DNA from: Chromera velia
Lineage: Eukaryota; Sar; Chromeraceae
Length of the DNA: 34,038 nt
Reading direction: 5' to 3'
Assembly (NCBI GenBank): GCA_018398765.1
Contig: JAHBMJ010000024.1
Span: 94,661-128,698, forward strand
Under the pieces are notes generated by a model, which did no database searches, was not told the DNA's origin, and was given only the letters and a program-made list of their open reading frames with translations. This document shows, piece after piece, positions 1 to 34,038 of the stretch. How positions within the stretch are numbered: position 1 is the first letter of the stretch; each line of letters opens with the position of its first letter. A program made the position numbers and the translations under genes.

Positions 1-27
1 GTTGCCGGTCGTTGCTGGATTGAATGA

Positions 28-597
28 GTGACGGATTGTTATATCTCGGTTCATCTCCGTTCACTTTCCGTTTCATTTTCTTTCCCGGGCCCGTATATCT
101 TCTCTTCCTTCATTCTCCTTCTTCCAATCACGGAGAACGGTGGTGATAATGACGCGAACAGAGGCGGAAGGAGCCCCGAGCACTATCAGTATATCCAGGC
201 GATAGCTCCGCTCCTGTTTGCTTCCATTTTGCTTTTCGCTCCTCCGGTCAGCCGCATCGCCCTCCTTCCATTCATCTTCCAATCGGAAAATTTGCTGCTC
301 TGGACACCGTCCGGTCTTGCGCATCCTCACTCCATCGGATTCACCAACGTGACCTTCTTCGACTACTGGTGCCGGGAGATGGCCGAAAACCTCGTGGTCA
401 TGGTTGCGTGTGGCCAGAGGAACCCATCGAGATCCTCAACCTCTTTCTCGCGTTCTTGGGTCCCCATGAAGAAAGCACCGGAACAATCTTCGCCCTGCCG
501 CTATAGGCAAGATGGCTACTTTCTCACGTTTTTTTTTTTTTTAAGAACGAAGTTTTCAGAGGGGAGGCCTCTGAATTTTTCGTCCTCGGTCTCATAA
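28..597 (+). other. Open frame, possibly one exon in its second half
   Basis: This frame is open without an ATG at its beginning. The part at about 320-430 reads like protein (a WCREMAENLVVMVACG stretch); the earlier part is serine/phenylalanine-rich and looks like non-coding pyrimidine-rich sequence read as protein. A run of 14 T at 529-542 follows the good part and would suit an intron end or flank. I recognise no family. It is in the same frame as the open frame at 604-1062, so the two could be exons of one gene. Confidence 0.22.
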
Positions 598-603
598 ATA
601 TGG

Positions 604-1062
604 ATGCATTCATGCTCGTTGTCAGATGCTGCGAAGAATGCTCTTTTCAATTCGCCTCCGTCGTCTCTGGAGGATTGGTGGCAGGAGGGCGAACAGACCA
701 TGGGTTTTGGGATGCATGAAAAGTTGAGAGCCAGAGAGGTGGCCGCTATGGACCCGACGTACATCACGAATTTTTTGAACAGGAGCAAAGAGATGTACTT
801 CGGGGGCCTTTGCGCCCTGGTCTGGTGGACTCGACGACCGATGACAAGCAAAGACCAGGTGGGCCGTCCTCTCCTGCATAAAAAGCAGGAACTGGGAGTT
901 GGGTTCGTTGAGGATGTGCAGCGGAAAATAGAGGCTGCCAAACAGAAATCTCCTGGGCGTTCCTCCCTGGAGCAGTCTCCCATTTATCGGACTCCCGCAA
1001 GATCTGGTGGCCCTTCCCCCTGTGTTCACATTTGTTTTGATTCTTCCTTGAAAGAGTCGTAG
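604..1062 (+). CDS. Hypothetical protein, 152 aa
   Basis: The frame starts at ATG 604 and is open for 152 codons. The first 120 residues have normal protein composition, with aromatic and charged positions mixed (EDWWQEGEQTMGFGMHEKL, FLNRSKEMYFGGLCALVWW), and then a Lys/Arg/Glu-rich helical part. The last 30 residues lie in an imperfect DNA repeat that recurs near 1199-1285, so the true exon may end earlier, around 960. A long frame on the other strand (622-1347) is low-complexity and partly made of the same repeat, so I prefer this strand. No family is recognised. Confidence 0.38.
   Translation: MHSCSLSDAAKNALFNSPPSSLEDWWQEGEQTMGFGMHEKLRAREVAAMDPTYITNFLNRSKEMYFGGLCALVWWTRRPMTSKDQVGRPLLHKKQELGVGFVEDVQRKIEAAKQKSPGRSSLEQSPIYRTPARSGGPSPCVHICFDSSLKES
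946..1039. repeat. Imperfect direct repeat, copy 1
   Basis: About 90 bases resemble 1199-1285. A 30-base core at 995-1024 (starting CCGCAAGATCTGG) is identical to 1241-1270. Similarity fades on both sides. It overlaps the 3' end of the open frame 604-1062. Confidence 0.85.
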
Positions 1063-1198
1063 CCGTGCATGTTTCCTGGGAGGGCCCTCTGGTTGTAGAG
1101 AGAGGGGGAAAGGAAGTGCTGTCGAGCGTCTGGTACAGGGTTTGCGTTCATTAATCGGTGGCGTGTCCGGGGGGGGAGTGGGGGGGAAGTTGGACCAC

Positions 1199-1285
1199 AA
1201 ATCTCCTGTGCGATGCAGCAGTCTGTCTAGTATCGGATTGCCGCAAGATCTGGTGGCCCTTCCCCCTGTGCTTTTCATTTGTTTG
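1199..1285. repeat. Imperfect direct repeat, copy 2
   Basis: Second copy of the repeat at 946-1039, about 250 bases downstream and in the same orientation, sharing the 30-base identical core. The rest of 1063-1476 shows no convincing gene; it holds G-rich runs and this repeat. Confidence 0.85.
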
Positions 1286-1476
1286 GATGTTTGCGCGGAT
1301 GGCCGTCTCTTTGTAGAGACAGCGTGTAGAGAAGTGGGGACTATCATGGGGAATATAGGGTCCGCATTGGCTGATCGGAGGGGGGCGGGGGAGACAGTGC
1401 CCAGAAAAAAAAGTCACTGCGTTTTTTATTGGTGGGCGCATGCAGGCGCAGCGAGATCTATTATGGAAAGCTGACC

Positions 1477-1654
1477 ATGCAGAGGTCACTCCTGATCGCG
1501 AGCAGGTTCATGCAAATCCTGCTGGACGCCACCAGGTCGGACAAATGCGTCCTCCTCCACTATCCGGGGGTGGTGTCCTACAGTCTCGGCACCCCCAACT
1601 TCGAAAAGGATAAAAAAGGATCTCCCATGCACTGTGTCTCCCTATCGACCGAAA
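1477..1654 (+). CDS. Hypothetical exon with a strong 5' splice site
   Basis: The frame from ATG 1477 codes a helical, then mixed segment (MQRSLLIASRFMQILLDATR; later HYPGVVSYSLGTPNFEKDKK). It runs into GTGAGT at 1655, a consensus 5' splice site, and the reading after that becomes leucine/serine-rich and intron-like. The exon would end in phase 1. I see no known domain. The matching 3' site may be CCTCCAG just before 2000. Confidence 0.4.
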
Positions 1655-1980
1655 GTGAGTTGCTATTGGCCTGCACACATCTCTCCTTATTGATAAGACC
1701 TCGCTTGCTTCGTCATCGATCTTCGTCTTCCGCTTGTGTATCTGTTGCGTGTGCTGCTCGCCACGTTGGCTGACACAGGAAAGCCACAGGATGGTCCAGA
1801 GGAAAGCCACAAGTGTGGGCGTGTGATGACCTTGAAAGGGTTCAACGGAGATGGGGACGGGGAAGCCGAAATGGGTGGCCATGACAAAGATCTGGAGATG
1901 GGGTCGGATGCGGACAGTGAGGGGGGCAAGAGAGAAAAGTCGAAAGAGCTTCTCTTGGTCTTTCCCCTGTCGACCCTCTC

Positions 1981-2103
1981 ATGACTCCCGCCTCCAGAAT
2001 CCGGACGCTGAGAAAGGCGGGGTATCTGCATCGAACGTCTTACGCCTTTGTTGCTGAACCCTTTAACGATCGTGCGTACGGCCTTGACAAGACCGACCAC
2101 TAG
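1981..2103 (+). CDS. Short coding-like segment ending at an in-frame TAG
   Basis: ATG 1981 opens 40 codons (MTPASRIRTLRKAGYL, then YAFVAEPFNDRAYGLDKTDH) up to TAG at 2101-2103. The same frame stays protein-like after the TAG (HVFDVGKKETVAVLGNSA) to about 2160, so the TAG may be a disabling mutation in a longer exon. A 3' splice site candidate (CCTCCAG) lies just inside the frame near 1997. No family is recognised. Confidence 0.33.
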   Translation: MTPASRIRTLRKAGYLHRTSYAFVAEPFNDRAYGLDKTDH

Positions 2104-2152
2104 CATGTTTTTGATGTGGGAAAGAAGGAAACCGTAGCTGTGCTCGGCAATA

Positions 2153-2419
2153 GTGCTCGCACAGTTTTTTTCTGCCATCTCACGAGACTTCAAGGAATTT
2201 TCTTTTCTCAGGGGTTCCAAAGGAAAATTGAGGGATCTCGGTGCCCCCGTCCTCCACATAAACAGAGAGATGCGGCGCTCTGCATGGAGACCCAAGAACT
2301 ACATCTGGGGCATCCAGGTGTCTCCGGTCGGCAATCACCCCGACCTCACAAATTCTCGCTCTGCTGCGCGCACTCTCTGCCTCAAGGGACTAACAGCTCT
2401 CTCTCCTGTACGTTTTTGA
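2153..2419 (+). CDS. Hypothetical open frame, 88 aa
   Basis: This open frame lies one frame away from the preceding coding-like segment and picks up where that one fades. Its middle reads like a basic globular protein (RDLGAPVLHINREMRRSAW, RPKNYIWGIQVSPVGN). It could be the continuation of the same gene after a single-base shift. No domain is recognised, and the start at 2153 is not an ATG. Confidence 0.3.
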   Translation: MLAQFFSAISRDFKEFSFLRGSKGKLRDLGAPVLHINREMRRSAWRPKNYIWGIQVSPVGNHPDLTNSRSAARTLCLKGLTALSPVRF

Positions 2420-2540
2420 ACAAAACTCGCTGTGTTTGCCCTCTGTCTCACCAATTTGAAGACAGGATGGTCGACACTCGAAGCACCAAACCGGATCCGC
2501 CCCTACCGGCAACATGAACCGCCCCTTGTACTGCATGTAG

Positions 2541-3020
2541 GTGGGGTGTGTCGTCCATGCGTTTTTTGACGCGGCGTTCAAGTTCAAGGAGTACGCCGCT
2601 CGTCTCGGGTACGTCATCAGACTGCTCGGGTCGATTGAGTTGAAGGACGACGCTCTCGCCCTCTTCCGAAACTGGATTGCGTGGGCGACAAAGCGTGCGG
2701 GGCGCAAGGTCGGATCCTCCACTGCAGGGGAGCTCCTTGCCTTGGAGTTCCTCCTGAAGAAGCTGGGGGAGATCGTGGGCCTTGTCAGGGCTCTGTGGGG
2801 GATCAAGGTCGTACGCGTGATCGTGTACACTGACTCTGGTCCTCTCCATGACCAGTTCAGGTCTGGAAAGGCGCAGACAGATGCGACCATGCAGGGGGTG
2901 CTCGAATGGTGCATCCAGGAGATGCGTGCTGTGGGGGCCGATCTCCAGTGGATCTCCAGGGGCAGGAATGTGGCGAACGTGATGACGAAGTGTGCGCTCC
3001 CTGGTGGGGAGCTGGCTTGA
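2541..3020 (+). pseudogene. Ty1/copia-type RNase H domain, 5'-truncated pol remnant
   Basis: RNase H domain of a Ty1/copia-type polyprotein, which degrades the RNA of the RNA-DNA hybrid during reverse transcription. In order I see FFDAAF (first Asp, codon 2568), SSTAGELLAL (Glu, codon 2730; the copia SSTEAEYxAL motif), YTDSG (Asp, codon 2832) and SRGRNVANVMTK (the copia NPADxLTK motif). The last motif has Asn where family members carry the fourth catalytic Asp (codon 2976). The frame ends normally at TGA 3018-3020, as expected for the end of pol. Upstream, an in-frame TAG at 2536-2538 cuts it off, and no reverse transcriptase or integrase precedes it. This is a fragment, probably dead. Confidence 0.82.
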
Positions 3021-3547
3021 GTTCTGGCGAGGAGCTTCTGGAGGGGAAGGGAAGGGAGAACGGTGGGCCTTCTTTCCTTTTTGTATCCTTGTTTCTGTCG
3101 TCCCTTCTCTCCCTCTGTCGTCCCTTTGCAGGTAGGCGTATATGGGTTTTGCTTTTCGACAAGGGGAGGGACCATACAGGGATTTGGGCAGGGAGCAAAA
3201 GGAGGTAGATAGGCATGTGGTTCTGTTCTGTCCCTTTTACTCCGTCACTCTTTCTATCGTTAATCTGTTCTCCCCAGATAGGCGACTAGATGGGGCGCGT
3301 GTTTTCTCCTTTTTTCCTCTTTTGCCAGAATGTCAATGTCCACGCGTACCTGCCCTGTTGTCGTCCATAGCTGTCATTGTCACTTACATCACAGTGTGCT
3401 AAACACATGATTCTGTTCTTTCGCCTCAGCTTACTGTACAGGCAATTTTCCCTGACGCTGTCTTTCCTTCCTTCCTGTCTCAGGTTTTTCCTCCTTTCAA
3501 GCCTCTCTTCACTTTGTGTCTCCCCTCTGCGTTCGACCCGTGTGCAG
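3021..3547. other. No clear gene; pyrimidine-rich intergenic or intronic DNA
   Basis: The plus strand is rich in C and T throughout (many TTTCC, CTCTC and CCTTTT runs), and open frames here are Phe/Leu/Ser-rich. It contains several candidate 3' splice sites, the last (TGTGCAG, ending 3547) immediately before a convincing exon. I see no gene. Confidence 0.5.
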
Positions 3548-3932
3548 TTTCCTTCTGAGGCTGTACTCGACACCTTGCTCTGGAAGACGTTACGCTGTGG
3601 GGAGGGGGGGAAAGTCGATCCAAAGCACGTGAGTGCTTTTATTATGGAGTTGGGGAGCATTTACAGGATCGCCTATTTCGATGAGATTGTGGAGAGGGCA
3701 TCTAGAGGAGGAAAGAAATTCTCTCGTTGCACGTTGGTCAGCCCCTTTCTTCTTTTTTGCTTCCCTTCAGTGTCGTGTCTTTGAGAAGTGAAAAATCCCT
3801 CCCTCCCTCCTTTTTTTTCTCCTGCAGAAAGGCTTCATCCAAATGGTCTTCGCTGACCTGGAGACCGCTTTGCCCACGGATGTTGAGGTGGGAAGCAGGT
3901 ATACGAGCCCTACGGTGCCCTTTCTTCGTTGA
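3548..3932 (+). CDS. Two-exon 3' end of a hypothetical gene
   Basis: Exon 3548-3736 follows TGTGCAG and codes a well-mixed segment (FPSEAVLDTLLWKTLRCG, HVSAFIMELGSIYRIAYFDE). A GTCAGC donor at 3737 and a textbook acceptor (a T-rich tract, then CTCCTGCAG, ending 3827) define a 91-base phase-0 intron. The second exon (KGFIQMVFADLETALPTDVE) ends at TGA 3930-3932. The length does not divide by three, so the intron also restores the frame, which supports it. The 5' part of the gene must lie upstream in further exons. The function is unknown. Confidence 0.58.
3737..3827 (+). other. Predicted intron, 91 bases
   Basis: GT...AG intron in phase 0 with a long pyrimidine tract directly before CTGCAG. 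The donor GTCAGC resembles GTCAGT donors inferred at 31901 and 33655. Confidence 0.58.
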
Positions 3933-4035
3933 GGGCCCGTAATAAGCTTTTTCCTTTTGTCCGTTACATGACTTCCGCCACTATCAGGACTGAGGGGAAA
4001 GGGAGGAAGAAAGAGGCAGGGCGGAGTTCGAGTGC

Positions 4036-4284
4036 ATGACTCGCGCGCTCAGAAACAATTCAGGCTCAGGATCAGGGGCCCGCTTCCTCGAGGGCCCCCT
4101 CAGAAACAATTCAGGCTCAGGATCAGGGGCCCGCTTCCTCGAGGGCCCCCTATACATGAAGTACGTGATCGAAATTGTGGAGTGCACTATCATGGACACC
4201 GCTTACTGGTTTGCTATTCTCTCTGTGGGAGGGGCGCGTATTGCATATGATTGGAGAAATAGGGCATCCTGTGAACTTTCTTGA
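4036..4284 (+). CDS. Hypothetical open frame containing a 17-aa duplication
   Basis: ATG 4036 opens 82 codons. Residues about 6-39 are two identical 17-residue units (RNNSGSGSGARFLEGPL) from a perfect 51-bp tandem duplication. Then comes a protein-like stretch (YMKYVIEIVECTIMDTAYWF). Protein-likeness passes to the next frame near 4245 (MIGEIGHPVNFLERLLTLAK) and back near 4320, so either the gene is damaged or the sequence has indels. No family is recognised. Confidence 0.38.
   Translation: MTRALRNNSGSGSGARFLEGPLRNNSGSGSGARFLEGPLYMKYVIEIVECTIMDTAYWFAILSVGGARIAYDWRNRASCELS
4050..4151. repeat. Perfect tandem duplication, 2 x 51 bp
   Basis: Units 4050-4100 and 4101-4151 are identical. Because 51 is a multiple of three, the frame through them is preserved. 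Each unit ends in an imperfect palindrome with arms AGGGGCCC and GGGCCCCCT around a 10-base spacer, able to form a GC-rich hairpin. Confidence 0.96.
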
Positions 4285-4305
4285 GCGTCTTTTGACCCTG
4301 GCTAA

Positions 4306-4620
4306 ATATGGCAAGTCAAAGGCGGAGATGACCTATACACCAGCCGCGAGCCGGCAAACGAAATGTTCTGGGGGACAAGCGAGGATGAGGAGGACGATGT
4401 CAACCGCCCACCTCGAGGGTACGTCGACAGAGATGACTTCGAGTCCGAAGAGTTCCGAGATTTCGGGACGGTCTGAAGCTTCTTCTGCATGGATCTCGGC
4501 ACGGACGTAGATACCCTCAAGTCGGAGGGCCTTCCTGCTGTGATGGCAGCTGCGCCCTTCCGATTTCCCCCATGCAGAAGGGGGCGCTCGAAAGGATTTT
4601 GTGGTGGGTGGGTGTTTTGA
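4306..4620 (+). pseudogene. Acidic coding-like segment split by a TGA
   Basis: One frame holds a very acidic segment (GDDLYTSREPANEMFWG, EDEEDDVNRPPRGYVDRDD) up to TGA 4474-4476. It then continues at once with protein-like sequence (SFFCMDLGTDVDTLKSEG) to TGA 4618-4620, 20 bases before the transposon insertion point. The first part follows a frame change near 4320. Either two small exons or, more likely, a broken gene. The function is unknown. Confidence 0.4.
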
Positions 4621-4642
4621 ACGCCTGCTGGCCGAGGGGCTA

Positions 4643-5031
4643 CCACCTGTTCAGAAATTATTTTTTTTCAGTCACCTTTTATTTTGAAAGTTGTTCAGAA
4701 AGGAGGCTATAAAAAAGTCAAATAGTCAGTTGTTGAATGCCGGGTCTACAAAATACAATTTGCTTAATATAAGGGCTGTGTAACTTTTGACTGACAAAAA
4801 ACCTAGGAAATAAAATTTTTTTTTTGGTTAAAAAAAGTTCATATTTTTTGAAAAACACAAATAAACATAGTGTCTTATGAACATATGAATGTACAATGAA
4901 TAGAATACTCAAGTAAGCACTCTATGTAAGTCTATAGATTTAGTATGTATTCATAATGTGTGAGCTTTGTATATGCTATGGTTCAAGAGTGATACTAGGT
5001 GAAAGTGTGAAAATAATTTCTGAACAGGTGG
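4643..5031. repeat. Left 389-bp terminal block of the mariner element
   Basis: Begins CCACCTGTTCAG and ends CTGAACAGGTGG, so the block itself looks like a small non-autonomous element. It is AT-rich, in contrast with the host DNA. It matches 7491-7879 at all but about seven of 389 positions, with no length change. The inner edge is followed by AGCACT, mirrored by AGTGCT before the right block, so the inner inverted match extends to 28 bp. No TA flanks the inner edge. Confidence 0.95.
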
Positions 5032-5253
5032 AGCACTCCATATTTTTGAATAGAATTTCGCTTTCCGGGGCCACATTTTTTATACTCAATTTTTGCATGT
5101 GACGCAACTGTGCAACTGAGTCATCTGCCTGTACAAAGGTTGTGTTTGGTACAGAGGTAGTGTTGTCTTCTTTCATGGAATGATGAACACACATAGAGAT
5201 GGAATGAGGAACACAAGCAAATCAAAGAAAAAGGAAGATTGACACAAAGGAGA

Positions 5254-6120
5254 ATGAGCGAAGCTGACTTGTATTGGTTTGAATTTCTCTCAAAACTTGG
5301 AGACCTGAGAGACTACATTGGCTATATTCTCTATTTCGATTGGTTATCAAGAATCCCTCCTGCACAGCAACGCTTGCAAGTTCAAAAGACTGCGGCTTTG
5401 CACAGTGCCGCTTGGTGTCGAGGAGGGCAAGAAGCAACCTTTCAGATTGTGGAAGTCCGACCGGTTGAGAAAGGTCCAAAAGGATTCTTTGGAGAGCTGC
5501 TTCTGTTTTTGGAAGTTGTAGGGAAAAAAGGATGGACGAGAGTGCGGGGGGTCTTTGTTGTTGAGATCTGGGTGTCTGAAGCAGCATTGAGGGAGCTTTT
5601 TGCTCTTTTGAAGTTAAAGGAGGCAGGCGGTCTCACGTGGGAGTGGGCTTCAGCTTTGACGAAAGACAGTGACTTTGTTCTGACATACAGGCACCTGAAT
5701 TCCTTGTGTTTTGTTTGTGGGAAACCCAAACATACAGCTGCATCCTGCGCTTTGAGGATTGCTTCCCCAGAGGCGTCTGGATTGACTCTTTTGCCTGAAG
5801 CCCCGCCTACGGCAAGTCAAGGTGCAGAGGTGTTCGATCCGTCTCGCATTGGTCTGTACTTCAACAAAGGGTCTGACAGGGTGAGCCCTCACTGGTGGTG
5901 GAAAGAAGCTCAGAGTGGAGCACGTGTCTCGTTCTTTTTCCACAGAGTAGGAGAGGGAAAGTTTGTGGTGTGGGTGACGTGTAATGGAAAAAGGAAGACG
6001 GAGTGCTGTTTTGAGGCAGAAAACGAGACGGTAGCCGCATTTGAAGTCCTTTCCTTTGCCCCTACTTATATTCACGCAATTTCTCTTCCTTCAAAGAGAA
6101 GTTACAAGCAGAACAGGTAA
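5254..6120 (+). CDS. Mariner-associated ORF1 protein with CCHC zinc knuckle, 288 aa
   Basis: ATG 5254 opens 288 codons. The first 150 residues are a mixed alpha/beta-like region (MSEADLYWFEFLSKLGDLRD; a run with WTRVRGVFVVEIWV). A canonical zinc knuckle follows: C152-x2-C155-x4-H160-x4-C165 (CFVCGKPKHTAASC). The rest is rich in Trp and Phe. Zinc knuckles bind single-stranded nucleic acid and are typical of retroelement Gag or ORF1 proteins. Tc1/mariner elements normally carry only a transposase, so this gene is the odd partner. The stop TAA (6118-6120) is four bases before the transposase ATG, suggesting one transcript with reinitiation, or splicing I cannot see. Possible roles (DNA binding, end pairing, chaperoning) are inference. 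Confidence 0.82.
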   Translation: MSEADLYWFEFLSKLGDLRDYIGYILYFDWLSRIPPAQQRLQVQKTAALHSAAWCRGGQEATFQIVEVRPVEKGPKGFFGELLLFLEVVGKKGWTRVRGVFVVEIWVSEAALRELFALLKLKEAGGLTWEWASALTKDSDFVLTYRHLNSLCFVCGKPKHTAASCALRIASPEASGLTLLPEAPPTASQGAEVFDPSRIGLYFNKGSDRVSPHWWWKEAQSGARVSFFFHRVGEGKFVVWVTCNGKRKTECCFEAENETVAAFEVLSFAPTYIHAISLPSKRSYKQNR

Positions 6121-6124
6121 AAGG

Positions 6125-7306
6125 ATGCCAGTGACCAAGCCCGTGGGGAGACCCAGGCGTTATACGGACAGGCAAGAACGCTCTATGGTGAACTTCTACA
6201 TCAAGGTGCGCAAGGAGAACAAGAAGGCTCCGACGATCGATCATTGGAAGCACAAACTGAAGAACAGGCGTTCACTGCTGCCACTACCGAAGTCAAAGGT
6301 CTGTCTGCATGAGTACGAGTATGAGTGACTGATTGAGATTGGCTTTGGTTTGTGAATGTTAGGGTTTTTTTGTGTGTGAGTATGAATTGTGGTGCAGTTT
6401 GCTGTGTTCAGCCGTCTCCGGCCGTCTCCAGCCGTCTCCAGCCGTCTACTTGCCTTTCTTCATTTGTTTTGATGTGTTGTCACATGTTTGTGCCTGTAGA
6501 ATACCTGGACCGGCATTTTGAAGCGCTGGTTGCCTGGGGGGAAGTGGTATAAGAAGATTCGAGGGGCAGTTGGAAACGATCAGGTTGAAACCAGGCGTTG
6601 GAAGGAAACAAAGAAACTGCAACGACGAGGAAAGAAGGAATGGAAGACCGATTTTCTTTTTTTAGACTTCAAGTACTACAAACCACGCTTGAGTCCGGAA
6701 CAAAAAGCTTATTCGCGTATGCTTGGGGGGGAGAAGGTGTTTTGCACGAGTGAGGAAAGACAAGAACCATGGGCAAGGGCAGGACATATGTCACGGAATA
6801 AGCCGGCAGGACCAGGGAACGCGTTTCAAATGGGAGTCGTAATTGGTTGTGGGCGTGTGATTGTTGCAGCAAAGCTACCAAATCCATACAATCGCTTTCA
6901 TGTGAGGGACTTTTTGCTGAATGATGTAGAGCCTGCACTTGTTGAACAAGGGTTTGGAAAAGAAACTGTTTTGCGTTGTGATCGAGATTCATGTTTAACT
7001 TCGAGGGTTGGGAAGGCTGCATTGAACAGTCTTTCTTGTTCTTTTGAATTTGCACAAGCTTCAATGCAAGACACATCACCGCTCGATTTTTCCTTCTGGT
7101 CAAAAGTGAAACGTGACATGTTGGAAGAAGAGGCGTCCGGGCCATTTTGGAAAGCGATTCAAAAAGAGAGTGAACACAACTGGACAGCGCGGTTGTTTCG
7201 TACCATTCGTACAGTTCCACGTGAGTTTATTGACAAGACAATTGCTTCAGTATACAACCGAATGAAGAACATCCGCCTTGCAAAAGGAAAGCATCCAAAA
7301 GAGTGA
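6125..7306 (+). CDS. Mariner-type DD34D transposase, 326 aa, one intron
   Basis: Cuts and pastes the element at TA sites. The model is exons 6125-6298 and 6500-7306. The N-terminus has the GRPR motif and a basic helix-turn-helix-like region (to about residue 75) that would bind the terminal repeats. The catalytic domain has Asp114 (FLFLDFKYY), Asp219 (VLRCDRDS) and Asp254 (TSPLDFSFWSKVKRD). There are exactly 34 residues between the second and third, and the last is Asp, as in mariner rather than Tc1 (Glu). The length is close to the usual 340-350 aa. The frame is intact to TGA 7304-7306, so the protein may be active. The intron is supported by the phase-0 join and by a TGA that would otherwise stop the frame at 6326-6328. 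Confidence 0.9.
6299..6499 (+). other. Predicted intron in the transposase gene, with a 10-bp minisatellite
   Basis: GTCTGT at 6299 and TGCCTGTAG ending 6499 bound a 201-base phase-0 intron. The reading is open on both sides and blocked inside. At 6411-6450 it carries four tandem 10-base units (GCCGTCTCCA type), just upstream of the T-rich tract. Confidence 0.75.
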
Positions 7307-7490
7307 CACAGTGACCGACTGTTAACCACTTTTTCCAAAATTTATATTTTTGTACCAAAATTATCAAAGACAATAGAATCTTTTTAGTTTTATATTTTTA
7401 AATTAAATTAAATTAGTATTCAATAGAAAGGATAACTATTAACATTGCGCACCAAATTTAGAAGTTATATGATTTTTTGAAAAAAGTGCT

Positions 7491-7879
7491 CCACCTGTTC
7501 AGAAATTATTTTTTTTCAGTCACCTTTTATTTTAAAAGTTGTTCAGAAAGGAGGCTGTAAAAAAGTTAAATAGTCAGTTGTTGAATGCCGGGTCTACAAA
7601 ATACAATTTGCTTAATATAAGGGCTGTGTAACTTTTGACTGACAAAAAGCCTAGGAAATAAAATTTTTTTTTTGGTTAAAAAAAGTTCATATTTTTTGAA
7701 AAACACAAATAAACATAGTGTCTTATGAACATATGAATGTACAATGAATAGAATACTCAAGTAAGCACTCTATGTAAGTCTATAGATTTAGTATGTATTC
7801 ATAAAGTGTGAGCTTTGTATATGCTATGATTCAAGAGTAATACTAGGTGAAAGTGTGAAAATAATTTCTGAACAGGTGG
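7491..7879. repeat. Right 389-bp terminal block of the mariner element
   Basis: Direct-orientation partner of 4643-5031, same length, with inverted repeats at both of its own edges (7491-7512 and 7858-7879). The outer edge abuts the TA duplication at 7880-7881; the inner edge is preceded by AGTGCT, not TA. Confidence 0.95.
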
Positions 7880-8245
7880 TAGACTTTCAGATCACAGGCA
7901 CGGCACAGGATCTTCCTGCCTGCTTGTTGGGTGCAACTGTGTGTGCTGCATGAAGGACGCCCCGGGGCTGGCCGTGGAGAAGGAGCACCACCTTCTGCTT
8001 CGTTTACAGGCGGACTCTTGCATGGGAGGAGGGAGAAGTCAGCGAGGCATTTCCATGCAGCCGCCACCTGAAGTCTCTGTCCGTTTTTATTCTGTTTGAG
8101 TCTCTGAGTATGGATTTCTAGACTTGTCTTGTTTGGAGTCGTTTTCCCGGAGGAGACGGGAGACGCCGGCGGGACCTCCCAAGGACCTCTCGTAGGAGAG
8201 GTCAGGCAGGCTGTTGGTCCGGAAAGGCAGGCCGGTCCTGTTGCC

Positions 8246-8533
8246 ATGCTTGTCAATCACGGGGCCGACATCGCTGCCGTCACGATCGTTTCTTACGACC
8301 CCCGTACAGATCGCTGGCAATTTTATGGGGGCGGCCCCAGAGGAAATATGCACTCGACTCTCTCAACTAAAGAGTCTTACCCTTCTTTTCCCGGCCGCTC
8401 ACCTGTCTACGAAGCGCTCACGGGTATGGCCTCTAAGGCCGAATGCGATGCCATGGCGCTGCTTCAGCGTTGGCCAGTTCCTCTTCCTCCGAGCCCAAGA
8501 AAAGGGTGTCCTTCGCCTCTGCTATCACCGTGA
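8246..8533 (+). CDS. Hypothetical open frame downstream of the transposon
   Basis: ATG 8246 opens 95 codons with a plausible beginning (MLVNHGADIAAVTIVSYDP, then RTDRWQFYGGGPRGNMHST). From about 8460 the reading turns proline-rich and the better coding passes to the next frame (8443-8724). The frame upstream of the ATG is also open back to 8129. This host-side segment may belong to the gene interrupted by the mariner element, but no similarity proves it. Confidence 0.33.
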   Translation: MLVNHGADIAAVTIVSYDPRTDRWQFYGGGPRGNMHSTLSTKESYPSFPGRSPVYEALTGMASKAECDAMALLQRWPVPLPPSPRKGCPSPLLSP

Positions 8534-8724
8534 ATGAGTACGATCCCGCGTATTTTGACGCCAAATTCTGGCCAAAGAAGACAAACAAAAATGGGGAAAT
8601 AAAACTGAAAGAACTGAACTTACGGCGGTGTCAACACAAAAAGAACCCCCTCACCCGGCGGATGCTGCCAAGGTCCGACGAAGACGCCCACGGACGTGTC
8701 CCCTTCAGCTCCATAGTTCAGTAA
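8443..8724 (+). CDS. Hypothetical basic protein segment with an RVSF motif
   Basis: This open frame has a serine run followed by KKRVSFASAI (8497 onward), then NEYDPAYFDAKFWPKKTNK and a Lys/Arg-rich tail. K-[RK]-V-x-F preceded by basic residues is the known docking motif for protein phosphatase 1. Such a short motif also occurs by chance, so this is only a hint. The frame overlaps the end of 8246-8533 and probably continues it after a frame change. Confidence 0.37.
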   Translation: MRCHGAASALASSSSSEPKKRVSFASAITVNEYDPAYFDAKFWPKKTNKNGEIKLKELNLRRCQHKKNPLTRRMLPRSDEDAHGRVPFSSIVQ

Positions 8725-9162
8725 TCGTTCCAGAGCTTCGGCCGGAAAGCATTGCGCCATGCAGGAGACGCGGTGGGAACAACACTTTGCCAAAAAGGGA
8801 AAACAAAGAAAGCAGTCTCTTTATAACTGTGGACTCAGAAACTCGATTCTCACGAGCTGTGCGGAGGTTCTTTAGATTAAGTTGCGCGTGTTTTCTTGGA
8901 GCAGTGCGCTCTGACCGGCAAGAAGCCACACTTCCTTCGAAAAAGTCTCGGTGTGAAAGGCTGGCCTTCATGCAGTGAAGGCTTTGCCGATTCAGGCCCC
9001 GGAAAGACGCCGACGGCGGCACTTTTAAAAAAATTTTGGGAAGCCTGAACTTGGGACACGCAAAAAAGCATGCGTGGAGAAAGGGGCTCGCGAGTTCCTG
9101 CACGCATATATTAATATAGGCATCGAATCGTGGTATGTATGAAAGTTGTCGTGAGTCCTCGC

Positions 9163-9229
9163 GGCTCGCACGGACCACAACATGGCCTCAAAGAACAATT
9201 GTCTTCGGAAATAGAGCGGCTCGCACGGA
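9163..9229. repeat. Short direct repeat, 16 bp, 51 bp apart
   Basis: GCGGCTCGCACGGACC occurs at about 9163 and 9214, at the edge of a purine-rich stretch. It lies inside an open frame (9130-9639) that is Arg/Gly-rich and low-complexity, which I do not call a gene. Confidence 0.7.
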
Positions 9230-9496
9230 CCCAGCCGCTCAAAAAAAAGACTGGGGCCCGAAGGAGTTCTCTTTCGAATGGATCTTGCCTTTGTAGGCGC
9301 TTTCGCGGGGGGGGGGCGGCAGGTGATGGGAGATTGCGGAGACAAGAGGACGGAACGATGAAGAGACCGTCTGGAAGAGCCTGGGGAAGGAACAATGAAG
9401 GGGGGGAGGAACGAGGCCGGGGAGGGAGCAAAAGAAAGAATCCGACACAAACACGAATGAAGATCCTCGACCCCCTCCAGCCCCTTCCTACAGCGG

Positions 9497-9613
9497 TAGG
9501 TGATGGGGCGTTTCCCGGCGTCCGACGGGAGTCCCCTCCTGCAGGGGTTCTCGGTTGCTCCCCGCAGCCGCCCGTTACACGGCTGACCTGCCGTTCGTGT
9601 GCCCCATCACCTA
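9497..9613. repeat. Inverted repeat with 13-bp arms around a GC-rich core
   Basis: Arms TAGGTGATGGGGC (9497-9509) and its exact complement (9601-9613). Similarity continues outward with a 4-base offset (a CTACAGCGG-like flank). The 91-base core contains a smaller palindrome (CCCCTCCTGCAGGGG). It could be a small mobile-element relic or a structured RNA; neither is shown. Confidence 0.75.
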
Positions 9614-9700
9614 CCTACGGCTACAGGCACTGGTACTGAGGAGGTCAGTGTAGATAGAACATTTGATTCATTAGAATTCAGTAAAACTGCAGAGTAGCAC

Positions 9701-10249
9701 ATGAAAGAACGTAACAGAGAGCAAACGAATCGTTACGGCTGCTATGGCGTGCAGGTAGATGAGGACTATGAAGTAGACTGGAATAAGATCATTGACAAGA
9801 TGAACCGTGACCTATATGGTGACCTGTATGACGTGCAGGGAGAAGACGACGGGGATCTCGACCCTATTGCATGTGCACTCCAGGCTATCCGGGGACTGGA
9901 TTCCACTCAGTTGGAGCAGTTCAGAAGGGAACGTGCAGTCTGCTCATTGTCTCTTTGTGTTCCATCTTTTGTATCAGCACTGTGTTTCGAAGTGAACGTG
10001 TCGACTTTCCAGCTTGCAACACGGTTCGTCGCTTCGAGGGAAACAGGAGGAGCAAAATGGAGTGGTGGGCGTGACGTGCCAAGAACATTTGTGGAGATGA
10101 GGAACAAGATCGTTGCGATGATCTGTGCCCATTTCTTCAAAAAGATCCAGTACTCGACGTCCGCACTTGTCCTCGAGTATGAGCGCATTGCCTGTAAGCC
10201 GTGTAGGTTCGGGCCCATTCATCATCCCTGCATGCATGCATCCAGGTAA
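9701..10249 (+). CDS. Hypothetical acidic protein, 182 aa
   Basis: ATG 9701 opens 182 codons to TAA. The first 80 residues are clearly protein-like and acidic (YGVQVDEDYEVDWNKIIDKM, then YDVQGEDDGDLDPIACALQA), ending in a Glu/Gln/Arg-rich helix. Residues about 80-115 are Cys/Ser/Val-rich and may be an unspliced intron, although no frame-preserving GT...AG pair is obvious. The last part is helical again (EMRNKIVAMICAHFFKKIQY). No family is recognised. Most likely a gene with two real exons. Confidence 0.5.
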   Translation: MKERNREQTNRYGCYGVQVDEDYEVDWNKIIDKMNRDLYGDLYDVQGEDDGDLDPIACALQAIRGLDSTQLEQFRRERAVCSLSLCVPSFVSALCFEVNVSTFQLATRFVASRETGGAKWSGGRDVPRTFVEMRNKIVAMICAHFFKKIQYSTSALVLEYERIACKPCRFGPIHHPCMHASR

Positions 10250-10678
10250 TGCACGATCTCCTTCTGGGCGTTCACGGCCTGGTTCGACGAGAGAGCCTGC
10301 ATGTAGAGGCAGGGGGACAAGCTGTCTTGGGGGCTTGTCTTTCATCTCATCACATGTCACACATATCCCTTCCTTGTCCAATGGGAAAGGGCAAACAAAT
10401 TTGGTGTCATCTTTAAAGATGAACATCTACCAAGTTTTTAGCCCAGGTGCTTGATCTTTTGTAACGCTCTCAGGGTTGCTCTGCTGAACGCTGCATGAGA
10501 ACTAGCAACATTCTATCCGTAGAATTGTAGTTGGTTTTGTTGTTTCTTTTCCAGGCCGTTTGAGAGATCCGGACCATTTCTGAGGCAATCTCTCTATGTC
10601 TGTCTTGAGAACCTCGGTCCCTCCAAGAGAATTTCTCAGTTGGAGGCTCGACCTCCCATGGTGTGACGATCCAAATCC
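10250..10678. other. No gene seen
   Basis: Mixed sequence between the acidic gene and the 30-bp array. It has a small TGCATGCATGCAT palindromic run just upstream (about 10231-10243) and no coding-like frame that I trust on either strand. Confidence 0.45.
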
Positions 10679-10918
10679 CTCCCTTCATCAGGTTCTTGCC
10701 CTCTTCACCTCCCTTCATCAGGTTCTTGCCCTCTTCACCTCCCTTCATCAGGTTCTTGCCCTCTTCACCTCCCTTCATCAGGTTCTTGCCCTCTTCACCT
10801 CCCTTCATCAGGTTCTTGCCCTCTTCACCTCCCTTCATCAGGTTCTTGCCCTCTTCACCTCCCTTCATCAGGTTCTTGCCCTCTTCACCTCCCTTCATCA
10901 GGTTCTTGCCCTCTTCAC
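10679..10918. repeat. Tandem array, 8 x 30 bp, essentially perfect
   Basis: Eight head-to-tail units of 30 bases (core CCTTCATCAGGTTCTTGCCC) run from about 10679 to 10918. Seven are identical and the last differs only in its final two bases. Since 30 is a multiple of three, at least three frames stay open through it and read 10-residue repeats: plus strand LHQVLALFTS or PPFIRFLPSS, minus strand EEGKNLMKGG. The minus reading is hydrophilic and the most protein-like, as part of an open frame 10470-10931, but no flanking domain supports a gene. The near-perfect identity indicates recent expansion. Confidence 0.97.
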
Positions 10919-11243
10919 GATCGAGAATCAACAGATAAAAAAAAGTGAGAAAGCAACAACGAATGCAGTTGATTGTCGATCCCCCTAGCCTTTGGAGCTA
11001 CCTATGTGCAAGTTTATGTGAACGCGGACATGTGTATTTGCATGAGAGTAGAGAGCGTCTCATCGCTCTCACTCTGTCTCTAAACAAAAGAATGAAATCC
11101 AGTCTCAATTCTACACAGACAGACAGCTTCTGATTCCCCTAAGAGCCGGATCCCCTCCTGAAAAAGACAGCTTGTTATTGTTCTAAGGGCCGATTCCCTT
11201 CTGTCTTTCAACGGGATCTCGCGTCCCTTTTTGTTGTGACTGC
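10919..11243. other. No clear gene
   Basis: AT-richer spacer containing two related motifs about 40 bases apart (CAGACAGCTTCTGATTCCCCT and AGACAGCTTGTTATTG with AGGGCCGATTCCC nearby), a faint tandem similarity. No convincing coding frame. Confidence 0.4.
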
Positions 11244-11564
11244 ATGAGCGAGGTTCGTCTGGAATGGGAAAAAAAAGTTACACTCATTCAGTCAGCCTGC
11301 TCTTGTGGATTGTGCGCTCTCCCTACTTTCTCTGCTTTGCATGAGCTCACTTGTCTGTTGACTGCGTTGACACTGCCGATGCATAAATATAGATTGACGG
11401 TTTGGTCGCATGTGTCGTTCACGCAGCACAGGGAGGATGTGACTGAAGACGGACTCGGCGACACCAGGGAGGAGGATGTGACTGAAGATGAACTCATCGT
11501 CGGAGGAGACCGCCAGAAGAAAACGGGAGAGGGAAGAGAAGAAAGCAAGAATCCAATAATCTGA
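11244..11564 (+). CDS. Hypothetical open frame with an acidic repeated C-terminus
   Basis: ATG 11244 opens 106 codons. The first part is Cys/Leu-rich and weak. The last 40 residues are acidic with a duplicated EEDVTED-type motif from an 18-base direct repeat (GAGGATGTGACTGAAG at about 11432 and 11468). The acidic, serine-rich beginning of the next frame (11572 on) has the same flavour, so the two may be exons of one gene. Confidence 0.3.
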   Translation: MSEVRLEWEKKVTLIQSACSCGLCALPTFSALHELTCLLTALTLPMHKYRLTVWSHVSFTQHREDVTEDGLGDTREEDVTEDELIVGGDRQKKTGEGREESKNPII

Positions 11565-11571
11565 AGCCTGT

Positions 11572-12267
11572 TTGAAGTTTGGGTATGGAACTTCTTCTGA
11601 GGATTCAGAAAAAGAGACCGACAGAAGTCAGACAAGCGCACCGGCACACAACCAGCCGACTGACGGGAGAGGGGATGCGGAAGGGAGAGGGAACTTTGGG
11701 GATGCATGGCGATGCTCCCCTGCAGGCCCGCGACTGCATGACGGTGCAAGAAGCTCCTCCTCGGGCGCCCCTCCTCAGGCGGATACTTCGCTTTCGTCCT
11801 CCTGTTCAGGCCCTTCTTCTTCCCAAGATCCAAGGTGGAAGTGCCACTGCGGGAAAACCGTGAAGACGAACATGCATAGGATGGTGCCGGAGTTGCCATC
11901 GGTATATTTTGGGGACTGGACACGAAGCACTGCAATATGTTCTCTTTATGTTTGTCTCTGTCTCTCTGTCTACGCTCAAGCAGCGGAAGGAGACAGGTCG
12001 TTTTGCTTCAAAAATGGTTTGTCGCCGAAGTACGTCCTTGCCTTCTCGGTTGACTCAGATCTCGGTGGGAGAGTTGTCCAAAAAGCGAAGGGCTGGTGCT
12101 GCAAACTTGTACCGATTGTCGTTCTGATTGCTGTCCAGCAGAAAGACAAGAAACATCCCTGCCTCGCCGAGGTACCTGCCCTGATATGCCCGAAGGCATA
12201 CACAGAGAAAGGACATTGCACGATGTCCTTCCTCGACGTATTGAGCAAGACGCCCCCAGCCCGCTAG
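11572..12267 (+). CDS. Hypothetical protein with acidic/Ser-rich start and Cys-x-Cys motif
   Basis: Open for 231 codons to TAG 12265-12267. It starts with a hydrophilic Ser/Glu/Asp-rich region (GTSSEDSEKETDRSQ), passes a serine-proline linker, then RWKCHCGKTVKTNMHRMV. That short motif resembles QWKCSCG at about 28040, both W-K-C-x-C-G. Residues about 120-140 look like intron (YVCLCLSVYAQA, TCTCTGTC-rich DNA). The last 60 residues are protein-like (AKGWCCKLVPIVVLIAVQQK), and the same frame goes on past the TAG into a spliced exon. Either the TAG is a disabling mutation or it is the end of a 3' splice site (CGCTAG). Confidence 0.42.
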   Translation: MKFGYGTSSEDSEKETDRSQTSAPAHNQPTDGRGDAEGRGNFGDAWRCSPAGPRLHDGARSSSSGAPPQADTSLSSSCSGPSSSQDPRWKCHCGKTVKTNMHRMVPELPSVYFGDWTRSTAICSLYVCLCLSVYAQAAEGDRSFCFKNGLSPKYVLAFSVDSDLGGRVVQKAKGWCCKLVPIVVLIAVQQKDKKHPCLAEVPALICPKAYTEKGHCTMSFLDVLSKTPPAR

Positions 12268-12747
12268 TGCGTGAAGATCAATCTGAGCAACGTCGGAAGA
12301 AGCTGTGCCAATGTGCTGTCGGCCGCGACACTGGACTGGAAGTGGTGAGTGAAAGGCGGTGATCCCTACAACCTTTTTGCCTTCTCGTCTTTCGAAATGA
12401 GAAGCAACTTTTGCCCTCCTTCTGTTTGCAGGCTGGTCGAGCATAGGCTGTCCAAGCCGATCCACTTTCACCTGCACCAAGGAGTGATCAATCTGGACGA
12501 TGACGAAGATGAGGACCTCAGAAAGAGACGACCTTGCAGGTTCTCTTCCCCCAGATGGGCAAAGGAGACAAGCGGGCTCCCCTGTGCGTGCTCTGACGGA
12601 TGCATGGACCGGCTCTACAGGGAGGGGGGACTCGCGGTCCGTCGCAAATGCTGCCGTTTCCGTCAGAAGCACCAGAAGCCTCTGTCGTATGTGAAGGAGG
12701 GAAGACAGAGCTGCGAGGGGTGTCTCCAGTTCGATGGATCGTTCTAG
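12268..12747 (+). CDS. Two spliced exons of a hypothetical gene
   Basis: Exon 12268-12344 (KINLSNVGRSCANVLSAATL, DWK) meets a consensus donor GTGAGT at 12345. The acceptor CTGTTTGCAG ends at 12431, and the join completes a Trp codon (TG+G). It continues as LVEHRLSKPIHFHLHQGV and the acidic NLDDDEDEDLRKR. The phase-2 join staying in the same frame, with good sites at both ends, makes this one of the better introns here. After about 12540 the reading becomes Cys/Arg-rich, and a second frame is equally plausible. Probably the 3' part of the gene beginning near 11572. Confidence 0.5.
12345..12431 (+). other. Predicted intron, 87 bases
   Basis: GTGAGT donor, pyrimidine-rich 3' half, TTTGCAG acceptor, phase 2. 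Confidence 0.65.
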
Positions 12748-12762
12748 CTTTGACACTTTCCT

Positions 12763-12816
12763 TTCTTTGTATAAACCTGTATAAATCCTGTGTTCCTGAC
12801 TCGGGAGGAAACGTCT
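12763..12816. repeat. Diverged repeat A (3'-end-like), part 1
   Basis: TTCTTTGTATAAACCTG...GAGGAAACGTCT resembles 22923-22998 over its whole length, apart from a gap of about 20 bases. A second block at 13171-13209 resembles 23006-23042 in the same order. Both sites sit just after a stop codon, and copy B contains AATAAA, so a shared 3' untranslated or element-end sequence is possible. Confidence 0.65.
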
Positions 12817-12853
12817 CCTTCTTCTCATTCCCTTCCGGGACACATTCCTGCAT

Positions 12854-13169
12854 TTGGAGGGGAGCTCCGCCCGAACCGCCCTCCCCATGTGGCGGTGTAG
12901 GGCCAATCTCCTCTCTGGCATCGGAACCTGCGCTCAGGTCGTCTGCTATTCGTTCAAGGTCGAAGGTTGGGTCATTGACAATCTCAGCAATAAAGCTGCT
13001 CGGGACAGTTTCACGAAGGCCTTGCTGAGAGGAGAGCAGTGGGAAGCACTCCATGCCCTTTTGCAGTACGTGACTCGCATCATGGAGCTTTGCAGCTCCG
13101 ACAAGACCGAGGGCAGAGATGCTTCTCAAGGATCTCTACACGCTCCATCAGCTGGTCTGTAGCTCCCAG
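12854..13169 (+). CDS. Hypothetical helical exon ending at a strong donor
   Basis: The frame from 12854 is strongly protein-like and helical from about 12940 (KVEGWVIDNLSNKAARDSF, LLRGEQWEALHALLQYVTR). Near 13100 the better frame shifts by one (AEMLLKDLYTLHQLVCSSQ). That second frame runs straight into CCCAG|GTAGGT at 13170, a near-perfect 5' splice site; the first frame instead ends at TAG 13160-13162. So there is either a single-base disruption or two overlapping exons. This exon block lies exactly between the two halves of repeat A. No family is recognised. Confidence 0.45.
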
Positions 13170-13170
13170 G

Positions 13171-13209
13171 TAGGTTTTCATTTAGATCAACCCTATCAAC
13201 AACGTTAAA
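13171..13209. repeat. Diverged repeat A, part 2
   Basis: TAGGTTTTCATTTAG...CAACAACGTTAAA matches 23006-23042 (and again 23059-23071 for CAACAACGTTAAA). It begins at the donor of the preceding exon. Confidence 0.6.
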
Positions 13210-13406
13210 GACACCGGCAGAAGCCAAACGTGAGTCAGTCTGTTTCTCTTCTGTCTCAAGTTTCTCTCAAGCTCCAGATGCAAATGTATTTATGCACAAT
13301 CCATTTGTTTCAGGGACCTACACTCAATCCCATGTGGATCAGACAGTGTGGAGCACCCAAGCGAATTGGTTCCACTTCGTCTGCCTCCTCACTGTGAAAC
13401 CGGTGC

Positions 13407-13736
13407 ATGGGATCCGAGTCCCTGGAGGTTGAGGACCCCTGGGATGATGAAGATCCTCGGGTTGCTCACACGGGTAAAGTCCGCATTCAGTATCCAATGA
13501 ACGACCAATGGAGCTTGCAGACACCGGGAATCACGTATCATGAGCTTGCGCACTCAGCGGTCCCACCTGTTCACACCGCTTGTTATCCTTTTTTGTGTGA
13601 GGATGGTCCCTGGTCCCTCTTGAGACAGGCCCCTCCATCTTCGCTGAGCCCTCCTTCGATGGCGAGTGCATGGGTATGGGAACACTTCGAGTTAGTTCAT
13701 GTGCCCAGGCCCCAAATCAGAATGGAACATGTCTAA
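13407..13736 (+). CDS. Hypothetical protein, 109 aa
   Basis: ATG 13407 opens 109 codons to TAA. The first half is acidic and protein-like (MGSESLEVEDPWDDEDPRV, then KVRIQYPMNDQWSLQTPG); the second half is proline/serine-rich and weaker. The ATG context is ordinary. Unrecognised. Confidence 0.36.
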   Translation: MGSESLEVEDPWDDEDPRVAHTGKVRIQYPMNDQWSLQTPGITYHELAHSAVPPVHTACYPFLCEDGPWSLLRQAPPSSLSPPSMASAWVWEHFELVHVPRPQIRMEHV

Positions 13737-13739
13737 AAA

Positions 13740-13985
13740 TGCCAGAATGTGTTCCGGAATCCGCGCGCGCATCGGGACGCATGTTCCGAAGTGTTGCATG
13801 CATGCGCCAAAGTGTTGCACCGACCTGGCGTGGTGAACGGTTCCAAAATGGACACACATCTGTTCCAAAAGGTAACGGGACGTCTTCAATGAATACAGGC
13901 ATAGGTGATCATGCTAGCGAGAAACAGAGGCATGAATATACGCAACACCTCGCTGTACAGAGTTGCAGAAAAGCTGTAAAGTAAC
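13740..13985. other. Repeat-rich spacer with short direct and inverted motifs
   Basis: Contains AAGTGTTGCA twice about 20 bases apart, TGCATGCATGCGC, CGCGCGCG and several TGTTCC motifs. Open frames across it (on both strands) are His/Arg-rich and do not look like protein. Confidence 0.4.
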
Positions 13986-14033
13986 CTCTTGCTCTCTCTC
14001 TGCTCCTTTTCCTTGTATTTTCTTGAGGCCATC

Positions 14034-14145
14034 ATGGAAGCCGTAGCAACTTTGTTTCGTTCCAAATTGGCTGCTTGTCTTGATGTGGCAGAAGAGCCCC
14101 ATGATGGAATGGAATTTTCGCAGCTGATCCGAGAGCAAGTTGCTG
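14034..14145 (+). CDS. Short hypothetical exon before the 93-bp repeat
   Basis: ATG 14034 opens a helical stretch (MEAVATLFRSKLAACLDVAE, then MEFSQLIREQVAG) that stops at the very edge of the 93-bp repeat. The first repeat copy begins with GT here and ends with GTGCAG at 14238, so it could be removed as a 93-base intron. However, the join then meets TGA, so either the model or the frame is damaged. Unrecognised. Confidence 0.38.
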
Positions 14146-14235
14146 GTGCCGTCTGAGGGAGCGACGGTTCCTTTCGGCGAATACACACACATTCTCACTC
14201 ATCCACCCTCCCTCTCGCGTGCACGTGTATTCGTG
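14143..14235. repeat. 93-bp dispersed repeat, copy 1 (intron-like)
   Basis: Matches 15060-15152 with two mismatches and no gap. Here a GT (14146) and CGTGCAG (ending 14238) at the two edges would make it an exact 93-base intron, with a pyrimidine tract (CACCCTCCCTCTC) in the right place. Confidence 0.95.
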
Positions 14236-14238
14236 CAG

Positions 14239-14898
14239 GTTGAGTCTGAGGCTCGCACTCTGATGGAGACCGGCGGGAGTCGGGTGCCTGAGGGTCCTCC
14301 CCCACTCCAACTTCCTCCCGTCAACGAGTCCACCATATGGATTAGGTGGCTCCATGACGTGAGGATTCAGGTCTCTGAGTGGCGAGCTCGGTCGGTGGTG
14401 AAGTCGTCGAAGGAGCTGGGGGCGGGGTATCGGATTGTCAGCCTCGCCACCGCAGAGCTCGCGGCGCTTCGCACCCAGATCAAGATCGCGGGGTACCTGC
14501 CTGTGATTGACACCAAAAAGCAGCAGATGTACCAGATGGAGGGGGCAGATAAGGAGATCTCTGAGGAGTACTTGATGGCATACAACGCCAGACCGTGCTC
14601 CATCTTTTCCATCTGTCTGAACAAGATGACAGAGGAGAGGAAGAAACTCCAGCGCCCTCCGACGGGATTTGGTCTGGGGGGGACCTCTGAGGAGGTACCC
14701 GAGGACGGTGTTCTCCTGCCTCCTCTTCGACCCGTAAGGGCCCCCGCAGCAGTAGCAGCAGCATCGTCCTCCGATGCTCCCCTTTCTCTTCCCCCTGTGG
14801 ATGCCATTTCCACCCTTGTCCCTAACTCCGCCTCCCAGGATGCCTTGAAGACATACCTGAAGTTATGGAGGACTCTAGGGTTCTATAGAGTCCTGTAG
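14239..14898 (+). CDS. Hypothetical protein, possibly retroelement gag-like
   Basis: A long protein-like frame follows the GTGCAG site. It has helical parts (WIRWLHDVRIQVSEWRAR; LATAELAALRTQIKIAGYL; ADKEISEEYLMAYNARPCSI), then a Pro/Ala/Ser-rich linker and TAG at 14896-14898. After the TAG the frame remains open and fairly protein-like for 48 codons (SILYLVSEETGPVSVSADRD) to TGA. Together with the helical frame at 15155-15967 and the copia remnants elsewhere, a gag-type origin is possible. There is no zinc knuckle or capsid motif to prove it. Confidence 0.48.
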   Translation, partial: VESEARTLMETGGSRVPEGPPPLQLPPVNESTIWIRWLHDVRIQVSEWRARSVVKSSKELGAGYRIVSLATAELAALRTQIKIAGYLPVIDTKKQQMYQMEGADKEISEEYLMAYNARPCSIFSICLNKMTEERKKLQRPPTGFGLGGTSEEVPEDGVLLPPLRPVRAPAAVAAASSSDAPLSLPPVDAISTLVPNSASQDALKTYLKLWRTLGFYRVL

Positions 14899-15059
14899 AG
14901 TGAGAGTATTCTGTATTTGGTCTCTGAGGAGACAGGCCCGGTCTCTGTATCGGCAGATAGAGACTGGGCCCACCCTGTGTGTATAGAGTGGTCATTGGGA
15001 CCTGCCGCTGGAGGAGCCAGCCCCTTAGCTTGAGAGCGTGCAGGTACGTGCGCGTTTCA

Positions 15060-15152
15060 CTGGTGCCGTCTGAGGGAGCGACGGTTCCTTTCGGCGAATA
15101 CACACAAATTCTCACTCATTCACCCTCCCTCTCGCGTGCACGTGTATTCGTG
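15060..15152. repeat. 93-bp dispersed repeat, copy 2
   Basis: Second copy of the 93-bp repeat, 917 bases downstream, same orientation, two mismatches. It lacks the AG at its right edge (TTCGTGGTGGGG), so it cannot be the same exact intron. A good donor-like CAGGTACGTG lies 17 bases upstream and CCAG at 15183-15186 could close a larger intron. Confidence 0.95.
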
Positions 15153-15154
15153 GT

Positions 15155-15967
15155 GGGGATAAAGGGGGGGGGGCTACGAAACCAGATGTCCCCTATCTCT
15201 CGTGGGAAGAGATCCTGCAGAGACCCCCTCGAAACATCCTCGAGTTGCGTGACTTCTCCTATGTCCTGCTGACCAACTACTTTCTCACCTACCTCGAGAG
15301 GGAGGGGAGATTGCTTTGCTCATGGTTGGTGCAGCAGGCAGTCACGCGCAAAAAGTTCAGGACGTTCCACGAGCTGTTGGCATACCTGGATGTCATGATC
15401 ACCATCGTCAATACGTACTGCCTGAATGGTCTCGTTCCCGATGCCATTTGGGGGTGTATGTTGGGGGGTCCCATTCCCGATTCCCTTCTCCACTTGTGGG
15501 AGCAGCATCGGGGGGTGAATGTCAAGCTGTACCGTCCGCTGAGGAGGATGGTGGAGGAGTATGCGCGAACCCCCGAAACCAACTCCCTTATCCACACATC
15601 CGGCCCCGTCTCCCACCGCCTCATGAAGGATCTGACGGAGATGGCCACCCACATCACTGGGGTGCCCAGTCAAAGTCAGAACGTCCTTTTTCTAGGCCCT
15701 GCCCATGTGCCTCCGAGGGGGCACTCCCGATCCCCTGCTCCTACGCGTCCAAAGAAGCAGGGGAACCAGGGAGGGTCGGGCAGTCCGGGTGGGAGAAGTG
15801 ATGGAGGCTACAGAGAACCAGTCAATGGAAAGCGATTCTGCCAGAATCGAATGGTCATCTTGATGTTGTCTCAATTTTCTGCAGAACAGTGCAGGAGACT
15901 CTGTCGGGGGAGGTTGAAGAATTCTTCAAAGCGGAGCCGGCATATAATGAAAACCATTCTGCTGTAG
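15155..15967 (+). CDS. Hypothetical helical protein with Gly/Arg-rich tail, gag-like
   Basis: The frame is open from the repeat through about 15840 with no ATG at its start, so it begins by splicing. The order is: a conserved-looking start (PYLSWEEILQRPPRNILELR), a long helical body (LTNYFLTYLEREGRLLCSWL; FRTFHELLAYLDVMITIVN), and a Pro/Arg/Gly-rich basic tail (NQGGSGSPGGRSDGGYREP). A helical body plus a basic Gly-rich tail is typical of retroelement Gag but not diagnostic. The end after about 15840 looks like intron, closing at TTTCTGCAG (15884). Confidence 0.48.
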   Translation, partial: GDKGGGATKPDVPYLSWEEILQRPPRNILELRDFSYVLLTNYFLTYLEREGRLLCSWLVQQAVTRKKFRTFHELLAYLDVMITIVNTYCLNGLVPDAIWGCMLGGPIPDSLLHLWEQHRGVNVKLYRPLRRMVEEYARTPETNSLIHTSGPVSHRLMKDLTEMATHITGVPSQSQNVLFLGPAHVPPRGHSRSPAPTRPKKQGNQGGSGSPGGRSDGGYREPVNGKRFCQNRMVILMLSQFSAEQCRRLCRGRLKNSSKRSRHIMKTILL

Positions 15968-16197
15968 CGAAGCGCGCGGTGAAGATGATCCTCGATCAGT
16001 ACAAGCAGGCAGCTAAGGAGAGAAGCAAAGCACAGCTACACCTTCAAGCTCAATTAAGTACTTCTGAGAGTACATGTTCCATGCTGAACTCTGCTTCCAT
16101 CTTGTTGGTCTGGCAAGATGTCCTGTAGTCGCCAAAGGTAGACATCCTTATTCTCGACTTGAAGGCGCTATCTGAAGAACGGTCAGCAGGACCTTGA
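15885..16197 (+). CDS. Hypothetical helical exon with an in-frame TAG
   Basis: Directly after TTTCTGCAG (15884) the frame reads ETLSGEVEEFFKAEPAYNE, VKMILDQYKQAAKERSK and ILLVWQDVL, stops at TAG 16126-16128, and continues protein-like (SPKVDILILDLKALSEE) to TGA 16195. The coding flavour moves to the next frame at about 16170 (NGQQDLEIFVMDVQEG). Charged and helical, possibly coiled coil. Unrecognised and probably damaged. Confidence 0.4.
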
Positions 16198-16204
16198 AAT
16201 CTTT

Positions 16205-16456
16205 GTGATGGACGTTCAGGAAGGGACAAAAGCACGCTCTTCTTCCACCAAGAACCACTCTGAGCAGCTCTACCACGTCCTGGTTGACTACAGCGATCTC
16301 CTCTTCAGAACGAACAGCCTCGACAGCAAGACAGCTGTGGGATCTCCCCGCAGGGAATTAATGATCATGCGTACCATGCTGTCTTCGCAGAAACGCCTGC
16401 TCGCGACGAAGTCGAGAAGCAGCTCCGAGCGAAACAAGCATAGATCCAGAAACTAA
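16205..16456 (+). CDS. Hypothetical basic helical segment
   Basis: This frame continues the previous one (MDVQEGTKARSSSTKNHS, then EQLYHVLVDYSDLLFRTNSL) and ends in a Ser/Arg/Lys-rich tail to TAA. From about 16340 another frame is the better one: it reads a coiled-coil-like DEVEKQLRAKQA, interrupted by TAG, then IQKLKER. Interpreted as one gene in several frames. Confidence 0.35.
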   Translation: MMDVQEGTKARSSSTKNHSEQLYHVLVDYSDLLFRTNSLDSKTAVGSPRRELMIMRTMLSSQKRLLATKSRSSSERNKHRSRN

Positions 16457-16680
16457 AGGAGAGATAGAATTCCAAGGTGTGAGTGGATGGAGTTGCATGG
16501 GTGGTGTGTAAAGAGACCAAACAACGTCCACCTCGAGACCGGAAAAAAAGATTTGGGGGGCAGAGAGGTAGAGAGTCATCGTCAGAATGAAGCAGACAGC
16601 TCTGACTCTCCTCCCACTTTCAATCCCCTATCTTCCTACCATTCCGTCACACTTCACTCCAGTCTTGAAACGCTCACACA

Positions 16681-16998
16681 GTGCCATTTTCCTCTGTCCA
16701 ACGTGAAAGAGCTTTTGAGGGAGAGGTTGGATTCGCCTACATATTTCTCGGCCCGCAGGGGGAGGAAAACCAGTGGGATTGCGGGCTTTTTGTGTGGAAG
16801 TTGGCAGCGCTTTTCGTTGCAATTCTTAAAGCGCTTTCTGACCCCCCTTCCAAAAAGATTTTTTTCTGTTCTGTCTTGTTATATGGACGCTCTTTCCGTC
16901 TGGCAGTCATCGGCAACTGTCAGACGGTCCCTCCATGGCTGACGACCTTCAAGAGGGGCAGCTGGAACTGTTTCCTCCTTTCCCCAAGAGCACTATAG
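16681..16998 (+). other. Open frame with a hydrophobic stretch, weak
   Basis: Open for 105 codons with a hydrophobic part (FVWKLAALFVAILKAL) that could be a membrane segment. It overlaps the better-supported start at 16935, and its end is clearly out of frame with that gene. Only the part before about 16860 might be an exon. Confidence 0.22.
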
Positions 16999-17480
16999 AA
17001 GCAAAGCACTACACAGTAGACTGCCCGAAGTACAATATGCCTGTCCGTTGCAACCAACCTCTCTGCCAAGCTCAGACGCCTCCCCTCAAGCACAAAGCGA
17101 AGGGCTGCATCTGCCAAGCCTTCCACTCGGGGTCAGGGGTTCGGTTCGGCGAGCTGCCGCAGGGGAGGGGGGCAGCAATTAAGGGGCCAGGCGCGGGGCT
17201 TCATCCCTTCTCTGCCCTCGTCGGTATTTCATCTCGGTCTCCGCCATCTTTTCTGATGGGTTACATTAGAGGGGTTCAGCAATATGCGCCCTTCGGCTGG
17301 ATCAAATGTGCGGTAGAATACACTGCAACGGGGAAGATGAACAATCCACTGAAGGACTTTGTTCTGGGGGCTCTGGATGTGCCCCCCTGCCTCAAGCCCC
17401 GTCGATTGCCTCCTCGGACGCTCCCCCGCCTCAAGCCCCGTTGGCTTCCGCCTTGGGCGCTCCTCGACATGAGACGTTGA
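16935..17480 (+). CDS. Hypothetical Cys-rich protein
   Basis: ATG 16935 sits in a favourable context (CTCCATGGC). The first 70 residues are protein-like with several Cys (MADDLQEGQLELFPPFPKST; HYTVDCPKYNMPVRCNQPLC; KGCICQAF). A Gly/Pro-rich linker may be intron, then FLMGYIRGVQQYAPFGWIKC and GKMNNPLKDFVLGALD. After that the frame runs through a 39-bp tandem duplication and becomes Pro/Arg-rich, while the next frame becomes better (17306-17770). The Cys spacing is not a known zinc finger. Function unknown. Confidence 0.44.
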   Translation: MADDLQEGQLELFPPFPKSTIEAKHYTVDCPKYNMPVRCNQPLCQAQTPPLKHKAKGCICQAFHSGSGVRFGELPQGRGAAIKGPGAGLHPFSALVGISSRSPPSFLMGYIRGVQQYAPFGWIKCAVEYTATGKMNNPLKDFVLGALDVPPCLKPRRLPPRTLPRLKPRWLPPWALLDMRR

Positions 17481-17770
17481 TGAGGTTCGCGCGCCTCCAC
17501 GAAAGAATCTGCCCGGAGATCCGGAGGTTCTTGTCACCGTTCTTCATGAACTGTGCCTGCCTCGCGGCTGAACTCTCTCCCGCTCCAGTGTATGTCTCTT
17601 TGTTGAAGTCTGCAGAAGAAAATAGGATAAGAAGGGACCCAACAGGAAGCAGATGGCTTTTTTGTACTTTTCTTCTGCATGTCTCAGTCTCTCTGACTCT
17701 CTCTTTCCCTCGCCCTTTTGAGTTCTCTGATCGCTGGAGTATCCAAACGACAAGCCAGAGGAGAAAGTGA
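17306..17770 (+). CDS. Hypothetical open frame downstream of the 39-bp repeat
   Basis: This frame is best from about 17395 to 17590. It reads the 39-bp duplication as Pro/Ala/Ser-rich (APSIASSDAPPPQAPLASAL), then a helical segment (ETLMRFARLHERICPEIRRF) and FFMNCACLAAELSP. It probably continues the gene at 16935 after a frame change. The part after 17600 is Ser/Phe-rich and intron-like. Confidence 0.38.
   Translation: MCGRIHCNGEDEQSTEGLCSGGSGCAPLPQAPSIASSDAPPPQAPLASALGAPRHETLMRFARLHERICPEIRRFLSPFFMNCACLAAELSPAPVYVSLLKSAEENRIRRDPTGSRWLFCTFLLHVSVSLTLSFPRPFEFSDRWSIQTTSQRRK
17390..17467. repeat. Imperfect tandem duplication, 2 x 39 bp
   Basis: Units start at 17390 and 17429, each beginning CCTCAAGCCCCGT; later parts have diverged. 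Thirteen codons long, so frame-preserving. Confidence 0.8.
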
Positions 17771-18005
17771 AGGAGGGGAAGAGAGGACCGAAACCGGAGA
17801 AGACGCTTGCCCCGAAGCTCGCTCCAAGAGACAGAGAGCGACTGATCCGAAACCAGTCGAGCTCGGAGTCACATGTCGAAGTCCTGTCTGTTTTGTGAAA
17901 AAACAACGCGATCTCCGAGCACTTTTGCATCTCAATTTCATCCCCTATGAACCGCACTTTTTCTCTTAGTGGCTCCCGATCTCTCCAGTCTCCAACGGCT
18001 GTACG

Positions 18006-18209
18006 GTGTCTTCAACTGCCCAGAAGAAAGACTTGCAGATGGTTTCAAACCATCATGCAACTAGTTCCTCCGTACCCCCCCACCTCTTTTCTGGAGGAAG
18101 CAGGAGCCGTCCCCGCCTGCGGAAAAAAATTCCGCAAAAGGTGAATGGGAGATATACGCAAGAAGATAGAAAGGTTTTGAATGAAGCCACAAGGCGGTGG
18201 AAAAGAAAG
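18006..18209 (+). CDS. Hypothetical basic exon
   Basis: From 18006 the frame reads a Ser-rich then strongly basic segment (RSRPRLRKKIPQKVNGRYTQ, EDRKVLNEATRRWKRK) and runs into AAAG|GTAACA at 18210, a good donor. It could bind nucleic acid or be a nuclear localisation region, by composition only. Upstream and downstream exons are not resolved. On the other strand the same stretch reads as Phe/Leu/Pro-rich and is not credible. Confidence 0.42.
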
Positions 18210-18293
18210 GTAACACCGTGAAGAGACAGCTTCCCATCGGTTTCTTCGGGGGGGGACCGGCCAACCCTTTGGATCTTTGAGTGGGAGACATAC

Positions 18294-18542
18294 ATGCAAA
18301 AGATCATTTCTTCATCGATTTTTAAAGACTCCCTTGCATGCACTGATCAAGACTGCACTCCTCGATCGGAGGGTGGTCGGGTAGCAGGACTTCGCCGCCA
18401 TGGTGACAAGGGCCTGCTTCAGGCCGAGAAGAAGTACGGCAACGGTAGTGACGGTGAGTCAAGCATCAACAGTGATGATTCTACTGTCAAAGAGTTGAGA
18501 AAGTTGTGGAGTGTAGAGAGTAGAGAGGCTTGGACCATTTGA
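18294..18542 (+). CDS. Hypothetical open frame, 82 aa
   Basis: ATG 18294. The second half is protein-like and acidic (EKKYGNGSDGESSINSDDST, VKELRKLWSVESREAW). It ends at TGA 18540-18542, where an overlapping frame (from 18530) begins a protein-like stretch (LIKAAYWRFTNSQLRWLLNH). Probably two pieces of one disrupted gene. Unrecognised. Confidence 0.32.
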   Translation: MQKIISSSIFKDSLACTDQDCTPRSEGGRVAGLRRHGDKGLLQAEKKYGNGSDGESSINSDDSTVKELRKLWSVESREAWTI

Positions 18543-18774
18543 TCAAGGCAGCGTATTGGAGGTTCACCAACTCTCAACTTCGCTGGCTTCTGAATCATGA
18601 AGAGGAGCCCCTCCCCAACTTCCTTTGCAGTCCTTCTCACATCTTCTGCCTCGAACGGTGGTACTTCAAACACCTCTGGCAAGAGAAGACGCAGTTGGCC
18701 ACCAATGAGGGACGACCGCCTCATGTTTCTGCTGTGGAGAGATATCTGCCCGCCGTTCGCGGCCCCTCAACCCC

Positions 18775-19065
18775 TTGCAAGCTCATTCGGAGAAGAAGCT
18801 GGCATGGCCTTGTGCATGGGAGTGGAAAGAAAAAGAAGTTGCCGACAGTTTGGAGGAGATTCGGAATATGGAGGATTTGAATGAGGGCTTGCTTCTGTCA
18901 GGAGTGGCAGGCAAAACAGACAACACCGATGCCTCGAACCCATACATCACCCCAGTAGGGCAGATCAAACCGCCACTGTCATCCCCACTCGATTTTCTTC
19001 AGGGAGCCCCCCGACAGGCAGTGGCTGGGATCCAGCAGTTTACCCCCGAGGGCACCTTCCCCATG
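18775..19065 (+). CDS. Hypothetical exon
   Basis: Protein-like from about 18780: KKLAWPCAWEWKEKEVADSL, EEIRNMEDLNEGLLLSGVAG, then NPYITPVGQIKPPLSSPLDF. The last motif resembles GWMTPFGQVQPGW near 22850 ([IM]-T-P-x-G-Q-[IV]), which may point to related genes. After about 19065 the frame becomes Ser-rich and intron-like. No start codon is visible, so this is an internal exon. Confidence 0.38.
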
Positions 19066-19317
19066 CACCCCCCAGGTTGTGGACGGGAACACCGCGGCTG
19101 CTGCCGTGCCTGTTGCACATCCGTCCAACACCTTCTCTCCCTGCAGGAGATCCCCAATCCGCAATCTCTTCGGCAAGGAGGGCAGTCTCGGATTTTTTCT
19201 TCTCCTTCAGCTTCTGCGAGCTCATCGTCGACGACCCAGGTACACCACGGCAGTGTCGATGTGCTTTCTTTTCTTCTCGCTGTGCTTCCATACCTGTATT
19301 TGCCAATGTGTGCCTGA

Positions 19318-19782
19318 ATGTGTCTGTAGGAGCATACGTACTCCGTCTGTGCCGGTATGTGTGTCTGTGTCCTTGTCGGTGTTCCTGTATCGGTTCGAGA
19401 CTCTGATGATCTCTCTAATCTGTCCGATCGAAAATTCTGTCGAAGTTGGCCGCCGCGTGTTAGGTATGGTTCATCGCGCATAAGGAAGTCCGCTTCCTGC
19501 ACCTTGCATGCATGCAGAAGGTGATTTGCATGGGCTTTTCACACTTTGCGTCGAGAGACAAGATCGAGCTGCTGATCCGGCAGATCTCGGGGAACGGAGG
19601 AAGCTCCTTGAAGTTCACCTTCCAAAAGTCCGTAAATCTACTTCCTTGAATCTTTTGTTGTGATTGCTTCTCTCATTTTCTGCCGGTGGGTATATGGTAA
19701 TACTTGTTTGGTTGCTTATGGTATTTGACAAACGCTCAGTTGGTTTCAAACAATTGGTCCTGTTGCATTAAGAACCTTAGAC
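19318..19782. other. Mostly non-coding; one possible short exon
   Basis: T- and GT-rich sequence with no long frame. The exception is 19530-19649 (ATG 19530), which reads MGFSHFASRDKIELLIRQIS and SLKFTFQKS and meets GTAAAT at 19632, so a 34-codon exon at 19530-19631 is possible. The obvious acceptor (TCGCTTTCCAG, 19796) does not give a matching phase. Confidence 0.33.
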
Positions 19783-20013
19783 TTGTCGCTTTCCAGAAAA
19801 CAAAAGACAGTGAGTCGCTGTAGAAGCGCTTTCAGAACACACTGCAAGCCTTTCAGACTTGTGAATCGTTTCACGTGTGCCGAATATTCAATTGAAGTCG
19901 AGGATTTTGTGAAATCTGGAAGGGATGGTTGTGTGCAGACTGAACATATTGAAGGTGTACCGTCTGAACAAGTGAAGCTACAGTCGCCGAGGCTCTGGCC
20001 ACAACGGGTATGA
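19783..20013 (+). CDS. Hypothetical open frame, 76 aa
   Basis: A Lys/Arg/Cys-rich beginning, then a plausible folded stretch (RFTCAEYSIEVEDFVKSGRD, CVQTEHIEGVPSEQVKL). It overlaps the next frame by a few bases. Unrecognised. Confidence 0.3.
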   Translation: MSLSRKQKTVSRCRSAFRTHCKPFRLVNRFTCAEYSIEVEDFVKSGRDGCVQTEHIEGVPSEQVKLQSPRLWPQRV

Positions 20014-20231
20014 CTTACTGGGGATCAAAGTCTGTCGACTTCTCAACACGTCACCCGAACGGAAAGACCGCTCTCCATCTCTGCGAAGACATCAAATTGG
20101 CAAAAGTGATGACAAGAAATGGTGCCCCGCGAGATGCACTGTGCACGAGTACCGCAACTGAGACTGAGGTCACCCCCCTCTTTCTTCACGCTGGTAGAGT
20201 GTCTGGGACAAGACGGGTCACCGCAGCCTGA
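20010..20231 (+). CDS. Weak ankyrin-repeat-like segment
   Basis: Contains NGKTALHLCEDIKLAKVMTR followed by NGA, which fits the ankyrin core (xGxTALHLA...LLxxGA). TPLFLHAG, 34 residues after TALHLCED, could be the next repeat's TPLxxA. Ankyrin repeats bind proteins. One to two repeats alone are not a functional array, so this would be an exon of a larger protein. The start at 20010 is not secure. Confidence 0.35.
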   Translation: MTYWGSKSVDFSTRHPNGKTALHLCEDIKLAKVMTRNGAPRDALCTSTATETEVTPLFLHAGRVSGTRRVTAA

Positions 20232-20260
20232 CGGTGAGAGTCGAGTTCCCGGATGTCATG

Positions 20261-20417
20261 GGTATCCTTTTATGGGAAATCCTTGGATTGAAGTGTGAGA
20301 GGTGTCATGAGATGTGGAAGACTGGTAAATGTCAATGCATGATGACTTATGCATGAGTGGGCAGAATAGAACTGGGGACACCATCCGAACTGCTGCATGA
20401 GGATGATGTCATCGACC
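20261..20417 (+). repeat. Diverged duplicate, copy A: Cys-rich tail relic
   Basis: About 85-90% similar by eye to 21815-21978, with small gaps. In the corresponding frame it reads ILGLKCERCHEMWKTGKCQC to TGA 20354-20356, versus FLGLKCEKCHEMWKTCKCQC in copy B, so one Cys is Gly here. The match goes on about 60 bases past the stop codon. At 20470-20490 a further short match (GCCCGCTATGCGCCCGATATC) recurs at 22497-22516. Confidence 0.88.
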
Positions 20418-20541
20418 AACCTCTCTCCACCTTGACTAAGACGCTCAATGACAAGGCCAACGCCCGCTATGCGCCCGATATCAACCAAACATAAGTACTG
20501 AAATCCAACTCCTTTCAAGCCTCATCATAACCACTCTTTTC

Positions 20542-21237
20542 TTGAATAAACTCTCACGACTCCAGAAACAAAAGCCTAACATGTTCATGAACAACAGTCC
20601 TTACCACACTCCGTACCTCAACTATCCTGCGCAAATGCCTATCCCGCACTCTTCATTCTCACAAGCAACAGCCCATCTCCACGCTGCTATGTCCATTGAC
20701 AACCTGACCGAGGAAGGAGCTGCGGCTTGCATGGAGAGAGAACCTCTCCGAGATTACAACTCCGACCTCAACCACGAAAAGCGAGATCAAGCAGGAGGAG
20801 ACTGACCGATACAAACGCTTCGTTCCTCAGTCTCCTCATCCTGTCTTCCACCAACCCGAGATCAACCCTGATGTGCTGCCCACGTCATCAAAAAAGAAGA
20901 AGTCAAGGAGGAGGAAGTGACTGTCGACAAGAAAGCAAAGAGAGTGGTGAAAGGAAAAGCAAGACTCCTTGAATCCATCGAGGGCAGGGTTCCCAGGAGA
21001 AAGAACCCTGCCAATACAAATGTGTCGTTGGCAGGGTTTCGTGCTACGGAAACGGCAGAGAAGATGTACAGAGGCAACGAGAAAAACAGTTTGGACGCCC
21101 GTGAGAGAAAAGATATGTTTGACCGTTTTGCTGAGACTTCCGCCTTCCGCCAGTCTCTCCAGGAGGAGTCAAACCCTAGATACCTCGTCGACTCGAGAAA
21201 TCGGGTGGTGACAAAGGTCAAAGTCACCATGAAGACT
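20542..21237 (+). pseudogene. Lys/Glu-rich protein gene read in alternating frames
   Basis: Three protein-like pieces follow without a gap. 20542-20750 reads MFMNNSPYHTPYLNYPAQMP and MSIDNLTEEGAAACME. 20708-20925, one frame on, reads TTKSEIKQEETDRYKRFVPQ and PEINPDVLPTSS. 20890-21237, back in the first frame, reads VIKKEEVKEEEVTVDKKAKR, NTNVSLAGFRATETAEKMYR and DMFDRFAETSAFRQSLQEES. IKQE and VKEE fit the SUMO-attachment pattern (hydrophobic-K-x-E). A nuclear regulator is possible, but no DNA-binding domain is visible. The two frame changes suggest compensating indels or unrecognised tiny introns. Confidence 0.48.
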
Positions 21238-21326
21238 CCTTGCGTTTCGTCCTTTTTTTCCCCCCTCGTCTCGTTTCGTTTATCGCGCTCTCACTGGTGT
21301 CCATCCTGCATTGGACAGTGGGGAAG

Positions 21327-21910
21327 ATGGAAGTCGAAGACGTTGAGCTGGGTGTAGGAGGAGGAGAAGTGAATGCCGGGAGCATGGGAGATGCTGCAGA
21401 GGGAGAAGGTGGAGCCTTTGCACAAGCGATGGTTGACTCAGAGGATGCTGAGAGACTGGAGGTGGAAGGAGAAAGTGAAGTGAGAGAGGAGAAGCATACA
21501 AAGTGTTCGCATAACAAGTCCGACCGCCGGTTTTGCCGTGAGTGCGTGGGTAACTGTCTTTGTGTTCCTGCAAAGGACACGCAACGTGCAGTGATTTTTT
21601 TTTTTCGAATTATTTTGACATGCAACAGGCACCAACTAGGCGATTCTCCAGCAACGAGTTGTTGGATTTGGTGTCTTCTGTTGACTTGCCGGGCCCTGCA
21701 TGCACAGATTATCCGGTCCTTTCTTACCGACGTTCTCACGCCCAGTCTTCTGTTGGAGCATCTTCGCAAGAAGAAGAAGGGGTCGAGGAAGGAGGAGGAA
21801 GATCTGTGCATAGGGGTATCTTTCTGTGGGATTTCCTTGGATTGAAGTGTGAGAAGTGTCATGAGATGTGGAAGACTTGTAAATGTCAATGCATGATGAC
21901 TTATGCATGA
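21327..21910 (+). CDS. Small zinc-binding-type protein, two exons, 166 aa
   Basis: Exons 21327-21545 and 21629-21910. Exon 1 starts at ATG 21327 with an acidic region (MEVEDVELGVGGGEVNAGSM) and ends with KCSHNKSDRRFCREC, a C-x-H-x8-C-x2-C arrangement like the short CxH...CxxC zinc-binding repeats seen in many protists. Exon 2 has FSSNELLDLVSSVDLPGP, a Ser/Glu-rich linker, and ends with a Cys-rich tail (CEKCHEMWKTCKCQC) at TGA. The join is phase 0 with GTGGGT and a T-rich tract before CAACAG. The tail is duplicated at 20261. A role in nucleic-acid or protein binding is inference. Confidence 0.66.
21546..21628 (+). other. Predicted intron, 83 bases
   Basis: GTGGGT donor, a run of nine T, then ATTTTGACATGCAACAG. 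Phase 0; it joins two Cys-containing exons in frame. Confidence 0.62.
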
Positions 21911-21978
21911 GTGGGCAGAAATAACTGCATCCATGGAGACACCATCCGAACCGCTGAGGATGATGTCATGCATCGACC
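21815..21978 (+). repeat. Diverged duplicate, copy B: tail of the zinc-binding-type gene
   Basis: Partner of 20261-20417. It includes the last coding part of the gene at 21327 and about 65 bases downstream of its stop. Confidence 0.88.
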
Positions 21979-22400
21979 TTGCAACCTCTTTCCACTGCAC
22001 ACAAACGTCCATCAGACGGCAGTCACCCCGGGCCCGCAGCACCTCATTCAGTTGCCTTATAGGACAAGCATCAAGCAGAAAGATTCTGAGACAAGCGGGA
22101 GGTGAAGCTTCTGCCCGCAAGAAGAAAGGATCACGCCCTCCGCTTTTTGGCAACGAAGGAGGGGAATGAAAGGAGGGCTCCGTGCATCGTCACAGGGAAG
22201 GGCGGATACGGGGAGAGTAACATGAAAATGCAAGCAGTAGTTCTTTAGTACCCAAGTGATCCACAGGTGAATACATGAATGTACATCCATGCGGTGCAAG
22301 TGTACTCCATCTTTTCCAAGTTTGTGTTGGAGGGTATATTTTTGGAGACTTTCCTTCACTGTCGGCTTTTGAGACCTTCCTTCCTTGAGTGCAACTGAGA

Positions 22401-22590
22401 TGAATTCTAGAAACGAACAGGTCAGCAACACCCCTTTGGTGCTTCAGATTCCGCTACTTTCCCTCCCAGTCAAGGCGCCCAAGGACACGGCCACCGCCCG
22501 CTTTGCGCCCGATATCATGGTCAACGCTCGCAAGCGCAAGGCGGAAGCGAAAGCGCAGACACAGAGGGAGCAAGCCTTCCCATTTTCTTT
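22401..22590 (+). CDS. Hypothetical short exon
   Basis: ATG 22401 reads MNSRNEQVSNTPLVLQIPLL and then VKAPKDTATARFAPDIMVNA with a Lys/Arg/Gln-rich helix (RKRKAEAKAQTQRE). After 22570 it becomes Phe/Val-rich and intron-like. The ARFAPDI part corresponds to ARYAPDI near 20480, so this belongs to the same local duplication as the Cys-rich tails. Confidence 0.38.
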
Positions 22591-22694
22591 TGAAATTCTC
22601 GGTTTCTTTTCTGTTCTTGCTATAGTGCCTTTGGTTGTGGGGCACGGCGGGATGAAAACGCGACCCCCCACACGTTTGTATGGAGATCTCCTGA

Positions 22695-22934
22695 CTGGGT
22701 GTAAGCAGCAGCAGCTCGTCCTCGTCGGGCGCATACCCGCGGACTACCCCCCTCCCTTCCCTCCGACCGCCGGTGATCGACTCCGAGAGAGAGATCGACC
22801 CAGACATCGGCCTGTTTCTGGATGAGCTCCCTGTTGGGCCGGGGTGGATGACCCCTTTCGGGCAGGTCCAGCCAGGGTGGAAAGTTTTGAACCACAGAGG
22901 CGCCTACGTGCAGGCTCTTCCGTTCTTTGTATGA
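22695..22934 (+). CDS. Hypothetical C-terminal exon
   Basis: Open from just after a TGA at 22692, with a candidate acceptor (GTAAGCAG) at about 22702. It reads a Ser run, then VIDSEREIDPDIGLFLDELP, GPGWMTPFGQVQPGWKVLNH and RGAYVQALPFFV, to TGA 22932-22934. Repeat B follows at once. It is well mixed and a good candidate for the end of the gene that includes 22401-22590. The TPFGQVQP motif resembles TPVGQIKP near 18950. Confidence 0.43.
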   Translation: MGVSSSSSSSSGAYPRTTPLPSLRPPVIDSEREIDPDIGLFLDELPVGPGWMTPFGQVQPGWKVLNHRGAYVQALPFFV

Positions 22935-22998
22935 ACTTGAATAAAACCTGTGTTCGTGTTTGTCTGTCTGCGTGCCTGGACTGCCAGAGGAAACGTCT
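22923..22998. repeat. Diverged repeat B, part 1
   Basis: Partner of 12763-12816, with AATAAA inside (about 22939). It is followed at once by part 2 (23006-23042), whereas in copy A the two parts are separated by about 355 bases containing a helical exon. Confidence 0.65.
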
Positions 22999-23005
22999 GT
23001 GTAGG

Positions 23006-23042
23006 TAGGTTTTTATCTAGGAACCTCTATATAAACAACGTT
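23006..23042. repeat. Diverged repeat B, part 2
   Basis: TAGGTTTTTATCTAG...AACAACGTT, matching 13171-13209. A further CAACAACGTTAAA lies at about 23059-23071. Confidence 0.6.
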
Positions 23043-23225
23043 CATGGTTCAGGTTTTATTCAACAACGTTAAATGGTGACACAGCTTCGATCGAATTTCC
23101 GCTTCGCTTGAAGTTGTGTTTTCACAATCAACCTTCTGATTTCTTCCCTTATTGACTAGAGTTTGGAGTCCTTCGGTCACTGATCTCATCACTTCTTTCC
23201 TCCCTCCTCTCTTTCCATGCAGACT

Positions 23226-23267
23226 CGAAAGAAAGAAAGAAAGAAAAGAAAGAGAGAGAGAGAGAGA
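23226..23267. repeat. GAAA / GA microsatellite
   Basis: About four GAAA units, then AAGAAA and a GA run of seven units. Purine-only on the plus strand. Confidence 0.92.
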
Positions 23268-23323
23268 CGGTACGTCTGCTCTTCGGGGCGAGTCAGTCCC
23301 TCCTTCTTCTATGCCAACCACTC

Positions 23324-23857
23324 ATGAAGAATCCCCTTTTTACCCAAGTGAGACGTCGTTCTCCCTCTTTTTCGCCCACAATTGATGGCCGTGCTGATGC
23401 AGAAAGCCGCCGTTCACCTTTTCCGCCTCCGTCTGATTTTCTTTCCCTTGAGACGGCTTGCCCGTTGGCAAAGCTGAATCAAGCCTTCTCACTTTTTCCC
23501 TCTTCCGCCCCTTCCCCTCCAATTTTGCCCCGTTCCCACTTATTTCCCGACATGAATGAAGGCGGTGCAGATGCAAAAAGCGCTCGTTCCCTTTTCCCCT
23601 CTCCCTCTGACTTGCGTCCCCTCGAGGCTTCAAACCCTTCGGTCAATGAAACTGAAGAAAGACAAGTCTCCCTCTCCCTTTCTGCCCCTCGCCCTCTCCA
23701 ACGTGTAGATCCCGTATCCGCGCAAGCTTCTTCTTCACCTCAATCTCCTCTTGTCTCGTCTTCGCTTCACATGATCCAACCTTGCAGAGAGATGCAGCCC
23801 CCGGCGGTCCTGGAAACGGCGGCGACCTCCGGGAACCTCTGCCCCCCTCCTGAATGA
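23324..23857 (+). CDS. Ser/Pro-rich protein upstream of the copia reverse transcriptase
   Basis: ATG 23324 opens 177 codons to TGA 23855-23857. The composition is dominated by Ser, Pro and Phe. It contains two diverged copies of a roughly 60-residue unit (GRADAESRRSPFPPPSDFLS and GGADAKSARSLFPSPSDLRP). There is no zinc knuckle or recognisable Gag fold. Position and orientation suggest the leader or gag side of the copia relic, but it could be a separate low-complexity gene. The frame after the stop moves by one (GEIIGRERQRQIDRDNALHD). Confidence 0.4.
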   Translation: MKNPLFTQVRRRSPSFSPTIDGRADAESRRSPFPPPSDFLSLETACPLAKLNQAFSLFPSSAPSPPILPRSHLFPDMNEGGADAKSARSLFPSPSDLRPLEASNPSVNETEERQVSLSLSAPRPLQRVDPVSAQASSSPQSPLVSSSLHMIQPCREMQPPAVLETAATSGNLCPPPE

Positions 23858-23866
23858 GGAGGGGGG
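23842..23866 (+). other. GC-rich perfect hairpin at the stop codon
   Basis: Arms CCCCCCTCCT (23842-23851) and AGGAGGGGGG (23857-23866) pair perfectly around GAATG. The TGA stop of the Ser/Pro-rich frame lies across the loop and the start of the right arm. Protein-like reading resumes in the next frame just after it. The G and C homopolymers also make it a likely place for a length error. Confidence 0.6.
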
Positions 23867-23957
23867 GGAGATCATTGGAAGAGAGAGGCAGAGACAAATT
23901 GACAGAGACAATGCGTTGCATGATGGCAAACACACTTATAATCCTTCTTCTTCAGCT

Positions 23958-24150
23958 GTGAATGCGATTGCGGACCCTCCTGATGAAAAAGTCCAATTTC
24001 GCTCGTCGATCGTTTACCTCCCCTTCGTCCCCTGTGAATGCGGACCATCCTGTTGGAAAAGTCCAAAATCACACATCTTTCTTTCAACCTGTTTCTGGCT
24101 CTCTGAATGCGGACCGTCCAGTTGGAAGCGTCCAATTTCAGACTGCACTC
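23958..24150. repeat. Degenerate tandem repeat, about 3 x 70-76 bp
   Basis: Units begin near 23958, 24034 and 24103, each with GTGAATGCG...GACC...GTTGGAAAAGTCC-type sequence. The peptide is roughly N-A-D-x-P-V-G-x-V-Q. Unit 1 is in one frame, units 2 and 3 in the next, so one unit has gained or lost a base relative to the others. Confidence 0.8.
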
Positions 24151-25458
24151 CTTCCCCCCCCCACTCGCTTCCCCCAAAACTTGCCGATGCAACAGCCTCT
24201 GTCATCTTCTGGTCTGGCGCACGGCCCGACTGGCCTCTGTATCTCTGCATGGTGTGGCGGGGAATTTTTACGACACAAACAAAGAGATCTCCCAGGTGCT
24301 GATCTACGGACCTCACGAAGACCCAAACACTCCCAGGGCGGAGTGGCCGAAACGGAAGACCGTCGAACTTCCCAACTACCTGTGCCTCGTAGTGAATTGA
24401 GCCGCTTCAAGAAAGGCTCGACTCAGCTTCCCGCGACAAAGGAGGAGATAGACTCTGGGACGCACAGGGTGGCGGCCCTCAAGGAATGGCTGGTGAACAT
24501 CGTGGGAAACAAGGTCCTGGGAAGGAAGGTGAAGAAGGCGGAGGTACGTGCGGTGGTGGGAATGGGGTGGCGATGCACATGGAAGGAGCGGGACGACGGG
24601 TCAAGGAAGCCAAAGTGTCGCTTTTTCGCGAAGGGCTTTCTCGACGGTAGGTCCGTCGACACATATGTCGGTACCCCCTCGGTGGCGGGTATCAACTGTG
24701 TGGCTCTGTTCATTGTGTCGCAGGAGATGGAGATGGGGGCGGCAGACGTTACTGCTGCCTTCCTGACGTCGAAAGATCACAACCAGGAGAGGGTCGGTGC
24801 AACCCTCCCGAAGGTCCTTCCCGAGTACCCCAAGGAGTCCCCGTTTCCGGACGTCCCTCAGGAGAGGTACGAGGAGCTCGTAAAGGAAGCCCGCAAGTTT
24901 GAGGCGGGGGAGACGTATCTCATAGAGATGGGTCTCTATGGGCTGCCCTGTGCAGCGCAGCTCTTCGACGCCAAGTTGGAGGGGGTCTGCAAGAAATTGG
25001 GCTTTCGGTGTGTGGACACGGCGATCGCAGTGAGAGGGAAGAAGGGGGAGCCAGCCACAGCGGTCATCATGAACTGGATCGATGACTTGCTGACGGGAGC
25101 CAGCAAGGAGGAGCACGGGAAGCTTCAGGCCACCCTCAACAAGGAGTTGGGGTTTGGCTCGGTGTGCGTCATCGGGCAGGGCTCTGAGCGAAAGTTCTCT
25201 GGGGTCGACATAGAGAGGGTGGGACCGAGAGAAGTGATTCTCTCCCAGGCCTCTTACTTGGAAAATACCGACACCGCTCCCCTCTGGGAGATTTTGAAGG
25301 AACGGCGCCCCCAGAAGCCCTGGAGAGGTCTCGACGGGAAGTCGGCAGAGCCGTCAAAGGACGAGGAGGTGGATGAGGCCTACGAGAAGCCGTTGCCCTC
25401 ATCCATCCTCGCACTCTGCCCACCCTTCCAATCCCCTTGTCTTTCCTATAAATTCTGA
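23962..25458 (+). CDS. Ty1/copia-type reverse transcriptase, long open frame, 3'-truncated
   Basis: Copies element RNA into DNA. The conserved core (about 24440-25270) shows WRCTWKERDDGSRKPKCRFF-AKGF (the copia YKARLVAKGF region), ADVTAAFL with the first catalytic Asp (codon 24745, residue 262), YLIEMGLYGLPCAAQLFD (copia LxKSLYGLKQAPR region) and NWIDDLL with the Asp pair (codons 25081 and 25084), in place of the usual YVDD. All three catalytic Asp are present. The frame loses similarity near 25330-25400 and has no RNase H, so it is truncated; no integrase is seen upstream. A better frame may replace it briefly at 24230-24395 (NFYDTNKEISQVLIYGPHED), so the leader part is probably degraded. 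The first ATG (23962) is not necessarily the true start. Confidence 0.85.
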   Translation: MRLRTLLMKKSNFARRSFTSPSSPVNADHPVGKVQNHTSFFQPVSGSLNADRPVGSVQFQTALLPPPTRFPQNLPMQQPLSSSGLAHGPTGLCISAWCGGEFLRHKQRDLPGADLRTSRRPKHSQGGVAETEDRRTSQLPVPRSELSRFKKGSTQLPATKEEIDSGTHRVAALKEWLVNIVGNKVLGRKVKKAEVRAVVGMGWRCTWKERDDGSRKPKCRFFAKGFLDGRSVDTYVGTPSVAGINCVALFIVSQEMEMGAADVTAAFLTSKDHNQERVGATLPKVLPEYPKESPFPDVPQERYEELVKEARKFEAGETYLIEMGLYGLPCAAQLFDAKLEGVCKKLGFRCVDTAIAVRGKKGEPATAVIMNWIDDLLTGASKEEHGKLQATLNKELGFGSVCVIGQGSERKFSGVDIERVGPREVILSQASYLENTDTAPLWEILKERRPQKPWRGLDGKSAEPSKDEEVDEAYEKPLPSSILALCPPFQSPCLSYKF

Positions 25459-26222
25459 AAATTCTTCTCCTCACTGTTCAGGTTCTTATGCGCCGAAAAC
25501 TGAGAATCGTACGCTTGAATTTTCTGATACAAGAAATCAGTTTCTTCAGTCTAACCTTTCTACTTTTCCTAGTGCGAAAAGCGCACAACCTCTGCCTCTT
25601 TTTCAACCTAAAGTTGGCATAGAAATAGGAAAAGAGAACGAAAAAGATGAGGAATTTAGTTGTTCCAGAAAGCCTGTCTGCGAGCCTATAGACTTGCTAC
25701 AGAGCGAAACTATGAGTCTGAAATAAAACTCATCAAAGACCAAAAACAGGAAAGAGAGAGTGAAGCAGACCTTCGGCACCGTGACAAGTTGGTCGGACAA
25801 ATCCTAGAAAAAATAGAGCAGATGCCTAAAGAAACACAATTCTCTTTGTGCCTAAAGGAACAGCGATTAAAGGCAATCCTTTTCTGCGTGAGAAGGTCGC
25901 TCGTCAGAAACGACAATTCCTCAACCTTTGCAGAAACATGACAGAGCCGTATCGTCTAGCCGTGCAAAGTGAGGTGACAGAACGATCTCTTGATGGTTTC
26001 CCTCGAAGAGCAATTGAGCTGCAACCTGAGGCAATTCAGTATGAAATGCGTGCTGCTGGTATGCAGATTCAAAAGTACCTCTGGCCGGAAGAGGAACAAA
26101 ACACCATTCCCTACCGGCTGACGTTTACGGACTTGGAGGCTATCACTGCCCACATGCAGGGGTACTCTCTGGATCTCCTTTTGCTTCGGCCCATGGAGAT
26201 TGTCACAAAGGTACGCAAATGA
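25373..26222 (+). pseudogene. Hypothetical coiled-coil gene in three successive frames
   Basis: Protein-like pieces follow end to end: 25430-25670 (NQFLQSNLSTFPSAKSAQPL, IEIGKENEKDEEF), 25660-25850 in the next frame (RATERN-type and ESEIKLIKDQKQERESEADL, KLVGQILEKIEQMPKETQFS), and 25848-26210 in a third (FLREKVARQKRQFLNLCRNM, EAIQYEMRAAGMQIQKYLWP). The middle part is a likely coiled coil. The last piece ends at AAAG|GTACGC (26212), a good donor. AT content is higher than around it. A broken gene or a gene with tiny introns; the family is unknown. Confidence 0.42.
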
Positions 26223-26279
26223 AAGACTGAGTCTTTTCAAAAATATGCACTCCGTCTTGCCAGGGAAGTTGAGTCGGAA

Positions 26280-27008
26280 ATGATTTTTTTGACAAAACAC
26301 ATTCTCCCTGACAGCATTAATCTGGATCCTGAGTTGCGTCATCTCCTACCATCTCCTCCATCTCTGTGTTCTTTGCAACTGCCGGTCTTGCTGATGATGT
26401 GCTCAAGCATGCATCCGATGTCCTGCAAAAAAATCTTGAGCAAATCATGTAAATCAGCGGGCTCAGCAAGGGAGAACGCAAAGAATGGTCCCGTACAAAC
26501 ACTCTCACTCTCGGTTCAGTTCCTGTTGCCAGATCGAACTTGCGTCGATTCTCATCAAACACCCAAAGACGAAATCTCACAGCAGTGGTGGCAGCAACTC
26601 CACACTGACATTAAGGGACGTTTTTGTATGTTGGTGTTGACTGTCATACTGGGCAATAAAGAGGAGCTGGGGACAGAATTTTTCTCGGAGCTGTTTCACA
26701 ATGAGGACCTGGTGATGGTAGCGTTTTCTATTCTCACCATTCCAGGTGTAGCCCCCTACAACCCGGACGAGCAACATTCGATCCTCGACACCGCAGTAGA
26801 TAATGGTCCCTGGTCCTTCGTCTGGTGGCTGGCCAAGCAGTGTCCTTCGTCTGGTGGCTATTTTGGGTTCCAAGGGTGTACGACGTTTAATTCTTTGGGG
26901 GGGGGGATGGCAGGAAGACCGGACCTGTCCTTCTGGATCCAGAGACGCTTGATCATGAACCCTTGGTTCGTACGATCCTTGCATGGGTACAATGTCAGTT
27001 CAACATGA
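26280..27008 (+). CDS. Hypothetical open frame, 242 aa, mixed quality
   Basis: A good acceptor (CTTGCCAG, about 26263) precedes the beginning (EMIFLTKHILPDSINLDPEL). Between about 26363 and 26575 another frame is clearly better (ATAGLADDVLKHASDVLQKN; after a TAA, ISGLSKGERKEWSRTNTLTL). From about 26580 this frame is again good (WWQQLHTDIKGRFCMLVLTV; KEELGTEFFSELFHNEDLVM). An 18-base direct repeat then causes the frame to shift. Near 26900 the better frame reads KTGPVLLDPETLDHEPLVRT. At least one gene is here, but the model is uncertain. Confidence 0.38.
   Translation: MIFLTKHILPDSINLDPELRHLLPSPPSLCSLQLPVLLMMCSSMHPMSCKKILSKSCKSAGSARENAKNGPVQTLSLSVQFLLPDRTCVDSHQTPKDEISQQWWQQLHTDIKGRFCMLVLTVILGNKEELGTEFFSELFHNEDLVMVAFSILTIPGVAPYNPDEQHSILDTAVDNGPWSFVWWLAKQCPSSGGYFGFQGCTTFNSLGGGMAGRPDLSFWIQRRLIMNPWFVRSLHGYNVSST
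26813..26859. repeat. 18-bp direct repeat, 29-bp offset
   Basis: GTCCTTCGTCTGGTGGCT at 26813-26830 and 26842-26859. A 29-base duplication is not a multiple of three, so it shifts the reading frame; SFVWWL is read in one frame for copy 1 and in another for copy 2. Confidence 0.93.
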
Positions 27009-27107
27009 TGTGGAACACGAGCTCTACCTGACAGACGCCTGCTCTTCTCCCTATAGGTGTCCATGCGTACCCAGAGATCGAGAGGCCAGGTCCTCTAGAA
27101 AGGAAGA

Positions 27108-27336
27108 GTGTCTCTCTTTGATTTGACTGCCGCCGTCCTACCGCCTGACGTGGTGCAAAAATCCGTCAGAATGGTTGATTTTGCGAACAGTGGTTCATCG
27201 ATCTACCGATGGAGATGTGATGGCACCCGGGAAGCCCGTGCACTGTTTTTCTCAACTTCTCTCAATTCCTCGTCATTTCTGCAGGAACGAGAGGTTCAAC
27301 GAAGGAGACCTCATCTTTGAGGACAACACCGGAAGG
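27108..27336 (+). CDS. Hypothetical exons ending at a consensus donor
   Basis: 27108 onward reads FDLTAAVLPPDVVQKSVRMV and DFANSGSSIYRWRCDG. An intron-like stretch of T/C ending in TTTCTGCAG (about 27284) precedes a short piece (RNERFNEGDLIFEDNTGR) in another frame, which meets GGTGAGTC at 27336. This fits two exons, but phases are not resolved. The family is unknown. Confidence 0.38.
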
Positions 27337-27664
27337 GTGAGTCCCGTCTTTGGTGCGTGTATCATCTCTGCATATACAAATCACATGCGTGCAAATTCAA
27401 CCAAATTCACTTCGAAACAAAATCAATGTCCTCCCTTTCGTGGTGGATTGGACTCTGTGTGCTCCTTGCTGTGCTGCTGCGTCCCTTCCCTCCCCTTAAG
27501 TTGAATGCAGGCATCGGAAGCTCTGTATTCCCCTTCGTCGAGCCGCCCGTCCAGCCTCTCGACAAGCATTGGCACCTGTCCGCCTTCGAGAGGAACCTCA
27601 CTCGTTCTCTCCCTGGGGAAGGGCCAGGACACTTCTGGGACACACTGTGCCCTCCAAGACTTAA

Positions 27665-27947
27665 GGAGAGGTGTGTGAGCTCTACGAGCATGTGGCCAAC
27701 TACATCGAAAGGACTGGCAGAGGCCCTACCCGATACCAAAGGTTCAGGCACCTCGAGTCCATACAACGTCTTCGTGCGAACGTACAGTACGAGATCTGAT
27801 GAACTCAGTCCTGTACGAGCAGAGGATGAACCGTTACTTTACTCTTTCTGCAAATATCTTCCAGACCTAACATGAGCTTTGCCCAGAAGCTGCTCGGCAC
27901 TTCCGAAATGAATAATAAGACAGTGAACCATTGTGAAGGTCATTGAG
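27665..27947 (+). pseudogene. Three short coding-like frames joined by overlapping stops and starts
   Basis: 27665-27799 reads EVCELYEHVANYIERTGRG and RYQRFRHLESIQRLRANVQY, ending in TGA. The TGA overlaps ATG 27799, which starts MNSVLYEQRMNRYFTLSANI to TAA 27868-27870. One base later ATG 27872 starts MSFAQKLLGTSEMNNKTVNH to TGA 27945. A further frame then reads IVKVIENVENVMKSIKTIYV. The pieces look like one helical protein with successive frame changes. Unrecognised. Confidence 0.42.
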
Positions 27948-27984
27948 AATGTCGAAAATGTCATGAAGAGCATAAAGACAATCT

Positions 27985-29049
27985 ATGTCAAGCAGGCAGT
28001 GCATGGCCTTTGCCAAGTCGCAGAACGGCCAGTGGAAATGTAGCTGCGGCGCTCCCCGAATGCTGGTGTTCCTTCCAGATTCTGTGTCACCGTATCCGGT
28101 GAATTTTATATATGCCCGCGAGACTCGGCTGACGGCTCTCGCCCAAGGCGGGGCTCCATTGAGGGGTGAAACGCCTGAGTTCCTCCTCTGGTACGGAGGG
28201 GGCCAGATGGGGTGGGGAGGGGGTGACAAAAACGGGGGCTTTCACCCGCCCCCGCCTCGTCTGTTTCCGACCACTGCGTACGAGACCGATGCAAGTGATG
28301 CGACAGGCAACACACTCAGCTCTCGCTGGTGGTTGACCCAGCTGGTGCAGCAAAAAGGCAGCAAGCTTCGGCTATCGAAACTGCAATCACAGGAAAAGGC
28401 AGATTTTGAAGGACTCTGGCTGCCTGAGCCGTTGCATGTACGTTTCATTTTCAAAGCAGCTGACAGCTATTCAGAGAGCTGTGTTGTGTGTCAAGGAGAA
28501 AGTCGAGAGGGTGCGAAGAAATCCAATTCTCAACTCTGCCATTGTGGCAGTTTCCCTGACGCAGACGAGAAAGCCAGAATAGCGTATGAGGAGGCAAAGA
28601 AGCAGAAGGAGGAGAAAGAGGCTGCCCTTCAGCCGGGTGCAGAAGGAGAGGAAGATTCCGAGATCGATCTGGATGAGAACGAGAATGCTTTCGTTCTTCT
28701 CATAAAGCCGAAGCAGGTGGAGGGTGCAGCAGTTGAGGTTGCTTTCGGGGTGGTCGTGGCTGAGGCTGTTCCCCTCCCGTGGAGTTCTCACGTTTTCGAG
28801 TTCCCCTCACTCGACCCGCATGCAGTGAGACTGCTATCTAGTAGTGAGGGTGCGTACTTTGCACAGCAGGTTTCCAGGATCGTGCAGGAAGTTGGGGGGA
28901 GTTATGAGGTGGGGAGATCGTCATTGAGGGAGAAGGTGGTTCATGTTGAACGTCTCATGAGTGAGAAGAGATGGTCGGAAGTGTATCTACGACGAATCCA
29001 TGGTGACAGAGGAAAGTCCCATTCCTCTCACCCAGGGCACAGGGAGTGA
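27985..29049 (+). CDS. Hypothetical protein, 354 aa, intact
   Basis: ATG 27985 opens the longest clean host-like frame. The parts are: a W-K-C-x-C-G motif near the start (QWKCSCGAPRMLVFLPDSVS); a Gly-rich hinge (YGGGQMGWGGGDKNGG); a mixed domain; CVVCQGESRE with CHCG (a C-x2-C and a C-x-C pair, possibly metal binding); a charged coiled-coil-like segment (EEAKKQKEEKEAALQ, then EGEEDSEIDLDENEN); and a C-terminal domain (VFEFPSLDPHAVRLLSSSEG, AYFAQQVSRIVQEVGG). The family is unknown. The last 50 bases overlap the next frame, and TGA 29047-29049 is one base from an ATG of that frame. Confidence 0.58.
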   Translation: MSSRQCMAFAKSQNGQWKCSCGAPRMLVFLPDSVSPYPVNFIYARETRLTALAQGGAPLRGETPEFLLWYGGGQMGWGGGDKNGGFHPPPPRLFPTTAYETDASDATGNTLSSRWWLTQLVQQKGSKLRLSKLQSQEKADFEGLWLPEPLHVRFIFKAADSYSESCVVCQGESREGAKKSNSQLCHCGSFPDADEKARIAYEEAKKQKEEKEAALQPGAEGEEDSEIDLDENENAFVLLIKPKQVEGAAVEVAFGVVVAEAVPLPWSSHVFEFPSLDPHAVRLLSSSEGAYFAQQVSRIVQEVGGSYEVGRSSLREKVVHVERLMSEKRWSEVYLRRIHGDRGKSHSSHPGHRE

Positions 29050-29743
29050 CATGAAGGTCACAATCAAAGAAGAAGCCGAAACAGCAGCAGTCTTTCCACC
29101 CAAGAAAATTCCGCGTGGAATCCACCAGCCGATCACTCGCGGAATTAACCAGCCAATTGCCCGAAGAGCCGACCCACTGAAGATCATTAGAGAGGTAATT
29201 CACACTCTCAACAAGCCCCTAAAGAACAAAAGAGGAATTAACCATCCCTTCACTCGCCGCACTCAGGTACCCACAGTCCGCCCAGTCAAGGCCGACAACC
29301 CACCGAAGCAGAAAGATATTACTGAATTGCTAGAAGAGTGGGGACGAGAGAATGGTGATTGGTTTCTGCGTCAAATCTACTTCCGAAAAGCTCCCGCCTT
29401 CAATCTCAGCATCACTCCCCTTTTGCCCCCCCCTGCCTCTACTGAAGAATTGGAGCCAGGAGAGATTGATGAGGATATGGGAGAAGAAGAGGAAGAGGAT
29501 AGAGATGCCGTGGATATGTCTTCAGGTGAGCCCTCTATTAGACAGCCGCAGAAGACTCAGCAGGAGCTCAGAAATGAGCAATTTCAGAAGTCTAGAGATG
29601 AATTGATGAGTGGATGCATGGGACCTCAGAAGGATTACCTGTGCTTATGCCACCATATATCCGTACTCGACTCTGTCCTGCAGAAAAGCCAGTTGACTGT
29701 TCCCAAACCACATGGGAAGTCACCTCGGCTCCTAGGAAACTAA
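29000..29743 (+). CDS. Hypothetical basic/acidic protein, duplicated unit 1, frame-broken at its end
   Basis: ATG 29000 has a good context (CCATGG); ATG 29051 is an alternative. It begins with KVTIKEEAE (a SUMO-type hydrophobic-K-x-E), then a short motif repeated three times (RGIHQPIT, RGINQPIA, RGINHPFT). The 537-bp duplicated unit follows from 29324: EEWGRENGDWFLRQIYF, an acidic block (GEIDEDMGEEEEEDRD) and a Cys/His-rich block (CMGPQKDYLCLCHH). Compared with unit 2 it has two extra bases near 29655, after which the correct continuation (RLCPAEKPVDCSQ; HPSPRVEKFLDGNPKRIDG) is in another frame, and this one ends at TAA 29741. The function is unknown. Confidence 0.52.
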   Translation: MVTEESPIPLTQGTGSDMKVTIKEEAETAAVFPPKKIPRGIHQPITRGINQPIARRADPLKIIREVIHTLNKPLKNKRGINHPFTRRTQVPTVRPVKADNPPKQKDITELLEEWGRENGDWFLRQIYFRKAPAFNLSITPLLPPPASTEELEPGEIDEDMGEEEEEDRDAVDMSSGEPSIRQPQKTQQELRNEQFQKSRDELMSGCMGPQKDYLCLCHHISVLDSVLQKSQLTVPKPHGKSPRLLGN

Positions 29744-29860
29744 ACCAGGATGTCACTCGAGTGACGGGGATTCATCCCTCACCCAGAGTTGAGAAATTCC
29801 TGGATGGCAATCCCAAGAGGATTGATGGGACCATCCACTATCCGGTCCGGAAGAACGACG
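29324..29860. repeat. Tandem duplication, unit 1 (537 bp)
   Basis: Roughly 80% identical by eye to 29861-30397 with few gaps. It encodes about 178 residues. A 2-base length difference near 29655 (CACCATATATCCGTACTCGAC against CACCATATCCCTATCCGAC) changes the frame within this unit. Confidence 0.9.
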
Positions 29861-30934
29861 GAATTGTCGAAACAATGGGACCTAGCAAACGGGTTTATGC
29901 GTGAAATCCAGTTGAAGTCCATCAAGGCTCCCTCAATTCAACTCAGCATAAATCCCAATCTGTCTCATACTGCCCCTACCGAAGTCGAACCAGGAGAGAT
30001 AGTAGAGCCAGAAATGGGAGAAGAGGAGGAAGCCGGAGAGGATGATCGAATGGATATCTCATCTGATGAACCGTCGGACCGACAGCATCAGAAGTCACAG
30101 CAGGAGCTCAGAAATGAGCAAGTTCAGAAGTCTAGAGATGAACTGATGAGTGGATGCATGGGACCTCAAAAAGATTACCTGTGCTTATGCCACCATATCC
30201 CTATCCGACTCTGTCCTGCAAAGAAACCGATTGATTGTTCCCAAGAACAATGGGAAATCACATCGGCCCTCAGAAAGCTTAACCAGGATACGACCAGAGT
30301 GATGAAGATTCATCCTTCACCCCGAGTCGAACAATTCCTGGATGGTCATCCTAAAAGGATTGATGGAACCATACACTATCCAGTCCGAAAGAATGACGGA
30401 AACTTTACGGTCAGCGAGAGAGTTGTTCCTGCTCTCGGTGGAGAATATTACGATCGACTGATCGTCCGATTCCCCACTGACGCATATCCCTCAGCATCAG
30501 CCGGATCACCAATGGTCAATCCCATTCTTCTTGACCAGGAAAAAGAGGATCAAGGAATTAGCAGAGAACAAGACACAGCAGAAAGAGCATTGTTAGGAGA
30601 TAAGAAGGCATATCAGTTATCAGATTTCCGGCCAGCTTCCAGCAGAACAGACCGTCGCTCCGCGATGCCCTTATCCGCGTCGCCCCTCCTCTCTGGACTC
30701 TCCTCCTCCACCTCCTTCTTCACCATCGACATGAGGCTGATCGACGGGGCGTTCCTTTGGAGAGGTCTGAACGCGCCAGAAGTCGAAGCAGCAGCAAGAG
30801 CGTCCTCAGCTCTCCACCCTCACCAAGTGGGCGCGGACCACCTTCGAATGGATAGAGTGCGCGTGCCACGACCTGAAAATGTGCTACGGCATTCTGGGCG
30901 TCGCCGGCTATCAGCTTGCCTTCGACCTCTGTAA
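29803..30934 (+). CDS. Hypothetical protein, duplicated unit 2, open
   Basis: The unit-2 frame is open throughout: GFMREIQLKSIKAPSIQLSI, acidic EMGEEEEAGEDDRMD, Cys/His block (CMGPQKDYLCLCHH, then RLCPAKKPIDCSQ), HPSPRVEQFLDGHPKRIDG and HYPVRKNDG. After the unit it goes on with YYDRLIVRFPTDAYPSASAG and a Ser-rich part. The true N-terminus is unclear: upstream sequence in this frame is the out-of-frame end of unit 1, so a start by splicing or an internal ATG is possible. After about 30770 the better frame is the next one. The Cys/His pattern is not a standard finger. Function unknown. Confidence 0.5.
29861..30397. repeat. Tandem duplication, unit 2 (537 bp)
   Basis: Directly follows unit 1 at GAATTGTCGAAAC (unit 1 begins GAATTGCTAGAAG). 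Confidence 0.9.
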
Positions 30935-30959
30935 CGGAGCTGCCCCGTTCTATATATAG
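30771..30959 (+). CDS. Hypothetical exon with a membrane-like stretch
   Basis: The frame reads KSKQQQERPQLSTLTKWART, FEWIECACHDLKMCYGILGV and AGYQLAFDLCNGAAPFY to TAG 30957-30959. GC-rich third codon positions support coding. YGILGVAGYQLAF could be a membrane segment. It probably follows the preceding frame after a shift, or is the first exon of the membrane-type gene downstream. Confidence 0.4.
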   Translation, partial: TRQKSKQQQERPQLSTLTKWARTTFEWIECACHDLKMCYGILGVAGYQLAFDLCNGAAPFYI

Positions 30960-31164
30960 TGATTAGATCTCGGTAACTCAAGGAGAAAGAGCTCGGTCTC
31001 AGCAAAGATGTCGTTCTTTGATTTTTTGGAAAGACTGCCTCGCTAGCGTGAAGGAAGAACATGAGTGAATGATGTAAGAAGGCAGGAGTAGTGTTTTAGA
31101 AGTGCGGCAGTATAAATTATATTTTCACTGATGACAAGCCAGCGAGAGAGATTGCAACTGCAAT

Positions 31165-31392
31165 TTGTACGCCGTCTACGCCTTCCTGAGCGTGTCGGGT
31201 CTAATTTTTCTTATTGGAGGGTTAAGCCCTCCCTACATTAATTACTCAGAGAATGCCAATGGAGGCAATCCTTGGATCCGCCCACAGAAAGAGGTCGTCT
31301 GCCAGGTTCTGTGCGCCGACTTCGGCGTCCTGATCGTTGCACTTCCGTACCTCCAAAATCTGGTCAGCACGTCTCCGTCTCGTCGCAAATGA
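31165..31392 (+). CDS. Hypothetical exon with two hydrophobic segments
   Basis: Reads YAVYAFLSVSGLIFLIGGL, then a polar part (SENANGGNPWIRPQKE) and VCQVLCADFGVLIVALPYL. Two possible membrane helices. It may be spliced to the frame at 31337; a GTCAGC donor-like site lies after LPYLQNL at about 31361. No ATG in a strong context. Confidence 0.38.
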   Translation: MYAVYAFLSVSGLIFLIGGLSPPYINYSENANGGNPWIRPQKEVVCQVLCADFGVLIVALPYLQNLVSTSPSRRK

Positions 31393-32535
31393 CCTGGTCC
31401 CTGGAGTGACGTATCACTTCTTGGAGTGCCCTGAAGACCGAAGGGTATTCGGCAACCCCCTCCGGTCCTTCAAGAAGGCCATGGGAGAAGGCCTGGTAGA
31501 CCTCCATGTGGGTGCGAACTTCGTGGTCGCGATCACGGTCGTCAACCCGCATCTGGCGGAGCGAGTCTGGTGGATTGTTCGATGCGCTACGATGGTCAAC
31601 GCCTTCACCTTCTGCAAGCCGATCTTTGACCTCTTCCAGAAGAACCAGGAGGACATGAACAGCCGATTCGCCAACAGCCGGACGTATTCGTACATGAGGC
31701 CGAAGATCGACCAGAGAGAGTCCGTCTACAACGTCGGAGGAATTCTGGTCAAGATGCTGTATCCATTCACGACTCCGGGGCAGCCGAAGGAGACCCAGCG
31801 CCAGGTGCGCTTCGAGCTCTTCAGATGCCAGCCTTGTCTTTGGCTCCGGTACGAGATCGGACCGAAAAACAAGTTCTGCCCTCCTGGGCTCGGTATGGAG
31901 GTCAGTAGACAGAGAGCACAGACGGTAGAACTGGGTGGTGGGTCGAGAGTTGGGATCTCTTTGTTGCCTCCTTGTTCCTTTCTCCTTGGTCGTCGTGCAT
32001 GCTGTTGCCGGCCTGGCTGGGTCTTGCCTGAATGATTTCCTTTCTCCATCAAGCTGCGTCATCCTCTCATAATATTCTCAATGCATCGGTGCAGCTCACG
32101 GTGTTGACCAATCTCGTCGTGTGGCTCTAGAAGGAGCTCTGCCATTGCATCTTCGGGAATGCAGACCGCGGTGGAGACGGAGACGGCAACCTTGTCGGAG
32201 GCGGTCCTGGCATTCCAAATGCGGTGTTCGGGGAGCAAAACCCCCAAGTGCGGCCACAGCGGCAAGCTGGATCTCAGCAACTTCCCGACTGGCTGGCTAA
32301 CACGGAGGGTCCCCCTGGAGGGACCCTAAACATGTGGAAGAAGTTCTGGTCCTTTCTGCTTGCTTCCCTCTGCGTGGCGGCAACTGCCTCATTTGCATGG
32401 CAGTATGTGGTCAGCGTCTCCCATTTTCCTCGCCCTCATTTGCAGTCGTTCTTGCTTTTTCCTTCATGCCTTCTTCTCTCGTTTTCTTCTGTGCATTCCT
32501 CCCTGCAGATCTCTCCAGGCTACCCTGTGGCCTGA
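31337..32535 (+). CDS. Candidate multi-pass membrane protein, 3' exons
   Basis: Exon 31337-31900 is strongly coding with GC-rich third positions: LVANDLVPGVTYHFLECPED, LHVGANFVVAITVVNPHLAE, RVWWIVRCATMVNAFTFC and YNVGGILVKMLYPFTTPGQ. A GTCAGT donor (31901) and GGCTCTAG acceptor (32130) give a phase-0 join to KELCHCIFGNADRGGDGDGN, a Gln/Pro-rich linker and a clear hydrophobic helix (FWSFLLASLCVAATASFAW). A further 102-base intron (32407-32508, ending CCTGCAG) would lead to ISPGYPVA and TGA; it is a multiple of three, so retention also stays open. With 30771 and 31165 this could be one polytopic membrane protein. The family is unknown. Confidence 0.5.
31901..32130 (+). other. Predicted intron, 230 bases
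   Basis: Donor GAG|GTCAGT, acceptor GGCTCTAG, phase 0. An earlier acceptor (GTGCAG, about 32094) is also in frame but then meets TAG after 11 codons; the TAG is exactly the AG of the chosen acceptor. Confidence 0.5.
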
Positions 32536-32692
32536 AAGTGGGGCCTCACACGAAGCACTCGATCGGCCACTGCCTCATCCGACGCAACAGGTGCACCGTG
32601 TGCCTCTACTTTCTGAACTCGGAGGGGTTGAAACTCCAGTTCGCGAACAAGTACGATGAAAGAGGCCAATGCCAACTTCGCCCAGGTGACAG
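32510..32692 (+). CDS. Hypothetical Cys/His segment in the next frame
   Basis: Overlapping the end of the previous gene in another frame: LPCGLKVGPHTKHSIGHCLI, RRNRCTVCLYFLNSEGLKLQ, FANKYDERGQCQLRPG. Third positions are GC-rich. C-x2-C and nearby His suggest possible metal binding. It may be the true continuation after 32508 if the upstream phase differs from my model. Confidence 0.35.
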
Positions 32693-33141
32693 ACGGCCTG
32701 GGAGCATGTGCGGTGTGGACGCCCCAAGAGGAGCTGGGAAAAATGATCGCTCTGCCCCTTCTCACAAAGACGAGAAAGGGAAAAGATTTGAATCACCACT
32801 CCAGAGGCACCGCTCTTGAAAGTCTGTTCGACGCCGCGTTTTCCACCCGATTTCCAGGAATCGTGAAAGCCGCCTTCGAGGATACAGCAGGGAGCTTGGG
32901 AAGTTCCAGCGGGCAGCTGTCCCAAAGAATGAGACAGATTGCCCAGCTATTTGACGTCGCAACAGACGTCATCAGCGGCGACCCGCATTCTCGGACTTCG
33001 GACACCCTTGAGGCTCTGCTGCAGAGTAGGCTGGACTACACCCTCACTTCATGCAATCACCAAAAAGAGCCTTGCTCACACATCAACCAAGACCATGCAG
33101 GAGCTCCCCTCAGATGGGGATATGCTCACTCCCTCCCCTAG
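32656..33141 (+). CDS. Hypothetical helical protein, 161 aa
   Basis: ATG 32656 opens 161 codons to TAG. The first 130 residues are consistent and helical: MKEANANFAQVTDGLGACAV, EELGKMIALPLLTKTRKGKD, LESLFDAAFSTRFPGIVKAA, QLSQRMRQIAQLFDVATDVI and TSDTLEALLQSRLDYTL. The last 25 residues are weaker. No domain is recognised. It overlaps the previous frame by 37 bases, so it may be another exon of the same locus. Confidence 0.5.
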   Translation: MKEANANFAQVTDGLGACAVWTPQEELGKMIALPLLTKTRKGKDLNHHSRGTALESLFDAAFSTRFPGIVKAAFEDTAGSLGSSSGQLSQRMRQIAQLFDVATDVISGDPHSRTSDTLEALLQSRLDYTLTSCNHQKEPCSHINQDHAGAPLRWGYAHSLP

Positions 33142-33295
33142 CTGTCCAGAACTGCAGTCGGAACTTGATAGACTTGCGGCTCTCACCCCCCGCAGCGAAG
33201 GTACTTCAATCCAATAACTTACTTAAAACGTTGTCTCGCCCTTTATTTAGGGTTACAGCGCCATACAATTTAATTTTTTCAAGTTAAATTTATCT

Positions 33296-33489
33296 TATTG
33301 TGCGCAAGTATTTGAATTTGAAGGGCGAAGTATAGACCGACGTAAGTTCAGCAGTCGTCCTGCCAAAGTAACGTCAGAGATCAAGAACAAGAACGCAATA
33401 GGCCAATTCGGAACGAAACTTAAAGAGGACACAGTGGTGAAGAAGAGATTCGCCGTTATATCGCAGAAGAGCGGTTTTTCCAGCCCCCA
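33296..33489 (+). CDS. Hypothetical basic exon
   Basis: Frame reads QVFEFEGRSIDRRKFSSRPA, KVTSEIKNKNAIGQFGTKLK and EDT, after which the better reading moves by one base near 33430 into the next feature. Preceded by an AT-rich, intron-like stretch (33200-33295). Confidence 0.4.
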
Positions 33490-33957
33490 ATGCCCTACCG
33501 AAAGTTTGAACCATATGACTCCTTTGGGGAAAACGAGTACGGATCGTTCCACGTCTTTCCTGAGGTGCCGAATAAAGAGACCCCCGACGTGAACAAAGAC
33601 ACACACATGTGCATCTATCAGAACGCGGTCCATCTGATCAAGCTCCTTTTTGAGGTCAGTAGTCTTTCTGCTTGCAAGAAGGGCCATCCATCCATCCATT
33701 CATCCATGCAATTCATCCATCCATTCATCTGCTTTCACAAAGAACAGGATCGTCTTAATGTGGAAGCAATTGTCAGAGCTCTCGAGATTGCAAACATCGA
33801 GAGAGTGGGGTGTGCTGCAAGAACATGGACTGCACCCCCCCCTCCAGGGTTTGTCGGTACCCTGCAAATCTTCCAGTGTGTCGAGCGCACTTGGACATTG
33901 CGCACATGCAATGTGCTTCCCACGGCACATGGCGGCGGCGGCAGCCGCCACAGCTGA
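33430..33957 (+). CDS. Hypothetical spliced gene running towards the window end
   Basis: Good coding from about 33430: GEEEIRRYIAEERFFQPPM, PYRKFEPYDSFGENEYGSFH, DTHMCIYQNAVHLIKLLFE. A GTCAGT donor at 33655 and an acceptor ending AAGAACAG at 33747 give a 93-base phase-0 intron, then DRLNVEAIVRALEIANIER. After about 33805 the reading becomes low-complexity and the next donor is not obvious. The frame changes relative to 33296-33489, so the start is uncertain. The family is unknown. Confidence 0.52.
   Translation, partial: HSGEEEIRRYIAEERFFQPPMPYRKFEPYDSFGENEYGSFHVFPEVPNKETPDVNKDTHMCIYQNAVHLIKLLFEVSSLSACKKGHPSIHSSMQFIHPFICFHKEQDRLNVEAIVRALEIANIERVGCAARTWTAPPPPGFVGTLQIFQCVERTWTLRTCNVLPTAHGGGGSRHS
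33655..33747 (+). other. Predicted intron containing a CCAT/TCAT microsatellite
   Basis: GAG|GTCAGT donor and CAAAGAACAG acceptor, 93 bases, phase 0. At about 33686-33730 it holds CCATCCATCCATTCATCCATG and a similar second run. Confidence 0.6.
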
Positions 33958-34027
33958 GAACGGACAAGGTACGAATCCTCTTGGGTGTGCCCACTTGTGC
34001 CTCCCTCACAACTGCCCTCCGACCCCT

Positions 34028-34038
34028 CCCCCCCCCCC
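34028..34038. repeat. Poly-C run at the window edge
   Basis: Eleven C in a row up to the last base. The run probably continues outside and may mark an assembly-difficult site. Confidence 0.9.

Follow-up and report, generated by a model that had tools for sequence, protein, structure and literature searches.

A composite-like mariner element in Chromera velia with long terminal direct repeats, each probably a mobile unit of its own

Long direct repeats at both ends of a mobile element are typical of LTR retrotransposons, which also give rise to solo repeats and tandem multimers, keep the two repeats of one copy alike, and have TG..CA repeats and a target-site duplication (TSD) of 4–6 bp. In bacterial composite transposons, mobile modules flank a core and it is the modules that carry the transposase. 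The closest known system to the element reported here, so far as the available part of its description goes, is KolobokP, which has the same architecture, belongs to another superfamily and occurs in animals (Kojima & Bao 2022, PMC9587614). Its internal region (INT) lies between long terminal direct repeats (LTDRs) of about 450 or 660 bp, constrained in length and carrying short terminal inverted repeats (TIRs) of their own, with 5′-RR..YY-3′ ends and a TSD of 3–5 bp. KolobokP has a DDD/E transposase and a second protein, a His-Me endonuclease, and is reported from seven animal phyla. Solo repeats, (repeat-INT)n-repeat multimers, abutted INTs and half elements accompany the full form; missing repeats lose 1–5 flanking bases, and a homing endonuclease has been proposed as the maker of the multimers. 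The Sleeping Beauty ‘sandwich’ vector (Zayed et al. 2004, as related in the available part of PMC4229213) is man-made: two complete short transposons, placed head to head (inverted) and mutated at their inner ends, flank a cargo and help to move it, a cargo of about 7.5 kb being integrated 3.7 times better than with the first-generation vector. No Tc1/mariner example of this plan was found among the papers listed by the literature searches (15 of 572 in one of them), the coverage of which stopped short of most subscription journals and of the reports in Repbase. One mention of ‘terminal direct repeats’ occurs in the available part of a Blepharisma MITE paper (PMC9942856).

Layout and genes of the element

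The window, by which we mean the whole stretch of 34,038 nucleotides of Chromera velia DNA analysed here, contains at 4641–7881 an element that reads TA-[389 bp]-[2459-bp core]-[389 bp]-TA. The TA duplication is read directly at 4641–4642 (context CTA) and 7880–7881 (context TAG). Both 389-bp blocks, the left at 4643–5031 and the right at 7491–7879, lie on the forward strand as long terminal direct repeats, and their alignment contains 7 differences in 389 bases and no gaps. Each block opens with CCACCTGTTCAGAAATTATTTT and closes with the reverse complement of these letters, exact at 22 of 22 bp, and each is itself a complete short TIR element. The element thus has four TIR sites of alternating orientation, all of them intact: the outer left (4643–4664, forward), the inner edge of the left block (5010–5031, reverse), the inner edge of the right block (7491–7512, forward) and the outer right (7858–7879, reverse). 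Its outermost ends likewise form inverted repeats matching at 22 of 22 bp. The preliminary description of this DNA had proposed direct ends with an inverted repeat at both edges of each, four alternating sites and an outer TA; the letters and the alignment bear out all three. As the inner block edges (GGTGG/AGCACT and AGTGCT/CCACC) lack TA, the TA lies outside the block sequence. The core, or INT (5032–7490, forward strand), ends in a 6-bp inverted repeat, AGCACT, for which no match was seen by eye in other subfamilies.

Two genes occupy the core wherever it is full across the subfamilies. In the window the partner gene, ORF1 (5254–6120, forward strand; 288 amino acids from its ATG), carries a CCHC zinc knuckle (5707–5748) and has relatives in four other subfamilies. 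Profile comparison matched the knuckle alone, weakly, and the predicted structure was poor (pLDDT 40.6) and gave no function. ORF2 (6125–7306, forward strand) is the transposase, with 326 amino acids in two exons (6125–6298 and 6500–7306) around a probable GT..AG intron of 201 bp (6299–6499, forward strand). A gap likewise separates the two transposase parts of the C1289 copies; C76 and C202 have none. The ORF2 triad codons lie at 6665–6667, 6980–6982 and 7085–7087, and the window, C202, C76 and C1289 transposases are all DD34D, with 34 residues between the second aspartate and the third. A C202 transposase model of moderate quality (pLDDT 72.8, pTM 0.62, built from five sequences) matched the Mos1 catalytic domain (Z 15.7, r.m.s.d. 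3.1, 184 aligned residues) and Sleeping Beauty (Z 15.4; also found by Foldseek, E 1.9e-7), the next family among the matches listed being retroviral integrase (Z 9.5). The transposase reached the cut-off of no Pfam or NCBIfam model and had no PDB sequence match; PF01498, the N-terminal helix-turn-helix DNA-binding part, scored below cut-off in two of five members (best E 0.0075). No relatives were found in IMG/VR. Judged by the predicted C202 fold, the DD34D triad and the TA target, the transposase is mariner-like. The Chromera element shares with Mos1 of the mariner clade the fold predicted for the transposase, the DD34D triad, a TA target, TIRs that are short and the size of the footprint (see below); its ends are direct repeats of 389 bp, each of them an element complete in itself, rather than simple inverted ends. 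Furthermore, it differs from Mos1 and other Tc1/mariner elements in having the extra ORF1 and in a sequence too distant for Pfam cut-offs.

The same plan at other loci

The block-INT-block plan recurs at separate loci in five subfamilies, with direct repeats that have their own TIRs and with outer TA. The repeats are mostly 375–390 bp long; exceptions among complete blocks are C1289_L (349 bp) and C1572 (369 bp, with damaged ends), and further ones are the right block of C3488, which is rearranged, and a pair of solo blocks that carry insertions (C525 and C3267). Block identity is about 95–99.7% inside one element and 39–56% between subfamilies, and the TIRs are perfect over 15–22 bp in three of the five and imperfect in the other two. 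The genome also contains blocks that stand alone, some with TA on both sides, composites with a short core, arrays in tandem, cores that abut one another, and half elements. The genome match counts are lower bounds (40 of 47 candidates were scored in one set), several C3681-type matches were left out of locus inspection, and C3681-type block-block junctions near contig ends (C785, C907, C332) were kept out of the evidence. All eight transposase-gene loci found have a block on the right side of the gene, and at six of them blocks flank it on both sides; at the other two the left side is cut, by the contig start at C3038 and, at C17, by a run of N that stops 305 bases short of the gene match. 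Because the blocks of the five subfamilies diverge about as their cores do, the composite form is probably ancestral and maintained in this lineage rather than assembled at the window locus.

TA flanks stand on both sides of 30 of 32 chosen insertions (C3488 and C2106 fail), mostly in CTAG. This set comprises insertions with both outer edges judged readable, leaving aside C117, C3517, C540, C2023, C2227, C1688, C3332, C1359, C898 and C942 as well as half elements and block-block dimers. For the C3955 composite, the occupied site GAATCTA[composite]TAGTTAC compares with the empty site GAATC-TA-GCTAC in 6 of 6 fetched paralogs, a lower bound from 40 of 153 candidates scored, and the TA duplication is exact against these six unoccupied sites. 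The junction in a seventh paralog, L078, has a 4-bp gap and is ambiguous.

Where a block is missing, short remnants mark the place. C3137 reads INT-CCGG-INT, C3054 reads block-INT-CCGG-TA, and C1289 has INT-CCG-INT at two junctions, which are probably one event that was copied. Given that the blocks have CC..GG ends, these four junctions at three loci retain 3–4 bases of block ends, as would be expected from mariner-type excision. Footprints left by Mos1 and Sleeping Beauty agree with them in size. Only these few junctions speak for the excision of a block; the solos may instead stem from recombination. Among the seven one-block loci of the C202 subfamily a footprint was found at C3054 only: the core is truncated at C3512, C444, C1572 and C2406, C3315 stops near a contig end, and C2920 was left out of the footprint follow-up.

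The two blocks of one copy are more alike than blocks of different copies. In ten composites of the C202 subfamily, mean left-right identity was 96.6% within elements and 93.6% between them, a within-element mean that 0 of 20,000 random pairings reached. Inheritance by position, left with left and right with right, was not seen in these composites (left-left 93.3%, right-right 93.9%, between-element left-right 93.6%). Among the matches listed, its own right block was nearest for six of the ten left blocks, another right block tied with it to one decimal at C3137 and C264, and the left blocks of C3444 and C202 were nearer to another element. The alignment comprised 37 of 40 matches, without the partial blocks C2023 left, C898 and C2406. 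The pattern fits conversion or unequal exchange that would keep the two ends of a copy alike, in line with the earlier suggestion that one end was converted by the other.

Alternative explanations and a model

These observations are very probably explained by a composite-like Tc1/mariner DNA transposon, probably in its ancestral form, in which the blocks are two-ended substrates and INT supplies ORF2 and ORF1. Blocks might instead be inert long direct repeats, with only the whole composite transposing and solos arising by recombination alone, as solo LTRs do. Direct repeats recombine readily, solos would have TA on both sides under either route, the solos C117 and C838 lie within 2–3% of a composite's block, and most one-block loci have truncated cores without a footprint. 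This reading is nevertheless unlikely: CCGG or CCG stands exactly where blocks are missing at C3137, C3054 and C1289, a remnant that calls for a cut at each edge of the block, which recombination would not provide, and none of the four TIRs of the window copy is damaged. Copying through RNA, with LTR-like regeneration of both ends at each insertion, would account for blocks that pair on average by element rather than by position, and the ORF1 knuckle is gag-like. Set against it are the TA duplication, the CC..GG rather than TG..CA ends, the probable intron retained in genomic copies, the mariner-like fold with the footprints, and the result that no reverse transcriptase model matches either of the two conserved INT ORFs at E up to 1. 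It is extremely improbable, and an LTR retrotransposon, whose repeats lack the TIRs seen here, was rejected on the missing reverse transcriptase match, the TA duplication, the probable intron and the fold.

The preliminary description proposed, as one possibility, the capture of a transposase core by two short elements, and named misassembly as another. A single full-length copy of the window INT was found, and solo blocks exist, both of which would suit a one-off capture between two MITEs or an assembly error. Yet C3488 has the same plan and the identical two core-block junctions around a core shrunk by deletion to 373+207 bp, four other subfamilies share the plan, and a block adjoins the transposase gene at 8 of 8 loci. 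As the plan stands at other loci, a chance origin of the window layout is excluded, and a one-off origin is refuted for the family; what is left, a local misassembly of the window copy, is very unlikely. The searches that had been suggested returned solo TA-flanked blocks, composites at other loci in five subfamilies and cores with one block, such as C3054, and not a genome in which the block never occurs alone and other copies have ordinary inverted ends. The blocks keep their description as complete short elements, on the solos and footprints, and the capture of a core by two of them at this locus is not supported. Considering the solo blocks and the mariner-like footprints at three loci, single blocks can probably move independently and give rise to non-autonomous copies, as had been proposed.

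Most likely, then, each block of the composite acts as an independent transposon. The ORF2 enzyme, as its predicted fold, triad and footprints suggest, would cut at block edges and insert at TA, and any left edge could pair with any downstream right edge, so that what moves may be one block by itself, the entire composite or a still longer array. Excision of one block would leave 3–4 nt and yield INT-INT junctions or half elements, like those at the three loci. The direct repeats could also recombine with one another, which would add or remove INT copies, make some of the solos and keep both blocks within a copy similar.

Tandem arrays reach three blocks at C2323, four at C1536 and three INTs at C1289. 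As the assembly is fragmented, misassembly may account for part of the arrays and mosaics, and the C2323 and C1536 mosaics could also be read as assembly-graph cycles through an identical unit. C2323 resembles the product of one integration into the left block, close to its base 200; the C1536 array fits no single crossover point. The arrays form without a recognised homing endonuclease in the element. A tentative and rather doubtful extension is that a Tc1/mariner lineage independently evolved an LTR-like organisation and spreads both by cut-and-paste, with any two block edges as the ends, and by homologous integration of excised block+INT circles, which would enter resident blocks and turn other copies into arrays. 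Comparable homologous integration has reportedly been proposed for IS26-type translocatable units.

Comparison with known systems and meaning

The Chromera elements share with KolobokP, as the available part of its report presents it, the LTDR-INT-LTDR order, TIRs on each LTDR, solos, multimers, abutted INTs, half elements, a narrow repeat length and a DDD/E transposase accompanied by another protein. They differ from it in superfamily, by the tests made here, in a mariner-like DD34D transposase, the TA duplication, CC..GG ends, repeats of mostly 375–390 bp, a partner protein with a CCHC knuckle, missing blocks that leave 3–4 nt of their own ends, and a photosynthetic host, as the 58 PF00504 matches in the genome imply. 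The nearest solved folds found here are those of mariner, Kolobok being taken from its description and not from a protein comparison, and the likeness is apparently convergent. Unlike the units of the sandwich vector, as far as its available account shows, those of Chromera are natural, directly oriented and intact at their inner ends; unlike bacterial composite transposons, the element has its transposase in the core.

The same plan and a narrow repeat length in a second superfamily suggest a repeatable solution rather than an accident, and the plan may be separable from the homing endonuclease proposed for KolobokP multimers. Repeat finders may class elements of this kind with LTR elements or list their parts as separate MITEs. 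The element is a counterpart in nature to the engineered Sleeping Beauty sandwich vector and offers a concrete route by which a family of MITEs remains linked with its autonomous element.

Composite architecture and genes

By direct reading, the composite element occupies window positions 4643–7879, with TA at 4641–4642 and 7880–7881. A direct repeat of 389 bp (block) forms both ends, and each copy starts with CCACCTGTTCAGAAATTATTTT and finishes with the exact reverse complement of CCACCTGTTCAGAAATTATTTT; the alignment of the two blocks (4643–5031 and 7491–7879), which the preliminary description had called for, displays seven substitutions and no gaps. The TA, direct repeats and inverted edges noted in that description are all present. 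As the inner block edges, GGTGG/AGCACT and AGTGCT/CCACC, carry no TA, the TA is target-derived.

The core (5032–7490) contains two plus-strand genes. ORF1 (5254–6120, 288 aa) carries a plus-strand CCHC knuckle (5707–5748); zf-CCHC_4 scored below threshold against it in a profile search, and an ORF1 profile matched retroviral nucleocapsid knuckles weakly (best E 0.026). ORF2 starts at 6125 on the plus strand in two parts, which yield a 326-residue frame once joined across a putative GT..AG intron (6299–6499, plus strand) that is probably spliced out. C1289 copies likewise show a gap between the two parts, and the parts are contiguous in C76 and C202 (C-numbers denote other contigs or loci of the genome). 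The putative intron contains about four copies of a 10-bp tandem unit, GCCGTCTCC-like, at 6401–6450. ORF2 aspartate codons at 6665, 6980 and 7085 have DD34D spacing, and the same 34 residues separate the second and third aspartates in C202, C76 and C1289. ORF2 matched no Pfam or NCBIfam model at its cut-off, and PDB sequences gave no match to it. When the intronless C202 relative was modelled with AlphaFold2 (pLDDT 72.8, pTM 0.62, 5 sequences), Sleeping Beauty and Mos1 were the best Foldseek matches (E 1.9e-7); among the VIA-align matches listed, Mos1, SETMAR and Sleeping Beauty domains scored Z 14.7–15.7 and retroviral integrases Z 9.5 and lower. Accordingly, the ORF2 product is taken as a mariner-type transposase of the Tc1/mariner group. 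Elsewhere in the window, a 498-aa ORF (23962–25458) resembles, by eye, a copia-type reverse transcriptase fragment.

Related copies and target sites

The possibility raised in the preliminary description that the window element is a one-off is refuted at the level of the family: self-comparison of fetched loci revealed terminal direct repeats at C76, C202, C3681, C1542 and C1289, making the block–core–block plan a family trait. The finding is real and stronger than first estimated. Protein searches of the genome gave 10 matches for ORF1 and 10 for ORF2, the latter at eight loci. With the right-hand blocks of C3038 and C17 included, a block lies on the right of all eight transposase loci and on both sides of six; to the left, C3038 starts 345 bases from the gene match and C17 is N until 8513, 305 bases ahead of it.

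The window block has 19 matches on 11 contigs. Solo blocks with both ends and TA, proposed earlier as a search target, exist at C3758, C2710, C525 and C3267, the last two carrying an insertion, which is small at C3267. C3488 is a second window-type composite with the same two core–block junctions, a core reduced to 373 + 207 bp, a truncated left block and a right block rearranged near its start, and a single full-length copy of the window core was found in the genome. The right junction is also preserved at C942.

Complete blocks measure 375–390 bp in five subfamilies, the exceptions being C1289_L (349), C1572 (369, damaged ends), the rearranged C3488 right block and the insertion-bearing solos C525 and C3267. 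Blocks of one element are about 95–99.7% identical, gaps excluded (88% for the C1289 pair once its deletion counts); between subfamilies identity is only 39–56%, which we take to be hardly above chance level in AT-rich DNA. By eye, the subfamilies share the terminal inverted repeat form CC...TGT...AATT. Core length varies from 564 to >3100 bp, and thus block length, not core length, is constrained.

Among 32 insertions picked for readable outer edges, TA is present on both sides in 30 (CTA..TAG in 24), the others being C3488, with its truncated left end, and C2106. The C3955 composite is inserted in a repeat, and its joined flanks match at least 42 other places in the genome, scoring having covered 40 of 153 candidates. 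All six fetched empty paralogs (L079–L084) read GAATC-TA-GCTAC, and the occupied site reads GAATCTA-composite-TAGTTAC. This is an exact TA duplication at CTAG. L078, the seventh paralog and a more distant one (86%), has a 4-bp gap at the junction and many gaps elsewhere, and shows the absence of the composite, not the exact target.

For the C202 subfamily, scoring covered 40 of the 47 candidate blocks, so that the counts given here are lower bounds; the scored blocks fall into 26 loci. Eleven loci contain at least two blocks, with a full core at C202 and a short one, corresponding approximately to core bases 1–81 and 1978–2463, at C3444, C2323, C3847, C1536, C3137, C540, C2023, C3955, C264 and C56. 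Seven are solos, of which four are flanked by TA at each end (C838, C3630, C1559, C651) and three have a damaged edge (C117, C2106, C3517); seven have one block plus partial internal region (INT) on one side, and one is a partial block adjoining N. C2323 and C1536 are tandem arrays of three and four blocks, respectively, spaced by ~941 bp. Six TA-flanked solos were read in the C1289 subfamily (C3495, C3899, C3432, C3458, C3055, C1942). C1289 itself (L027 and L028) is a three-core array with a period of ~2507 bp and no whole blocks between cores; stops interrupt ORF1 in all three cores and ORF2 in one. Head-to-tail abutting blocks of the C3681 subfamily, possibly mobile block–block dimers, occur at L074 (C785), L075 (C907) and L076 (C332), all close to contig ends, and their junction, AACCGG/CGGTTG, is one C short.

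Probable block excision and possible exchange between loci

At C3137, CCGG separates two abutting cores; C3054 lacks the right block and retains INT-CCGG-TA; and two C1289 core–core junctions, probably a single event duplicated within the array, read GTT-CCG-AGT. C202-type blocks start with CCG and end with CGG, and C1289-type blocks start with CCG and end with TGG. Three-base 3′ overhangs left by both block ends, paired through CG, would produce CCGG, and footprints of the CCGG or CCG kind are typical of mariner-type cleavage. Recombination between blocks would instead leave one whole block, unlike these junctions, which are the best evidence that single blocks may be excised, also inside a composite and without flanking TA on both sides. 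Further one-block loci of the C202 subfamily add no footprint: C3512, C444, C1572 and C2406 have truncated cores, and neither C3315, whose contig ends 181 bases past the block, nor C2920, covered to 12050, contributes one.

On average, the two ends of an element resemble each other more than they resemble those of other elements. Across 10 C202-subfamily composites, mean within-element block identity is 96.6%, compared to between-element means of 93.3 (left–left), 93.9 (right–right) and 93.6% (left–right), and in 20,000 random pairings the mean was always lower than the one observed; single nearest neighbours give a weaker picture, the own right block being nearest for 6 of 10 left blocks. A 564-bp core is identical at C3444, C2323 (first core) and C1536 (second core) within differing flanks (L037, L039, L042), which suggests recent inter-locus transfer or an assembly effect. 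C2323 looks like a resident composite with an inserted C3444-type block+INT unit and a crossover near block base 200, and a graph cycle of short-read assembly would look the same. At C1536, C3444-type inner blocks are flanked by differing outer blocks, but the changeover from one type to the other falls at a different point on each side, and one crossover therefore cannot account for this locus. We consider it unlikely, and slightly more so in view of this mismatch, that this Tc1/mariner lineage spreads, besides cut-and-paste, also by homologous integration of block+INT circles.

Relationship to KolobokP

KolobokP shares this architecture in detail: its direct repeats, with terminal inverted repeats of their own, come in two preferred lengths, and solo copies occur beside multimers, abutted INTs and half elements (PMC9587614). 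Compared with KolobokP, however, the Chromera velia elements have a TA target, CC..GG ends and repeats mostly of 375–390 bp, and on these grounds they do not qualify as KolobokP; among solved structures, mariner folds come closest to the transposase model, and nothing recognisable as a His-Me nuclease turned up. No Tc1/mariner element of block–core–block plan was found in the literature searched, a scope that left Repbase reports outside.

We hold it very probable that the window element is a composite-like Tc1/mariner transposon in which each block is a two-ended transposon substrate, a confidence slightly tempered by the thin footprint record. By the tests made, these elements operate in a KolobokP-like manner yet belong to Tc1/mariner, and their block–INT–block plan is an apparent convergence with KolobokP.
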